Positions 1-52,151 of a stretch of DNA of 52,151 nucleotides are shown piece after piece. The DNA lies in the NCBI GenBank assembly GCA_003563895.1, contig PWTK01000109.1:1-52151 (forward strand). Reading direction: 5' to 3'. Numbering within the stretch: the first letter of the stretch is position 1; each line of letters starts with the position of its first letter. The notes beneath the pieces were generated by a model. The model did not search any database. It saw only the letters and a list, made by a program, of their open reading frames with translations, and was not told where the DNA came from. This DNA comes from Syntrophomonadaceae bacterium (GTDB lineage Bacteria; Bacillota; Dethiobacteria; DTU022; UBA8154). Both the position numbers and the translations under genes were made by a program.

Positions 1-163
1 AGGATACCGCAAGGTCAGGATACTGAGGCACTGCCAACCGAAAGGGGCAGAAACAGATAGGCCAGGCCTAAACGATACCTTGAATCCAGAGAGGCCTATA
101 GCATCTACTCGACAGCGAATTTTCTTGGGCCTCATCATTTATTTGCTCGGGGAGGCAAAACCG

Positions 164-559
164 TTGCGAGAACCGCAGAACCGGGGAATCGTCGGGTTGG
201 GGATAGACCTGGTAAAGATTAGCAGAATAGCCCGTGCCTATCGGCGCCGCCCCGATCGCTTTTTGAACAGGATTTTCAGCCGAAGGGAGGTCGAGCTCCT
301 GCAGCGCAAGAAAAAACCGCTTGCTTCCATGGCAGCCCGCTTTGCCGCAAAAGAGGCGGTTTCAAAAGCCCTGGGCTGTGGAATCGGTACCGTATCATGG
401 AAAGACATGGAAATCCTTTTCCTGGAGGGGGGACGGCCGGTGGTTTTGCTGAGCGGTGCTGCCGCCCGCTGGGCGGAAGCGCACGGTATCGGCGGTGTGG
501 CCGTCTCCATGGCGCACGATGATTTTTATGCCGTGGCCAAAGCGGTGGCTTTTGGCTAA
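164..559 (+). CDS. acpS: Holo-[acyl-carrier-protein] synthase AcpS
   Basis: Transfers the 4'-phosphopantetheine arm of CoA to a serine of apo-ACP, activating fatty-acid synthesis in the cytoplasm. The N-terminal GLGIDLVKISRI segment carries the Mg-binding Asp, and the FAAKEAVSKALG motif carries the second conserved acidic residue; both are hallmarks of the family. The open frame extends upstream to 80, but the family normally starts just before GLGIDL. A TTG at 164 is preceded by GGGGAGG at about 148-154, giving 131 residues, close to the usual 120-130. It stands alone ahead of the iscR cassette. The first 160 bases of the window show no other gene, only a small CTGCC/GGCAG stem. Confidence 0.93.
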   Translation: MREPQNRGIVGLGIDLVKISRIARAYRRRPDRFLNRIFSRREVELLQRKKKPLASMAARFAAKEAVSKALGCGIGTVSWKDMEILFLEGGRPVVLLSGAAARWAEAHGIGGVAVSMAHDDFYAVAKAVAFG

Positions 560-657
560 GGCCGTATTAAGGAAATATTTTCTTGTTCTGTTTGAGGTTA
601 TGATTTGAAAAAAGCTAAAACCAGTTGTCACCACTTGTTTGGATAAATGAACCAACA

Positions 658-681
658 GCGAGATATAATATGTTATCTCGC
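658..681. other. Stem-loop in the acpS-iscR intergenic region
   Basis: Perfect 8-bp inverted repeat (GCGAGATA / TATCTCGC, 8-nt loop). It has no T-run on the plus strand, so it is a poor terminator and could be an operator or a processed RNA structure. The rest of 560-856 holds no credible gene. A possible promoter, TTGACG at 730 with a poor -10, lies downstream of it. Confidence 0.4.
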
Positions 682-810
682 TTGAATGTTCTGACGCCAA
701 ATTGGCCTGCGCTTTTTCTTTGATTTGCCTTGACGACTGGCGGCTCTTATGATAATCTTTTTAAAAACTGACTGCGACGGTCAAAATTCGGTTGCAGCAG
801 TTTTTATAAG

Positions 811-832
811 ACTGAATCCTGAGTAATTTAGT
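811..832. promoter_or_regulatory. Imperfect palindrome just upstream of iscR
   Basis: ACTGAAT (811-817) and ATTTAGT (826-832) form an inverted repeat with six of seven matching positions around an 8-nt centre, 24 bases before the iscR GTG start. Rrf2/IscR-type repressors commonly bind palindromes in their own leader, so this is a candidate autoregulatory operator. The assignment rests on position and symmetry only. Confidence 0.35.
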
Positions 833-856
833 ATGGATTTGCAGGGGGTGAAACCG

Positions 857-1282
857 GTGCGCCTTTCGGCCAGAGGAGAATACGGGGTCCGGGCGATGGC
901 CCACCTGGCATTGAACTATAACGAGGGACCGGTGCCTCTGAGCAAAGTAGCTTCCTCGGAAAATATTTCGCACCATTTCCTGGAGCAGATATTCGTCCTT
1001 CTAAGGCGTGGGGGGCTGATCAAAAGCGTTAGGGGGGTGAAAGGGGGCTACATGCTGGCGCTTCCGCCGCGCGAGGTTTGTGTTGGGGACATCATCAGGG
1101 TCCTGGAAGGGCCCATAGCGCCTGTGGAGTGCGTTTCCGAGAACGGAGGAAACGGCGGTTCCTGCCGCTGTGAAAGGACGGACGACTGCCTGGCGCGACA
1201 TGTGTGGGAAAAACTGAGGGATCATATCAACGAAATGCTTGATAAAACGACCCTGCAAGACATGATGGACTGGAAACAGTGA
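857..1282 (+). CDS. iscR: Rrf2/IscR-family iron-sulfur cluster regulator
   Basis: Winged-helix DNA-binding regulator that senses Fe-S status and controls the downstream cluster-assembly genes. The start RLSARGEYGVRAMAHLAL is the canonical Rrf2 N-terminus. The central region has the cysteine-rich cluster-binding loop: four Cys between about residues 93 and 115, followed by a conserved His (LARHVW). The longer frame from ATG 833 is possible, but GTG 857 has AGGGGGTG at a good distance and gives the family-typical 141 residues. It precedes iscS by about 70 bases and is probably cotranscribed with it. CymR-type Rrf2 regulators lack the Cys triad, so IscR is the better name. Confidence 0.85.
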   Translation: MRLSARGEYGVRAMAHLALNYNEGPVPLSKVASSENISHHFLEQIFVLLRRGGLIKSVRGVKGGYMLALPPREVCVGDIIRVLEGPIAPVECVSENGGNGGSCRCERTDDCLARHVWEKLRDHINEMLDKTTLQDMMDWKQ

Positions 1283-1351
1283 CTGTGACTTTTCCGCCGT
1301 GGAGGAAAAGTTTAAAATACTCTCGGGGTTTTTAGAAAGGAGGTCTTCCCC

Positions 1352-2512
1352 TTGACCAGAGACATTTATATGGATCACGGTGCCACCACCCCTTTAAAAG
1401 AGGAAGTATTGCAGGAGATGCTTCCCTACCTGAAAGAAATACACGGCAACCCTTCCAGCCTGCACCGGTTTGGAAGGGAACCCCGAAAAGCCCTGGAAAA
1501 GGCCCGGGAAAGGGTTGCTTCAGCCCTGGGTGCCGAGCCGGAAGAGATCTACTTCACCTCCGGAGGCACAGAGGCCAACAACCTGGCCATCCAGGGGGTG
1601 GCCAGGGCTCTTGCTTCCCGCGGCCGCCACATCATCACCAGCGCTGTGGAGCATCATGCGGCCCTGGATGCGGTGGAGTACCTGGGCAGCAACGGCTTTG
1701 AGGTCACCTTCCTGCCGGTGGATGAGTACGGCATGGTGGATCCGGAGGAGGTGTCTTCGGCCATTAACGACGGAACCATCCTTGTGACGATCATGACGGC
1801 CAACAACGAGGTGGGCACCCTGCAGCCCGTCGAAGAGATCGGGCGCATATGTCGGGCGAAAGGTGTTTATTTTCACACGGATGCCGTGCAGGCTATCGGT
1901 CATATCCCCTTTAACATGGAACAGATGCCCATCGACATGCTTTCTCTTTCCGCTCACAAGTTTTACGGGCCCAAGGGGGTAGGCGCCCTCTATGTGCGCC
2001 GCAAGACCCGCGTTCACAAACTGCAATTTGGCGGTGGCCAGGAGAGAAAGCTCAGGCCGGGCACGGAAAATGTCGCCGGGATTGTAGGGCTGGGCAAGGC
2101 GATAGAGCTGGTCACCGCTAACGTGGAAGAAAAAAGCAGGAACCTTTCCAGGTTGAGGGATCGGTTGGTTGAAGGGCTTTTAGAGCTACCGGACGTCAGG
2201 CTGAATGGGCACCCTACCCGGCGTTTGCCCGGCAATGTCAACGTCAGTGTGTTTTACGTAGAAGGGGAGTCGCTGCTTTTGAGCCTGGACATGAAAGGCA
2301 TCGCCGCCTCCAGCGGGTCGGCCTGCACTTCCGGTTCCCTTGAACCTTCCCATGTGCTCATGGCCATAGGGCTTGACCACCAGGCTGCTCAGGGTTCCCT
2401 GCGCTTCACCCTGGGAGAGGGCAATACGGAAGAAGAAGTAGACTATACTACTGAGGCGATGAGAGAAGTGGTGGAAAGGCTGCGCAAGATGTCGTCCGTT
2501 TACAAAAAATAG
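1352..2512 (+). CDS. iscS: Cysteine desulfurase (IscS/NifS type)
   Basis: PLP enzyme that removes sulfur from L-cysteine as an enzyme-bound persulfide and donates it to the IscU scaffold and thiolation pathways. Visible motifs are the PLP lysine in SLSAHKFYGPKG (K203), the HTDAVQ segment with the PLP-pairing Asp, and the mobile active-site loop SSGSACTSGSLEPSHVL with the persulfide Cys (C325). That loop is the long, class I IscS/NifS type. At 386 residues it is normal. The start is TTG 1352 after AAAGGAGG, and it lies between iscR and iscU. No mnmA follows, although that gene often completes this cassette in Clostridia. Confidence 0.95.
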   Translation: MTRDIYMDHGATTPLKEEVLQEMLPYLKEIHGNPSSLHRFGREPRKALEKARERVASALGAEPEEIYFTSGGTEANNLAIQGVARALASRGRHIITSAVEHHAALDAVEYLGSNGFEVTFLPVDEYGMVDPEEVSSAINDGTILVTIMTANNEVGTLQPVEEIGRICRAKGVYFHTDAVQAIGHIPFNMEQMPIDMLSLSAHKFYGPKGVGALYVRRKTRVHKLQFGGGQERKLRPGTENVAGIVGLGKAIELVTANVEEKSRNLSRLRDRLVEGLLELPDVRLNGHPTRRLPGNVNVSVFYVEGESLLLSLDMKGIAASSGSACTSGSLEPSHVLMAIGLDHQAAQGSLRFTLGEGNTEEEVDYTTEAMREVVERLRKMSSVYKK

Positions 2513-2562
2513 TTGTCAAAAGGCGCCGATAAGTGTTAGAATGTGCCGGGAGGGTGAGAGGC

Positions 2563-2937
2563 ATGTACAGCGAAAAAGTGATGGACCATTTCCAAAACCC
2601 CCGCAACGCCGGCGAAATGGAAAGCCCGGACGGCGTAGGGGAAGTGGGAAACATGAAATGTGGAGACATCATGAAGATCTTTATTAAGGTCGAGGACGAT
2701 CTGATCAGCGATATTAAGTTTTTGACCTTTGGATGCGGGGCGGCCATAGCCAGCAGCAGCGTGTTAACCGAAATGATCAAGGGGAAAACGATAGAGGAAG
2801 CGCTTGCTGTTTCCAATAAGGATGTAGCCGATGAACTGGGGGGACTGCCCGCCCCTAAAATGCACTGTTCAAATTTGGCGGCCGATGCCCTGCATAAAGC
2901 CATAGATGATTACAAAAATAAGAGCAAATCCACTTGA
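2563..2937 (+). CDS. iscU: Iron-sulfur cluster scaffold protein IscU/NifU-like
   Basis: Scaffold on which [2Fe-2S] clusters are built from IscS-derived sulfur before transfer to apoproteins. It starts with MYSEKVMDHFQNPRNAG, the family signature. The three ligand cysteines appear as NMKCGD, FGCGAA and MHCSNLA; the Asp after the first Cys is also conserved. It has 124 residues. The frame extends back to 2533, but ATG 2563 is preceded by GGGAGGGTGAGAGG and matches the family start. It is the last gene of the iscR-iscS-iscU unit, closed by the terminator at 2968. Confidence 0.93.
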   Translation: MYSEKVMDHFQNPRNAGEMESPDGVGEVGNMKCGDIMKIFIKVEDDLISDIKFLTFGCGAAIASSSVLTEMIKGKTIEEALAVSNKDVADELGGLPAPKMHCSNLAADALHKAIDDYKNKSKST

Positions 2938-2967
2938 AGGATTTACAGCAGCCTGAAATAAGCTATT

Positions 2968-2991
2968 GGGAAGCCCTGCGCTTCCCTTTTT
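2968..2991 (+). terminator. Rho-independent terminator after iscU
   Basis: GGGAAGC (2968-2974) pairs with GCTTCCC (2980-2986) over a 5-nt loop, followed by five T. It closes the isc operon before lepA. Confidence 0.85.
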
Positions 2992-3061
2992 GCTTTAGGC
3001 AGGAGAACATTTTTCTGCGCTGCGATACAATACCTTCTGGGAAAGGGGTTGTCAGAAACTG

Positions 3062-4864
3062 GTGAGTCAATCACTCATCCGAAACTTTTCCATAATTGCC
3101 CATATCGATCACGGCAAATCCACCTTGGCGGACAGGATCCTGGAGCAGACGCACACTATCGAGGAAAGGAACAAAAAAGATCAGTTTCTCGATTCCATGG
3201 AGCTCGAACGGGAACGGGGCATCACCATTAAGCTGCAGGCCGTGCGCCTGTTTTACTCGGCCCGCGATGGGCGGGAATACATGCTGAACCTGATCGACAC
3301 CCCCGGCCACGTGGACTTTTCTTACGAGGTTTCCAGGAGCCTTGCCGCCTGTGAAGGGGCCCTCCTGGTCATCGACGCGGCGCAGGGGATCGAGGCCCAG
3401 ACGGTGGCCAACGTGTACCTGGCGCTGGAACATGACCTGGAAATCATCCCGGTGATCAACAAGGTCGATCTGGCCAACGCCGATCCCGATAAGGTTATAG
3501 AGGACCTGGAAGATTTTCTGGGCATTGACGGTGAAGAGGCCCTTCTCGTCTCAGCCAAGGAAGGCCGGGGGGTTGAAGAATTGCTTGAGGCGGTGGTGAA
3601 ACGCATTCCGCCTCCCGACGACGACCTGGAAGCCCCCCTGAGGGCGTTGATATTCGATTCCCATTACGACCTCTACCGCGGGGTTATCGCCTACCTCCGC
3701 GTGAAAGAGGGGTTGATCAAAAAAGGCCAGAAAATCATCATGATGTCGAGCGGCAAGAGTTTTGAGGTGTCAGAAGTCGGCGTCTTCAGGCCCGCCATGA
3801 CCCCTGATGATTCCCTTAAAGCCGGGCAGGTGGGCTACATGGTGGCCGGCATAAAAAGCATCGGGGATGCCAGGGTAGGCGATACCGTGACGGCTGCCCA
3901 CAACCCGGCAACCGAGCCCCTGCCGGGTTATAAACAGGTGAGGCCGATGGTATTCTGTGGGCTCTACCCCGTTGAAAATGATGAATACGAAGACCTGCGG
4001 GAAGCCCTCGAAAAGCTTCAATTAAATGACTCTTCACTCCAGTTCGAGCCGGAAAATTCGGCCGCACTGGGTTTTGGTTTCCGGTGCGGCTTTCTGGGAC
4101 TACTCCACATGGAAATTGTCCGGGAGCGCCTGGAGAGGGAGTACGGATTGGAACTGATTGCCAGCGCTCCGAACGCCGTTTATAAGGCGGTTACCCGCCG
4201 GGGCGAGGAGATCATGGTAGAGAATCCGTCCCACATGCCGCCGGCCGGCGAGCTGGAGCATATCGCAGAACCTTACGTTCTGGGGACTTTCATGCTGCCC
4301 GAGGATTATATCGGGGCCGTGATGGAGCTCTGCCGGGAGAAAAGGGGCACATACAAGTGCATGGAGTACTTTTCTCCGGACAAGGTCATCCTGGAGTTTT
4401 ACCTTCCCCTGGCCGAGATCATCTTCGATTTTTATGATCAGTTGAAATCGAGGACACGGGGCTACGCTTCTTTTGATTACGATTATTACGGGTATGAACG
4501 CGCTGATTTGGTTAAAGTGGATATTTACGTAAACAATGAGTCTGTGGACGCCCTTTCTTTCATTGCCCACCGCGACAGTGCTTACCAGCAGGGAAAGAAG
4601 GTTGTCCAACGGTTGAAAAATGTGATTGATCGACAGATGTTCGATGTGCCGCTGCAGGCGGTCATCGGGAATCAGCCCGTGGCGCGTGAAACGGTCAAAG
4701 CGCTGCGCAAAAATGTCACCGAAAAACTCTACGGGGGGGACGTGACACGGAAGCGCAAACTCCTGGAAAAGCAGAAGGCTGGCAAAAAGCGCATGAAGCA
4801 GATCGGCAAGGTGGTGATCCCCCAGGAAGCATTTATGAGCGTGCTGAAGCTGGAAAGAAAATAG
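3062..4864 (+). CDS. lepA: Elongation factor 4 (LepA) GTPase
   Basis: Ribosome-associated translational GTPase that acts on stalled or mistranslocated ribosomes and in initiation. All G motifs are present: AHIDHGKS (G1), RGITI (G2), DTPGH (G3), NKVD (G4) and SAKEG (G5). They are followed by EF-G-like domains II, III and V and the LepA-specific C-terminal domain ending in [16 protein letters not shown]. At 600 residues it is full length. The start is GTG 3062, with AAAGGGG rather far upstream (about 13 nt). In many Firmicutes lepA is followed by hemW and then hrcA. Here no hemW is found and an 800-base noncoding gap follows. Confidence 0.97.
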
Positions 4865-5303
4865 CGCCGGGTGTGCTCGCCGCCGGCGGCGATACCGGCA
4901 CTGAGTTGACCCTCGTTCCCGAAAGGCTGGAGGTTCGCCGTCCCCCGGACGAAAACTCTTTCCTGCACCCTTCCCTGGAGCCGGGGCGGATTTTTAAATG
5001 CTATCCGCCCTTCCGGCCCCAGCAGGAGAACGAGGGCACAAAATCTCGGTGAAACAGCACGCGGTTCTTTTTGTTTTTGCTGTCACTGCCGCTGCCGGCA
5101 GCAGGGGAACGCTCCAGACGATAATACAATTAAATACTCATGCTCCCCAGGCACGCGCAGAACTGCGCGCTCCTCTCTCCTGCACTTTGCCCCCTTGCGT
5201 TTATCAAAAAGGCTACCCTGAAAGTGTAGCTCCGCCGTAATGAATTTCCTGTTTGAAACGGAACATTTTCGTCCTTCTGGTGGTGAAGCGAAGCTTCATG
5301 AGG
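4865..5303. other. Noncoding gap between lepA and repeat A1
   Basis: No gene can be supported here. A GTG frame of 59 codons (4873-5052) has no ribosome site and no recognisable similarity. A GGGGCGGAT/ATCCGCCC stem near 4983-5010 and a GCGCAG/CTGCGC stem near 5155 are visible, but neither is followed by a T-run. The hemW gene often found downstream of lepA is absent. Confidence 0.5.
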
Positions 5304-5435
5304 GGCTCTTTAAAATTTAAGTGTTGATATTGTTTGGAATTTAGGTGCTGTGTCCTCGAACAAGAAAATGGAAAACGAAATGAGGTAAGTAATAAAGGGT
5401 ATTTAAGGCTATCAACAATGCTTTTAAAAAGAGCC
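5304..5435. mobile_element. Family A repeat, copy 1 (MITE-like, ISL3-type ends)
   Basis: A 132-bp noncoding unit, about 96% identical (5 mismatches counted by eye) to 15220-15351 in the same orientation. Its ends are inverted: GGCTCTTT at the left and AAAGAGCC at the right, with further matching around GTTGATA inside each end. ISL3-family insertion sequences typically begin GGCTCTTT or GGTTCTTT, so this looks like a nonautonomous derivative. The 8-base flanks (TCATGAGG and ATCAAAAA) do not form a target duplication. Confidence 0.7.
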
Positions 5436-5586
5436 ATCAAAAATCATGCCCCTTTACTGCCGGGTGCAGAAGGTTGATCACGGTTCTCCTTTTTTTAATT
5501 TTTTCAGAGTTGCCGGGCCCCCGCAGAAGCAAAATATAGCCGTCCAAAACGGCTTGCAGGCAAGTGAGACCGCGGGTAAGCAGAAC

Positions 5587-5615
5587 TTGACAAAATCCTG
5601 GCTCAATGTTATGGT
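5587..5615 (+). promoter_or_regulatory. Sigma-A promoter of the hrcA-grpE-dnaK-dnaJ operon
   Basis: TTGACA (5587-5592), a 17-nt spacer, then TATGGT (5610-5615). It lies immediately upstream of the CIRCE operator, as expected for an HrcA-repressed promoter. Confidence 0.8.
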
Positions 5616-5627
5616 AATTAATGATGG

Positions 5628-5654
5628 TTAGCACTCTCGCCTGAAGAGTGCTAA
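5628..5654. promoter_or_regulatory. CIRCE operator (HrcA binding site)
   Basis: A perfect match to the CIRCE consensus: TTAGCACTC (5628-5636), nine bases, GAGTGCTAA (5646-5654). It overlaps the expected transcription start and 5' UTR of hrcA, so the operon should be repressed by HrcA and relieved on heat shock. Confidence 0.97.
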
Positions 5655-5673
5655 TTCAAAAGGGGGGCTCAGG

Positions 5674-6693
5674 ATGGGGGTTGGATCGCGTAAAAGGGAC
5701 ATATTACGTGTCGTGGTGACAGATTATATCAAGTTGGCACATCCCATTGGGTCCCGGAGTATCGCCAGGCGATATAAGATGGGCTTCAGCCCTGCAACCA
5801 TTCGCAACGAAATGGCTGACCTGGAAGAGCTGGGTTACCTTATTCAGCCCCACACTTCTGCGGGAAGGATCCCAACGCAGAAGGGGTACCGCTATTACGT
5901 GGATGAGTTAATGGAAGAAAGCGACCTGGACGAGGAAGAAAAGAAAAAGATCCTCGAAGTGTACGAATACGAAAGAATGAGAGAAATAGAGGAAATAATC
6001 AAGCACACTTCACGCCTCCTTTCATCCATTACCAATTACACATCGCTGATCCTGGGACCGCAGCTGAGGAAGAGCGCATTCAAAAAATTGCAGATCATGC
6101 CCATTGATTCCCAGAGAGGCTTGCTGGTTTTGGTCTCCGACACCGGGTTTGTTAAAAATAAGGTCATTAATCTTCCCCAAACGCTTTCTTCCGGGGAATT
6201 GAACAAGATCGTTTCATACCTCAACCGCCGTTTGGAGGGGCTTTCCCTGGAACAATTTACGTCCAGGCTCATCAACGAACTGCGCCGGGATCTTTACCAT
6301 TACGTTCGTTTCCTGGAAGATACCTTCACCCTGGTTGAGGAAAGCCTCACCGAAGATGAGCGGCGAGTAATACTGGGAGGCACTACGAATATACTCAATC
6401 AACCGGAATTTGGGGATATTGAAAAGGTTAAAGGCCTCCTTTCCCTTTTTGAGCAGCACTCCCAGCTGGCAAGCTTGCTTTCTGCTCCACTGGCGGATGT
6501 CGACAGCGTTATCATCCGTATCGGCCGGGAAAATATCCTGGAAGAAGTCCAGGAGTGCAGTTTGGTGATGACAACGTACCGCCTGGGAAATGATATCATA
6601 GGGACCATCGGCTTGTTGGGGCCAACACGCATGAATTATTCCAAGGCCGTTTCCGTGGTTCGACAGGTGGCCAGAAGACTTGAAGTAATGTAG
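5674..6693 (+). CDS. hrcA: Heat-inducible transcription repressor HrcA
   Basis: Repressor that binds CIRCE and blocks transcription of class I heat-shock genes; its activity depends on GroEL in the Bacillus model. The N-terminal winged helix is clear (RDILRVVVTDYI, then SPATIRNEMADLEELGYL and the TSAGRIPTQKGYRYYVD motif), followed by the GAF-like and insertion domains up to residue 339. ATG 5674 follows a run of G (AAAAGGGGGG). It is the first gene of the operon and lies 20 bases after its own operator. Confidence 0.96.
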   Translation: MGVGSRKRDILRVVVTDYIKLAHPIGSRSIARRYKMGFSPATIRNEMADLEELGYLIQPHTSAGRIPTQKGYRYYVDELMEESDLDEEEKKKILEVYEYERMREIEEIIKHTSRLLSSITNYTSLILGPQLRKSAFKKLQIMPIDSQRGLLVLVSDTGFVKNKVINLPQTLSSGELNKIVSYLNRRLEGLSLEQFTSRLINELRRDLYHYVRFLEDTFTLVEESLTEDERRVILGGTTNILNQPEFGDIEKVKGLLSLFEQHSQLASLLSAPLADVDSVIIRIGRENILEEVQECSLVMTTYRLGNDIIGTIGLLGPTRMNYSKAVSVVRQVARRLEVM

Positions 6694-6732
6694 GAGGGAA
6701 GAAAAGCGAGTAAAAGGGGTGAGCAAAAATTG

Positions 6733-7452
6733 ATGCAGGGAAGGCCCTTTGAAGAAAAGTTGCCGTACAACTTTTCAACCGGAGGAGAAAGGGAGGGCTT
6801 TAACGGCCGCAGCCCTGGGAGGCAGGAGAAAGAAGAGCGCGGAAAGGGAGGTCATTTCGGGAAAAGCCGGGACAGCGAAAACACTGATCCAGAGTTCAAT
6901 GCAAAAAGCGACGGCCCGACGGGTGCAGATGCCAAAGCTGATGCGGATTTAAATGCAGAAGAAGCAAAAGCACCCGAGGAAAAGTCCCTTGAACAGAGGG
7001 TGCAGGAGCTGGAGCAGGAAAACGAGGAACTGCAAAATCGACTGCTGCGTCTCCAGGCCGATTTTGATAATTATCGCAAGCGAATGCGCAGTGAGATGAG
7101 CGAGGTTCAGGAGCGGGCCAACGTGGAGCTACTACAAAAGATTTTACCTGTGCTGGACAATTTAAAGAGAGCTGCCCTGGCAGCGGAGGAGACTGCTGAA
7201 GAAGGTTCCATCAAAGAAGGAGTCCAAATGATCACCAAGCAGCTGGAAGACTTGCTGGAAAAAGAGGGAGTGACACCGATCGAGTGCGAAGGGCAGCCCT
7301 TTGATCCCACCTGTCACGACGCGGTCGTGCAGGAACCATCGGATGATCACCCCCCCAACACGGTTTTGGAGGAACTGCAGAAGGGTTACAGGCTGAAGGA
7401 TAAAGTGCTGCGGCCCAGTATCGTCAAAGTGTCCTCTGAAGAGGGCGGTTAA
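6733..7452 (+). CDS. grpE: Nucleotide exchange factor GrpE
   Basis: Dimeric exchange factor that releases ADP from DnaK. The conserved part begins near residue 80 with a long coiled coil (EQRVQELEQENEELQNRLLR), then LQADFDNYRKRM and VLDNLKRAL-like helices. It ends in the beta domain (EGQPFDPTCHDAVVQE, KGYRLKDKVLRPSIVKV). The first 75 residues are a glycine-rich, charged, low-complexity extension longer than usual for GrpE. TTG 6730 and ATG 6733 are adjacent in-frame starts behind AAAGGGGTGAG; the ATG is chosen. Confidence 0.93.
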   Translation: MQGRPFEEKLPYNFSTGGEREGFNGRSPGRQEKEERGKGGHFGKSRDSENTDPEFNAKSDGPTGADAKADADLNAEEAKAPEEKSLEQRVQELEQENEELQNRLLRLQADFDNYRKRMRSEMSEVQERANVELLQKILPVLDNLKRAALAAEETAEEGSIKEGVQMITKQLEDLLEKEGVTPIECEGQPFDPTCHDAVVQEPSDDHPPNTVLEELQKGYRLKDKVLRPSIVKVSSEEGG

Positions 7453-7586
7453 CAGCAGAAAAACTGCTTTGTTGAAAACGAAAACTATTGCCCGGTAAAA
7501 ACAGCCAAGTGCGATGTTTGCGCACCGGGCCTTAAAAATGTATTACTGCCGGACCGAACGGTACATTTCAAAAGGAGGTATAGAAT

Positions 7587-9458
7587 ATGTCCAAAGTAGT
7601 CGGTGTTGATTTAGGTACAACGAACTCTGCAATTGCTGTTCTGGAAGGAGGAGAGCCGGAGATAATTCCCAACGCCGAAGGGAGCAGGGTGACTCCATCG
7701 GTGGTAGCTTTTTCGAAAGAGGGAGAAAGAATGGTCGGACAGGTCGCAAAGAGGCAGGCCATAACCAACTCCGACCGGACCATTGCTTCTATTAAGCGGG
7801 AAATGGGCACCGATTACAAGCCCAAAATAGATGACAGGGAATATACCCCGCAGGAGATCTCCGCGATGATCCTGCAGAAGTTAAAAGCGGACGCTGAAAG
7901 CTACCTGGGAGAAAAAGTGGAGAAGGCGGTCATTACCGTGCCCGCCTACTTTTCCGACAGCCAGAGGCAGGCCACCAAGGATGCCGGAACCATTGCCGGG
8001 CTGGAGGTGCTGCGCATCATCAATGAGCCCACGGCGGCTTCCTTGGCTTACGGCCTGGACAAAGGCGAAGACCAGACCATCCTGGTATTTGACCTGGGTG
8101 GGGGCACGTTTGATGTTTCCATCCTGGAGCTTGGAGAAGGCGTGTTTGAGGTGAAAGCCACCAGCGGAAACAACAGGCTGGGCGGCGACGACTTTGACGA
8201 AAGAATCATGAAACACCTGGTTTCCGAGTTCAAGAAGGAAACCGGCGTCGACTTGAGCAAGGACCGAATGGCCATGCAGCGCCTGAAGGATGCTGCGGAA
8301 AAAGCGAAAATCGAGCTGTCCAGCGTAACCAGTACCGATGTGAACCTTCCCTTTATTACCGCCACATCAGACGGACCCAAGCACATGGACATCAACCTGA
8401 CCCGCGCCAAGTTTGAAGAGCTCATTTCAGATCTGGTCGACAAAACGGTTGGGCCCATGAAACAGGCCATTTCCGATGCCGGCCTGGAACCGAAGGACAT
8501 TGATCGGGCTATTCTGGTTGGTGGATCCACCCGCATCCCGCTGGTCCAAAAAGTGATCAAAGATGTGACCGCCAAAGACCCGACCAAAGGAGTAAACCCG
8601 GACGAAGTGGTCGCACTGGGGGCCGCCATCCAGGCCGGTGTGCTCTCGGGTGAAGTGAAAGACGTGCTGCTGCTGGACGTGACGCCCCTCTCACTGGGGA
8701 TTGAAACGCTGGGCGGTGTGTTTACCAAGATCATTGAGCGCAACACCACCATCCCCACGTCCAAAAAGCAGATCTTTACCACTGCTGCCGACAATCAGAC
8801 CAGCGTGGAAGTCCACGCATTGCAGGGCGAAAGGCCCATGGCTGCCGATAACAAGTCCCTGGGTCGCTTTATCCTGGACGGCATTCCGCCGGCACCCAGG
8901 GGGGTTCCGCAGATCGAGGTTTCTTTTGATATCGATGCCAACGGGATCGTAAACGTGTCAGCGAAGGACCTGGGAACGGGCAAAGAGCAGAAGGTCACCA
9001 TTACCGCCACCACCACGCTTGGAAAAGATGACATCGAAAAAATGGTGGAAGAAGCGGAAAAGTTCGCGGAAGAAGACCAGAAGAAAAAAGAATTGGCTGA
9101 GACCCGCAACCAGGCCGATTCGCTCATTTACTCCACCGAGAAAACCCTGCGGGACCTGGGCGAAAAGGTGGAACAGGACAAAAAAGAAGAGATTGAAAAA
9201 GCGATCCAGGAAGTGAAAGAGGTCAAGGAAAGCGATGATATCGAAAAAATCAAATCGGCCAGCGAGAAGCTGAGCAGCAAGCTCCACGAGATTTCTTCCA
9301 CTCTCTACGAACAGGTTCAGCAAGAACAGCAAGCCGGCGGCAGCGGAGTACACGGAGAGGGACAGGAAGCAGGAAGTGCCGGTGGCGGTGAAAGCGGAGA
9401 GGAAGACGTTGTCGATGCAGACTACGAAGTAGTAGATGATGAAGAAGAGAGATCATAA
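7587..9458 (+). CDS. dnaK: Molecular chaperone DnaK (Hsp70)
   Basis: ATP-dependent chaperone of the DnaK-DnaJ-GrpE system. The ATPase domain opens with [19 protein letters not shown] and contains the phosphate-2 motif [12 protein letters not shown] and the adenosine motif [11 protein letters not shown]. The substrate-binding domain includes [14 protein letters not shown], followed by a helical lid and an acidic, glycine-rich tail ending in [11 protein letters not shown]. It has 623 residues, and ATG 7587 follows AAAAGGAGG. It lacks the insertion in the ATPase domain typical of Gram-negative DnaK, as expected for Gram-positive forms. Confidence 0.98.
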
Positions 9459-9491
9459 GCATTACCTTCACAAAGGGGCTGAAAGCTCTAT

Positions 9492-10628
9492 ATGGCTAAG
9501 AAGGACTATTACGAAGTCCTGGGGATCAGCCGGAACGCTTCCCAGGAAGAGATAAAAAAAGCATATCGCAAGCTGGCCCGCCAGTATCACCCGGATGTAA
9601 ACGATGGGGGTACCGAAGCAGAAAAGAAGTTCAAAGAGATCAAGGAAGCCTATGACGTGCTGGGTGATGAAAGAAAGCGAGCCCACTATGACCGCTTCGG
9701 CCACCAGGAAGAAGCTCCTCGCGGATTTGGAGGATTCGGTGGGTTTGATGATTTTCGCGGATTCTCCGATGTTGAGGATATCTTCGATGCATTTTTTGGC
9801 GGCGGCTTCTCCACCGGGAGAAGGCGCCGCCAATCAACTTCTCCCCGGCGGGGTGCCGATCTCCGTTATGAGCTGGAGATCACCCTGGAAGATGCCGTCA
9901 ACGGCAAGTTTACCCATGTGAACCTACCCCGCCAGGAAGACTGCGCGGACTGCCATGGCACCGGTGCCAAAGGCGGGAGCTCTGTGGAAACCTGCAATGC
10001 CTGTAACGGTACCGGGCAGCAGCAGGTGGTCAGAAACACGGCCTTTGGACGTTTTGTCAGTGTCCAGCCTTGTGGACCTTGCCGCGGTGAGGGCCGGGTG
10101 GTCAGGGAGCACTGCCCCACCTGCCGGGGCCAAGGACGCGTAGTGAGGGAAAGTAGAATTGAAGTCCACATCCCCGCCGGAGTTGATGACGGTGCCAGGC
10201 TGCGTGTGACCGGCGAGGGTGAGCCCGGAAGAAATGGCGGTCCGCCTGGTGACCTGTATATCTTTATCCGGGTCCTTCCTCATGATATCTTTACACGTCA
10301 GGGCAACCACCTGGTGTGCGAGGTGCCGGTGAGCATACCTCTTGCTGCCCTGGGCGGGGAGATCGAGGTCCCCACCCTGGATGGAAAGGCGCGGCTGCGA
10401 ATCCCGGAAGGAACACAGCCGGGCACAGTACTCAGGATCAAGGGAAAAGGTGCACCGAACCTGCGCGGGTTTGGACGCGGAGACCAGCTGGTGCGCATCA
10501 ATGTTGAAGTGCCTCGCAAGTTAAATGCCCGCCAGAAGAAGCTGCTGCGGGAGCTCGCTTCAGAGTTGGGTGAAGACCTGTCTGCGGAAGGGAAAAACAT
10601 TTTTGACCGCGTGTTTGGCAGCCGCTGA
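9492..10628 (+). CDS. dnaJ: Co-chaperone DnaJ (Hsp40, type I)
   Basis: Delivers unfolded substrates to DnaK and stimulates its ATPase. Domain order: J domain (residues 1-70) with the catalytic HPD in YHPDV; a Gly/Phe-rich linker ([11 protein letters not shown]); a zinc-binding region with four CxxCxGxG-type repeats ([32 protein letters not shown]); then two beta-barrel substrate domains. It has 378 residues. It is the last heat-shock gene, and a 13-bp stem-loop overlaps its stop codon. The prmA gene that commonly follows dnaJ in Firmicutes is missing here. Confidence 0.97.
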
Positions 10629-10654
10629 GAAAAGGGAGAAAGAACCCTTTTCTC
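10627..10654 (+). other. Stem-loop overlapping the dnaJ stop codon
   Basis: GAGAAAAGGG (10627-10636) pairs perfectly with CCCTTTTCTC (10645-10654) over an 8-nt loop, and a few more pairs extend into the last codon. It lacks a T-run, so it may stabilise the mRNA 3' end rather than terminate. A proper terminator follows at 10727. Confidence 0.55.
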
Positions 10655-10726
10655 GGCAGAAATCTCAACCTGTCCTCAGTCCTCACCCGCATCCATCCCA
10701 ACCTGGACAGGCGAAAAAGCACACGG

Positions 10727-10748
10727 CCGGGGCAGTCCCCGGTTTTTT
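10727..10748 (+). terminator. Rho-independent terminator of the dnaK operon
   Basis: CCGGGG (10727-10732), CAGT loop, CCCCGG (10737-10742), then TTTTTT. It is a textbook terminator about 100 bases past dnaJ. Confidence 0.9.
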
Positions 10749-10878
10749 CTGTCGCGCGCCGGCCGGGCGAATGTTTCTCCCTGGCGGCGACGCAATCATA
10801 TCTTTTCAATTTTGTGTGGGTGGCGCTGCTCTTTGATGGTATCGGCAGTGGATGCTTTATGTTATGGTTAAGTTTACC

Positions 10879-11024
10879 GGGCGGAAGCATTTTAGGCCCT
10901 TAAGTCTCAAGTTCTGCGCAAATTTGGCATAACTTTTTCAAACGACCTCGTGAGAGCTGATTTTTCTCCGTCTGGAAAGGGTCATTTTGAAATTCAACAT
11001 TTTGGCACCGGCTTTGTCCAGGTT
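10879..11024 (-). repeat. Family B dispersed repeat, copy 1
   Basis: About 146 bp, clearly similar to the reverse complement of 41621-41771. Shared blocks, read on the minus strand, are AACCTGGACA, then GTTGAATTTCAAAATGACCC, then GCCAAATTT, GAACTTGAGA and AAGGGCCTAAAA; the middle has diverged. It holds no ORF of its own. It lies between dnaJ and rsmE, where prmA commonly sits. I cannot assign it to a named element, and it may be a relic of an insertion-sequence end. Confidence 0.65.
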
Positions 11025-11166
11025 GGGAAATGAACCCCTGGCAGAAAAAGGTGCCGACGGCTTGCACCGGCTTTTCTCCTTTTAAAGGGCAGTTGTCCGC
11101 GTCTTCTGCCTGTACTGCCTTTTGTTCGGGAAGAAGAAGCAAATCATTTTTTGTAGGTGTGTCCCC

Positions 11167-11916
11167 ATGTCCAACTGGTTCTTTCTGCTACCCCCAGAAT
11201 TGGAGAAGCATGAGGTCTGGCTGGAGGGCGAACTTTTTCATCACCTGAAGGCCCTGCGCCTGGAAGAAGGAGACGAGCTCGTCCTTTCCGACGGTCAGGG
11301 CGGTGCCTGGCGTGCGCGCCTGGAGAGCGTTACCCCCGAAGGGGCTCTGGCTGTTGTTTTAGGGAGCTTGAAAGGCGCAGCCGAGCCGCCATTGCAGATT
11401 ACCCTTTACCCGGGGGTGCCCAAGGGTGAGAAAATGGATCAACTGGTACGCCAGGCCGTGGAACTTGGAACCGGCCGCGTCGTCCCGCTGCTGACCCAGA
11501 GGACGGTGGTCAGGTTGGACGAAGCCGGGGGACGTAAAAAAACGGAGCGCTGGCAGAGGGTGGCCCGTGCGGCTGCCTCACAATGCAGGCGCGCTGTGCT
11601 GCCCGAAGTTTATCCACCGGCAGAAATGGAAAATGCAGTGGAAATGCTGCGGGAAGAAGGACTGGTGATTGTTCCCTGGGAAGAGGAACGCTCCTGCAAC
11701 CTGGCCGGACTGCAGGAAGAATTTCCCTCTCCTCCCTCGGTAGGGATCGTTACAGGGCCGGAAGGCGGTCTCTCGCCCGGGGAGATCGACCTTCTCACAG
11801 GACTGGAAAACGCCCGCACGGTAAGCCTGGGCCCCCGCATATTGAGAGCGGAAACCGCCCCGCTGCTGGTCCTTTCCATTGTCCAGTATTTATGGGGGGA
11901 TGTGGGCAAAAAATGA
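11167..11916 (+). CDS. rsmE: 16S rRNA m3U1498 methyltransferase RsmE
   Basis: SPOUT-class methyltransferase that N3-methylates U1498 of 16S rRNA. The small N-terminal PUA-like domain contains ELFHHLKALRLEEGDEL. The knotted SAM-binding C-terminal domain has the family motifs GPEGGLSPGEID and SLGPRILRAETAPLLVLS. Start: the frame opens at TTG 11122, but ATG 11167 has TAGGTG upstream and gives 249 residues, the family length. It follows the heat-shock operon, as in most Firmicutes, although prmA is missing between them. Confidence 0.92.
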   Translation: MSNWFFLLPPELEKHEVWLEGELFHHLKALRLEEGDELVLSDGQGGAWRARLESVTPEGALAVVLGSLKGAAEPPLQITLYPGVPKGEKMDQLVRQAVELGTGRVVPLLTQRTVVRLDEAGGRKKTERWQRVARAAASQCRRAVLPEVYPPAEMENAVEMLREEGLVIVPWEEERSCNLAGLQEEFPSPPSVGIVTGPEGGLSPGEIDLLTGLENARTVSLGPRILRAETAPLLVLSIVQYLWGDVGKK

Positions 11917-11933
11917 CATGAGTGACGGCTCTT

Positions 11934-11964
11934 CTCTTGCCTGGCAAAAGCTGCCGGGCAAGAG
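11934..11964 (+). other. Strong stem-loop after rsmE
   Basis: A 13-bp stem (CTCTTGCCTGGCA with TGCCGGGCAAGAG, one G-T pair) around a 5-nt loop, with no T-run after it. Possibly an mRNA-stabilising or rho-dependent structure. The rest of the gap up to mtaB shows no gene. Confidence 0.45.
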
Positions 11965-12137
11965 GTGACGGTTCGTGCTTGCCTGGCCGCAGCTTCCAGG
12001 AACGGGGCGAGGATCCCTGTCTTTTTCCCCCCGCGTTTTACCGGGAAGATCTTCTCTTCATATTTGATTTGGCCAAAAATCCCCGGTTACATATGAGATG
12101 ACAGGCCCCTGCCCATTATATTGCGGGAGTGATCTTT

Positions 12138-13487
12138 TTGGGCGGAAAAGTGGCATTTTTTACGCTGGGGTGTAAGGTTAATTATTATGAGACCGAGGCC
12201 CTGAAAAGAACATTTGAAAACGATAATTTCCAGGTGGTGGATTTTGACAGGCCCGCCGATGTTTATGTGATAAACACCTGTACCGTAACGCACCTGGCGG
12301 CCCGCAAATCCCGCCGGATGATCCGCAGGGCCAGGAAGAATAACCCCGGTGCGGTGGTCGTTGTTACCGGCTGCTATTCCCAGGTAAGCCCCGAGGAAGT
12401 CGCAGGGGTGGAAGGGGTGGACCTGCTGACGGGAACCCGGGGGCGCCTTGAACTTCCACAGATGGTGAAAAAGAAACTGTTCGGGGGCGAGGTCCGGGGC
12501 GGGGTCACCCCCTATGGAGAAGAAGATGTTTTTGAAGAGCTTCCCTGGCAGCCGGAACAGGGCAGGACCCGGGCTTTTTTAAAGATCCAGGACGGGTGCA
12601 ACCAGAAGTGCAGCTATTGTGTTGTGCCCCTTGCGCGGGGTCCCCTGCGCAGCCTTCCACCGGAAGTTGCCCTGGAAAGGCTTCGCCAGATCGGACGGGA
12701 AGGCTTTCGGGAAGCGGTCATTACGGGAATTCACCTTGGGCTTTACGGTGCAGATCTCTCTCCCCCCGTTACGCTGGCCGATCTTTTAAACGAGGCGGTG
12801 GAGGTTGAAGAGATCGCCCGCATTCGCTTGAGTTCAATTGAGCCGGCCGATTTTGACAGCTCGCTTATTGAGGCCATTGGCCATGAGCGGATTTGTGACC
12901 ACCTGCATATTCCCCTGCAGAGCGGTGATGACAAGGTGCTTAATCTCATGCGGCGGCCTTACGACACGGCGTATTTTTCCTCACTGCTGCAGGAATTGAG
13001 AAGCATGGCCCCCGGCCTGGCAGTCAGCTCGGACGTAATGGTCGGTTTTCCCGGCGAAGGGGAAAAGGAATTTCAAAACAGCCTGGAATTTGTCCGGCAA
13101 TGCGGCTTCAGCAGGCTGCACGTTTTTAAATATTCTTCGCGCCGGGGCACAGCTGCCTTTGAAATGGAGCCGCAGGTTTCTCCACAGGAGAAAGAAGAGC
13201 GGAGCCGGCAGATGAGAGCGCTGGGGGAAGAGCTGGCCAATTCGTTTCGGCAGCAGTTTCTCGGGGAGGCACTGTCGGTCCTTTTTGAAAAAGAGGTATC
13301 GGAAGAGGAACGGATCATCCAGTGTCCTTCAACGGCTGCGGCAGAGGAGACCCTGCTGGAAGGGCTGAGCTCCAATTACTTGAGGGTGAGGGCCGTTCTC
13401 CTCCCCCGGTTTATTGGAAGCATTGAAAAGGTGTTGATTGAAACAAGCGGTCCCGGCTTTCTCCAGGGAAGGTGCCTGGTTGAATGA
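12138..13487 (+). CDS. mtaB: tRNA (N6-threonylcarbamoyladenosine37) methylthiotransferase MtaB
   Basis: Radical SAM enzyme that turns t6A37 into ms2t6A in ANN-decoding tRNAs. The N-terminal UPF0004 domain has its three cluster cysteines in TLGCKVN (C12), NTCTVT (C48) and TGCYSQ (C79). The radical SAM motif GCNQKCSYC supplies C154, C158 and C161. A short TRAM-like tail follows. The start is TTG 12138, because GGGAGTGATC just upstream mimics the anti-SD complement; GTG 12129 is an alternative. The ALxR-type spacing and the context after rsmE favour MtaB over MiaB or RimO. It has 449 residues. Confidence 0.9.
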   Translation: MGGKVAFFTLGCKVNYYETEALKRTFENDNFQVVDFDRPADVYVINTCTVTHLAARKSRRMIRRARKNNPGAVVVVTGCYSQVSPEEVAGVEGVDLLTGTRGRLELPQMVKKKLFGGEVRGGVTPYGEEDVFEELPWQPEQGRTRAFLKIQDGCNQKCSYCVVPLARGPLRSLPPEVALERLRQIGREGFREAVITGIHLGLYGADLSPPVTLADLLNEAVEVEEIARIRLSSIEPADFDSSLIEAIGHERICDHLHIPLQSGDDKVLNLMRRPYDTAYFSSLLQELRSMAPGLAVSSDVMVGFPGEGEKEFQNSLEFVRQCGFSRLHVFKYSSRRGTAAFEMEPQVSPQEKEERSRQMRALGEELANSFRQQFLGEALSVLFEKEVSEEERIIQCPSTAAAEETLLEGLSSNYLRVRAVLLPRFIGSIEKVLIETSGPGFLQGRCLVE

Positions 13488-13573
13488 TCAAATCGCCTGG
13501 AACTGGAGGCCAGGCCCTCCCTTGCCGCACGAATGACGGGGTGAATATCGCTGCGGAGCGTATGAAAGATTGT

Positions 13574-13601
13574 TTTACAAAAATTAAGAAAATGTTATAA
13601 T
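13574..13601 (+). promoter_or_regulatory. Promoter of the HIT-family gene
   Basis: TTTACA (13574-13579) and a perfect TATAAT (13596-13601) with 16 nt between them; shifting the -35 box by one gives 17. It lies about 45 bases upstream of the start codon. Confidence 0.65.
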
Positions 13602-13647
13602 ATCTCTTGAAATAAGGCATAATTCTTTGAACAAGGAGGATCAGCAG

Positions 13648-14001
13648 ATGGAGAACTGCATTTTTTGTAAAATTATTGCAGGAGAAGTGCCAGCAAAGGT
13701 GGTTTACGAGGATGAGACGGTCATTGCTTTTGAAGATATAAACCCGGTCGCACCGGTGCACATCCTCGTGGTGCCTCGCAAGCACATCCCCACTTTTAAC
13801 GACATCCAGCCGGAGGACCGGGAGCTGGTGGGGCATCTGGCGTGGATAATCAAAGAAGTCGCAAAACAGCAGAACATCGACGAAAAAGGCTACAGGGTTA
13901 TAACGAACTGCGGTGAGGACGCCGGGCAGGTTGTTTTTCACCTGCATTTTCATTTGTTGGGAGGCCGTACCTTCGGCCACAACCTCGTGGGGAAAAGTTG
14001 A
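13648..14001 (+). CDS. HIT-family nucleotide-binding hydrolase (HinT-like)
   Basis: Histidine-triad protein of the HinT branch, generally a purine nucleoside phosphoramidase or AMP-lysine hydrolase; the natural substrate here is unknown. The sequence opens with CIFCKIIAGEVPAKVVYED, whose CxxC pair is typical of zinc-binding HinT. The catalytic triad is near the end in HLHFHLLGG. It has 117 residues. ATG 13648 is set by AAGGAGG nine bases upstream; a TTG at 13627 is in frame but would put that site inside the gene. It is transcribed alone between a promoter at 13574 and a terminator at 14137. Confidence 0.92.
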   Translation: MENCIFCKIIAGEVPAKVVYEDETVIAFEDINPVAPVHILVVPRKHIPTFNDIQPEDRELVGHLAWIIKEVAKQQNIDEKGYRVITNCGEDAGQVVFHLHFHLLGGRTFGHNLVGKS

Positions 14002-14136
14002 CGGAAACGGGGCGCATGGGTTGCCGTTCGAGCACTGAACCTCTCCTTCCTGCCGTTTTCTTGGTCAAAAACCCACAGGGTTGTGCGCAGCGTGTCGGGC
14101 CCTGGGGCGGAGCGATACGAACTATGGGTGATGAAC

Positions 14137-14162
14137 AGCGGGGCGTCCCCGCTAAGATTTTT
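14137..14162 (+). terminator. Terminator between the HIT gene and rpsU
   Basis: AGCGGGG (14137-14143) and CCCCGCT (14147-14153) with a 3-nt loop, then AAGATTTTT. Confidence 0.75.
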
Positions 14163-14169
14163 CCCTTCA

Positions 14170-14198
14170 TTGACAGGGTTTAACCTTAACGGTATAAT
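14170..14198 (+). promoter_or_regulatory. Consensus promoter of rpsU-yqeY
   Basis: TTGACA (14170-14175), 17 nt, TATAAT (14193-14198). Both boxes match the sigma-A consensus perfectly, the strongest promoter in the window and apt for a ribosomal protein gene. Confidence 0.9.
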
Positions 14199-14268
14199 GG
14201 ATTGGACGATTCTTTGAGCCCTTTTTTTATTTCAGTGAGAGGCTTGAGGCGGAGGGGAGGGATGCAAT

Positions 14269-14451
14269 TTGTCTGAAATCAAGGTTGGGAAGAATGAAAG
14301 CCTTGACAATGCCCTCAGAAGGTTCAAGAAGCAGTGTTCGAGGACAGGCATCATGTCAGAGGTGCGCAAGAGGGAGCATTATGAAAAGCCCAGCGTTCGA
14401 CGTAAGAAAAAAGCAGAAGCTGCGCGAAAGAAGAAAAGGAAGTTCAGGTAA
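14269..14451 (+). CDS. rpsU: 30S ribosomal protein S21
   Basis: Small-subunit ribosomal protein, 60 residues. It begins [22 protein letters not shown] and ends in the very basic tail [19 protein letters not shown] 14269 follows GGAGGGGAGGG. It is first in an operon with yqeY, a common Firmicutes pairing, and is driven by the promoter at 14170. Confidence 0.96.
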
Positions 14452-14474
14452 TCAAACAGCAGGGGGGCCTTACA

Positions 14475-14918
14475 TTGGATCTGCAGCAGCAGCTGTTGGA
14501 AGACCAAAAGAAAGCCATGAAGGCCAAGGAAAAACAGCGCCTGAATGTCATTCGCTCCCTGAGAAGTGAATTGAGAAATGCCGAAATAGCACAAAATCGA
14601 GAGTTGAGCGAAGAAGAAATGCTGGAAGTGCTGCAGAGAGAAATCAAGCGGCGCAGGGAATCGCTGGCCGATTATGAAAGGGCGGAGAGGCCTTCGCTCC
14701 TAAAGGAACTGCAGGAGGAAATTGAAACTCTTTCCTCTTATCTTCCTCCACAGCTCTCAGAGGATGAGATAAGGGAGATGGTGAAACAGGTTATCTCAGA
14801 AATGGGGGTTTCCTCGAAGAGAGAAATGGGCAGGGTGATGGGACAGATCATGCCCAGGGTAAAGGGCAAAGCGGACGGTTCGCAGGTTAAGAAAATTGTA
14901 GAAGAAATGCTGGAATAA
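14475..14918 (+). CDS. yqeY: GatB/YqeY domain protein
   Basis: Free-standing homologue of the C-terminal tRNA-interacting domain of GatB; its exact role is not established. All-helical, 147 residues, with the characteristic LLEDQKKAMKAKEKQRLNVIRSL opening and the SYLPPQLSEDEI and GRVMGQIMPRVKGKADGSQV segments, which line up along the whole family. TTG 14475 follows a run of six G. It is cotranscribed with rpsU and closed by the terminator at 14995. Confidence 0.92.
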   Translation: MDLQQQLLEDQKKAMKAKEKQRLNVIRSLRSELRNAEIAQNRELSEEEMLEVLQREIKRRRESLADYERAERPSLLKELQEEIETLSSYLPPQLSEDEIREMVKQVISEMGVSSKREMGRVMGQIMPRVKGKADGSQVKKIVEEMLE

Positions 14919-14994
14919 CTTCTTCGAAAGGATTAATCCCCCTGTTTTACGTGCAGGATAATTGCTCGATTTAATACATCTTCCAGGCATTGCT

Positions 14995-15025
14995 GCCGCC
15001 TTGATGCCAAGGCGGCTTTACTTTT
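14995..15025 (+). terminator. Terminator after yqeY
   Basis: GCCGCCTTG (14995-15003) pairs with CAAGGCGGC (15008-15016) over a 4-nt loop and is followed by a T-rich tail. The gap 14919-15501 otherwise holds only repeat A2. The sporulation genes yqfC and yqfD that many Firmicutes carry here are absent. Confidence 0.88.
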
Positions 15026-15219
15026 ATTTTTCCATCTTTGTTACACTATCTTGCAAAAGAGCGTCAGGGCTTTTATAATGATACATGAAAGGCACAGATT
15101 GGGCCTGGGGGCCAGGCGGCCATTTTTTTTTCTGCGCTGCTCCGTGCTATTTTAGCGGGGGCGGTCACAGGGCATTCTGCTGGAGGAGTCTCTTGTTGCT
15201 TGTAGAATTAATAAGCAAA

Positions 15220-15351
15220 GGCTCTTTTAAATTTAAGGGTTGATATTGTTTGGAATTTAGGTGCTGTGTCCTCGAACAAGAAAATGGAAAACGAAATGAG
15301 GTAAGCAATAAAGGGTATTTAAAGCTATCAGCAATGCTTTTAAAAAGAGCC
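15220..15351. mobile_element. Family A repeat, copy 2 (MITE-like, ISL3-type ends)
   Basis: A 132-bp unit matching 5304-5435 with five differences, same orientation, and ends GGCTCTTTT and AAAAAGAGCC. It encodes no protein. The flanking octamers are TAAGCAAA and AAGGAAAA, similar but not an exact duplication. It lies about 150 bases upstream of phoH. Confidence 0.7.
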
Positions 15352-15501
15352 AAGGAAAAAGTTGGCGGGTTGTACCCGGGCGACTGTTCAGGCTGGCGCT
15401 TTAAGGAAGAAAACCGTCCCCAAATGGACATTTTGTTCGGTAAATGTGGCTCTTTTTTTATAAAATTCGGTTAAAATATAGGGTAGGAGGTTTGTAAATA
15501 T

Positions 15502-16470
15502 TTGAAGGGAAGCCAAACAGAACGCAAAGTGTATCTGAAAGATATGGATGAAGTGCTGGGTCTTCTGGGCAAGTTTGACGAGCACCTTTCCTTAATAGAG
15601 GAACACTTTCCTGTACGTGTCGTCCCGAGGGGCGACGAGCTTTCGCTGCAGGGGGAAACGGAAGAGGTTGGGAAACTTTACGATCTCTTCCAGGAGCTGC
15701 TGGGTTTGATTCGCGGCGGCCACATGCTGACCACTTCAGAATTTTTGTATTCGTTGAAGCTGGCCAAAGTCGGCCAGGGGAAAGAGATACGGAAGCTTTT
15801 TAACGATTTGATTCTCGTCACCGAACGGGGGAAGAAGATCCGTCCCAAAACGTTGGGGCAGAAAAAATATGTCGAAGCGCTTCGCCGTCACGACATCGTG
15901 TTCGGTATCGGACCGGCCGGAACCGGCAAAACGTACCTGGCCATGGCAATGGCCGTTTTTGCTCTTAAGAACAAGATCGTGCAGAGGTTGGTGTTGACCC
16001 GGCCAGCGGTGGAAGCGGGCGAGCACCTGGGTTTTTTGCCGGGTGATTTTCACGACAAGGTTGATCCCTACCTGCGCCCCCTTTATGACGCTCTCTATGA
16101 CCTCATGGGGGTGGACAATTTTCTCAAAAACAGGGAGCGCGGAATTATTGAAGTGGCCCCCCTGGCTTATATGCGGGGCCGCACGCTGGACGATTCTTTT
16201 ATTATCCTGGATGAAGCCCAGAACAGCACATCAGAGCAGATGAAAATGTTTTTAACCAGGATGGGATTTGGTTCAAAAGCCGTGATTACGGGGGACATTA
16301 CCCAGGTAGACCTTCCCAAGGGGAAGTTTTCAGGGCTGATAGAGGTTATGGGGATTTTGAAAGATATCCAGGACATCGCGTTTATCCACCTGAGCGATAA
16401 GGACGTGGTGCGCCACAACCTGGTACAGGAAATTATCAAAGCCTATGAGCAGCACCAGCAGGACCATTAA
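15502..16470 (+). CDS. phoH: PhoH-family P-loop ATPase (YbeZ/PhoH-like)
   Basis: ATP-binding protein of the PhoH/YbeZ family, thought to work with the rRNA endonuclease YbeY. Walker A is GIGPAGTGKTYLAMAMA (about residues 136-152) and Walker B is FIILDEAQN. The TGDITQVDLP and later FIHLSDKDVVRH motifs complete the family signature. An N-terminal KH-like region of about 110 residues precedes the ATPase core. It has 322 residues. TTG 15502 is preceded by TAGGAGG at 11 nt. It is first in the phoH-pgpH-ybeY-dgkA run. Confidence 0.94.
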   Translation: MKGSQTERKVYLKDMDEVLGLLGKFDEHLSLIEEHFPVRVVPRGDELSLQGETEEVGKLYDLFQELLGLIRGGHMLTTSEFLYSLKLAKVGQGKEIRKLFNDLILVTERGKKIRPKTLGQKKYVEALRRHDIVFGIGPAGTGKTYLAMAMAVFALKNKIVQRLVLTRPAVEAGEHLGFLPGDFHDKVDPYLRPLYDALYDLMGVDNFLKNRERGIIEVAPLAYMRGRTLDDSFIILDEAQNSTSEQMKMFLTRMGFGSKAVITGDITQVDLPKGKFSGLIEVMGILKDIQDIAFIHLSDKDVVRHNLVQEIIKAYEQHQQDH

Positions 16471-16491
16471 CGAAAAAGCGAAGGTGTTTGT

Positions 16492-18636
16492 ATGAGCATC
16501 CTCCAAAGGTTAAAAATGCTTATTGCCAGCCCTCTCCACCTGGCCAGGTATAAAGGCGGCCAGAGGGTTTTTCTTTTAATTGGCACTTTTTCCATCATCT
16601 ATGTTTTTCTGACCCTTTCCATCATGCCCATGGGCGTTGCCGTGGAGGTGGGCATGCCCAGCCCGGAAACGATCGATGCCGACCAGGAAGTCGTGGACCC
16701 TTATACGACCAATGAGCTCAGGCAGGAAGCCGCTTCGGCCGTACCGGAGGTGTACGACCGCGATCCCTCCGTGGCGCAGGAAGGCAGGGACGTGCTGCTG
16801 GACTTTTTCAGCCTGATCAGGGAAGCCAGGGGAAAAGAGGGAGAAGCAGGGGAAATCGCGATCGAACTCAGGGGCAAGATAAGAGAAGAGCTTCCGCTGG
16901 AAGGCGATTTTCCAAGGGATTCCCTGGTTGGGCTGCTGGAAATGGAGCAGGAGACACTGGCGGAATTGCAGAACAGGCTGGAGAATGTTTTTGACGAATA
17001 CATGGAAGAAGGGATCAAGGAAGATGAAGTAGAAACCGTAAGGCGGCAGATCAATCAGGAAATAAGTTTGCTGCCGTTTGGGCCGGAAGTCAGGCAAAGT
17101 GCGGAAAAACTGATAAACCCGCTCATCCGTCCCAACATGTTTTACAATGAGGAAGCAACAGAGGCCCAGAGAGAAGCGGCCAGGCAGGCCGTTGAGCCGG
17201 TGAAGATCCTGGAGAGGTCGCTCATTGTGCAGGAGGGCGAAATTGTTACCGAACGGCATATCGCCCAACTTGAGGCGCTCGGAAAGCTGGGAACGCGAGC
17301 CCATATCGGCGGATATATCGGGTTGTTTGTCCTGCTGGTCCTCATTTTTGCCGTTGTCCTGCTCTACCTGTATTTCTTTAACCGGGAAATATATGACAAC
17401 ATCACCTACCTTTCCCTGCTGAGCTTGATACTGGTCCTGACCCTCGTCATGGGGTTGGCGGCGCGCTATTTTTCAGGGTACCTCATCCCCGTAGCCACTT
17501 CGGCCATCCTGATTACGGTGCTGTTTGAATCGCGGCTGGCAGTGTTTATAAACGTGATCATCGTCCTTTTTTTGGGAATTGTGATGGAAGGGGAATTTAA
17601 CTATATTGTGGTGGCCCTGCTGGGGAGCTTCGTGGCCATTTACAGCGTTTCCACCCTTCAGCACCGCTCTGATCTGACCAAGGCCGGAGTATACGTGGCC
17701 GGGATGAACATGGTGGCGATTATTTCCATATTTTTGCTAATGGAAGGCTTCCACCTGGAGTACGATTATCTGCGTGAGTTCAGCATTGGCGTCCTGGCCG
17801 GGGTCGGGAGCGGTTTGCTCTCGGCGGTGCTGGCTATCGGGCTTTTGCCGTACCTGGAGAACACTTTTGGCTTGACCTCGGCCATCACGCTTCTGGAGCT
17901 GGCCGACCCTGGCCGACCTCTGCTGCGCCGGCTTCTGATGGAAGCGCCCGGTACTTATCACCACAGCATTGTGGTCGGCAACCTGGCGGAAGCTGCGGCG
18001 GAAGCTGTGGATGCCGACCCCTTGATGTGCCGGGTGGCGGCTTTTTATCACGATACCGGAAAAATTCGCCGGCCATACTTTTTTGTTGAAAATCAGCTCA
18101 CCGGCCACAACCCTCACAAACGGATCTCCCCCAACCTCAGCTCCCTGATCATTCGCTCACATGTTAAAGACGGGGCTGAAATGGCCAGGAAGGAAAAGCT
18201 GCCGCAGCCGATCATAGAGATTATCCAGCAGCACCACGGCAACAGCCTGGTTTCCTTTTTTTACCTGCAGGCTCTTAATGACGGAAAGGCTGCAGAGTTA
18301 TCGGATGAAGAGTTCCGTTATGAGGGACCCCTGCCCCAAAGCAAAGAAGCGGCCATTATTCTGCTGGCTGATGCCGTGGAAGCTGCGGTACGCTCTCTTT
18401 CCAGGCCCGTTTCCGGAAGGATCGAAGGGATGGTGAGGCGCATCATCAAGGAGAAGCTGAACGACGGTCAGCTGGACGAAGCCCCGCTTACCTTAAAAGA
18501 TCTGGATAAAATCGGGGACACCTTTGTCTATATCCTTTCGGGCATTTTCCACCAGCGGATTGAATATCCGGAAAAAGAGCTGAGGGCCGATTTGGAAAGG
18601 GGGAAGAACAAAAAGGATGAAAGTAACGATAAATAA
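16492..18636 (+). CDS. pgpH: 7TM-HD cyclic-di-AMP phosphodiesterase PgpH-like
   Basis: Membrane phosphodiesterase that in Firmicutes cleaves c-di-AMP. Layout of 714 residues: one membrane helix (about 25-45); a large extracytoplasmic domain up to about 255; seven closely spaced membrane helices (about 260-450); then a cytoplasmic HD domain. The HD motif is visible as YHHSIVVGNLAEAA (about 488) and FYHDTGKI (about 519), with a downstream QQHHG. The gene order phoH-pgpH-ybeY is the standard Firmicutes one (yqfF in Bacillus). Its 3' end overlaps ybeY by 20 bases, indicating translational coupling. Confidence 0.93.
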   Translation: MSILQRLKMLIASPLHLARYKGGQRVFLLIGTFSIIYVFLTLSIMPMGVAVEVGMPSPETIDADQEVVDPYTTNELRQEAASAVPEVYDRDPSVAQEGRDVLLDFFSLIREARGKEGEAGEIAIELRGKIREELPLEGDFPRDSLVGLLEMEQETLAELQNRLENVFDEYMEEGIKEDEVETVRRQINQEISLLPFGPEVRQSAEKLINPLIRPNMFYNEEATEAQREAARQAVEPVKILERSLIVQEGEIVTERHIAQLEALGKLGTRAHIGGYIGLFVLLVLIFAVVLLYLYFFNREIYDNITYLSLLSLILVLTLVMGLAARYFSGYLIPVATSAILITVLFESRLAVFINVIIVLFLGIVMEGEFNYIVVALLGSFVAIYSVSTLQHRSDLTKAGVYVAGMNMVAIISIFLLMEGFHLEYDYLREFSIGVLAGVGSGLLSAVLAIGLLPYLENTFGLTSAITLLELADPGRPLLRRLLMEAPGTYHHSIVVGNLAEAAAEAVDADPLMCRVAAFYHDTGKIRRPYFFVENQLTGHNPHKRISPNLSSLIIRSHVKDGAEMARKEKLPQPIIEIIQQHHGNSLVSFFYLQALNDGKAAELSDEEFRYEGPLPQSKEAAIILLADAVEAAVRSLSRPVSGRIEGMVRRIIKEKLNDGQLDEAPLTLKDLDKIGDTFVYILSGIFHQRIEYPEKELRADLERGKNKKDESNDK

Positions 18637-19075
18637 CTGGCAGGACGCCGTGGAAATAACCGAAGCAATGTCTTCCCTTCTGGAAGGACTGGCCTGTAAT
18701 ATCCTATGCTCCGAAGGCTGCTCCGATGCGGGGGAAGTCAGTGTAAACCTGGTGGATAACGAGCGTATTAGGGAGCTCAACCGGTCTTTTTGCGGGAAGG
18801 ACAGGCCAACCGACGTTCTCGCCTTTAACCTGGACGACGAGCGGGATGGGGAGCTCGAGGAGGGAAGCGGGGAGAGAATGCTGGGCGATGTAGTCATCTC
18901 TGCGGAAAAAGCGGCCGAACAGGCGAAGGAATATGGGGGGTCTTTCACGCGGGAACTCGCCCTTCTTACCGCCCACGGTGTGCTGCACCTCCTGGGATAT
19001 GATCACGAGGAAGAGGGAGAAGAAAGGATCATGGGGGAGAAGCAGGAGCAGGCGGTACAGGAACTGGGCCTTTAA
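18617..19075 (+). CDS. ybeY: Endoribonuclease YbeY (rRNA maturation factor)
   Basis: Zinc-dependent endoribonuclease needed for 16S rRNA 3'-end maturation and ribosome quality control. The H-x3-H-x5-H zinc motif is TAHGVLHLLGYDHEEE, preceded by the conserved NRSFCGKDRPTDVLAFNL and LGDVVISAEKA segments. It has 152 residues. ATG 18617 lies inside the end of pgpH, so translation is probably coupled. The next gene, dgkA, follows after 157 bases with no terminator. Confidence 0.95.
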   Translation: MKVTINNWQDAVEITEAMSSLLEGLACNILCSEGCSDAGEVSVNLVDNERIRELNRSFCGKDRPTDVLAFNLDDERDGELEEGSGERMLGDVVISAEKAAEQAKEYGGSFTRELALLTAHGVLHLLGYDHEEEGEERIMGEKQEQAVQELGL

Positions 19076-19232
19076 GTGCCGGATGTTTCCCTATCCCGTT
19101 TTAGTGGCCCAGGGGGACTTGGGGGCCGAGGCAGTTGTTTTTCAAGGAGGCCGGCACGTCGAAGAGCTGCCCCAACTCGAAAGGAATGGTTCTGCCTGAC
19201 TCGCAATAAATCTCCGTCTTGAGGTAAATATT

Positions 19233-19595
19233 ATGAGAAAAAGCAGAAATATTTTAAAAAGCTTCGGCTTTGCCTTCAAGGGTCTCGGCTTTGCTTTTCT
19301 CAAGGAAAAAAATTTGACCCTTCATTTTATTGCCGCTGCCGTTGTCATTGCCGCCTCGTTTTATTTTGAGCTGGACAGAACGGAGTTTCTCTTTGTGTTG
19401 TCGGCCATTTTTTTGGTCTTTATTGCGGAGATGGTCAATACGGCTGTAGAAACGGCGGTCGACCTGGCGGTCGGCGACAATTACCATCCGTTGGCCCGAA
19501 CGGCCAAAAATGTTGCGGCCGGGGCGGTGCTGTTTGCGGCGATTTTTGCCCTGGTGGTTGCTTTGTTCGTTTTTGGAAGCAAGCTGCTTGCCTGA
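19233..19595 (+). CDS. dgkA: Undecaprenol/diacylglycerol kinase DgkA
   Basis: Small integral membrane lipid kinase; the Gram-positive form phosphorylates undecaprenol for the cell-wall carrier cycle. Three membrane segments are visible (about residues 30-47, 50-70 and 92-118). The active-site signature is AEMVNTAVETAVDL, plus GDNYHPLARTAKNVAAGAV in the loop. It has 120 residues. ATG 19233 follows GAGGT. It lies in the conserved ybeY-dgkA-cdd-era order, interrupted here by the DUF881 gene. Confidence 0.93.
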   Translation: MRKSRNILKSFGFAFKGLGFAFLKEKNLTLHFIAAAVVIAASFYFELDRTEFLFVLSAIFLVFIAEMVNTAVETAVDLAVGDNYHPLARTAKNVAAGAVLFAAIFALVVALFVFGSKLLA

Positions 19596-19649
19596 AAGCT
19601 ATCCTGCAGAGCTTGCAGTGCCACGGAAGAAAGAGGGGAGTTTGGTCTG

Positions 19650-20705
19650 ATGAAACAGGAATCCGGGCATGCCAGACATGCCATACTCGATAATAAAGTG
19701 CTTATTCTGCTTATAGCTGTTCTTGTCGTAAACGCGCTGATCGCGGGGTTAAATTTTCATTTTTTATACCTTCGCGCCGATGAGGACCCAAAAGACCTGG
19801 ATTCAAAAAAGGTGATTGCCCAGGATTTGCTTGATTACAGCAGGCGCCTGGCCAAGGAGACCGGTGTTCAGGATCGCAGTTCCGTCCGGGAAGCGCTGGC
19901 CGGCTTTAATTACGAAATAGACCTGGCCGAGGACGGAGATGAGCTGGCCAGGATTATTTTCACCCATGGTCGGCAGCTGCAGGAAACCATACTGAGAGAA
20001 CGCGATGCTTTGCTGCAGGAAAAAATTCTGGCCCTTGTTAACCAGGATGAAAACATACAGCAAGAAACAGAAAAAGTGCAGTTTGTGTTGAGCATAAGCG
20101 GCAGCGAGGGGGCGTTGGCCGATCCGCCGCTGCTGGAAAAGGGTACGCTGGAGGAGATCTTCGAACTATACCAGGAAAGTGGAATAGCCCAGGAACAGGC
20201 GCTCCAGATCGAAGTAGAAGAGGGGCGGAGCCGTCTGCAGGCCCCCTATAATCCGCTGGAATACATCCAGTCTCTCAACGAGGAGATCGATTCCTTAAGG
20301 TTAAGCCTCCATGAGTTAAGATTGGAGGCCGGCTTTGCAGAAATGGTCGGAGAAGGGGTGCTGATAGAGCTTTACGATTCCCAGGACGGTTATGAGGGAG
20401 GCGACCTCATCCACGATTCTGATGTGCGGGATATCGTCAACGAACTTTACGCTGCCGGGGCCAAGGGCGTAGCCGTTGGAGGACAGCGCCTTGTGGCGAC
20501 CTCTCCCATCCGCTGCGTGGGGCCGGTCATCCGCGTAAACGACAGGGAAATATCGGCCAATCCAGTGGAGATCAAAGCAGTCGGTGACCCGGAAGTGCTG
20601 GCCAGCGGCCTGGACATTATCCGTTTTTCCCTGGAATATCACCGTGGATTTAAGTTGAATATCGAGAAGAAAGAAGAAATTACCCTGCCGCCTTACAGGA
20701 ATTAA
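19650..20705 (+). CDS. DUF881-family membrane-anchored protein (YlxW/YlxX-like)
   Basis: Function unknown. One N-terminal membrane helix (about residues 18-36, VLILLIAVLVVNALIAGL) anchors a long extracytoplasmic part. Residues 200-350 are the DUF881 domain, recognised by GEGVLIELYDS, then HDSDVRDIVNELYAAGAKGVAVGGQRL, ATSPIRCVGPVIRVND and EIKAVGDPEVLASGL. Between lies a predicted helical region (40-190) not usually present: DUF881 proteins are typically nearer 240 residues than 351. Normally they sit beside division genes or sbp; here the gene is inserted between dgkA and cdd. ATG 19650 has GAGGGGAG upstream. Confidence 0.85.
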   Translation: MKQESGHARHAILDNKVLILLIAVLVVNALIAGLNFHFLYLRADEDPKDLDSKKVIAQDLLDYSRRLAKETGVQDRSSVREALAGFNYEIDLAEDGDELARIIFTHGRQLQETILRERDALLQEKILALVNQDENIQQETEKVQFVLSISGSEGALADPPLLEKGTLEEIFELYQESGIAQEQALQIEVEEGRSRLQAPYNPLEYIQSLNEEIDSLRLSLHELRLEAGFAEMVGEGVLIELYDSQDGYEGGDLIHDSDVRDIVNELYAAGAKGVAVGGQRLVATSPIRCVGPVIRVNDREISANPVEIKAVGDPEVLASGLDIIRFSLEYHRGFKLNIEKKEEITLPPYRN

Positions 20706-20721
20706 TTTGGGGGGTTGCTTT

Positions 20722-21135
20722 GTGGATGAATACGACCTTTTGCAGCAGGCAAGAGAGATTCTGCCCTTTGCCTATGCTCCCTATTCAGGCTACCGGGTTG
20801 GGGCGGCCCTTTTAACCGCTGACGGACGGGTTTTCAGGGGAACGAACGTGGAAAATGCCTCCCTGGGGCTTACGATCTGTGCGGAGAGAACTGCCGCAGC
20901 AGCTGCGGTTTCCGCAGGCTGCAGAACGTTTGTAATACTGGCGGTCACTTCCACAGGCGGTGAGCAGGTCCCCTTTCCCTGCGGGGCATGCCGGCAGGTT
21001 CTTCGCGAATTTTCAGAAGACCTGAAAATTATTGCGGCCGGCGAAAAGGGCCGGCCTTTTGTCCTAAATTTACGGGAGCTGCTCCCCTATACGTTCGGGG
21101 TGCCGGGAGCCGGAGAAGGATCTCCCCAGGAATAA
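20722..21135 (+). CDS. cdd: Cytidine deaminase
   Basis: Deaminates cytidine and deoxycytidine in pyrimidine salvage. The catalytic Glu lies in CAERTAAAAAV, and the zinc ligands are that Cys and the PCGACRQVL pair; YAPYSGYRVGAALL opens the fold. It has 137 residues. The frame begins at TTG 20707, but GTG 20722 has GGGGGG at 7 nt and gives the family start. The gene precedes era in many Firmicutes, although here a minus-strand membrane gene lies between them. Confidence 0.94.
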   Translation: MDEYDLLQQAREILPFAYAPYSGYRVGAALLTADGRVFRGTNVENASLGLTICAERTAAAAAVSAGCRTFVILAVTSTGGEQVPFPCGACRQVLREFSEDLKIIAAGEKGRPFVLNLRELLPYTFGVPGAGEGSPQE

Positions 21136-21137
21136 AA

Positions 21138-21320
21138 TCAGGAATAATAAATGTAGAGCAGTGAGGCGACAAAAATCAGGGTGATGATGACAGCGGTAAA
21201 CAGAAGCCCGGTAAAAGTGACCAGGAAGATGCCGGCAAAAAGAGCCAGGAAGAAAATAATGTTTAAAATAAGCGCCCGGCTTCCCCTGGCTTTCAGTTCC
21301 TCTTTTTCCCTCTCTTGCAT
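21138..21320 (-). CDS. Small membrane protein, unknown function
   Basis: Sixty residues: a charged N-terminus (QEREKEELKARGSR) followed by two hydrophobic helices (about 17-35 and 39-58) ending in YIYYS. I do not recognise the family. It converges on cdd with two bases between the stop codons. ATG 21320 is preceded on its strand by AAGGAAGTG; an upstream in-frame start at 21365 has no such site. Confidence 0.55.
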   Translation of the reverse strand: MQEREKEELKARGSRALILNIIFFLALFAGIFLVTFTGLLFTAVIITLIFVASLLYIYYS

Positions 21321-21421
21321 TGTGAGCACTTCCTTATGTCCACAATTATGCAGGGTTTGGTACAAGCATCATTCATAATTCATGATAAATGATTTTCCCC
21401 GATTAGTAAAGGAGAAAGTAA

Positions 21422-22306
21422 ATGTTCGTATCCGGTTTTGTCTCGGTGGTCGGAAGGCCTAATGTGGGCAAATCTACGCTCATCAATGCTTTCATGGGGC
21501 AGAAAGTGCTGATTGTTTCTGACAAACCGCAGACTACGAGGAACAATATCCAGGCTATCCTTACCACGGAAAAAGCGCAGGTCATCTTTGTGGATACGCC
21601 GGGGGTGCACCGCCCCAAGCACAGGCTGGGTGAAACCATGGTTCGATCGGCGCTTCGTTCCCTGCAAGAGGTGGACCTGGTTCTTTTTATGGTGGAAGCC
21701 ACTGCACCTCCCGGGCCGGGGGACCGCTACCTGGCAGATATCCTGCAAAAGGTAAAAGTCCCCCTGTTCCTGGTTGTAAACAAAGTGGATTTAGCTCCCA
21801 GATATTTCCAGGAAGAATGGGACTTGCACTACCGCGAGCTTGCCGGCTTTGAAAAGTGTTTTGCCGTGTCGGCGCTGCAGGGGGAAGGGGTTTCGGAACT
21901 GCTGCAGGCCATCATTGAGATGCTTCCTCCGGGTCCCATGTACTATCCCTCGGACATGTACCTGGACCGCCCTGAGGAATTCCTGGTGGGAGAAATCATC
22001 AGGGAGAAAATATTTGTCCACACCCGCGAGGAAATCCCCCATTCCGTGGCTGTGGAAGTGTCTTCCATGGAGTACCGCGAGGAGAAGAATCTGCTGGAAA
22101 TACGTGCGGTCGTTTTCGTGGAAAAGGAATCACAAAAGGGGATTGTTATCGGCAAAGACGGGGCGCTTTTAAAAAAAGTGGGCACTGCGGCCAGGCAGGA
22201 ATTGGAACGGGTTTTCCAGGTGCCCATTTTTATCGACCTGTGGGTAAAAGTTAAAAAGGACTGGCGCCGGAAGGATAACGTGCTGCGGCAGCTGGGATAT
22301 GAATAG
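21422..22306 (+). CDS. era: GTPase Era
   Basis: Ras-like GTPase fused to a KH RNA-binding domain that assists 30S subunit assembly by binding near the 3' end of 16S rRNA. G motifs: GRPNVGKSTL (G1), T in PQTTRNN (G2), DTPGVHRPK (G3), NKVD (G4) and SALQG (G5). The C-terminal KH domain shows IVIGKDGALLKKVGTAARQELE. It has 294 residues. ATG 21422 follows AAAGGAG. recO starts 17 bases after its stop. Confidence 0.97.
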   Translation: MFVSGFVSVVGRPNVGKSTLINAFMGQKVLIVSDKPQTTRNNIQAILTTEKAQVIFVDTPGVHRPKHRLGETMVRSALRSLQEVDLVLFMVEATAPPGPGDRYLADILQKVKVPLFLVVNKVDLAPRYFQEEWDLHYRELAGFEKCFAVSALQGEGVSELLQAIIEMLPPGPMYYPSDMYLDRPEEFLVGEIIREKIFVHTREEIPHSVAVEVSSMEYREEKNLLEIRAVVFVEKESQKGIVIGKDGALLKKVGTAARQELERVFQVPIFIDLWVKVKKDWRRKDNVLRQLGYE

Positions 22307-22323
22307 AAGAGGGGTAGAACGAG

Positions 22324-23103
22324 ATGTCAAGGCTGCTGAAGACAAAAGCCCTTGTTTTGCAGACGCGCCCCCTTGGTGAAAGGGATCGCTTGCTGACCCT
22401 CTATACCATGGCCAGCGGGAAGCTTCCTGCAGTGGCTCCCGGTGCGCGGAAGGTAAAAAGCAAGCTGGCTGCAGCCTCGGGGCCTTTTACCTGCGCTGCT
22501 TACCTGCTGTACCTGGGCCGCACCATGGCGACCGTTACCCAGGCCGAGATTGAAACCGGTTTCTGGGGCATTCGAAACGATGTGCATCGTTATGCCTATG
22601 GAACCTATTTTGCAGAGCTCGTTGACAAGACGGTGGAAGAGGAGGAGGCCAGCCCCGAGCTTTTTGCGCTTCTCTTTCACGGCTGGAGGGAATTGGAAAA
22701 TAAGAGGGCAGACATTGAACTCCTGGCCCGCTGCTTTGAGCTGAAGCTGCTTTCGCTGCTCGGCTACCGGCCCGGGCTGGAAGGATGCGCCGCCTGCGGG
22801 GAAAACAGGGGAAAGCTGTTTTATGGCAGTGCTTCAGGCGGTCTTTTTTGCAGTTCTTGTGGGGGGGGAGGAGCATCTTTTGCCCTAACTGCCGGCAGCT
22901 GTGCCCTGGCCCGGCGCCTTTTGTCCCTGCCTTACAAAAATGCCTCCGCTCTCAGGGCTCATGCTTTCCAGAAAGCGGAGCTGGAAAATTTTTTGCAGCA
23001 CTGTTTGCAGCACTGGGCAGGCGTAGGGGGTTTGAAGTCGCTATCTTTTCTGCAAAAAGTGGGAGGCGCCGATTCTTGCAATAAACCGAAACGGCAGATA
23101 TAA
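22324..23103 (+). CDS. recO: DNA repair protein RecO
   Basis: RecFOR-pathway mediator that binds single-stranded DNA and loads RecA. It has an N-terminal OB fold (KTKALVLQTRPLGERDRLLTLYT) followed by a helical domain. The zinc finger is CAACGENRG then FCSSCGG, two CxxC pairs as in Gram-positive RecO. It has 259 residues and is coupled to era. It ends this conserved block; a weak GC-rich hairpin with TTTTT near 23158-23186 may terminate transcription. Confidence 0.93.
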   Translation: MSRLLKTKALVLQTRPLGERDRLLTLYTMASGKLPAVAPGARKVKSKLAAASGPFTCAAYLLYLGRTMATVTQAEIETGFWGIRNDVHRYAYGTYFAELVDKTVEEEEASPELFALLFHGWRELENKRADIELLARCFELKLLSLLGYRPGLEGCAACGENRGKLFYGSASGGLFCSSCGGGGASFALTAGSCALARRLLSLPYKNASALRAHAFQKAELENFLQHCLQHWAGVGGLKSLSFLQKVGGADSCNKPKRQI

Positions 23104-23259
23104 TGTCGATAATAATAGCTGTCAATTCTGAAATCTTGTTTTTTCCGCGGTGCCTCCGGGCGTGTTTGCCCACGGTTTTTAAGAAAGCTGTTTGGGTTCT
23201 TTCAGCCGAGCTCGCCGGAGCCGGTGGGCTGGCAGGAAATAATGATTGAGGAGCGACAG

Positions 23260-25731
23260 ATGAAGTTCCGCCGCCTTTTTAAGGCAGGAATGCCCCGAAC
23301 AGCTCCGGCCCATCCCCCTGCGGTGCTTGTGCTGGGTGCTGTTTCCCAGATGGGGCAGGTGCTGTTTTTGCGGGAGCTCCTGATGGTGTTTCAGGGCAAC
23401 GAGCTTTTTATCGGGCTTATCCTGGCCGCCTGGTTGGTCTGGGTCGGTGCCGGCAGCCGTTTGGGGGCCCTGCTGGTTGACCGGTTAGGCCGCCCGCTCT
23501 TTCTCCTCGCACTGAACGCGGCCGGCGTACTCGTAGTGCTGCCGGCGGTCATTCTGTTTATGCGTGGGCTTCGCGGGATCCTCAACGTGCACCCGGGAGC
23601 CTACCTTTCGCTGCTTGATGTGGTTCTTTCCTGCTTGCTGCTGCTGGCACTGCCTTGTCTTTTGCTGGGAGCGCAGTTTGTTCTCCTGTCGCGGGTTTGG
23701 CGCGAAAGCGACCGGGCAGCGGATACCTCCGGCGCCGGGAAAACATATGTGGGTGAAGCGGCGGGAAGTGTGTTGGGCGGCATATTCTTTACTTTTTTTG
23801 TGGTGCATTACTGGAATTCGTTCCAGGCAGCGGTTTTCGCGGGCGGCTTGATGCTCGCCGCAGTGCTATATACCACTTGGAAATATACCGGAAATACCGC
23901 CGGGGCGCCGGTGAAAACACGCCCGCTGCTTCTTCTGCTGTTGGCCCTGGCCGCCACAAGCTTCCCTTTCCTGGGTCAGGTCGATGCTTGGGCGTACAAA
24001 ATGCAGTGGCGGTATTTTGCCCCGCAGCACCTGCTCGTGGAAACGCACCAATCGGAGTACGGGAACATTGCCGTGCTGCAGCGGGAAGAGCAGTACAACT
24101 TCTACCAGAGCGGGCACCTGATGTTCAGCATTGCCGGCCCTGAGGCGCCGGCCCCGGCACTTGAAGAGCAGGAAGCGGTGGACTTTGCCCATTTGTCGAT
24201 GGTCCAGCACGAAAAACCTTCACGCGTTCTGCTGATCGGCGGTGGGCTGCGCGGTATGCTTGGGGAGATGCTGAAGCATCCTGTGGGGCGGGTCGACTAT
24301 CTTGAACTGGACGAGGTGCTTATCGGGGCGGCTCGACCGCACCTCCCTGCGGCGACGCTGAAAGCGCTTGCCGATCCCCGGGTGCACCTGAAGCATATTG
24401 ACGGCCGGCTTTTTGTCAAAGCGGCAGAGAAACAGTACGATATGATCATAGTCGATGCCCCCGATCCCGCCACTGCAGCGCTGAACCGCTATTACACCGA
24501 GGAATTTTTCCGCGAAGCCGCAGCCCTCCTGTGTCCCGGGGGAGTATTTGTTATCGGGGCGGACTCCACACCGGACCTCAGGGGGGCTGCGGTGGCCAAC
24601 CGCAACGCCACCATCTACCATACCCTGTCTGCCGTTTTCTCCCGCGTGCTTCCGGCGGGCGAGCGGTTTATGTTTTTTTTCGCCACCAATGCACCCGGGC
24701 AAATCTCGGTCGATCCGCTCATTCTCGAGGAACGTTACGGAGAGCGCGATATAGAAGCCGAAGGCTTTTCACCGCATCATTATCATACGCTGCTGGAAGA
24801 ATCCCAGCTGCAGCGGGTGAACTGGGTGGTCCGCAATCACGGGCGCAGCCCCGATGCGCACCTGGCGGGGCCGGGGACAGGCCCGCTTGTGCCAGGCACT
24901 GTGGCTGAGCAGGAGGAGGCGGAAAGTGAGCTGCCGCCAGTAGAAAGGCGCTACTTCATTAATTCCGATTTCAAGCCCATTGGATATTTTTATACCCTTA
25001 TGTACATGGATGAGCTGGCGCGCGCCGGGTACAGGGAGTTTTTTCACCGGCTGCTGCACATAGAATTTTGGTGGCTGCCGCTGCTGTTTTGTTTCCCCCT
25101 GGCGGCCGTGCCGGCGCTCCAGGCTGCGGCTCGCCGGGGCAAAGAAAGGCTTGATATCCGGTTCGGAGTTCTCTTCACCGTGTTCACGACCGGTTTTTCC
25201 ACGATGGCGCTGCAGATCGCCCTGTTGTTTTCTTTTCAGAGCATTTACGGTTTTGTCTACGAAATGGTGGGGTTGATCGTGGCCATATTCATGTGCGGGT
25301 TGGCCCTTGGTGCTTATATGACAAATCGTTATGTGCGCCACAAGGCAAATATTAACACCCTGGCTGCGGTCCAGCTGGTGATTGCAGCGCTGGCTGCTGG
25401 GATTGCCCTTGCGCTTCCGCAGGTAGCGGGAGTACAGTTTCCCGCCGCCATTTTTGCGCTGTTTTCTATGTTGACCTTTACCGCAGGGCTGATCAACGGC
25501 GTGGATTTTCCCCTCTCGGCCGCCTGCTACATGGCCCTAAGAGGCAATCCTGAAAAAACGACCGGAGCCGTTTACGGCACAGAGCTTTTCGGGGCGTGCG
25601 TCGGGGCAACCCTGGCCAGCGCTGTAGTGGTCCCTATCCTGGGTATTGCCGCCTGCTGCCTGATTGCCGGTGCCGCCAACGGAACCGCTTTTGTTGTACT
25701 CTTGTTGTCGAGGAGGTCTTACCATGACTGA
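23260..25731 (+). CDS. Polytopic membrane protein with spermidine-synthase-like domain
   Basis: An 823-residue membrane fusion. About seven hydrophobic helices (residues 20-240) precede an aminopropyltransferase-like Rossmann domain (about 245-510), then six or so helices (about 600-820). In the middle domain, HQSEYGNIAVLQ, VLLIGGGLRGMLGEMLKH, VDYLELDEV and YDMIIVDAPDP mirror spermidine synthase. The usual GGGDGG is GGGLRG, so the conserved Asp is lost and polyamine synthesis is doubtful. Counting helices with positive loops inside places the enzyme-like domain outside the membrane. The start is ATG 23260 with GAGGAG at 6 nt. The gene overlaps the next one (Tat radical SAM) by 8 bases, so the two are translationally coupled. 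The substrate is unknown. Confidence 0.75.
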   Translation: MKFRRLFKAGMPRTAPAHPPAVLVLGAVSQMGQVLFLRELLMVFQGNELFIGLILAAWLVWVGAGSRLGALLVDRLGRPLFLLALNAAGVLVVLPAVILFMRGLRGILNVHPGAYLSLLDVVLSCLLLLALPCLLLGAQFVLLSRVWRESDRAADTSGAGKTYVGEAAGSVLGGIFFTFFVVHYWNSFQAAVFAGGLMLAAVLYTTWKYTGNTAGAPVKTRPLLLLLLALAATSFPFLGQVDAWAYKMQWRYFAPQHLLVETHQSEYGNIAVLQREEQYNFYQSGHLMFSIAGPEAPAPALEEQEAVDFAHLSMVQHEKPSRVLLIGGGLRGMLGEMLKHPVGRVDYLELDEVLIGAARPHLPAATLKALADPRVHLKHIDGRLFVKAAEKQYDMIIVDAPDPATAALNRYYTEEFFREAAALLCPGGVFVIGADSTPDLRGAAVANRNATIYHTLSAVFSRVLPAGERFMFFFATNAPGQISVDPLILEERYGERDIEAEGFSPHHYHTLLEESQLQRVNWVVRNHGRSPDAHLAGPGTGPLVPGTVAEQEEAESELPPVERRYFINSDFKPIGYFYTLMYMDELARAGYREFFHRLLHIEFWWLPLLFCFPLAAVPALQAAARRGKERLDIRFGVLFTVFTTGFSTMALQIALLFSFQSIYGFVYEMVGLIVAIFMCGLALGAYMTNRYVRHKANINTLAAVQLVIAALAAGIALALPQVAGVQFPAAIFALFSMLTFTAGLINGVDFPLSAACYMALRGNPEKTTGAVYGTELFGACVGATLASAVVVPILGIAACCLIAGAANGTAFVVLLLSRRSYHD

Positions 25732-26938
25732 AAAGAAAAAAGCCCCCGGCAGCCTGAGCCGCCGGGAATTTTTAAAAGCCGGGGCAGCCGGCGCCTGCGC
25801 CTTCTGCCTGGCCGGCGCTTTCGGCTGCGCACCACCGGAACAGCCGGATGAACCGGCCCCAACGGAACCGGTTGATCCAAACAATGAAACAGTACCTCCG
25901 CCCGTAACGGCGGAGAAGGGATTTGTCAGCCCTGTGCTCGCGGGGTGGTTCAGCGAGCTTGAAGAGAGCAGGGTACGCTGCGAGCTCTGCCCCCGGCAGT
26001 GTCAGATGGCAGAGGGGGAAAGGGGCCCCTGCCGGGTGCGCAAAAACCGAGAAGGGAAGCTTTACACCCTGGCTTATGGCAACCCTGCCCTGGTGCAGGA
26101 AGATCCCGTAGAACGAAAGCCCTTCTTTCACGTGCTTCCTGGAAGCCGCGCATTATCCATTTCCACGGCGGGCTGCAACCTGGACTGCAAATTCTGCGAA
26201 GTCTGGGATATGGCCCTGGTTGCACCGGAGGAGGTATACGCGTATGATATGCCCCCGGAAAAGGTGGTTGCGCATGCACGGGACTCCGGTGTGCGGGCGA
26301 TTAGCTATGCTTTCGGCGAGCCGGTCATTTTTCACGAGTATATGACGGAGGTGGCCGCGCTGGCCAAAGAAGCAGGGCTTTTGAACCTGCTCCACACCGC
26401 GGGCTATATCCGTCCCGAACCGCTGAGGGAATTAAGCGGCCACCTGGATGCGGTCAATGTTGACCTGAAAAGCTTTGACGAGGAGTTTTACCGGGAGGTT
26501 GTCGGGGGAGAGTTGGGACCGGTACTGGAAACGCTCCAGCGGCTGGGAGAGGCGGGTGTCCACATTGAGGTGACCAACATCGTTATTCCTACCCTGAACG
26601 ATGACATGGAAACCATAGGAGAAATGTGCCGCTGGATCGCCGGAGAACTGGGGGCCGGCATACCCGTTCACTTCGCTCGCTTTTATCCGCTCTACAAGCT
26701 TTCCGGCCTTCCGCGGACCCCCGTTTCCACCCTCGATCAAGCCCGGGACACCGCACTGCAGGCCGGGCTCAGATACGCCTATGTGGCCCGTGTACCCGGG
26801 CATGAGGGAGAAAATACATTTTGCCCGGGATGCAAGGAACTTGTCATTAACAGAATGGGATTCGTTATAGAAGAAGTACACCTGAAAGACAGCGCCTGCC
26901 GGTACTGCGGCACGGTCATCCCCGGCAGGTGGGATTGA
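25724..26938 (+). CDS. Tat-exported AmmeMemoRadiSam-type radical SAM protein
   Basis: Radical SAM protein of the AmmeMemoRadiSam/PflA-like group; the reaction is unknown. Residues 11-35 form a Tat-type signal (SRREFLK, hydrophobic AGACAFCLAGAFG, then C35 as a possible lipobox Cys), followed by a Pro/Glu-rich linker (36-62). An N-terminal cysteine cluster (C86, C89, C93, C103) precedes the radical SAM motif AGCNLDCKFCEVW (C151, C155, C158). The C-terminus carries a zinc-ribbon-like pair of CxxC (366/369 and 392/395). MEMO1 and AMMECR1 partners are not in the window. ATG 25724 follows AGGAGG and overlaps the preceding membrane-protein gene. The Tat motif strongly suggests the folded [4Fe-4S] protein acts outside the membrane. 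Confidence 0.82.
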   Translation: MTEKKKAPGSLSRREFLKAGAAGACAFCLAGAFGCAPPEQPDEPAPTEPVDPNNETVPPPVTAEKGFVSPVLAGWFSELEESRVRCELCPRQCQMAEGERGPCRVRKNREGKLYTLAYGNPALVQEDPVERKPFFHVLPGSRALSISTAGCNLDCKFCEVWDMALVAPEEVYAYDMPPEKVVAHARDSGVRAISYAFGEPVIFHEYMTEVAALAKEAGLLNLLHTAGYIRPEPLRELSGHLDAVNVDLKSFDEEFYREVVGGELGPVLETLQRLGEAGVHIEVTNIVIPTLNDDMETIGEMCRWIAGELGAGIPVHFARFYPLYKLSGLPRTPVSTLDQARDTALQAGLRYAYVARVPGHEGENTFCPGCKELVINRMGFVIEEVHLKDSACRYCGTVIPGRWD

Positions 26939-26939
26939 T

Positions 26940-28052
26940 TTACTGCAGCCGCTGACGGTGCAGTTCAAGCTGGGTCAGGGACCTGGAATCGAGATTTGTC
27001 AAGCCGGCCTCCTTGGCCCACTCCATGGCTTCCACGAACTCCTCGGCACTGATGGCCCGGGCGATGCGGTCGTATTCAAAAGCCCTGTGCTCGACCCGGT
27101 ACTGGGCCATAATGTTGACGTAGGTGTCCGTCGACAGGTTTTGGGCCACCCATTCCACGAATTCTTTCGTGCCGGCCACCCGGTTGGGCATCACCAGGTG
27201 GCGCACCATCAACCCGCGCCGGGCAATGCCCCTCTCATCGGTGTCGAGGTCCCCCACCTGACGGTGCATTTCTGTGATCGCCTCCCGGGCTAGCTTCGGG
27301 TAATCATAGGCTTCTGCATTGTTGTATCGCTCCGCTTCCTTGCCGTCCATGAATTTCATATCCGGCAGGTAAATGTCGATGACGCCATCCAGCAGCTTTA
27401 ATGCCTCGAGGCGTTCGTAACCGCTGGTGTTGTAGCAAAGGGGCAGGTGCAGCCCCTTCTCCAGGGCGATGCGCGCAGCCCCCAGGATGTTCGGCATGAC
27501 GTGGGTTGGTGTGACCAGGTTGATGTTGTGACAGCCCCGCCGCTGAAGGTCGATCATCATCTCCGCCAGCCTTTCATCGCTAATCTCGCTCCCTCTCCCC
27601 TCATGCGCAATGGGCCAGTTCTGGCAGAAGACACAGCGGAGATTGCAGTTGGAGAAGAAAATGGTTCCCGAACCGCTGTTCCCCACAAGCGGCAGTTCTT
27701 CGCCGAAATGCGGCTGATGGGTGTACACCACTGCCTGTTCCGGGGCGCGGCAAAAGCCCTCATCTCCCGCGCGCCGGTTTGCCCCGCATTGGCGCGGGCA
27801 GAGGGTGCAGTTTTCCATCATCTCATAGGCCAGCTCGATCCGCTCGGCAAGCCTGCCTTCTTGTTCCAGCCTGGCATAACCGGCAAGCCAGTCATTGTCG
27901 ATTTCAAGGGGTTTCTCCCGCGGTTCCTCCCGCAGATCTTCCGGCTCTGCGCAGCCCTTTAAAAGCCCGGCCCCGCCGGCGAGGCAGAGCAGCCCGGCTC
28001 CGCCGGCCAGGCACCACATGTTTTTGATAAAAACCCTGCGAGTCATGGCCAT
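26940..28052 (-). CDS. Tat-type radical SAM protein, COG1313/PflX-like
   Basis: A second, different radical SAM protein of 370 residues. Its start, MTRRVFIK, is a twin-arginine signal. The hydrophobic part contains the tandem nonamer CLAGGAGLL twice, ending in LKGC (C34), a possible though atypical lipobox. An N-terminal cysteine set NCTLCPRQC plus C101 precedes the cluster motif SNCNLRCVFCQNWPI (C136, C140, C143), then the PflA-like barrel with TPTHVMPN, PLCYNTSGYE, DIYLPDMKFMD and RHLVMPN. It converges with the other radical SAM gene, with one base between the stop codons. The start at 28052 has GAGGGTG upstream; 28100 is less likely. Function unknown; it resembles COG1313 activase-like proteins. 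Confidence 0.8.
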   Translation of the reverse strand: MAMTRRVFIKNMWCLAGGAGLLCLAGGAGLLKGCAEPEDLREEPREKPLEIDNDWLAGYARLEQEGRLAERIELAYEMMENCTLCPRQCGANRRAGDEGFCRAPEQAVVYTHQPHFGEELPLVGNSGSGTIFFSNCNLRCVFCQNWPIAHEGRGSEISDERLAEMMIDLQRRGCHNINLVTPTHVMPNILGAARIALEKGLHLPLCYNTSGYERLEALKLLDGVIDIYLPDMKFMDGKEAERYNNAEAYDYPKLAREAITEMHRQVGDLDTDERGIARRGLMVRHLVMPNRVAGTKEFVEWVAQNLSTDTYVNIMAQYRVEHRAFEYDRIARAISAEEFVEAMEWAKEAGLTNLDSRSLTQLELHRQRLQ

Positions 28053-28157
28053 GTTAAACACCCTCGCTATAGAGTATAAAAATACATTAAGAAGGACCAT
28101 GTGGTAATTATTTTACCTGTAGAAAAAGAAAAAAACAAGATGGAAACGGGGAGAAAC

Positions 28158-28388
28158 ATGATTGCAGAGCGGGTTCTCAAAAAACAGTCCTGCAGGGCTT
28201 TTGATCCCGGAAAAAGGGGGCACACATTTTTCCCGAAATGCCGGGAACTTGTCATTAACACCAGAACGGGATTTGTTATTGAAGAGATACACCTGGAAGG
28301 CGGTGTTTGCCGGCATTGCGGCGGTGATGGCAAGAGCTGTTTGTCACCTGTTCGGGGTCTTTTTCCAGGACTGACGCATGACTTTTAA
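28158..28388 (+). pseudogene. Relic of the C-terminal zinc ribbon of a radical SAM gene
   Basis: A short frame whose middle (28204-28323) matches the last 45 codons of the gene at 25724-26938 at both DNA and protein level: CRELVINTRTGFVIEEIHLEGGVCRHCG against CKELVINRMGFVIEEVHLKDSACRYCG (each shown as a whole motif, gaps of one residue). The first Cys of the ribbon is changed (FCPGC to FFPKC), and no radical SAM domain is present. ATG 28158 with GGGGAG upstream might still be translated (76 residues). It is best read as a decayed duplicate or remnant of a former second copy. Confidence 0.65.
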
Positions 28389-28519
28389 AATACAGGCATA
28401 TCAAGACTTACAGGGATTTCAGCGAAACAACTTTTCGCGCTATTTTTCTAACAAAGTTTTGAAATATAAAGGGTTGGAAGCATCTTTCATGCTTCAGCAC
28501 TGGTCTTTTTCTTCTTTTC

Positions 28520-28548
28520 TTGACAGGGGTGCGGTTTTTTGTTAACTT
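28520..28548 (+). promoter_or_regulatory. Promoter of glyQS
   Basis: TTGACA (28520-28525), 17 nt, TAACTT (28543-28548), about 135 bases before the glyQ start. Confidence 0.65.
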
Positions 28549-28653
28549 AATGAAAGATGAGGCTGGGAAGGAATTTCCCCGGGAAAGAGAGGAAGCTGGT
28601 GAGAGAATGCCCGCCATTTGAGCTGCCCCTAGGATTTCCTACCGGGGTTTTTT
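28549..28653 (+). promoter_or_regulatory. glyQS leader with intrinsic terminator (attenuator, possibly T-box-like)
   Basis: A leader of about 100 bases ends in a terminator: CCCC-TAGGA (28626-28634) pairs with TCCTA-(CC)-GGGG (28637-28647), then TTTTTT. This lies between the promoter and the glyQ ribosome site, so expression must depend on read-through. Gram-positive glyQS is commonly controlled by a tRNA-Gly T-box, and AGAGAGGAAGCTGGTGAGAG resembles stem I. However, I cannot find the canonical AAGGGTGGNACCGCG box, so T-box identity is uncertain. Confidence 0.5.
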
Positions 28654-28684
28654 GTTTAACAGCCAAAAAGGAGGACAGGGGTGG

Positions 28685-29560
28685 ATGAATTTTCAACAGT
28701 TGATCATCGAACTGCAGAACTACTGGTCCGAGCGCGGGTGCCTTATCTGGCAGCCCTACGATGTAGAAAAAGGTGCCGGCACGATGAACCCCGCTACGTT
28801 TCTTCGTTCCCTGGGGCCTGAACCGTGGAAGGTGGCTTACGTGGAGCCGTCGCGCCGGCCATCTGACGGGCGTTACGGCGATAATCCCAACCGCCTTTAC
28901 CAGCACCTGCAGTACCAGGTCATATTAAAGCCGTCACCGCACGACATCCAGGACATTTACCTGGAAAGCCTTACTCATCTCGGCATCCGCCGAAGTGATC
29001 ACGATATTCGCTTTGTGGAAGACGACTGGGAATCCCCGACGCTGGGTGCCTGGGGCTTGGGCTGGGAAGTTTGGTTGGATGGAATGGAAATCACCCAGTT
29101 CACATATTTTCAGCAGGTGGGCGGGCTTGACGTGGAGTCTGTTCCCGTTGAGCTGACTTACGGCCTGGAACGGATAGCCATGTACATTCAGAAATGCGAT
29201 AACGTGTTTGATCTGGAGTGGATAAACGGAATTACCTACGGCGAGGTTTTCCACAAGGCCGAAGAGGAGCATTCCCATTACAGCTTTGAGGAGGCAGATA
29301 CCGGCCTGATCATGGAACTGTTTGACCTTTATGAAAAGGAGGCAGGACGCCTCATAGAAAGGGGATTGGTGCTGCCTGCCTACGACTATGTGCTTAAATG
29401 TTCTCATGCCTTTAATGTGCTTGACGCCCGGGGCGCGATCAGTGTGACGGAGCGCACGGGGTTCATTGCCCGCATCCGCGAATTGGCCCGCCGCTGCGGG
29501 CAGACGTACCTGGGACAGAGGGAGAAATCCGGGTATCCTTTGCTGAAAGACGGCATTTAA
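28685..29560 (+). CDS. glyQ: Glycyl-tRNA synthetase alpha subunit
   Basis: Catalytic subunit of the bacterial alpha2-beta2 class II glycyl-tRNA synthetase. [36 protein letters not shown] and [17 protein letters not shown] are invariant family blocks and include class II motif 2 residues. It has 291 residues. The frame reaches 28652, but ATG 28685 fits the family start, with GGAGG 11 nt upstream. glyS follows after 31 bases. Confidence 0.97.
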
Positions 29561-29591
29561 CGGCAATAGAATTCACACGAGGTGGTAATTG

Positions 29592-31682
29592 ATGGCAAGA
29601 GATTTGCTGCTGGAGATAGGCACAGAAGAAATACCGGCTTGCTTCATGCCGGCGGCGCTGGCTCAGCTTCGGGAACGGGCGGCCAGGCTGCTGGAAGAAA
29701 ACCGTTTAGAACTGGAGGGGCTTCATACTATGGGAACTCCCCGCCGCCTGGTGCTGCAGGTAAGGGGATTGGCCGAGAACCAGGATGCCATCGAAGAAAA
29801 GCTGAAAGGTCCTTCCAGGGACGTTGCCTATGATGAAAATGGGGAACCCACCAAAGCGGCCCAGGGATTCGCCCGCAAACTCGGCTTATCGGTTGAAGAT
29901 TTGCAGGTGGAAGACCAGGGAAACAAGCAATACCTGGTGGCTTTCCGCAAAATCCCCGGTGAAAAGACTTCGGAAGTCTTAAAAAAAGTGCTTCCGTCTC
30001 TGGTTAAAAGCCTCTCCTTTCCCAAAAACATGTTCTGGGAGGAGAGCAGGACCCGCTTTGCTCGACCCATACGCTGGCTGCTCTGCCTTTTCGGCGGAGA
30101 TGTGGTACCCTTTGAATATGCCGGCCTCAAGGCAGGCCGGGAAACCCGGGGGCATCGCCTGCTGTCACCGGGGAAGGTGGACGTAAACAGCGCAGGTGAT
30201 TACCTTGCGGTCGTGGAAAAAGCCGGTGTTTGGGTCGATCACACCAGCAGGGCGGAGGAGATCGAGGCACAGGTGGCTGAAGCCGCCCTGGGCTGCGGGG
30301 GGCGGGAATACATTGAACCGGCGCTGCTGGAAGAGGTTACTTTTCTCGTGGAGCAGCCGACAGCCGTCGCCTGCACTTTTCCCGAGGATTTCCTGGAGCT
30401 CCCCCGGGAGGTTTTGGTCACCACCATGCAGAGCCACCAGCGTTATTTTCCCGTGGAGAGACCCGATGGAACGCTGAGCGCGCATTTTATTACCGTTTCC
30501 AACAACCCTCATGCCCCTGTGGAAAACATCCGCAACGGCAATGAACGGGTCCTGAAGGCCAGGCTGGCCGATGCCCGCTTTTTTTTCGAAGAGGATTTGA
30601 AAACCTCCCTTGAGGAGAAGGCGGATAAGCTCAACGAAATTGTATTCCAGGAAGAGCTGGGCACCGTTTACGACAAAACGCTCCGGGTGCAGTCCCTTGT
30701 GCTTTTTCTGGCCGACAAGCTTCCGGAGCTTTCGGAAGAGGAGCGCCGGGCTGCAGAACGGGCCGCCTACCTCTGCAAGGCCGATCTGACAGCGCAAATG
30801 GTCGGTGAGTTCCCCGAACTTCAGGGCGTGATGGGCCGGGAATATGCGCTGCGGTCCGGGGAAGAGGAGGCGGTGGCCGAGACCATCTTTGAACACTACC
30901 TGCCCCGCTATGCCGGCGATGACCTGCCCCACTCCAGTATCGGTGCGCTGGTGGCGCTGGCCGACAGGGTGGACCACCTGGCGGGCTGTTTTGCCGTAGA
31001 TATCCGTCCTACGGGCTCTCAGGACCCCTATGCCCTCCGGCGCCAGAGCCTGGGCATCATGCAGATCATGCTGGAGCACCGCCTGCCGGTGGGCTTTGAG
31101 GAGCTGGCTGCAAAGGCGCTTTCTATGATGGAAGAAAAGCTCGGCCCGATCGATAGAGAAGGGCTGGTTGAGGAGGTCAAAGAGTTCTCCTGGCAGCGGC
31201 TGCGCTACCTTTTTCAGGAGAAAGGGGTGGACTACGACATCGTGGACGCGGTCCTTTCCGCACCTTTGGGGAATGTTTTCGCCCTGTGGCAGCGCGCGCG
31301 CTTTCTGCAGGATGTCAGGGAAAAAGAAGAACTGGCCCTTGCTGCCGAAGCGTACGTCCGAATTGCCAATTTGGCCCACCGGGCCGGGGAGACCCGTTTT
31401 GATCCGGAGATGCTGCAGGAAAAAGAGGAAAAAGAGCTTTTTGAAAAATACCTGGAAGCGGAAGATAGGGTCCGCCAGGCCCTGGAAGGGGAAAATTTTC
31501 TAAGAGCATTAAAGGTTCTGGCTGAGTTGAAAACCTTCGTGGACCGTTTTTTTGACGAAGTGCTGGTCATGGTAGAGGACGAAGCTTTGCGGAACAATCG
31601 GTTGGCTTTACTGCGCTCCCTTCAGGACTGTTATCTTTCTCTGGCCGATTTTTCAAAAATCGTATTTTCGGGCCACTCTTAA
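29592..31682 (+). CDS. glyS: Glycyl-tRNA synthetase beta subunit
   Basis: tRNA-recognition subunit partnered with GlyQ. It begins ARDLLLEIGTEEIPACFM and contains MGTPRRLVLQVRGLAE, KNMFWEESRTRFARPIRWLLCLFG, MQSHQRYFPV and the HD-like DPYALRRQSLGIMQI region. The C-terminal anticodon-binding helices run to residue 696, with FFDEVLVMVEDEALRNNRLALL near the end. ATG 29592 follows GAGGTGG; a TTG directly before it is the alternative. It is cotranscribed with glyQ. Confidence 0.97.
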   Translation: MARDLLLEIGTEEIPACFMPAALAQLRERAARLLEENRLELEGLHTMGTPRRLVLQVRGLAENQDAIEEKLKGPSRDVAYDENGEPTKAAQGFARKLGLSVEDLQVEDQGNKQYLVAFRKIPGEKTSEVLKKVLPSLVKSLSFPKNMFWEESRTRFARPIRWLLCLFGGDVVPFEYAGLKAGRETRGHRLLSPGKVDVNSAGDYLAVVEKAGVWVDHTSRAEEIEAQVAEAALGCGGREYIEPALLEEVTFLVEQPTAVACTFPEDFLELPREVLVTTMQSHQRYFPVERPDGTLSAHFITVSNNPHAPVENIRNGNERVLKARLADARFFFEEDLKTSLEEKADKLNEIVFQEELGTVYDKTLRVQSLVLFLADKLPELSEEERRAAERAAYLCKADLTAQMVGEFPELQGVMGREYALRSGEEEAVAETIFEHYLPRYAGDDLPHSSIGALVALADRVDHLAGCFAVDIRPTGSQDPYALRRQSLGIMQIMLEHRLPVGFEELAAKALSMMEEKLGPIDREGLVEEVKEFSWQRLRYLFQEKGVDYDIVDAVLSAPLGNVFALWQRARFLQDVREKEELALAAEAYVRIANLAHRAGETRFDPEMLQEKEEKELFEKYLEAEDRVRQALEGENFLRALKVLAELKTFVDRFFDEVLVMVEDEALRNNRLALLRSLQDCYLSLADFSKIVFSGHS

Positions 31683-31746
31683 CAAGGATTTTTTTCCTTG
31701 TAGTGGAATAAATATTTGAGAGCCACAATATAATTATCTTGGGGGT

Positions 31747-32580
31747 ATGGCCGGCTTGGAAAAAAGAGAGCAACCTGTTGTTTATATTGTTTCAGACTCC
31801 ATTGGGGAAACCGCGGAGTTTGTGGTCAATGCGGTGGCCAGCCAATTTAATTCGGGACACGTGGAGATCCGCAGGGAATCGTTTTTAACCAACGTTGACC
31901 GCCTGAAAAAAGTCGTCAGGGATGCGGCCAACCAAAAAAGCATGATCGCCTATACGCTGGTTCTGCCTGAACTGCGGGAGGTCATCATTGAAGAAGCCGG
32001 CAAGTTAAATGTGCCGGTGGTGGATGTGATGGGGCCGATGCTGGAGGCCTTTTCCAGAATTATGCCCGTTGACCCGCGGCTGGAACCCGGCCTGGTCAGG
32101 CGCCTGGACGAGGACTACTTTTGCCGGATTGCAGCGATTGAGTTTGCCGTCAAGCACGATGACGGGAAAGATTCCAGGGGCCTGGTTCAGGCAGACGTGG
32201 TATTGATCGGGGTTTCGCGAACCTCAAAAACTCCCCTCAGCATGTACCTGGCCCACCGCAAACTGAAGGTGGCCAATGTCCCCCTTGTACCCGAGGTCGA
32301 GCCGCCCCAGGAAATCTTCTGGCTTCCTTCCAATAAAGTCATCGGGCTGGTGATCGACCCGAATATTTTGCGCGAGATAAGGCAGGAACGGCTGAATGCT
32401 CTTGGCTTAAAGGCCAGGGCTAATTATGCCGATATGGAACGGATCCTGGAAGAGCTGGAGTATGCCAGAAAGATCATGCGGCGCCTGGGATGCCCCGTTT
32501 TTGATGTTTCCAATAAAGCTGTGGAAGAGCTGGCCAGCAAGGTGCTGAAGATTATAAAGGAGTCGGAAAAGGATGCGTAA
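31747..32580 (+). CDS. ppsR: PPDK regulatory protein (kinase/pyrophosphorylase)
   Basis: Bifunctional enzyme of the DUF299 family that inactivates pyruvate phosphate dikinase by ADP-dependent threonine phosphorylation and reactivates it by Pi-dependent dephosphorylation. It opens VVYIVSDSIGETAEFVVNA; a P-loop-like GVSRTSKTPLSMYLAH lies around residue 155; and DYFCRIAAIEFAVKHDDG is conserved. It has 277 residues. The G-rich ribosome site directly abuts ATG 31747, so the in-frame TTG 31756 may be the true start. The end overlaps ppdK by 8 bases, which matches its target being the next gene. Confidence 0.93.
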   Translation: MAGLEKREQPVVYIVSDSIGETAEFVVNAVASQFNSGHVEIRRESFLTNVDRLKKVVRDAANQKSMIAYTLVLPELREVIIEEAGKLNVPVVDVMGPMLEAFSRIMPVDPRLEPGLVRRLDEDYFCRIAAIEFAVKHDDGKDSRGLVQADVVLIGVSRTSKTPLSMYLAHRKLKVANVPLVPEVEPPQEIFWLPSNKVIGLVIDPNILREIRQERLNALGLKARANYADMERILEELEYARKIMRRLGCPVFDVSNKAVEELASKVLKIIKESEKDA

Positions 32581-35248
32581 GCGCCGCTACGTTTACATGT
32601 TTGAAGAAGGCAACGCCGGAAAGAAGGTGCTGCTGGGAGGAAAGGGAGCCAACCTGGCCGAGATGACAAGGCTCGGCTTTCCGGTTCCTCCCGGCTTTAC
32701 GGTGAGCACGGAGGCCTGCCGCGAGTATTTCAAGGGGGAAGAAACTCTGCATGAAGATATCAAAGAAGATATTCGCCGGGGTGTTCAAGAATTGGAGGCG
32801 CGTACCGGCAAAAGGCTGGGAGGGAGTGTAAAACCCCTCCTTCTTTCGGTTCGCTCAGGAGCTTACTTCTCCATGCCCGGCATGATGGATACCATTCTCA
32901 ACCTGGGATTGAATGACACGACCGCCAGGGCCCTGGCGGAAGAGACGGGGGACTTCTCATTCGCCATGGATTGTTATCGGCGTTTCCTCCAGATGTATGG
33001 AGATGTGGTATTTCACCTGGAGCCCTTTTACTTTGAAAGGATCCTGGATGAAACATGTAAAACGTACGGTTGTGGAAAGCTGCAGGAGCTTCCCCCGGAA
33101 GGATGGGAGCAGATTATTGACAGGTACAAGCAGGTGGTAGCGGAGGAAAAGGAAGGGAAATTTCCCCAGGATCCGATTGAACAGCTCTTCAGAGCCGTCG
33201 AGGCAGTATTTGCCTCCTGGAACAACCCCAGGGCGGTGGTTTACCGGCGCCTTAACAAAATTCCCGACGACCTGGGCACTGCGGTGAACATCCAGTCCAT
33301 GGTATTTGGAAACCTGGGTAAAGAAAGCGGCACAGGGGTTGCATTTACCCGCAACCCTTCTACGGGAGAAAAAGAGCTCTACGGCGAGTTTTTGTTCAAT
33401 GCCCAGGGAGAAGATGTGGTGGCGGGAGCCCGCACCCCCCTGCCTATCGACTCCCTGTGGGAAAAGATGCCTGTGGTTTACGAGCAGCTTGTCCGCACCT
33501 GTGAAAAGCTGGAAGAACATTACGGAGATATGCAGGATGTAGAGTTTACGGTGGAAAAAGGGACTCTCTACTTGCTGCAAACGCGTGCAGGCAAGAGAAC
33601 GGCAGGCGCTGCCGTAAAAATTGCCGTGGAGCTGGTTCAGGAGGGGAAATGTTCCCGGGAAGAAGCTCTGATGAGGGTAGAGTCTTCCCAGTTGGTGCAG
33701 CTGCTCCACAAGCGCATTGAGCCGAACGCCTACCTTCATGCACTGGCCCGCGGTTTGCCCGCCTCGCCGGGCGCTGCCAGCGGAAAAACGGTTTTCGATG
33801 CCAATAAAGCCGAGCAAATGGCCCTCGAAGGAGAAAAAGTGGTGTTGGTTCGCGCCGAGACGACCCCCGACGACATCCACGGCATCGTGGCCTCCCAGGG
33901 AGTGCTGACCAGCCGTGGGGGCATGACCAGCCACGCCGCTGTAGTGGCCAGGGGGATGGGGAAGCCCTGCGTCAGCGGCTGTGAAGCTGCCCGCATTATG
34001 GCGGCAGAAGGCTGGTTCCAGCTGGAGGAAGAAATAATCTATGAAGGCGAGATTATTACCCTGGACGGCACAACGGGTTATGTTTATCGGGGCGAGGCAC
34101 CCCTCATTTACCCGGAGCTCAGTCCCGAGTTTCAAACGCTTCTATGCTGGGCCGATGAGTTGCGAGTGCTCGGTGTGAGGGCCAATGCCGACACCCCGGC
34201 CGATGCCAGGAAGGCGAAGGATTTCGGTGCCGAGGGCATCGGGTTGTGCCGGACGGAGCACATGTTTATGGAAACGGACAGGCTGCCGGTGGTGCAGGAA
34301 ATGATCCTTTCCGACACGGAAAAGGAGCGTCAGCAATCCCTTGAAAAGCTGCTGCCCATGCAGCAGGGGGACTTTGAGCAGATCCTGGGCGAAATGCAGG
34401 GTCTTCCGACTACGATCAGGCTCCTGGATCCGCCGCTGCACGAATTTTTGCCGAACCTGGAAGAGCTGATGGTAGAGATCGCCCTCATGGAAGAACAAAA
34501 AGGCGACCCGGAACTGCTGGCCGTTAAAAAAAGCCTGCTGAATAAAATCCGCGCCCTGAACGAATTTAATCCCATGCTGGGACACCGGGGTTGCCGCCTC
34601 GGCCTGGTTTTTCCAGAAATATACCGCATGCAGGTCAGAGCCATATGTTTGGCCGTGATCTCCCTGGGCAAAAGAGGGATCGAGGTGGAACCGGAGATCA
34701 TGATCCCACTGGTAGGACACTTTCGCGAACTGCAGCTGATCAGGGAGATCGTAGAAGACGAAATCAACGGGGTTAAGCAGGATGCGGATACTGAATTCAA
34801 CTACACCATCGGCACCATGATCGAGCTTCCCCGGGCCTGTATCACCGCGGGGGAGATTGCAAATTACGCTGACTTCTTTTCCTTTGGAACCAATGACCTG
34901 ACCCAGACCGTTTTCGGCTTCAGCCGTGATGACGCAGAAGGCAAATTTTTGCCTCACTACGTACAGCAAAAAATCCTGCCAGAAAACCCCTTTATGGTTC
35001 TCGACCGGGAAGGCGTAGGATGGCTTATGTCGCAGGCGGTTTCATCAGGAAGGTCCGGTAAACCCGGGTTAAAAATGGGCATCTGCGGAGAGCACGGTGG
35101 AGATCCCGGCTCTATCGATTTTTGCCAACAGCTTGGGCTTGATTATGTGAGCTGTTCGCCTTTCCGCGTTCCCATTGCCAGGCTTGCCGCTGCCCAGGCT
35201 GTGCTGAAGGAAAGGGGAGCGGAAGAGGGAGCCGGCAGCCAGGTTTAA
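32573..35248 (+). CDS. ppdK: Pyruvate, phosphate dikinase
   Basis: Interconverts pyruvate + ATP + Pi with PEP + AMP + PPi; in anaerobic Clostridia it often serves glycolysis or gluconeogenesis. The N-terminal ATP-grasp domain has GGKGANLAEMTRLGFPVPPGF and MDTILNLGLND. The swivelling domain has SRGGMTSHAAVVARGMGKPCVSG with catalytic H454 and the regulatory T452 that PpsR modifies. The PEP-binding TIM barrel includes GLCRTEHMF, MLGHRGCRLG and CGEHGGDPGS with C838. At 891 residues it is full length. It overlaps ppsR and converges with dacF, whose stop overlaps its own. Confidence 0.98.
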   Translation: MRKRRYVYMFEEGNAGKKVLLGGKGANLAEMTRLGFPVPPGFTVSTEACREYFKGEETLHEDIKEDIRRGVQELEARTGKRLGGSVKPLLLSVRSGAYFSMPGMMDTILNLGLNDTTARALAEETGDFSFAMDCYRRFLQMYGDVVFHLEPFYFERILDETCKTYGCGKLQELPPEGWEQIIDRYKQVVAEEKEGKFPQDPIEQLFRAVEAVFASWNNPRAVVYRRLNKIPDDLGTAVNIQSMVFGNLGKESGTGVAFTRNPSTGEKELYGEFLFNAQGEDVVAGARTPLPIDSLWEKMPVVYEQLVRTCEKLEEHYGDMQDVEFTVEKGTLYLLQTRAGKRTAGAAVKIAVELVQEGKCSREEALMRVESSQLVQLLHKRIEPNAYLHALARGLPASPGAASGKTVFDANKAEQMALEGEKVVLVRAETTPDDIHGIVASQGVLTSRGGMTSHAAVVARGMGKPCVSGCEAARIMAAEGWFQLEEEIIYEGEIITLDGTTGYVYRGEAPLIYPELSPEFQTLLCWADELRVLGVRANADTPADARKAKDFGAEGIGLCRTEHMFMETDRLPVVQEMILSDTEKERQQSLEKLLPMQQGDFEQILGEMQGLPTTIRLLDPPLHEFLPNLEELMVEIALMEEQKGDPELLAVKKSLLNKIRALNEFNPMLGHRGCRLGLVFPEIYRMQVRAICLAVISLGKRGIEVEPEIMIPLVGHFRELQLIREIVEDEINGVKQDADTEFNYTIGTMIELPRACITAGEIANYADFFSFGTNDLTQTVFGFSRDDAEGKFLPHYVQQKILPENPFMVLDREGVGWLMSQAVSSGRSGKPGLKMGICGEHGGDPGSIDFCQQLGLDYVSCSPFRVPIARLAAAQAVLKERGAEEGAGSQV

Positions 35249-36507
35249 TCACTGGAAAAAACCGACCGGAAGAAATCCGATATTCCTTCGGCTGCTCCTT
35301 CCCACAAACTGGAAAAGAAATCTCCTACCGACCGGAACATGCGGGTCAAAAGGCCCGCCTTTTCGATGCTCTCAGCCGCCCCCAGTTCGGTCCTGGAGAG
35401 AAGTTCTTCATCCAGCGTCACTTCCAGGTGTCCCACCGCCTGCCCTTTAGCAACCGGTGCGGCAAGTATTTCCGGGATCTCCAGACGGGTTTCGATGTGA
35501 TCTTTGCGGTCTATAGGAACAACCACTTTGACTTCTTTTTCGGCGTACAGGTCCACCTCTCGCTCAACTCCCCCGGTGACCGTCACGGCGTTGATCCTTT
35601 CCCCTTCCGTGAAAAGGGGGCGGAGCGTATAATTATGAAAACCGTAGTCCAGCAGGAGCTCGCTGTCCCGGAGCCTTTCCGCATTGCTGGCGGACTTCAT
35701 GACGACGGAGATGAAGCGCATCCCGTCCCGGCTGGCGGTGCCGACAAGGTTGAACCCGGCTTCGCTGGTATACCCGGTTTTTATCCCATCAGCGCCAGGG
35801 TAGCTTCCCAGAAGCGGGTTGCGGTTATACTGTGTAATATCATTAAAGGTGAACTCTTCCGTGGTGTAAAGCTCCAGCGCTTCCGGGAAGCGTTCCACCA
35901 GGTATTTCGCCAGCCTTGCCGTGTCCTCTGCGCTGGTATAGTGCTCTTCCTGGGGAAGCCCGGAAGTGTTTTGAAAACGCGTGTTGACCAGCCCCAGTTC
36001 ACTGGCTTTTGCATTCATTTCCTCCAAAAACAATTTTTCAGACCCGCTCAAATGTTCAGCGATGGCAACGCAAGCATCGTTGGCGGAGACGATCACGACT
36101 CCCTTAATCAAATCTTCCAGCGTCACTTCCTGGTTGTGATTTAAAAACATCTGGGAGCCGCCTTGCTGCCAGGCCTTCTCACTGACAACTACCACATCGT
36201 CCCAGGAGGCATCTCCCCTTTCCACGGCTTCAAACGTCAGCAGGGTGGTCATGATCTTGGTCAGGCTGGCGGGCGGGCGCTGCTCCTCCCCGTGCTGGGA
36301 GAAAACAATTTTTCCGGTTGAAAACTCCAGCAAAACCCCGGCATGGGCTTTAATTTCCGGAAGCCCTTCTTCTGCCAGGGGAAGCTCCCCTTCGGAGGCC
36401 TTTGCTTCCGGTACGTTAAAATCCATAAGCGAAGGCAGGAAAGATGCCGTTAAAAATATAATCAATAATAACAAACGCGTTGAGGTTTTACCTTTTCTGC
36501 TGGACAT
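35245..36507 (-). CDS. dacF: D-alanyl-D-alanine carboxypeptidase (DacF-like, penicillin-binding)
   Basis: Exported serine peptidase that trims the terminal D-Ala of peptidoglycan stem peptides. An N-terminal signal (residues 1-38; LLLLIIFLTASFLPSL, ending near AKAS) is followed by the S11-family motifs SLTKIMT (SxxK), SANDACVAI (SxN) and KTGYTSEAG (KTG). A C-terminal beta domain (EREVDLYAEKEVKVVVPI) and a final amphipathic helix suggest membrane association, as in other low-molecular-weight PBPs. It has 420 residues. It is divergent from dgt. Confidence 0.92.
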   Translation of the reverse strand: MSSRKGKTSTRLLLLIIFLTASFLPSLMDFNVPEAKASEGELPLAEEGLPEIKAHAGVLLEFSTGKIVFSQHGEEQRPPASLTKIMTTLLTFEAVERGDASWDDVVVVSEKAWQQGGSQMFLNHNQEVTLEDLIKGVVIVSANDACVAIAEHLSGSEKLFLEEMNAKASELGLVNTRFQNTSGLPQEEHYTSAEDTARLAKYLVERFPEALELYTTEEFTFNDITQYNRNPLLGSYPGADGIKTGYTSEAGFNLVGTASRDGMRFISVVMKSASNAERLRDSELLLDYGFHNYTLRPLFTEGERINAVTVTGGVEREVDLYAEKEVKVVVPIDRKDHIETRLEIPEILAAPVAKGQAVGHLEVTLDEELLSRTELGAAESIEKAGLLTRMFRSVGDFFSSLWEGAAEGISDFFRSVFSSD

Positions 36508-36627
36508 AAGGCGGTCTCCTTTCAGGTCGAATTGTATTTTTCAACGGTGGGTTGCAGCGTACTTGCTCTTGTTATTTTCTCAAAAAACCGCTACTTATTC
36601 AAGAATAAAATATGGAGGTCGGCAACT

Positions 36628-37626
36628 TTGCATTTGAGGGAAGAACAGGAAAAAATGGAAAATGAATGCCTGGCCCCCCTCGCTGCGCGGAGCGGGGCGA
36701 ACAGGGGAAGGGAGAAGTTTGAGGATCCATGTAGTGTCAGGACAGCTTTCCAACGGGATAGGGATCGGATTATTCATTCCAAGTCCTTCCGGCGGCTGAA
36801 ACATAAAACCCAGGTGTTTATCGCACCGGAAGGGGATCATTACCGCACCCGGTTGACCCACACCCTGGAAGTATCCCAGGTGGCCAGAACGGCCGCCAGG
36901 GCTCTTCTCCTGAACGAAGACCTGGCTGAAGCCATTGCCCTGGGGCATGACCTGGGCCATACCCCCTTCGGCCATGCCGGGGAAGAAACCCTGGCGGAAA
37001 TATCGCCCATGGGTTTTAAGCATAATGAGCAGAGTCTCCGCGTTGTGGATCACCTGGAAGGAGAAGGCGGGCTTAACCTGACCTGGGAAGTCAGGGATGG
37101 GATTCTGAACCATACAGGGGACAGGTACCCTGCTACCCTGGAGGGGCAGCTGGTGAAAATAAGCGACCGTATCGCCTACATCAACCATGATATTGATGAT
37201 GCCCTGCGAGCGAAAATTTTGCTGCCGGAGCAGCTTCCGCAGAACGAGATCTTGCGCTTGGGGAACACCGGTTCTGAGCGCCTCAACGTAATGGTCCGTG
37301 ACCTCATCGAAAACAGCTGGCAAAAACCAAGAATTGCCATGAGTGAAGATCTGGCCGGGGTCATGAACCGGCTGCGGCGGTTTCTCTTTGACCATGTCTA
37401 CATCGGATCTGCGGCCAAGACCGAAGAACAAAAAGCGCGTTATATCATCAAGATGCTCTACCATCACTGGCTGAAAAATTTGCAGGATCTCCCGGATGCC
37501 GTTCGGGAGCAGTGCCTGCGGAACGGGGTAGAAAGGGCGGTGCTCGATTATATTGCCGGCATGACAGATCGGTTTATCATCCTTGTTTACCAGGAACTCT
37601 TTGTTCCCAAACCCTGGAAAAGATAG
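36628..37626 (+). CDS. dgt: Deoxyguanosinetriphosphate triphosphohydrolase-like protein
   Basis: HD-domain dNTPase of the dgt-like family, releasing triphosphate from dNTPs. The start region REEQEKMENECLAPLA and CSVRTAFQRDRDRIIHSKSFRRL are typical. The metal-binding His/Asp are in RTRLTHTLEVSQ, GHDLGHTPFGHAGE and the later KISDRIAYINHDIDD. It has 332 residues from TTG 36628, which has GGAGG at 9 nt; the frame upstream to 36532 has no ribosome site. In Firmicutes it frequently precedes dnaG-sigA, as here, though a 550-base gap separates them. Confidence 0.92.
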   Translation: MHLREEQEKMENECLAPLAARSGANRGREKFEDPCSVRTAFQRDRDRIIHSKSFRRLKHKTQVFIAPEGDHYRTRLTHTLEVSQVARTAARALLLNEDLAEAIALGHDLGHTPFGHAGEETLAEISPMGFKHNEQSLRVVDHLEGEGGLNLTWEVRDGILNHTGDRYPATLEGQLVKISDRIAYINHDIDDALRAKILLPEQLPQNEILRLGNTGSERLNVMVRDLIENSWQKPRIAMSEDLAGVMNRLRRFLFDHVYIGSAAKTEEQKARYIIKMLYHHWLKNLQDLPDAVREQCLRNGVERAVLDYIAGMTDRFIILVYQELFVPKPWKR

Positions 37627-38099
37627 GGCGGCGCATAAAAACCCCTTGAAGTTTGGTGGGCGGCAAGGCGAGATGCTGACAAAAATAAGTGTTCGGAAAT
37701 ACCGCCTGGCCGGCAATTGAAGAGAAAAAGCGTAAAGAAATAAAAACAGCGATCTTCAGAAATTTGCGCATGTTCGTAATTAAATTCCACCAGGAAAAGA
37801 AATATTTTAAGAAACAGGCAGGAATCTCAAGGATCGCTATCGAATATAACACATCACTTTAAACAGGGTTGTTCAATTATAATGACAGGTGTATCTCTCT
37901 CCCGCAGCTGTGAAGCCGTTGTAGATTTCCGTGCAGCCGATTGCGGGGTGTTCGCTTCCTTGAGCGCAACTGGCGATTGGCTGAAAACAGGCAGTTGTGT
38001 GGGGCAGGTCCAGGATTGTTCCAGGGGAGATGAGGGGGGTGTTTGCACGAGGAAATGTCGTTTGTTCCTAAGAAGCGGGAAAAAGAACTTCCGGCATGT
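37627..38099. other. Noncoding gap between dgt and dnaG
   Basis: No gene supported. Short frames on both strands (for example 37882-38169 plus, 37577-37852 minus) lack ribosome sites and family resemblance. A TATAAT occurs near 37876 but without a convincing -35 box. The dnaG-sigA promoter is presumably in this stretch. Confidence 0.45.
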
Positions 38100-38131
38100 A
38101 ACCTCGTCTCTCATCTGGATGAGGTTTTTTT
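38100..38131 (+). terminator. Terminator in the dnaG-sigA leader
   Basis: AACCTC (38100-38105) pairs with GAGGTT (38120-38125), followed by TTTTTT. An alternative inner pairing, CTCATC with GATGAG, uses the same bases. It lies 50 bases before dnaG and may be a terminator of upstream transcription or an attenuator of the dnaG operon. Confidence 0.65.
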
Positions 38132-38179
38132 GTCGTCCAAAAGTTCCTGCACAATACCTGCGGATGTGAGGAATGAGAC

Positions 38180-39988
38180 ATGTCATATATCCCCGAAAAC
38201 ATTATTGAAGAGGTAAGGCACAGATTTGACATCGTCGATGTTATTTCCTCTTATGTGGACTTGAAAAAAACGGGCAAAAATTACATGGGGCTCTGCCCTT
38301 TTCATTCTGAAACATCGCCGTCTTTTACAGTATCTCCGGAAAAACAAATATTTCACTGTTTTGGCTGCCAGATCGGCGGCAACCTGTTCACTTTTATCAT
38401 GCAGGTGGAAGACCTGAGCTTTCCCGAAGCGGTTCGTCTCCTGGCCGGTCAGGCGGGAATAGAAGTGAATGTAAAAGATTCACTGAGCCCGGCGGAGAAA
38501 AGGGAGGCCCAGGAGAAAGAGGTTCTGCTGAGCCTGAACAACGCTGCCAAAGATTATTTTGAAAGGAATTTATGGAACAGCGAGGGAGGCCTCAAGGTCA
38601 GGAATTACCTTTACAAGAGGGGCCTTGACGAGAAAACCGTCAAAAGCTTTGGCCTGGGATTTGCTCCAGAAAATTGGGAGGGTTTAAAAAGCGAGCTTCA
38701 GAAAAAAGGAGTTTCCCTGGAGCTTGCTGTTAAAGGAGGGCTTCTGGGTAAAAAGCCGCCCTCTCGTTACTATGATTACTTCCGGGGACGGCTCATGTTC
38801 CCCATTACGGACCGGAATGGAAATGTGGTCGGGTTTGGCGGCCGGGTTATGGGGGAGGGGGAACCCAAGTATTTGAACACCCCTGAAACCCCCCTCTTCA
38901 ACAAGAGCAAAAGCCTGTACGGCCTGCACCAGTCTCTGTCATATATTCGCAGGGAAAAAGAAGTGCTGCTGGTTGAAGGGTATATGGACGTGCTCCTTTT
39001 GCATCAACACGGCGTTATGCAGGCCGTAGCCCCTCTGGGAACCGCCTTGACTTCCAGGCAGGTGTCGCTCCTGCGGGGTCGGGTGGAAAAAATGACCCTG
39101 GCCTTCGATTCCGATCGCGGTGGAGAAATGGCTGCATTGAGAAGCCTGGAGCTTTTAAAAAATGAAGGATGCAGGGTAAATGTAGCCCGCCTGCCTCAAG
39201 GCTATGACCCGGCGGACTATATTCAAGAATACGGGGCGGAAATGTTCCGCGGTGAAGTGCTGGAAAGGGCGATGCCCCTTATTGAATACCGGCTTTTTGT
39301 GGCCCGCAAGAAATTTGATTTGAACAAAGAAGAAGGCCGCGCAAATTACTGGAAGGAAGCGAGAAAAATATTGCTGGAGATCGACGAAACGGTTGAAAGG
39401 GAAGGATACTTGCAAAAAATTGCGCGAGAAATAGACATCTCCCTAGAGGTATTACGGGGGGATCTGGAGAAGCATAATAAGAGAGTTATTTCTAGGAAAA
39501 GCCCTGAAACCCAGGGAGATCAGAAGACATCCCTGAGGGAAAAAGCAGAAGAGGAGATACTTTCCTGCCTGCTGCAGCATCCCCACCTGGCGGAGGAAGC
39601 CTGGAGGGAACTTGAACCAAACGTATTCAGTTCAGATGAGGGCCGGAAAGTTGCCGGCACGCTCTTCGATTCTTACAGCCGGGGGAAAATACCTGAAATA
39701 GCAGGGCTGATGAGCTGGTTTACGGCTCCCGAGGAACATCGACTTATCATAAAAATGGCATCTCTGGCCAGGGAAAAGGATGAAAAGACAGCCCGCAGAA
39801 CACTGCGGGACTGTATAAAAAAAATAAAAGCGCTGCGGTGGTCCGAGGAGAGGGAAAAACTCATCAAGTCCCTTCACGGCAGCGAAAAACACGAGGAGAT
39901 AAGTTCCAAATTGCAGAGAATACGTGACTTGAAGAAGTGGGAAGAAAAGCTTTACCGCTCTGGGGAAGGAGAGGATTTAAATGGCTAA
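38180..39988 (+). CDS. dnaG: DNA primase DnaG
   Basis: Synthesises RNA primers at the replication fork. The N-terminal CHC2 zinc-binding domain (C39, H42, C60, C63; [23 protein letters not shown]) is followed by the RNA-polymerase core with [10 protein letters not shown], the Toprim motifs [14 protein letters not shown] and AFDSDRGG, and a C-terminal helicase-binding domain. It has 602 residues. ATG 38180 has GAGGAATG. It overlaps sigA by 8 bases (the macromolecular-synthesis operon without rpsU, which lies elsewhere in the window). Confidence 0.97.
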
Positions 39989-41087
39989 GGAAGTAGAGAA
40001 AAAGGCATCCCTGCAAGAGACCCAACAATCCCTCATCCAAAAGGGGAAAAAACAGGGCAGCCTTGCCTATAAAGAAATAATTGATTCCCTGGAAGATTTT
40101 AATTTAAATCCTGAAACCATCGACGAGTTCTACGAGGAACTGTCGCGCCAGGGGGTTGAGGTGGTGGATGAAACCGAAGCCATGAGCGGCATTTTGGAAG
40201 AGGAAACCTTGAAGAACATACCCGAAGAGGAGCTGAAAGAACTCATTCCCGAGGGAATTAGCATCAACGATCCGGTTAGAATGTACCTGAAAGAGATCGG
40301 AAAGATCCCCCTGCTGACCCCTGAAGAAGAGATCGGCCTGGCCATGCGCATGGAAGACGGCGACGAAGAGGCAAAGAGGCGTCTCGCAGAAGCCAACCTG
40401 CGCCTGGTGGTCAGCATTGCCAAAAAATACGTCGGTCGGGGCATGCTCTTTTTGGACCTGATTCAAGAGGGGAACTTGGGCCTCATCAAGGCCGTGGAGA
40501 AGTTCGATTACCGGAAAGGCTATAAGTTCAGCACTTATGCCACTTGGTGGATAAGGCAGGCCATCACCCGCGCCATTGCAGATCAGGCGCGTACCATACG
40601 TATCCCGGTGCACATGGTGGAAACCATTAACAAACTCATCCGTGTCTCGCGCCAACTGGTTCAGGAGCTGGGCCGGGAGCCTTTACCGGAAGAGATCGCC
40701 CACCAAATGGATATCAGTGTGGACCGTGTCCGGGAAATTTTAAAGATTGCACAGGAACCGGTGTCTCTGGAGACGCCCATCGGTGAAGAGGACGACAGCC
40801 ACCTGGGGGACTTCATCGAGGACCAGGATGTCCAGGCCCCCGCGGATGCCGCCGCTTTTGAGCTGCTGAGGGAACAGCTGGAAGATGTGCTCGATACCCT
40901 GACGCCCAGGGAACAAAAGGTTCTGCGCCTCCGTTTCGGGCTGGACGACGGACACACGCGCACGCTTGAAGAAGTCGGGCAGGCCTTTGGTGTGACCCGG
41001 GAACGGATCCGACAGATTGAAGCCAAGGCACTGCGCAAGCTGAGGCATCCCATGCGCAGCAAGCGGCTGAAGGATTACCTGGATTAA
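39981..41087 (+). CDS. sigA: RNA polymerase primary sigma factor (SigA/RpoD)
   Basis: Housekeeping sigma factor. Region 1.1 is short. Region 1.2 is [22 protein letters not shown]; region 2 contains the -10 recognition segment ([21 protein letters not shown] is split here as [13 protein letters not shown] and TWWIRQAI); region 4.2 is [23 protein letters not shown] with the -35-binding helix. It has 368 residues. ATG 39981 lies inside the end of dnaG. The downstream GC-rich CCCGGG palindrome near 41145 may slow transcription before the tRNA cluster. Confidence 0.98.
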
Positions 41088-41182
41088 TTGCGTTTAACAC
41101 CAAGGAACCGCTCTTTCTTTTACGCCTCCGCCCGGGCCCTTTTGACCCGGGTGAAATGTTTTCTCGCCGCCTTTTAAAAGAC

Positions 41183-41211
41183 TTGACGCGTGACAACAGA
41201 TTGGTTATAAT
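41183..41211 (+). promoter_or_regulatory. Promoter of the tRNA cluster
   Basis: TTGACG (41183-41188), 17 nt, TATAAT (41206-41211), ending 22 bases before the first tRNA. Confidence 0.88.
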
Positions 41212-41233
41212 ATGAGTTGCCTGTCGATAACCT

Positions 41234-41308
41234 TCCTCAGTAGCTCAACGGTAGAGCGGCCGGCTGTTAACCGGTAGGTTGCAGGTTCGAATCCTGCCTG
41301 GGGAGCCA
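41234..41308 (+). tRNA. tRNA-Asn (GTT)
   Basis: Full cloverleaf: acceptor TCCTCAG/CTGGGGA, D arm GCTC/GAGC, anticodon loop CTGTTAA (GTT), T loop TTCGAAT, encoded CCA. First of four tRNAs in one transcript. Confidence 0.97.
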
Positions 41309-41312
41309 TTTT

Positions 41313-41388
41313 GGGCCCATAGCTCAACTGGCAGAGCACCCGGCTCATAACCGGTCGGTTCTAGGTTCAAATCCTAGTGGGCCCACCA
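41313..41388 (+). tRNA. tRNA with CAT anticodon (Met, elongator type)
   Basis: Acceptor GGGCCCA/TGGGCCC, anticodon loop CTCATAA, T arm CTAGG/CCTAG, encoded CCA. The G1-C72 pair excludes the initiator. A tRNA-Ile2, which also has a CAT anticodon before lysidine modification, cannot be excluded from sequence alone. Confidence 0.93.
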
Positions 41389-41396
41389 CAGACCGT

Positions 41397-41473
41397 GGCC
41401 CCTTCGTCTAACCCGGTTAGGACACCGGCCTTTCAAGCCGGCGGCAGGGGTTCAAATCCCCTAGGGGTCACCA
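41397..41473 (+). tRNA. tRNA-Glu (TTC)
   Basis: Acceptor GGCCCCT/AGGGGTC with one G-T pair, anticodon loop CTTTCAA (TTC), T loop TTCAAAT, encoded CCA. Confidence 0.97.
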
Positions 41474-41479
41474 TTTTTT

Positions 41480-41554
41480 GGGCGGATAGCTCAGCGGGAG
41501 AGCACCTGCCTTACAAGCAGGGGGTCACAGGTTCAAAACCTGTTCCCCCCACCA
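41480..41554 (+). tRNA. tRNA-Val (TAC)
   Basis: Anticodon stem CCTGC/GCAGG around CTTACAA (TAC), T arm ACAGG/CCTGT, encoded CCA. The acceptor stem is GGGCGGA/TCCCCCC, so position 4-69 is a C-C mismatch. All other arms are intact. Confidence 0.94.
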
Positions 41555-41562
41555 TCGACAAA

Positions 41563-41607
41563 CACAAAAAAACAGCGGGGTTCGTAAAACCCGCTGTTTT
41601 TTTTGTG
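41563..41607 (+). terminator. Terminator of the tRNA operon
   Basis: A long stem, AACAGCGGG (41571-41579) with CCCGCTGTT (41590-41598), extended by flanking A and T runs and followed by T. It is nearly symmetrical, so it can act on both strands. Confidence 0.9.
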
Positions 41608-41620
41608 TGCCCCTGTAATC

Positions 41621-41771
41621 CTAACCTGGACATAGCCAGTGCCATAAAAGTTGAATTTCAAAATGACCCCTTCTAAACGTAGTAAATATCGGTGTTCACA
41701 CGATCGCTTTAAAAAGTTTTGCCAAATTTACAAAGAACTTGAGAACTAAGGGCCTAAAAACTCCCGCAAGG
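41621..41771 (+). repeat. Family B dispersed repeat, copy 2
   Basis: About 151 bp, matching the reverse complement of 10879-11024. Conserved blocks are AACCTGGACA, GTTGAATTTCAAAATGACCC, GCCAAATTT, GAACTTGAGA and AAGGGCCTAAAA. It is noncoding and directly follows the tRNA operon terminator. The following stretch to 42066 holds only a 35-codon frame and the terminator at 41953. Confidence 0.65.
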
Positions 41772-41952
41772 ATCCCGCTATTTCCCCAAAAGCCTCCGTT
41801 ATCATATAAAATTTCATTTGGTCGATCTCACAAAACCCGGTAAATGAACGAACATGCAGGAGGGGACAAAAATTGAAAAGCCTGATGGCTTCTGCCTGGC
41901 TGGCCAAGAGGACCACAGATTCCAGTCATTTCTGCCCGCTACAGGGAAAAAC

Positions 41953-41975
41953 CCGGGATTTATTTAAAATCCCGG
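41953..41975 (-). terminator. Terminator of the lsrF-adh-VOC operon
   Basis: CCGGGATTT (41953-41961) pairs with AAATCCCGG (41967-41975). Read on the minus strand it is followed by GTTTTTCCC, so it serves the minus-strand operon that ends at 42067. Confidence 0.75.
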
Positions 41976-42066
41976 TTTAATAATTCAGCGCACCGTCGTC
42001 ACGGAAACTCACCGCAGGAACGACCAGATTGCACGGCGTTGCGGTGTGGATCTGCTGCCGCACCAT

Positions 42067-42450
42067 TTATGACCTTTCTTTGATCTCAAAGAGGTTGCCA
42101 TCAAAATCCCTTATAAACGTGACCAGGGAATCTCCCTTGGGAACCTGGATAATGTGTGCGTTCACCCCGCGGCACTTTTGAAGAAATTCCTCGAGCTTTT
42201 CGACTTCAAGGCAGATATGTTCAATTTGCACGGGATGGTTTTTATGGATGCTGAAAATAAATATCTCGAAGTGGGTTGATTCGCTGATGTAGTTCATTAC
42301 TTTCAACTCGGAGGCGATGCCGAAGATGGCGCCCGCTATTTCAGCCGGCAGGATTTTCGGTGCCAGCTTTTCCAACCCGAGCAGGTCGGCGTAAAATGCA
42401 TCTGCTTTTTCTTCCGAACTGCAGGTAAGACCGACATGGAGCAGGTTCAT
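42067..42450 (-). CDS. VOC-superfamily (glyoxalase-like) protein
   Basis: A 127-residue protein with two beta-alpha-beta-beta-beta halves typical of the vicinal oxygen chelate fold: LLHVGLTCSSEEKADAFYADLLGLEKL at the start (given as two motifs, LLHVGLTCSSEEKA and FYADLLGLEKL) and IEHICLEVEKLEEF, FIRDFDGNLFEIKER at the end. His in HVGL and HICLEV and Glu in LFEI are the usual metal ligands. The substrate is unknown. It lies downstream of the adh and lsrF-like genes, so it is probably an isomerase or lyase acting on the same sugar-derived compound. The start is internal to a longer frame, ATG 42450 with GGGAGGGCG. Confidence 0.75.
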   Translation of the reverse strand: MNLLHVGLTCSSEEKADAFYADLLGLEKLAPKILPAEIAGAIFGIASELKVMNYISESTHFEIFIFSIHKNHPVQIEHICLEVEKLEEFLQKCRGVNAHIIQVPKGDSLVTFIRDFDGNLFEIKERS

Positions 42451-42472
42451 TCTCAAGCGCCCTCCCTGGTTC

Positions 42473-43486
42473 CTATTCGTTTGGCCGAATAATAACCTTG
42501 ACCGAATCTTTACCCTCCATGACCAGCCGGAAACCTTTTTCGATGTCATTGAGGGGAAGTGTATGCGAGATCATGTCGTCCACATAAATTTTGCCGGATG
42601 CTATCAATTCCAGGGCCTCGGTGAGGTCCGGAGGCCCGAAGTAATAAGAAGTGAGGATGCGGATTTCTTTTGTCCAAAAATCGTTGATCGGCACGACAAC
42701 ACGCTTTTCCGGGTCGGGGACAGCAAAGAAGACCACTGTGCCCCCTTTGTCGACGCATTTCCAGGCCTGCTCCACAGCAGACACGGAAGAAGTGCACAGG
42801 ATCACGACATCGGCCTTTCTGCCTGTTACCGCAACCAGCTGCTGTGCAACATCGTCTTCGGCATTGGCGGCAAGCTCTGCGCCGGCCTTCCGGGAAAACT
42901 CCAGGCGGTTCGGGTTGATATCCGTGGCAATGACCCGGGCATTTTTAATTTTCGCAAGTTTTACATGAAGCAGCCCGGACATACCGCAGCCGAGCACCAG
43001 CACTGTTTGGCCTTCCTTCAGCCCGGCAAGCCTTTGGGCCCTGACCACACAGGCAAGCGGCTCTATAAACGTGCTTTGGTCATAGGTGACGTGGTCAGGT
43101 AGGAGGAGCGTGCCTTTTTCAATCAGGATTTCCGGGACCAGGATGTATTCGGCAAAGCCACCGGGCAGCCTTTCTTTTACCTCGGAGCATTGCGGGTGGT
43201 GCCCGTTTGCACAGTAATAACAATGCATGCAGGAGACCTTGGGCGCAATAAAAACCCTGTCTCCGGTTTCGTATTCTGTGACCGAGGACCCGGTTTGCAC
43301 CACCTCCGCGCCGAGCTCATGCCCCTGCACCAGCGGTGCCCTTGGGAGCCGGTACCATTCAGCGACATCGCTTCCGCAGATCCCGCACGACATCACCTTA
43401 ACGAGCATTTCTCTTGGTCCGGGCGTGGGGGTCGGCACCTCTTCTATCCTGATATTTTTATTGTTGTACCACACCGATACTTTCAT
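42473..43486 (-). CDS. Zinc-dependent medium-chain alcohol dehydrogenase (polyol type)
   Basis: MDR-superfamily dehydrogenase, 337 residues, most like sorbitol/threonine/galactitol-phosphate dehydrogenases. Catalytic zinc region CGICGSDV and GHELG; structural zinc loop CMHCYYCANGHHPQC with four Cys. The Rossmann motif is VLVLGCGMSGLLHV with D in ATDINPNR, which indicates NAD(H) preference. ATG 43486 with GGAGGG is chosen; the frame upstream to 43648 is unlikely. It lies between the LsrF-like thiolase and the VOC protein, 23 bases ahead of the latter. The substrate is not predictable beyond a polyol or hydroxy-ketone. Confidence 0.85.
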   Translation of the reverse strand: MKVSVWYNNKNIRIEEVPTPTPGPREMLVKVMSCGICGSDVAEWYRLPRAPLVQGHELGAEVVQTGSSVTEYETGDRVFIAPKVSCMHCYYCANGHHPQCSEVKERLPGGFAEYILVPEILIEKGTLLLPDHVTYDQSTFIEPLACVVRAQRLAGLKEGQTVLVLGCGMSGLLHVKLAKIKNARVIATDINPNRLEFSRKAGAELAANAEDDVAQQLVAVTGRKADVVILCTSSVSAVEQAWKCVDKGGTVVFFAVPDPEKRVVVPINDFWTKEIRILTSYYFGPPDLTEALELIASGKIYVDDMISHTLPLNDIEKGFRLVMEGKDSVKVIIRPNE

Positions 43487-43634
43487 TTTTCCCTCCGCCG
43501 CCCGTTCTCTGCAGCCCTTGGCCGGCTTGTGAATATGCAGGTCAGATTCTTTCATGCCCCAAAAGACGGGGGCGCATTCAGCGAGAATAAAAATGGGATA
43601 TAAATAACTGCCCAAGCATAATACGTGAGCCACG

Positions 43635-43684
43635 GGGGAGAGTTTCACCGTCTCCCCTGGCCTCCGCTTCGCTGCGGTGAGGCC
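43635..43684 (-). other. Two adjacent stem-loops between lsrF-like and adh genes
   Basis: GGGGAGA/TCTCCCC (43635-43657) and GGCCTC/GAGGCC (43659-43684, with an inner CGC/GCG). They fill part of a 347-base gap within the presumed operon (43487-43833) that shows no gene. Their role may be processing or partial termination on the minus strand. Confidence 0.45.
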
Positions 43685-43833
43685 TGAACCGTCCCCACGG
43701 CACTATTTCCCTCAAACCTTTCTCTTTGAACAGGCACACGAGAACAACCTCTTTTTTCAAATACTCATGGAGGAAATGGCTGTTCAATGCAGCCCGGCGT
43801 GAATGCCGTTCAATTTCCGGGGGAGTTTTTCGG

Positions 43834-44715
43834 TCAGCCTTCATTTTTCAGGGTATTGTACAGCTCAAAGCCCTTTTCCGGTGTTTCGTTTTGATGCACC
43901 ACGGCCTTGACCGCCTGGATCATGGCCACCGGCGCTTCGGATTGAAAGATGTTCCGCCCCATGTCCACACCGGCTGCCCCTTCCTGAACCGCCCGATAGG
44001 CCATGGCCAGGGCATCAAATTCCGGAATTTTCTTGCCGCCGGCCATCACAATGGGTACGGGGCAGGAGGATGCAACCGTTTCAAACCCCTCCTCAATATA
44101 GTAAGACTTGATGTAATGGGCCCCGAGTTCGGCGCAAATCCGGGTCGCCAGCCTGAAGTAGCGCGCGTCCCGTGCCATGTCTTTACCCACCGCGGTTACT
44201 GCAAGGGTGGGAATGCCGTAGCGTGTTCCGATATCAACCATCCGGGTCATGTTGATAATCGATTCCTTTTCGTATTCGCCGCCGATAAAGACCTGCACCG
44301 CCATGGCGCAGGCATTGAGCCGGATGGAATCCTCAATATCCACCGCTATTTCCTCGTTGGAAAGCTCCTTGAGAATGCTGGTGCCGCCGGAAACCCTGAG
44401 CACGATGGATTTGGAAGTGGAAGGGGGAATGACCGTTCTGAGAATTCCCCGCGTCAGCATCAATGTATCCGCATAAGGAACAATTGGAAGGATATTGATG
44501 TCGACGCGTTCCAGTCCCAGGGTAGGTCCCTGAAAATAGCCGTGATCGATGGCCAGCATCACGGTACGACCGGTTTCGGGATTGAAGATGCGCGCCAGCC
44601 TGTTTTTCATGCCCCAGTCCAGCGAATTGGATCCCTTGAGGAAAAAGCCTTCCGTCTCCTGGGGAGTGTCGGTGTGAAACTGCTTGGCCTCTTTGATTTT
44701 ATCATCATCAGGCAT
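43834..44715 (-). CDS. lsrF: LsrF-like 3-hydroxy-2,4-pentadione-phosphate thiolase/aldolase
   Basis: Class I aldolase-type thiolase. The E. coli LsrF cleaves the phosphorylated AI-2 product with CoA to acetyl-CoA and DHAP. The likeness covers the whole 293 residues: [66 protein letters not shown] and [17 protein letters not shown]. The Schiff-base lysine is K203 in [13 protein letters not shown], the same number as in E. coli. No lsrK, lsrG, lsrR or Lsr transporter genes accompany it; instead it leads an operon with a zinc dehydrogenase and a VOC protein. The substrate may therefore be a related phospho-sugar diketone. AAAGGAG precedes ATG 44715. Confidence 0.85.
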
Positions 44716-44853
44716 TATAACGCTCCTTTCTGCGCTCTTTGGATGAAGCGGCCACCTGGATTCAGGTTTGTAAAGCTGAGAAGGCTTACGGGGAAATTAA
44801 AAAAAGGAAACAAAAGGTAATATATGGAATGGCCCTTGCTTTGGCTTGAAAAA

Positions 44854-44883
44854 AGTATAGCAATTTTCTGTGATGCATGTCAA
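44854..44883 (-). promoter_or_regulatory. Promoter of the lsrF-adh-VOC operon
   Basis: On the minus strand: TTGACA (44878-44883), 18 nt, TATACT (44854-44859), 139 bases upstream of the start codon. Confidence 0.8.
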
Positions 44884-44965
44884 CCACACGACGGCCAAAA
44901 GCCGCATTTCCTTGAACAATAAACAATGCGGTTTTTGGGCTTAGCATTTTAAAGCCCCCGCAGCA

Positions 44966-45007
44966 AATATGCCGCCTTTCATTATTGTTAATGAAGGGCG
45001 GCATATT
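44966..45007. terminator. Long symmetrical stem-loop, probable bidirectional terminator
   Basis: An 18-bp stem (44966-44983 with 44990-45007, one G-T pair, 6-nt loop) centred on the GCCGCC core. It lies downstream of the gene at 45062-45595 and upstream of the lsrF promoter, so it would insulate the two minus-strand units. The T-runs are modest. Confidence 0.55.
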
Positions 45008-45061
45008 CAATTTACTTATGCAGAAAAGCTTGTAAGGGGGAAGCGACTGGAGAGATCCTTA

Positions 45062-45595
45062 TCAGGGGATATTTCTGTTTTTATATCTCTGTTTTGATTC
45101 GGGTGCTGCAAAAAGGAGAGATTCCAGCTTGTAGAGGATACGATAAATTCTCTCTGCTTCCCCGGGTTCGACCAGCAGTTCCTCCGCGATCATTTTCTTG
45201 TTTTCCTTGGGGTTGCCCCCGGATATGCGATTTGGCAAAGAGGGCAGCACGAGGGCAATTTTGATCAGGTCTTCTGTTTGGAGATCGCTGAGTTCACAGA
45301 GGGCACTCCTTTGCCCGGGGGCCAGGGATACCTCCTCTTTTTTTATCTTGGCATGGTTTAAGCGGTAAGAGCCCTTTCCGTTTTGGGGAAGGATTTTTTC
45401 GGAACCGAAAAGGGCCGCAGTTTCATTTTCCAGCTTGTTACAGGTAGGGATTTTCATGCTAAAATCAAACGAATATACCGGGGGCAGTATTCCGAGTTCC
45501 TGTGCCAGATAAACGCAGAAAAAAAAGTGTAGTTTTGATTTGTAGGCACCTATGGTTGACAGAATGTTTTCTGCTTTCAAGGTTTTCCCTTCCAA
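45062..45595 (-). CDS. Hypothetical protein, 177 residues
   Basis: Not recognised with certainty. The N-terminal half (ILSTIGAYKSKLHFFFCVYLAQELGIL, seen as ILSTIGAYKSKL and HFFFCVYLAQELGIL) and the C-terminal segment around DLIKIALVLPSLPN recall the general pattern of YwgA/DUF4065-like helical proteins, but the match is weak and the middle has no clear family motif. It contains three cysteines and no signal or membrane helix. TTG 45595 with AGGAGGTG upstream and a good promoter at 45649 argue that it is a real gene. It is monocistronic, between the long stem-loop at 44966 and the promoter. Confidence 0.6.
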   Translation of the reverse strand: MEGKTLKAENILSTIGAYKSKLHFFFCVYLAQELGILPPVYSFDFSMKIPTCNKLENETAALFGSEKILPQNGKGSYRLNHAKIKKEEVSLAPGQRSALCELSDLQTEDLIKIALVLPSLPNRISGGNPKENKKMIAEELLVEPGEAERIYRILYKLESLLFAAPESKQRYKNRNIP

Positions 45596-45648
45596 AGTGC
45601 AAGCACCTCCTCTCTCATCTCCGGCCGTTTATTTCAGACAACTATGCC

Positions 45649-45678
45649 ATTATAAGCTAGGGCTGTCGGAAAGGTCAA
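45649..45678 (-). promoter_or_regulatory. Promoter of the 177-residue hypothetical gene
   Basis: Minus strand: TTGACC (45673-45678), 18 nt, TATAAT (45649-45654), about 50 bases before the start. Confidence 0.75.
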
Positions 45679-45916
45679 CCATAAAATTTCACTTTGGAAT
45701 CAAGGTTCGGGAGGAATTTTCCCTGAAAACAAGCCTTTTTTCTCCAATTGGTTTCTCTGAGCAATTTTCACAAAAAATTTCCCCGTCATCTTTTACAGCC
45801 GCTTAAAAGGGCAAGCATCGCTGAAGGAGCCGTAACTCCAGCGGAAGAATTGAACACTCGCCTGTCCGGACAGATCGCCGGGCAGGGCCGGGTGTCACGC
45901 GTTTGCTGTAAAAGAA

Positions 45917-45949
45917 AGGTCGTCCAGTTATGGACGACCTCCGTTTTTT
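45917..45949. terminator. Strong terminator hairpin, usable in both directions
   Basis: AGGTCGTCCA (45917-45926) pairs perfectly with TGGACGACCT (45931-45940). The plus strand continues CCGTTTTTT; the minus strand continues TTCTTTTAC. On the minus strand it would end the small membrane gene at 46065-46208. The surrounding gap 45679-46064 shows no gene. Confidence 0.8.
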
Positions 45950-46064
45950 ATGCTGCCATTGGGGTGAAAAGGAAAGACGGTGCCGCATTTCAGGCTGCTC
46001 AGAAGCAGCCGGCTTTGCCTGGTCGCAATCGAGCACGCCAGTACATATCAATCATCTTCACCCG

Positions 46065-46208
46065 CTACAGGAGGTAGCGTGAAGCTGCATAGGCCAGCGC
46101 TCCCATCAGCAGCAAAATAACGAGCAGCCTGAAGGCCAGGACAAGCCCCTTGACAAAGAGCACAATGATGACCAGCAAGACCAGCAGGGCAAGTATGGTG
46201 TAGATCAA
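46065..46208 (-). CDS. 47-residue small membrane protein
   Basis: A short frame with TTG start at 46208 and GGAGGG nine bases upstream. The product is almost entirely hydrophobic: IYTILALLVLLVIIVLFV, a KG turn, then LVLAFRLLVILLLMGALAYAA and a terminal SRYLL, that is, two membrane helices. I do not know the family. A minus-strand terminator at 45917 and a TATAAT-like box near 46240 support a transcript. It could be a small regulatory or stress membrane peptide. Confidence 0.5.
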   Translation of the reverse strand: MIYTILALLVLLVIIVLFVKGLVLAFRLLVILLLMGALAYAASRYLL

Positions 46209-46682
46209 CGTTCGATTCCCTCCACATAGAGCTGTCTTTATTATAATACTACATAATGAAGGGGATGATAAAGAGTTTTTTGAGTTTACCCATTGAGAAG
46301 GTCATCGGCGTATCAGGGTTTCGCAAAGGGAGAGCCCGCACAAACAAGCCAGGGCTTTTACAACAGGCTGGAAGTCCCTGGGATTTTGGTCCGACAGGCG
46401 TGGGCTTATGCAGGCCTGACCAGGGCGGTCAGGCAGCGCTTTCGCGTTTATTGAACCCATAATATCCCTGCTCTGCCTTCAACAGGTTTGGAAAAGGCAT
46501 TATTTGAAGGGGGTATTGCATTTCAAAGAAGCTTTTTAATCTTTGGGTCACAGGAGGGTTTTCGGAGTTGTTTATGGAAGATGATCAGTGCCAGAAAGAC
46601 AGGAGCAGCAGAGGGAAGATTCGCCTTTTTCATTTTAAGAGGACCGCTTTAGAATACGGTTACATTGAAAGGGTGGAAGGCG
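46209..46682. other. Noncoding gap upstream of trmK
   Basis: No gene supported. A GCCTGACC/GGTCAGGC stem-loop lies near 46414-46434. A frame starting near 46568 behind AGGAGGG runs out of frame into trmK and looks spurious. The trmK promoter is presumably here but no clear pair of boxes is seen. Confidence 0.4.
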
Positions 46683-47396
46683 TTGAAGCTGAAGGTCAAA
46701 CTGAGGCCCCGCCTGCTGGCAGTTGCCGAGCTGGTCCCTTCGGGCGGTGTTGTGACCGATATTGGAACGGATCACGCCCACCTGCCGGTGTTTTTGGTGC
46801 AGGAAAGGAGGTGCCTCCGCGTAATCGCAGTGGAAAAATCCCGGGGCAGCTTGCGGAAAGCCCAAAGAAACCTGCGCTTTTTTGGCCTGGAAGAAATGAT
46901 TGAACTCCGGGAAGGTGATGGGCTGGAGCCTTTGAAGGGTGAGGATGCTGTGGAGACGGTGGTTATCTCCGGCCTTGGCGGTAAAACGATTAACCGGATA
47001 CTTGCTGAGGCGGAAGCCGATCTGTTTGATTATAAAAGGTTTGTCATGCAGCCCATGGTCGATGCAGAAGAACTCAGGCGCTGGCTGGTTTCCAGGGGGT
47101 TTTATTTTCCCCGGGAGAAACTGGCCCGTGAGGGAGGACGCTTTTATGAAGTTATTGCAGCCGAACCGGGTGAGGAAAGGATCGAAGACCCGATCATTTT
47201 TGAACTGGGGCCAGCCTTGATGAGGGACCGGGATCCCCTTCTAATACCTTGGCTGCAGGCCAAGCTAAAGCACTACGAGAGGCTTCTGCAGGCCCTGGCC
47301 CGTTCCAGGCTGGGCACCGGGGACCCCCGGTGGCGCAGCAGCCATTACCGCTACACACGGATTAAAGAGGTGATCAGAGATGTACGCCAGAGGTGA
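46683..47396 (+). CDS. trmK: tRNA (adenine22-N1)-methyltransferase TrmK
   Basis: SAM-dependent enzyme that makes m1A22 in tRNA. The start KLKVKLRPRLLAVAELVPSGG leads into the SAM site VVTDIGTDHAHLPVFLVQ. Family motifs VISGLGGKTI and RFVMQPMVDAEELRRWL follow. It has 237 residues. The frame opens at TTG 46665; TTG 46683 matches the family N-terminus and has GGTGGAAGG upstream. Its end overlaps nif3 by 17 bases, the same pairing as in many Firmicutes downstream of sigA, from which it is separated here by the tRNA and accessory region. Confidence 0.92.
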   Translation: MKLKVKLRPRLLAVAELVPSGGVVTDIGTDHAHLPVFLVQERRCLRVIAVEKSRGSLRKAQRNLRFFGLEEMIELREGDGLEPLKGEDAVETVVISGLGGKTINRILAEAEADLFDYKRFVMQPMVDAEELRRWLVSRGFYFPREKLAREGGRFYEVIAAEPGEERIEDPIIFELGPALMRDRDPLLIPWLQAKLKHYERLLQALARSRLGTGDPRWRSSHYRYTRIKEVIRDVRQR

Positions 47397-48513
47397 AGAG
47401 GTTGCTTCAATGGTAGAGGAGTTCGCCCCACCCCACATGGCCTTCCCCGGAGATCCCACCGGGCTGCAGTGGGGGGATTTGGGCCAGGAGGTAAAAAGAG
47501 TGCTGCTGGCGCTTGACTTTTCCACAGAGGTGCTGGAAGAGGCCGTCTCTTTGGGGAGCGAGTTTGTGGTGGTGCATCACCCTTATTTATTCCAACCTAT
47601 CCAAAGGCTGGATTTCAAGGCTCCTCGCGAAGCGCTGCTGGCCCGGGCCATTAAAGAGGAAGTAGCGCTCTATGCCGCTCATACCAACCTGGATGTCGCG
47701 CCCAACGGGGTGAGCCAGGCGTTGGGGGAAGTGCTGGGCTTGCAGAAGATGGAGATCCTCGAGGCAACCGGAGGAGAAGAATATCTCAAGTTGGTGGTAT
47801 TTGCACCTGAAGGATACGAAGAAACGGTACGGGAGGCTATTTCCGCTGCGGGTGCGGGGTGGATTGGCCTTTACAGCCACTGCACCTTCCAGGTTTCAGG
47901 AATGGGAACGTTTCTGCCCCGCGGGGGGGCTTCTCCATTTATCGGGAACAGGGGGTCTCTGGAAAGGATAAAAGAGTTTCGCCTGGAGACCATCCTTCCT
48001 CGAAAGCTGGAAGAAAAAGTTCTGGCGGCCTTGCTGGAAGCCCATCCGTATGAAGAGCCCTCCTTTGATCTCTCCCCTCTGGCCAACCGAGCCGAGACCT
48101 GGGGGTTGGGGAGAATCGGCTGGATGGAAAAAAAGATGCCGTTAAAAACCCTGGCCCACAGATGTGTAGAGAAACTCCAACCCCCTTACTTGAAGATGGT
48201 AGGGGAGCCGGAGAGAGAGGTTAAAAGGATCGCCGTGCTGGGAGGCAGTGGGGCCGATAGAATGGATCAGGCGGCGCATACGGGGGCAGAGGTTTTTATT
48301 ACCGGTGACATCAGGTACCACGAAGCCCAGAGGGCTGAAGAACTCGGCCTGGCCCTTTTAGATCCCAGCCACGGCGCTACAGAGAAACCGGTTTTGCCCG
48401 TCCTGGCCCGCCATTTGAGAGAAAAGATGGCGCAAAAGGGGCTGGAAACAGAAGTCGTTGTTGCCGGGCGGGAAGCCAATGTATGGAGGTTGCTGAAGAA
48501 TAAAGAAGGATAA
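47380..48513 (+). CDS. Nif3-like dinuclear metal center protein (DUF34, YqfO type)
   Basis: NIF3/DUF34 family. The metal-dependent fold is well known but the reaction is not settled; a GTP cyclohydrolase I type 2 label is often applied without proof. Metal ligands are visible in VVHHPYLF, AHTNLDVAPNG, and near the C-terminus GDIRYHEA and DPSHGATE. The central insertion (about residues 125-230, with LLEAHPYEEPSFDL) is the PII/CutA-like domain found in YqfO. It has 377 residues. ATG 47380 lies within trmK. A terminator overlaps its stop. Confidence 0.9.
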   Translation: MYARGEEVASMVEEFAPPHMAFPGDPTGLQWGDLGQEVKRVLLALDFSTEVLEEAVSLGSEFVVVHHPYLFQPIQRLDFKAPREALLARAIKEEVALYAAHTNLDVAPNGVSQALGEVLGLQKMEILEATGGEEYLKLVVFAPEGYEETVREAISAAGAGWIGLYSHCTFQVSGMGTFLPRGGASPFIGNRGSLERIKEFRLETILPRKLEEKVLAALLEAHPYEEPSFDLSPLANRAETWGLGRIGWMEKKMPLKTLAHRCVEKLQPPYLKMVGEPEREVKRIAVLGGSGADRMDQAAHTGAEVFITGDIRYHEAQRAEELGLALLDPSHGATEKPVLPVLARHLREKMAQKGLETEVVVAGREANVWRLLKNKEG

Positions 48514-48540
48514 GGTAAGGGATAGACCTCATCCTTTTTT
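48506..48540 (+). terminator. Terminator after nif3
   Basis: AAGGAT-A-AGG (48506-48515) pairs with CCT-C-ATCCTT (48527-48536), followed by TTTT. The stem starts inside the last codons of nif3. Confidence 0.65.
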
Positions 48541-48569
48541 GTTGTTACAATAAAAAGGAGATGAATTAC

Positions 48570-49283
48570 TTGGAACAATTGAGACGGCTCTGGGAGCTCC
48601 AGGAAGTAGAGCACAGCATCAAGCAGCGGGAGAGGGAGCTGCAGCACCTCCCCAGCGCAGAAGAATATCGTCAAAAAAAGAAGGAATACGCTTTACTGGA
48701 GCGGGAGCTGGAAAAAAAAACAGAAGACTTGCAGGGGAAGCGAAAAGAACTCCGCCGCAAAGAATCGGAAGTGGAGCAGCTTTCTGCTTCGGTCAAGGAG
48801 CTTAACAGCAGGCTTTACAGCGGTGAGATAACAAGCGCCAAGGAGTTGGAAAGCCTGGAGAAGAAGATTGAATCCTTGAAGTCAAACATCTCAAAGGCAG
48901 AAGAGGAGACGATCTCCCTGATGGATGCCCTGGAGGGCGAAGAAGCGGAACTGCAGCGACTGCAAGAAAAAATGGAACGTGATAAAAAAGAGCTGCTGCA
49001 GCTGAAAAAGAGAGCTGCCCAGGACACCGAGGCGCTGAAAGACAAGCTGGAAGAACTGGGGAGCAAAAAAGGCGAACTGGAAGGGAACATCCAGGATGAG
49101 CTGCTCCAAAAATATCGGGATATGTCGCGGCGTTCACGCGGAAGGTGCGTCTCCCTGGTGAAGGAAGGTTTTTGCGGAATATGCAACGTTTCGCTGCCTT
49201 CTTCTTTCAGGGCGAAGATGTTGACCCCCGGTGAGCTGGTTTTTTGTGAAAATTGCGGCTCCCTGCTGGTTGCGGGGGACTGA
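48570..49283 (+). CDS. Coiled-coil C4-type zinc-ribbon protein (COG1579)
   Basis: Family of unknown function, sometimes linked to nucleic-acid binding. The first 190 residues are a nearly unbroken coiled coil rich in E, K, L and R. The C-terminal zinc ribbon is CGICNVSLPSSF followed by CENCGSLL. It has 237 residues. ATG 48561 directly abuts its AAAGGAG site, so the in-frame TTG 48570, nine bases from that site, is the likely start. It follows nif3 in many Firmicutes; the rnpB gene often found next is not visible. Confidence 0.85.
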   Translation: MEQLRRLWELQEVEHSIKQRERELQHLPSAEEYRQKKKEYALLERELEKKTEDLQGKRKELRRKESEVEQLSASVKELNSRLYSGEITSAKELESLEKKIESLKSNISKAEEETISLMDALEGEEAELQRLQEKMERDKKELLQLKKRAAQDTEALKDKLEELGSKKGELEGNIQDELLQKYRDMSRRSRGRCVSLVKEGFCGICNVSLPSSFRAKMLTPGELVFCENCGSLLVAGD

Positions 49284-49311
49284 CCTATTACTTCTTAAGA
49301 AAGGTGATTTC

Positions 49312-49965
49312 ATGGGAGGAAAATCTGAAGAGAAGCGAAGCCAGAGGAAGAAGGCCAGGCTGCGGCGCAGAAATATCCTTATTGTTACCGTAGCGGTACT
49401 GCTGGTCGGCGGAATGATCCTCAGCGCCACTTTAGGTTTTGCCGATTTACTGGGAGGGGGACGCGCTGATGCTCCCCCGGCCGGGCAGGATTACCTGGGA
49501 GCAATGCAAGAGCGGGCGGCTTCGCTGGAAAAAACCCTGGAAGAGGAACCGGAAAACGCGGAGCTGATGGCTGAGCTGGGAGAAACCTATTATGAGCTGG
49601 CCATGTACTACTGGCAGGAGGAGGGCAGCGAAGCCGAAGGCTTCAGGTATATCCAAAAGGGGCAGGACCAGTTTTTGCAAGCCGTGGAAGAAGGGTTTGA
49701 TGAACCCTGGGCAAAGCTGCGGGTGGCCGTGCTTTCCTTTTACCTGGAAGAGAACCGGCTGGCGGAAAGTTATTTTGAACGCGTGATAGAGCTGGAACCG
49801 GAGAACCCGGAAGCACTCCTGTATCACGGGGTTTTTTTGGCTTCGCAGGGTTCCCTGGAGGAGGCCAGGGAGCAGTGGGAAAAGGTGCTTGAACTGGTAG
49901 ACGAAGAAACCATCTGGGCCCAGGCGGCGGAGTTTTACCTGGAGAGCTATGGGGATGAAGAGTAG
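49312..49965 (+). CDS. Membrane-anchored TPR protein
   Basis: A 217-residue protein with a basic N-terminus (EEKRSQRKKARLRRRN), one membrane helix (about residues 22-45) and an extracytoplasmic part made of about three tetratricopeptide repeats (for example AELMAELGETYYELAMYYW and PEALLYHGVFLASQGSLEEA). It is probably a scaffold; no partner can be named. ATG 49312 follows AAAGGTGAT. It is 28 bases downstream of the zinc-ribbon gene and likely cotranscribed. Confidence 0.75.
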   Translation: MGGKSEEKRSQRKKARLRRRNILIVTVAVLLVGGMILSATLGFADLLGGGRADAPPAGQDYLGAMQERAASLEKTLEEEPENAELMAELGETYYELAMYYWQEEGSEAEGFRYIQKGQDQFLQAVEEGFDEPWAKLRVAVLSFYLEENRLAESYFERVIELEPENPEALLYHGVFLASQGSLEEAREQWEKVLELVDEETIWAQAAEFYLESYGDEE

Positions 49966-50157
49966 GGAGTTGTAACCGCCGGGGCCTGGCATTTTGGCAG
50001 TAAGGGCTCAGTTTGAATCCGCGGGAGCTTCGGGGTTGTAGGGTGAAGGCGAACATGTTCATGCTTTTCCCGCTCTGCTGCCGGCCCCCGTTTTGTCGAA
50101 CGTCGCTATCCCCTCAGCGTGCCGTGGGTGATAGGTGATAAAGGAGGGCGGTTCGGG

Positions 50158-52050
50158 TTGGCGAAGATGATCCTCACGGTTCCAAAAGTAGAGGCCGATT
50201 ACCGTCCCATTATTTTGACCGGAAACGAGTATCTTTCCCTGCCGGAAATCGATCCCCTTAGCGGCGGGATCGATTCTTTGAATGTTTTAAGCATGTCTGC
50301 CTGCGGCCTGCTGGAATTTCGAGGCGCCGCGGACAATCCGCTGCTGGAACCCGTGGTGAGGGTAGGAGGCAGGCCATGTCGCTTGAAAGGGAGGCTTCGC
50401 TGGAGCTATCATCAATACTGGGAGCCCCGCTTTTGCAGCTATGCATCCGGCGGGTTGCACATTGAGGGCCGAATTATCTCGCCCCCCGGCAGCCGGGGGG
50501 CAGTTTATCTTTTGAGTGTGAAGAATGTTTCCGGGGTCGACCTGCGGTTGGAGGCGGGGTGGCAGGGCAGCCTGGGGTACCCCTGCCGCACGGTTTTTCA
50601 CTCAAAGGCCCTCTCAGAGCCCCTGCGTGTGCATTACGACCGCTGGACCGGTTCCCTCATCGCCGAGACAGGTTCTGCCCTGCCCCTGGCGGCGCTTGCT
50701 CTTTCCTCTACAGCGGAAGGACGGTGGGTCCATACGGTTAAACCGGGTTCCCACAAATTTTCCCGACTTTCGAGCTTGCGGCTTCGTCCGGGAGAGCGCC
50801 GCAGCCTGGCCCTTTACCTGGCCGTGAACATGGAGGCCGATGGCGCCGGGACTACGGCGGTGGATCTGAAGCGGCGGGGGTGGGAACAGCTCTCCCTTGA
50901 AAAGCGGCGCTGGCTGCGGGAACGCGCCATCATGACCGGCCGTAAAAGGCTGGACGAGGCAATGAACCGCAACCTCTTCTTTAACTATTTTTTTGCCCTG
51001 GGGCGTTCTATCGACACCGATTGTTGGGTGCCGGTGACTTCACGGAGCCCCCGCTATTATGTAAGCGCTGCCTTCTGGGGAAGGGATGCGCTGCTCTGGA
51101 GCTTTCCGGGAATACTGCTCGTGGACCGGCACACAGCCCGGGAGGTCCTGTTAACCGTTTTTGAGCGGCACCTCGCAAGGGCCGGTGAACACGCCCACTA
51201 CATCAATGGGACCCTGCTTTACCCGGGGTTTGAACTGGACCAGCTTGCCGCGTATTTTTTGGCCCTGCGGCACTACCTGCAGTTTACCGGGGATTTTGGC
51301 CTGCTGCGGGAAGGAATTATATCTGAAGGGCTGAATGTGCTGCTGGAGAAACTCCTGGCGCACCGCGATGGCGCAACGGGCTTGTTTCATACCTTTCTCG
51401 ATCCTTCGGATGACCCCGTTCGCCATCCTTTTTTGGTCTACGGCAATGCCCTCGCCTGGTGCGGCCTTCATTTTCTGGCCAGGCTTTATGCAGAGGGTTT
51501 TTGGAGCCCCCGTCCGCCCCTGGAAACGATAAGCCTGGAAGACCTGGCAGCGGAATTGAGGCGGGCCATCTACCGCTACGGGGTGGTAGAGGGACCGGAA
51601 GGGCCGCTTTTTGCCTGGGCTGTCGATGGGGAAGGGGGTTTTCAGCTTTACGACAACCCCCCGGGCAGCCTGCAGCTTTTGGCCTATTACGGTTTCTGCG
51701 CGCTGGAAGACGAGGTTTATCGACGGACCGTGGATTGGATCCGTTCCCCGCAAAATCCTCATTACCACCATGCCGTCCGCTTCAACGAATGTTCCTGCCA
51801 GCATGCGGTTTTGCCCTGGCCCCTGGCGGCCGCAAATGATCTGCTGGCTCAAAACCGTGAAGGGGGGAGGCTGCTGCTGGAAGCAGTGATGGACAGCGGC
51901 TTTGCCTGTGAAACGGTCCACCCCAAAAGCGGCAGGGCAGCCACCGGCCGCGCATTTGCTTCTGCCGCCGGTTTTGTAGGCTTTGCGCTGTGGCGGCGTT
52001 TTGCAGCCGGCAGGGTCCCGCGGGAGAAAGATCGAGGGGGAGAGTCGTGA
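50158..52050 (+). CDS. Six-hairpin glycosidase-like protein (amylo-alpha-1,6-glucosidase type)
   Basis: A 630-residue cytoplasmic protein without a signal. An N-terminal beta-rich region (about 1-250) is followed by an (alpha/alpha)6-like catalytic domain. Motifs are SAAFWGRDALLWSFPGILL, which matches the WGRD block of glycogen-debranching-type enzymes, then YPGFELDQLAAYFLALRHYL and PVRHPFLVYGNALAWCGLHF. The acidic residues in WGRD and ELDQ are candidate catalytic groups. The exact glycosidase family and substrate are not clear. TTG 50158 follows AAAGGAGGG. It overlaps the next gene, a GPH/MFS permease, by four bases, suggesting uptake and hydrolysis of an oligosaccharide. Confidence 0.65.
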   Translation: MAKMILTVPKVEADYRPIILTGNEYLSLPEIDPLSGGIDSLNVLSMSACGLLEFRGAADNPLLEPVVRVGGRPCRLKGRLRWSYHQYWEPRFCSYASGGLHIEGRIISPPGSRGAVYLLSVKNVSGVDLRLEAGWQGSLGYPCRTVFHSKALSEPLRVHYDRWTGSLIAETGSALPLAALALSSTAEGRWVHTVKPGSHKFSRLSSLRLRPGERRSLALYLAVNMEADGAGTTAVDLKRRGWEQLSLEKRRWLRERAIMTGRKRLDEAMNRNLFFNYFFALGRSIDTDCWVPVTSRSPRYYVSAAFWGRDALLWSFPGILLVDRHTAREVLLTVFERHLARAGEHAHYINGTLLYPGFELDQLAAYFLALRHYLQFTGDFGLLREGIISEGLNVLLEKLLAHRDGATGLFHTFLDPSDDPVRHPFLVYGNALAWCGLHFLARLYAEGFWSPRPPLETISLEDLAAELRRAIYRYGVVEGPEGPLFAWAVDGEGGFQLYDNPPGSLQLLAYYGFCALEDEVYRRTVDWIRSPQNPHYHHAVRFNECSCQHAVLPWPLAAANDLLAQNREGGRLLLEAVMDSGFACETVHPKSGRAATGRAFASAAGFVGFALWRRFAAGRVPREKDRGGES

Positions 52051-52151
52051 GCCGAAAGCTTGCCCTGAAGGGAAAAATGTTTTACGGTGCCGGCGCCGCG
52101 GGGTGGTCCATGCTTGACCGGGTAGTCATCACCTGGTTGTTGTATTTTTAT
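52047..52151 (+). CDS. MFS/GPH-family sugar permease, 5' end only
   Basis: Only the first 35 codons are in the window. The N-terminus KLALKGKMFYGAGAAGWSML continues into the first membrane helix (DRVVITWLLYFY), the form seen in glycoside-pentoside-hexuronide cation symporters such as MelB. GTG 52047 overlaps the stop of the preceding glycosidase-like gene, with GAGGGGGAG upstream. Confidence 0.6.
   Translation, partial: MSRKLALKGKMFYGAGAAGWSMLDRVVITWLLYFY

Follow-up and report, generated by a model that had tools for sequence, protein, structure and literature searches.

Few enzyme superfamilies are as large as that of the radical SAM proteins, which are assigned to the cytosol because SAM and strong reductants are located there. 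In the AmmeMemoRadiSam system, the radical SAM enzyme AmrS is cytosolic and carries no leader, and its partners AmrB (Memo-like) and AmrA (AMMECR1) are encoded beside it. Other described proteins that bear comparison with the locus reported here are the PflX-like and glycyl-radical-activase-like proteins, SpeE, and the fused MFS/spermidine synthases (NF037959). SAM is also moved between compartments, where transporters such as a Golgi SAM carrier feed lumenal methyltransferases. A literature search outside subscription papers and preprints returned nothing relevant on exported radical SAM proteins or on a membrane SpeE. The locus described below lies in a window of 52,151 nucleotides (the whole stretch of DNA analysed) from a Syntrophomonadaceae bacterium, and it encodes two radical SAM proteins predicted to be exported and a membrane protein with a SpeE-like domain.

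The three-gene locus and its distribution

The first gene, P0001 (23260-25731, plus strand), encodes a 14-TM MFS-like membrane protein with a spermidine-synthase-like, putatively SAM-binding domain, predicted to be extracytoplasmic, between TM7 and TM8. The second, P0002 (25724-26938, plus strand), encodes a radical SAM enzyme of the AmrS type (TIGR04337) with a Tat/lipoprotein leader, and the third, P0003 (26940-28052, minus strand), a radical SAM protein which we take to be PflX-like, with a Tat-like leader. Each open reading frame has a good ribosome-binding site. The preliminary description had recognized three neighboring SAM-fold genes with export or membrane features, the first two overlapping by 8 bases; the reading frames, profile matches and leaders agree with this, and the overlap is found at 25724-25731. 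It also placed the third gene correctly but left its orientation unmentioned: P0003 is convergent with P0002, tail to tail, with 1 base separating the two stop codons. In the tail of the region that it covered, up to 28388, part of the P0002 C-terminus is present a second time in decayed form (28197-28322, plus strand), a remnant that is probably non-functional. The gap between recO and glyQ is 5.5 kb with the trio in this genome and 76-1343 bp in 17 relatives; since it is so short there and the trio is located elsewhere in other genomes, the recO-glyQS gap is rejected as a fixed chromosomal niche.

The layout, in which P0001 is followed by P0002 and P0003 faces them, is identical in 40 of the 40 named loci with all three genes. 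The trio loci cover about 12 nominal phyla and 52 of 62 loci come from soda-lake metagenomes, all named loci being drawn from metagenome bins, which may be mislabelled. Among 71 genomes of the window's order, 17 have all three genes and 50 have none, and the distances of P0001, P0002 and P0003 are correlated (r 0.65-0.73, against a permuted maximum of 0.23). Most loci with P0001 but without a partner stop at a contig edge; P0003 is absent from L060, L098 and L110, where room for it is present, and L083 has neither P0002 nor P0003. The P0003 sequences form a class of 60-76% identity, and P0001/P0002 accompany them in every case where the contig extends far enough. Near the trio, no fourth conserved gene for a substrate or an electron donor was found, the commonest neighbor cluster occurring in only 5 loci. 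The trio thus co-occurs in relatives, and its strict co-occurrence and synteny support the earlier suggestion of an undescribed system, here a real three-gene unit that appears to have spread horizontally between phyla as a cassette, mostly in alkaline soda lakes.

P0001, a candidate carrier with a SpeE-like domain

P0001 matches Spermine_synth (PF01564) with 89.7 bits (cut-off 22.9) and the NCBIfam family MFS_SpdSyn (NF037959) with 54.3 bits, above the curated cut-off of 40, and scores below the PRK03612/SpeE equivalog cut-offs. Its AF2 model (pLDDT 90.2, pTM 0.90) has 14 helices, with the SpeE-like domain inserted between helices 7 and 8. This domain (24019-25059, plus strand; residues 254-600) is seen in the profile match, in the model and in the Foldseek search, in which it matches polyamine aminopropyltransferases (E 7e-12). 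Because the model is confident and its loops follow the positive-inside rule, with about 22 K/R inside versus 3.7 on the short outside loops, the predicted location of the SpeE-like domain outside the membrane is well supported. The transmembrane part is an internal repeat of two homologous 6-TM halves (hhalign 97.1%, E 6e-11), and the N-half resembles mainly MFS transporters in fold, each match being weak on its own (E no better than 0.03). From this fold class, P0001 may be a carrier or transporter. The weak fold matches of the transmembrane half include 9d7v, a spermidine-bound membrane protein entry.

The GGGDGG motif of spermidine synthases is replaced in P0001 by GGGLRG (24238-24255, plus strand), with loss of the Asp that holds decarboxylated SAM, and the adenosyl-site residues are kept despite this replacement. 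P0001 retains neither of the residues for decarboxylated SAM and amine that correspond to D103 and Q79, A306 occupying the Q79 position when the alignment is read by hand. In a plant spermidine synthase (SPDS), the change D103I abolishes SPDS activity and confers SAM-dependent methyltransferase activity (PMC3725402). Since the residue selecting decarboxylated SAM is replaced, the outer domain of P0001 probably binds SAM and not decarboxylated SAM. A true spermidine synthase is rejected on these residues.

P0002 and P0003, radical SAM proteins with leaders

P0002 matches Radical_SAM (PF04055) with 76.4 bits and the AmmeMemoRadiSam rSAM enzyme family TIGR04337 with 343.9 bits (cut-off 220). Its CX3CX2C cluster motif (26174-26197, plus strand; C151, C155 and C158) is invariant in 14/14 order members, as are the residues of the GEP and DLK motifs, and is present in all 60 relatives examined. 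Extra conserved Cys pairs lie near the C-terminus. P0003 matches PF04055 with 50.5 bits (cut-off 29.5); no NCBIfam family scored above its cut-off, and a sequence search of the PDB gave no homologues. The CX3CX2C motif of P0003 (27624-27647, minus strand; C136, C140 and C143) is likewise invariant in 14/14 order members and kept in 38/38 relatives.

The P0002 leader (25754-25828, plus strand) consists of the Tat motif SRREFLK, a hydrophobic stretch and a lipobox-like GC; its RR and GC are invariant in 14/14 order members, and across phyla RR is found in 37/44 and RR, KR or RK in 44/44 relatives. The Pfam TAT_signal score is 19.2, below the cut-off of 22.7. The lipobox Cys is present in 17/17 monoderm (Gram-positive-type) versus 4/27 diderm hosts (p 9e-9). 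The P0003 leader (27951-28052, minus strand) has TRRVFIKN, a hydrophobic stretch and GC; RR is often replaced by RK, RN or RE in the window's order and is found in 30/38 relatives across phyla, and a lipobox switch by host envelope is not significant in this protein (9/16 vs 7/21, p 0.2). The twin-arginine signals with lipobox-like Cys that had been proposed are seen at both N-termini, that of P0003 being the less strictly kept within the order. The exported copies are more acidic than the cytosolic paralogues of their own genomes in 19/19 comparisons (9/9 and 10/10), a difference that could partly reflect halophilic donors. TatC is found in 17/18 trio genomes of the window's order; the window's own assembly, which is 80% complete, yielded neither TatA nor TatC. 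Because the P0002 lipobox tracks Gram-positive-type hosts and the exported copies are more acidic, the predicted export of P0002 and P0003 to the extracytoplasmic side is well supported. Host-adapted leaders, positive-inside topology, acidity relative to paralogues, co-occurrence and synteny all agree with the extracytoplasmic location put forward in the preliminary description. Neither of the refuting outcomes named there, non-exported N-termini or a lack of co-occurrence in related genomes, appeared when motif conservation, AlphaFold topology and co-occurrence were examined.

Putative function, alternatives and known systems

It is about as likely as not that the cassette as a whole performs SAM-dependent reactions at the outer surface of the cytoplasmic membrane. 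A more specific form of this proposal, extracytoplasmic radical SAM catalysis with SAM from a dedicated MFS-type exporter, P0001, in a mobile soda-lake adaptation module across phyla, is advanced tentatively. First, P0001 would be an MFS-type 6+6 helix carrier whose two extra helices hold the spermidine-synthase-like domain outside. Second, P0002 and P0003 would fold with their Fe-S clusters before Tat export, P0002 being tethered as a lipoprotein in Gram-positive-type hosts and freed elsewhere by signal cleavage; these two steps are well supported. Third, judging from its residues, the outer domain would bind SAM in preference to decarboxylated SAM. Fourth, P0001 would export SAM or hand it to P0002 and P0003, perhaps in exchange for spent nucleoside. 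Fifth, P0002 and P0003 would cleave SAM to yield the deoxyadenosyl radical and act on a small molecule or on some general constituent of the envelope, such as a lipid or surface polymer; the lack of a conserved fourth gene in the vicinity disfavors a dedicated peptide. A redox chain in the membrane or outside the cytoplasm would supply the electrons, and the benefit would be tied to high-pH life in soda. Cofactor supply had been singled out as needing explanation; P0001 provides a concrete candidate, and most likely it would deliver SAM to the exported P0002 and P0003. The trio may plausibly act in cell-surface modification or as a redox system, as first suggested. The hosts named Wenzhouxiangella and Trueperaceae have aerobic relatives, which is awkward for an exported 4Fe-4S enzyme.

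Neither a SAM pool nor a suitable low-potential reductant is known to us outside the cytoplasm, and no substrate is encoded nearby. Together with the Cys pairs near the P0002 C-terminus, this speaks for a different assignment, in which exported P0002 and P0003 would carry electrons or act as sensors through their Fe-S clusters, and the SpeE-like domain would serve as a receptor with an adenosyl compound or polyamine as its ligand. We consider it unlikely, however, as CX3CX2C is kept in all relatives, GEP and DLK of P0002 are invariant (14/14), P0001 keeps its adenosyl-binding residues, and it would be a coincidence for one cassette to combine three independent SAM folds. An extracytoplasmic polyamine system, with P0001 as the source or exporter of polyamines carrying aminopropyl or N-methyl groups, which P0002 and P0003 modify further and which buffer the envelope at high pH, appears rather improbable. 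The SpeE fold, a substitution at the D103 position like that of putrescine N-methyltransferase (PMC3725402) and the match to 9d7v are in its favor, but aminopropyl transfer by P0001 is unlikely because both the D103 and Q79 equivalents are lost, and no other gene is conserved nearby. It is also improbable that the leaders are only membrane anchors and radical SAM chemistry stays cytoplasmic: although Tat genes were not found in the window's own assembly and RR of P0003 is not strictly kept, the twin-arginine motif, the dependence of the cleavage type on the host's envelope, the acidity shift, the predicted outside position of the P0001 SAM domain and the leaderless cytosolic AmrS in the same genome argue against it. 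That the genes are chance neighbors, misbinned or wrongly called, as the fallible labels of metagenome bins might suggest, has a negligible probability and is refuted by the synteny shared among assemblies and studies independent of one another (40/40 with the same layout), strict co-occurrence, congruent distances and long contigs.

If SAM-dependent chemistry does take place outside, the trio would extend radical-SAM chemistry to a new location; two conserved exported enzymes encoded together with a SAM-domain carrier would mean that bacteria are able to shift SAM chemistry to their surface, and would offer a route to a SAM exporter and its source of electrons. The bias toward soda lakes links the trio to a definite selective force (high pH, sodium carbonate), and a unit of only three genes is readily expressed and tested.

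P0002 resembles the AmrS of AmmeMemoRadiSam in passing the TIGR04337 cut-off but is only 39% identical to the window genome's cytosolic, leaderless AmrS, which adjoins AmrB/AmrA-like genes read from sequence and unscored (G000:C93). Unlike AmrS, P0002 carries a conserved Tat leader and has no AmrA/AmrB partner beside it. The Memo-like matches of the order adjoin a separate cytosolic AmrS (e.g., G058:C64 and G010:C48), and linkage of exported P0002 to Memo/AMMECR1 is rejected, as only the trio genes are conserved around the trio. P0001 shares with the fused MFS/spermidine synthases and SpeE its NF037959 and PF01564 matches and the fold of its domain, but has 14 TM, with the domain between the halves and predicted outside, and has lost GGGDGG. 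P0003, which has a cytosolic paralogue of 48% identity in the window genome, is like PflX-like and glycyl-radical-activase-like proteins in Radical_SAM (PF04055) and CX3CX2C, and differs from them by its Tat-like leader and its distinct class. Compared by function and not by homology, P0001 would work like the compartmental SAM transporters, moving SAM across a membrane to enzymes beyond it, but would differ from them in being a bacterial, MFS-like protein encoded together with radical SAM enzymes.

The three-gene unit and its surroundings

P0001, an MFS-like membrane protein with a spermidine-synthase-like (SpeE-like) domain, is encoded on the forward strand (23260-25731), and P0002, an AmrS-type radical SAM protein, follows on the same strand (25724-26938); these ORF coordinates confirm that the two genes overlap by 8 bases, as the preliminary description had it, the overlap being the first 8 bases of P0002. 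The gene for P0003, a PflX-like radical SAM protein, is on the reverse strand (26940-28052), tail-to-tail with P0002 and with one base between the stop codons (26936-26942). Many loci share a short gap between these convergent genes, so that the P0002 and P0003 transcripts probably overlap. The flanking genes, named from their translated sequences, are presumably era and recO upstream and glyQS, ppsR-like and ppdK-like genes downstream. Since recO and glyQ are separated by only 76-1343 bp in 17 relatives from the window's own family vs 5552 bp here, the trio at this site looks like an insertion. At 28197-28322 (forward strand, within the ORF at 28101-28388) lies a decayed, partial duplicate of the C-terminal part of P0002, which shares about 63% identity with the P0002 of the window and suggests a past duplication or replacement.

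That the trio forms one genetic unit is well supported. The expected co-occurrence in related genomes was borne out: among the 71 genomes of the order DTU022, 17 have all three genes and 50 have none, with P0001 in 20 and exported P0002 and exported P0003 in 18 each. In three of the four exceptions (G009, G035, G041) the match to P0001 or P0002 is at, or close to, the end of a contig, and in the fourth (G001) the P0003 match runs off the contig. A P0001 scan of 84,980 species, one genome each, gave 62 loci at 47-67% identity, followed by a gap down to 29-34%. All three genes are present at 40 loci, every one arranged P0001>P0002><P0003; the others have P0001 alone (14) or P0001 and P0002 (8), mostly because of contig ends. 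The flanking genes vary between loci, and the flank comparison found no fourth gene common to trio loci. Distances between the encoded proteins correlate across the three genes (r 0.65-0.73, against at most 0.23 in permutations). A close P0001 is present in only 3 of 399 genomes of a phylum-wide draw, the window's own included.

Three loci deserve separate mention. A 100%-complete genome from another family of the phylum carries a full trio at 65-66% identity (G102:C23; L135 7399-12187), and is possibly a cultured carrier usable for experiments. At the sole rearranged locus seen (L044/L084, G048:C153), P0001 and P0002 are about 7.9 kb apart, with other genes in between. A Phycisphaerales chromosome (CP070691.1, L105 7980-9611) encodes a truncated 543-aa P0001 with neither P0002 nor P0003 in the flank, and is a decayed cassette.

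Export signals and membrane topology

The sequence of P0002 gives good support for a Tat leader. Its RR and lipobox GC are invariant in 14 of 14 order members, and RR is found in 37 of 44 relatives from many phyla (RR, KR or RK in 44/44). The lipobox Cys is present in all 17 Bacillota, Chloroflexota or Actinomycetota hosts (counting L057, put in the window's order as the same locus as G024) vs 4 of 27 others, three of these four being apparent artefacts of the pattern; this distribution would be expected of a working export signal adapting to the host envelope. P0003 has RR in 30 of 38 relatives; some members of the window's order have a degraded motif, and the P0003 lipobox showed no significant pattern with host envelope. 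In every comparison with a leaderless paralogue from the same genome (9/9 and 10/10), the domain part of the exported protein was the more acidic; net charge per 100 residues averaged -3.4 against +0.1 and -4.2 against -0.7 (Wilcoxon p 0.004 and 0.002, respectively), as expected of proteins that would face a salty alkaline outside. TatC occurs in 17 of the 18 trio genomes of the order; the assembly that holds the window, 79.6% complete, yielded neither TatC nor TatA. An extracytoplasmic location is highly probable.

P0001 matches Spermine_synth and MFS_SpdSyn. Its AlphaFold model (70 sequences; pLDDT 90.2, pTM 0.90) has seven helices, the SpeE-like domain and seven helices; hhalign finds homology between the two sets of helices (E 6e-11), leaving over helices 7 and 8, which bracket the domain. 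Two surplus helices bracketing the midpoint resemble those of 14-TM MFS proteins. The N-half modelled alone (pLDDT 93) retrieved mainly MFS structures in a fold comparison, each weakly (E 0.03 or worse). K+R number about 22 on predicted inside loops vs 3.7 on short outside loops, and distant relatives are alike; this bias places the SpeE-like domain, with good support from the predicted topology, outside the membrane. The domain matches polyamine aminopropyltransferases (E 7e-12) and retains the adenosyl-binding residues GGG, ELD, DGR and DP, with GGGDGG changed to GGGLRG. The equivalent exchange in Datura spermidine synthase, D103I, abolished SPDS activity and conferred low SAM-dependent methyltransferase activity (PMC3725402). 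The outer domain is thus predicted to bind SAM without aminopropyl transfer.

Habitat and spread

Record names place 48 of the 62 loci in Kulunda soda lakes (B1, T1, T3 and CS sets); four further loci with DLM2 or PLM2 names are presumably from Cariboo soda lakes, and two named CROMO from what we take to be a serpentinite site. Soda-lake origin applies to 52/62 close loci vs 1/18 distant relatives (Fisher p 1e-9, the loci not being independent). The Kulunda lakes studied in PMC6146748 all have a pH around ten, the 2016 sets from Cock Soda Lake probably belong to PMC6704655, and the Cariboo soda lakes are the subject of PMC6748926, where the DLM2/PLM2 codes are not printed. We infer that the trio is of benefit at high pH.

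In a 45-row tree, nominal phyla are intermixed with strong support, Phycisphaerae neighbouring Gammaproteobacteria, Trueperaceae a spirochaete, and Bacillota Chloroflexi. Host labels are those of metagenome bins, every record title starting with MAG, and may be wrong; the mixed tree therefore favours, rather than proves, horizontal transfer of the trio between phyla.

Putative function and relation to known systems

P0001 would deliver SAM across the membrane, and P0002 and P0003 would carry out radical chemistry outside the cell. The substrate may be a small molecule or a general envelope component, because no dedicated partner gene is encoded. We give an even chance to the combined explanation, an exported SAM-dependent cassette supplied by P0001; true radical SAM catalysis outside, fed by P0001, is proposed more tentatively. 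Conservation of the Fe-S cluster motifs is well supported, CX3CX2C being kept in every P0002 and P0003 relative examined.

P0002 scores 343.9 bits against TIGR04337 AmrS (cut-off 220), and P0003 matches Radical_SAM only. A distant MFS-SpeE class (28-34%; L113-L127, L137-L140), with hosts in Brocadiales, Omnitrophota, Planctomycetes and others, adjoins another AmrS, often Tat- or Sec-signalled, without P0003. Such pairs are frequent and vary in orientation, and the trio's exported P0002 makes up a clade apart from the AmrS of the distant class. It therefore seems that P0003 joined an older two-gene core of P0001 and AmrS in the soda-lake lineage. In Acidihalobacter, amrS, amrB and amrA are reported in one cluster with speE and urease genes (PMC9062700), which echoes the pairing of SpeE with AmrS in the cytosol.

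The window's genome encodes a separate cytosolic AmrS, 39% identical to P0002, on contig C93, where AmrB-, AmrA- and AmrS-like genes stand in a row (L046 4009-6607; AmrB and AmrA judged by the look of their sequences), apparently its cytosolic AmmeMemoRadiSam system (AmrS, Memo-like AmrB and AmrA). Memo-like matches in other order genomes likewise adjoin cytosolic AmrS, not exported P0002. AmmeMemoRadiSam is the closest named system; two of its defining features were looked for in the trio and were absent, and no known kind matching the trio was found in the open-licence literature. On these grounds the trio, made of parts from known families, would represent a categorically new system of putative function.

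Follow-up and report, generated by a model that had tools for sequence, protein, structure and literature searches.

Several described systems resemble parts of the locus studied here. Membrane helices fused to a SpeE-like domain are covered by the model NF037959 (MFS_SpdSyn), a model of 480 positions that describes the fusion but assigns it no reaction, and the Rossmann domain itself is that of SpeE (TIGR00417; PDB 1uir and 1inl). MFS proteins such as SV2A, SLC45A4 and AmpG provide the closest helix arrangement. The radical-SAM enzymes next to the membrane protein are related to the AmmeMemoRadiSam proteins (TIGR04335/04336/04337) and to PflX-like proteins (COG1313). A radical-SAM enzyme consumes SAM and yields 5'-deoxyadenosine and methionine, and this chemistry is generally taken as cytoplasmic, since SAM, reductant and iron-sulfur assembly are found there. 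For Memo-Ammecr1 systems, PMC7159879 points to Burroughs et al. 2019 (10.1074/jbc.RA119.007595). That paper lay outside our search of the open-access literature, in which we found no paper pairing a fused protein of this type with radical-SAM enzymes and no match for 'fused MFS' with spermidine synthase, for spermidine synthase with Tat-signal radical SAM, or for PflX with radical SAM.

The DNA analyzed, hereafter the window, is a stretch of 52,151 nucleotides from a Syntrophomonadaceae bacterium (contig PWTK01000109.1). It carries a gene for such a fused membrane protein (gene A) next to two radical-SAM genes (B and C), listed in Table 1. We computed the fold, the topology, the residue changes and the recurring gene neighbourhood of A. 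Compared with NF037959, A and its closest relatives (type 1) have 14 helices, a central domain and the motif GGGLRG. As far as our search goes, what is new here is a form of the AmmeMemoRadiSam radical-SAM enzymes that is apparently exported and has a membrane protein as its dedicated partner.

Table 1. Position and basis of the features assigned at the A-B-C locus (window coordinates; helices, topology and signals are predictions)
Feature	Coordinates	Strand	Basis
Gene A, 823-aa membrane protein, 7 TM + outside SpeE-like domain + 7 TM, type 1	23260..25731	+	Pfam/NCBIfam profiles, AlphaFold2, structure alignment, loop charges
N-terminal seven TM helices (A1 6-241)	23311..24018	+	AlphaFold2 helices, charge bias
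MFS motif-A-like loop GSRLGALLVDRLGRP, between TM2 and TM3	23452..23496	+	Sequence, alignment
Outside spermidine-synthase-like Rossmann domain (about A1 242-560)	24019..24975	+	PF01564, AlphaFold2, Foldseek, VIA-align
LEEQEAV, aligned to DEFVYHE in the SpeE of the same genome (EAV opposite YHE)	24160..24180	+	Alignment to the genome's SpeE
GGGLRG replacing GGGDGG (A1 315-320)	24238..24255	+	Alignment, 15/15 type-1 members
VDAPDP, both Asp of the SpeE D-x-x-D/E-P motif retained	24451..24468	+	Alignment
C-terminal seven TM helices (A1 593-810)	25072..25725	+	AlphaFold2
Gene B, Tat-signal (SRREFLK), probable lipoprotein, AmmeMemoSam_rS radical-SAM enzyme	25724..26938	+	NCBIfam profile, motifs, tblastn
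Gene C, Tat-signal (TRRVFIK), lipobox LKGC, PflX-like radical-SAM enzyme	26940..28052	-	Profiles, motifs, tblastn
Short frame similar to the zinc ribbon at the C-terminal end of B, probably left over from a duplication of B	28101..28388	+	L015 3656-3943

Family and predicted topology of the gene A protein

The open reading frame of gene A (23224-25731, + strand) contains 835 open codons. As in the original prediction, the ATG at 23260, with GAGGAG just upstream, is the likely start and gives a product of 823 aa. Residues are numbered here from base 23296 (A1), so that a residue of the original prediction is A1 + 12. The protein matches PF01564 (E 2.4e-25) and passes the cut-off of NF037959 (54.2 bits for 40 bits). 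Its top NCBIfam match by score is PRK03612 (polyamine aminopropyltransferase), but for the aminopropyltransferase equivalogs it stays under the curated cut-offs (153 vs 472, and 94.1 vs 249.55 for TIGR00417). A canonical SpeE is encoded elsewhere in the same genome (G000:C24, L041; TIGR00417, 337.7 bits). Given these scores, this second gene and the altered residues described below, we rejected A as the ordinary spermidine synthase of the cell. PF07690 (MFS_1) gave no match to the window protein at E 0.1, and 31.0 bits with the relative L080, for a cut-off of 33.4. Type 1, the class of the fused MFS/spermidine-synthase-like family to which gene A belongs, is rare: 4 of 398 genomes of its own phylum match at E 1e-60, one of them (G052) being type 2 by sequence, while 11 of 40 near relatives match A at E 1e-40 and 8 of these are type-1-like by score.

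The AlphaFold2 model, built from a six-sequence alignment (mean pLDDT 74.3, pTM 0.74), places seven long helices ahead of the domain (A1 6-31, 38-64, 67-90, 106-139, 145-172, 175-197 and 208-241). This number agrees with the about seven hydrophobic helices counted by eye in the original prediction and is odd, where an even one would have spoken against that prediction. Seven further helices (A1 593-615 to 784-810), absent from that prediction, follow the domain. Foldseek matches of the model are spermidine synthases (best 1uir_B, E 9.1e-11). With VIA-align, SV2A ranks first (Z 26.9, 354 residues, 3.9 A), SpeE structures come next (1uir, Z 25.8, 273 residues, 2.8 A), and SLC45A4 (Z 18.4, 363 residues, 4.4 A) and AmpG (Z 17.1, 355 residues, 5.2 A) are lower. 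The Rossmann domain expected from the earlier reading is thus recovered by both PF01564 and 1uir. In this model of pLDDT 74, the helices appear to have an MFS-like fold, and 7+7 helices on such a core would mean that two extra central helices lie between the six-helix halves. The protein shares with MFS carriers the helix arrangement and a motif-A-like loop; unlike them, it has the extra helices and an inserted outer enzyme-like domain, and it does not match PF07690.

The side of the membrane on which this domain lies was judged from several features. If the two halves have the orientation usual in MFS carriers, the loop joining the extra central helices of A is outside. The TM2-TM3 loop is MFS motif A-like, such a loop being cytoplasmic in MFS carriers. 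Lysines and arginines are more numerous in the inside-assigned than in the outside-assigned loops in 49 of 49 sequences (L038 was excluded, its gene being cut), with means of 20.8 and 4.8, and 20 and 3 in the window protein. Because seven helices precede the domain, the charges follow the positive-inside rule in every sequence and the TM2-3 loop is motif-A-like, the domain is predicted to be outside, and we consider this topology well supported. The side given by the original prediction from the positive loops therefore stands, and it extends to the relatives; of the range it proposed (residues 245-510) the end has to be moved, as the outer domain reaches about A1 560.

The altered aminopropyltransferase site

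The residues of the site were interpreted with the roles that they have in SpeE structures. The replacement of GGGDGG by GGGLRG, already noted in the original prediction, is invariant in type 1, being found in 8/8 sequences of the alignment and in 7/7 additional members. The lost Asp had been considered part of the polyamine site; in spermidine synthases it instead contacts the aminopropyl amine of decarboxylated SAM (dcSAM), not the polyamine itself. Intact synthase residues would have spoken against the original prediction, and GGGDGG and YHE are not intact; one part, the Asp pair of VDAPDP, is. The first Asp of D-x-x-D/E-P (Asp387) is found in 8/8 type-1 but 3/42 type-2 sequences, the second is Asp in seven of the eight type-1 sequences and Glu in the other, and D-x-P-[DE]-P is retained in all 15 type-1 members. 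A new motif, LEEQ, is nearly invariant in type 1, each of its four positions being conserved in 7 or 8 of the 8 sequences. Across the whole family, the adenosine-side residues Asp369 (50/50 members) and Glu337 (47/50) are retained, as is Asn397 (50/50). Compared with SpeE, A therefore keeps the Rossmann fold and the adenosine-side residues, has lost the dcSAM-reading Asp and YHE, and has its domain on the predicted outer side. We read this as a probable SAM-fold site retained for a ligand and changed at the decarboxylated end. The retained Asp pair of type 1 points to possible catalysis.

Radical-SAM and Memo-AMMECR1 neighbours of gene A

The start of gene B, preceded by a GGAGG site, overlaps the end of A, and its product scores 343.7 bits against TIGR04337 (cut-off 220). 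Gene C is convergent with B; its frame is open to 28100, the ATG at 28052 being preferred, and its product resembles PflX (COG1313). Both proteins have a twin-arginine signal with a hydrophobic stretch, judged by motif and hydropathy only, together with CX3CX2C, and C has a four-Cys motif. C shares these cysteine motifs with PflX-like proteins and differs from them by its Tat signal and, in several type-1 loci, by a lipobox-like Cys; lipobox-like sites are also present in several type-1 B proteins. With these signals, B and C would be exported and active outside.

By tblastn, A, B and C occur in the same order and orientation in 8/8 type-1 loci (the window, L003-L007, L035 and L036). The hosts come from several phyla, those named being Dethiobacter, Brocadiaceae, Omnitrophota, Desulfovibrionales and Syntrophomonadaceae MAGs. 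B lies next to A in six of seven further type-1 loci taken with 1.5 kb flanks, and C is seen in five of them; L235 has no B within its flank. TatC is present in 7/8 module genomes searched and was not found in the genome of the window itself, which is 79.6% complete. The Omnitrophota locus has a third Tat-signal radical-SAM gene (L005 7893-9068, + strand), and a tatC gene (G400:C43:9589-10200) lies about 0.5 kb beyond it. Farther along the window, a 364-aa frame (43726-44820, + strand) without a Pfam match at E 1e-5 is overlapped by an antisense frame and may be non-genic.

For the broader family, we surveyed genomes around G401, a Desulfovibrionales MAG. A search with a ten-row alignment found family members in 106 of 297 of them, and our results suggest that polyamine aminopropyltransferase, the database name, is wrong for a family of this frequency in one sample. 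The survey took 40 of the 106 genomes with A, spread down the ranking and with one A locus each, and 20 of the 191 without A, namely those listed; all 120 TIGR04337 matches listed for these 60 genomes were counted and genes were placed by coordinate. A Tat signal was called from a twin-arginine motif and a hydropathy threshold, not by a trained predictor; the threshold, 1.3 in a first pass, was changed after a first look to 0.9 with a stricter motif, and two spurious calls (G438:C53 and G437:C280) were removed by hand. A Tat signal was found in 26/28 TIGR04337 genes lying within 7.5 kb of A, in 19/70 lying elsewhere in genomes with A (20 before one removal) and in 1/22 in genomes without A (2 before the other). 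Per genome, 35/40 with A have a Tat-signal member against 1/20 without A (Fisher p 3.7e-10); the true significance is weaker than this value, because the genomes, which form a non-random sample, are related to one another. Near-A Tat-signal genes were found in 23 of the 40 genomes. All 46 Tat-signal proteins retain CX3CX2C, the four-Cys motif and the C-terminal zinc ribbon, and only 6/46 of the genes have a lipobox-like site.

A Tat-signal TIGR04337 gene was not found in five of the 40 genomes with A (G487, G660, G426, G688 and G597); G660 has a KR variant, and in G426 the gene next to A is of the C type and bears a Tat signal. Two of the 28 near-A radical-SAM genes (G450 and G516) have no Tat signal. 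We consider the genetic link of A to Tat-signal radical-SAM genes well supported. Unlike these near-A copies, most other TIGR04337 copies in the same genomes have neither export signals nor linkage to A; the type-1 loci further differ from known AmmeMemoRadiSam by gene C. Many genomes have several signal-less TIGR04337 paralogs (e.g. G487:C14 and G433:C1:1442443), and tandem pairs of same-family Tat-signal radical-SAM genes were observed at L080 (7294-9548), L182, L188 and L196. At L088, a type-2 A is paired with a Tat-signal PflX-like gene (3053-4126, - strand) and has no TIGR04337 neighbour, so that the C-type partner also exists outside type 1. At L089, which has no radical-SAM gene nearby, a 675-aa protein with a Tat-like signal is encoded near A (8703-10730, - strand).

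Clustering the open reading frames of 49 loci, we found that only the A, radical-SAM and Memo-AMMECR1 families recur in at least 13; generic ABC ATP-binding proteins come next, in 8/49. No substrate could be proposed from recurring neighbours, as none beyond these three families reaches at least 13 loci. AMMECR1 and/or Memo genes are present in 15/40 type-2 loci, 11 of which hold Memo, and all 11 Memo-bearing proteins have a hydrophobic N-terminal stretch. Two proteins encoded beside type-2 A genes, L086 and L098, are Memo-AMMECR1 fusions, and at L102, L106 and L117 the radical-SAM, Memo-AMMECR1 and A genes stand in series on one strand. The nine module genomes hold four Memo genes, of which three appear to start at a conserved motif, without a signal, and the fourth, a fusion (L119, G399), has a signal-like start. 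Since Memo was not found in six of these nine genomes (that of the window and five of the eight others), type 1 seems to work without it.

A possible role of A in SAM supply outside the cytoplasm

The original prediction had left a sensor, a SAM-analogue binder, a transporter and an enzyme using SAM on another substrate unranked. Taken with the MFS-like fold, the association of A with Tat-signal radical-SAM enzymes, which could not be seen from gene A by itself, points to a membrane component of the transporter type, with SAM or a product of SAM as its ligand. The explanation we prefer, to which we grant a little less than an even chance, is that A serves an exported radical-SAM system as its membrane component. 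The 14 helices would make up a carrier of the MFS type in which two extra helices separate the six-helix halves, and the loop joining this extra pair, placed outside, would hold the domain derived from spermidine synthase. This domain would bind SAM, having retained the adenosine side of the pocket and lost the residue reading the decarboxylated aminopropyl end. The carrier would move SAM, exchanging it across the membrane for spent products (5'-deoxyadenosine, methionine or methylthioadenosine), and the outer domain would give ligand to, or receive it from, the Tat-exported enzymes B and C. Since a radical-SAM enzyme working outside needs SAM and makes 5'-deoxyadenosine and methionine, carrying these compounds would be the simplest role for A. 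We know of no MFS exporter of SAM, nor did we identify a protein or compound that would donate electrons to a radical-SAM enzyme working outside. The ligand of the pocket could also be MTA, SAH or another adenosyl compound, or the pocket could serve sensing only.

Two other readings keep the domain outside. A could be a SAM-dependent transferase. In type 1, Leu-Arg of GGGLRG would then take the carboxylate of intact SAM and the Asp pair would pass a 3-amino-3-carboxypropyl group, or a related one, to an acceptor outside, and the helices would anchor the enzyme or move its substrate. The constant D-x-P-[DE]-P, with the nearly invariant LEEQ, makes the type-1 site look remodelled rather than decayed, and the universal Asn397 also fits. 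However, the first Asp is gone from 39/42 type-2 relatives, which share the Tat radical-SAM setting, so catalysis would not be family-wide, and this reading, too, requires a way for SAM to get outside; we regard this transferase as rather unlikely. Alternatively, the cargo of A could be what the exported enzymes act on or make, whether peptide, lipid head group, polyamine or sugar, its outer domain only sensing or docking. The MFS-like fold agrees with this, as does the structural match to SLC45A4, reportedly a polyamine transporter. But the 49 loci offer no additional recurring gene that would point to a substrate, and the conserved adenosine pocket would be left unexplained; we hold such a carrier to be unlikely.

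The remaining readings dispense with export or with the outer domain. The Tat-like signals of B and C could be uncleaved anchors that stay inside, with nothing exported and A merely an operon-mate. The motif-based Tat calls, the missing TatC in the incomplete genome of the window and the scarcity of lipobox-like sites in the survey would suit it. Against it stand the lipobox-like Cys of several type-1 B and C proteins, the signal-like N-termini of neighbouring Memo-AMMECR1 proteins and the near confinement of Tat signals to genomes with A, and we judge it improbable. Least credible, and very improbable to us, is a cytoplasmic domain in an ordinary membrane-anchored polyamine aminopropyltransferase: the Pfam and NCBIfam names and the best score, with PRK03612, speak for it, but the sub-cut-off scores, the changed synthase residues, the canonical SpeE and the topology all disfavour it.

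Coming back to the preferred SAM-carrier reading, its widest form is that bacteria of several phyla have a complete radical-SAM pathway outside, with SAM supplied by an MFS carrier whose SpeE-derived domain was retuned from dcSAM to SAM, and in some lineages with secreted Memo-AMMECR1; in this generality we think the proposal somewhat unlikely. The module suggests that in some bacteria radical chemistry dependent on SAM takes place outside the cytoplasm, and if the SAM-supply reading is true, A would be the first dedicated SAM exporter for such chemistry known to us. The combination of radical-SAM enzymes bearing export signals and a membrane protein with a SAM fold outside opens SAM chemistry outside the cytoplasm, and the export of SAM, to direct tests. 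For AmmeMemoRadiSam, whose NCBIfam models (hypoth_equivalog) name no reaction, it offers a point of entry by genetics.
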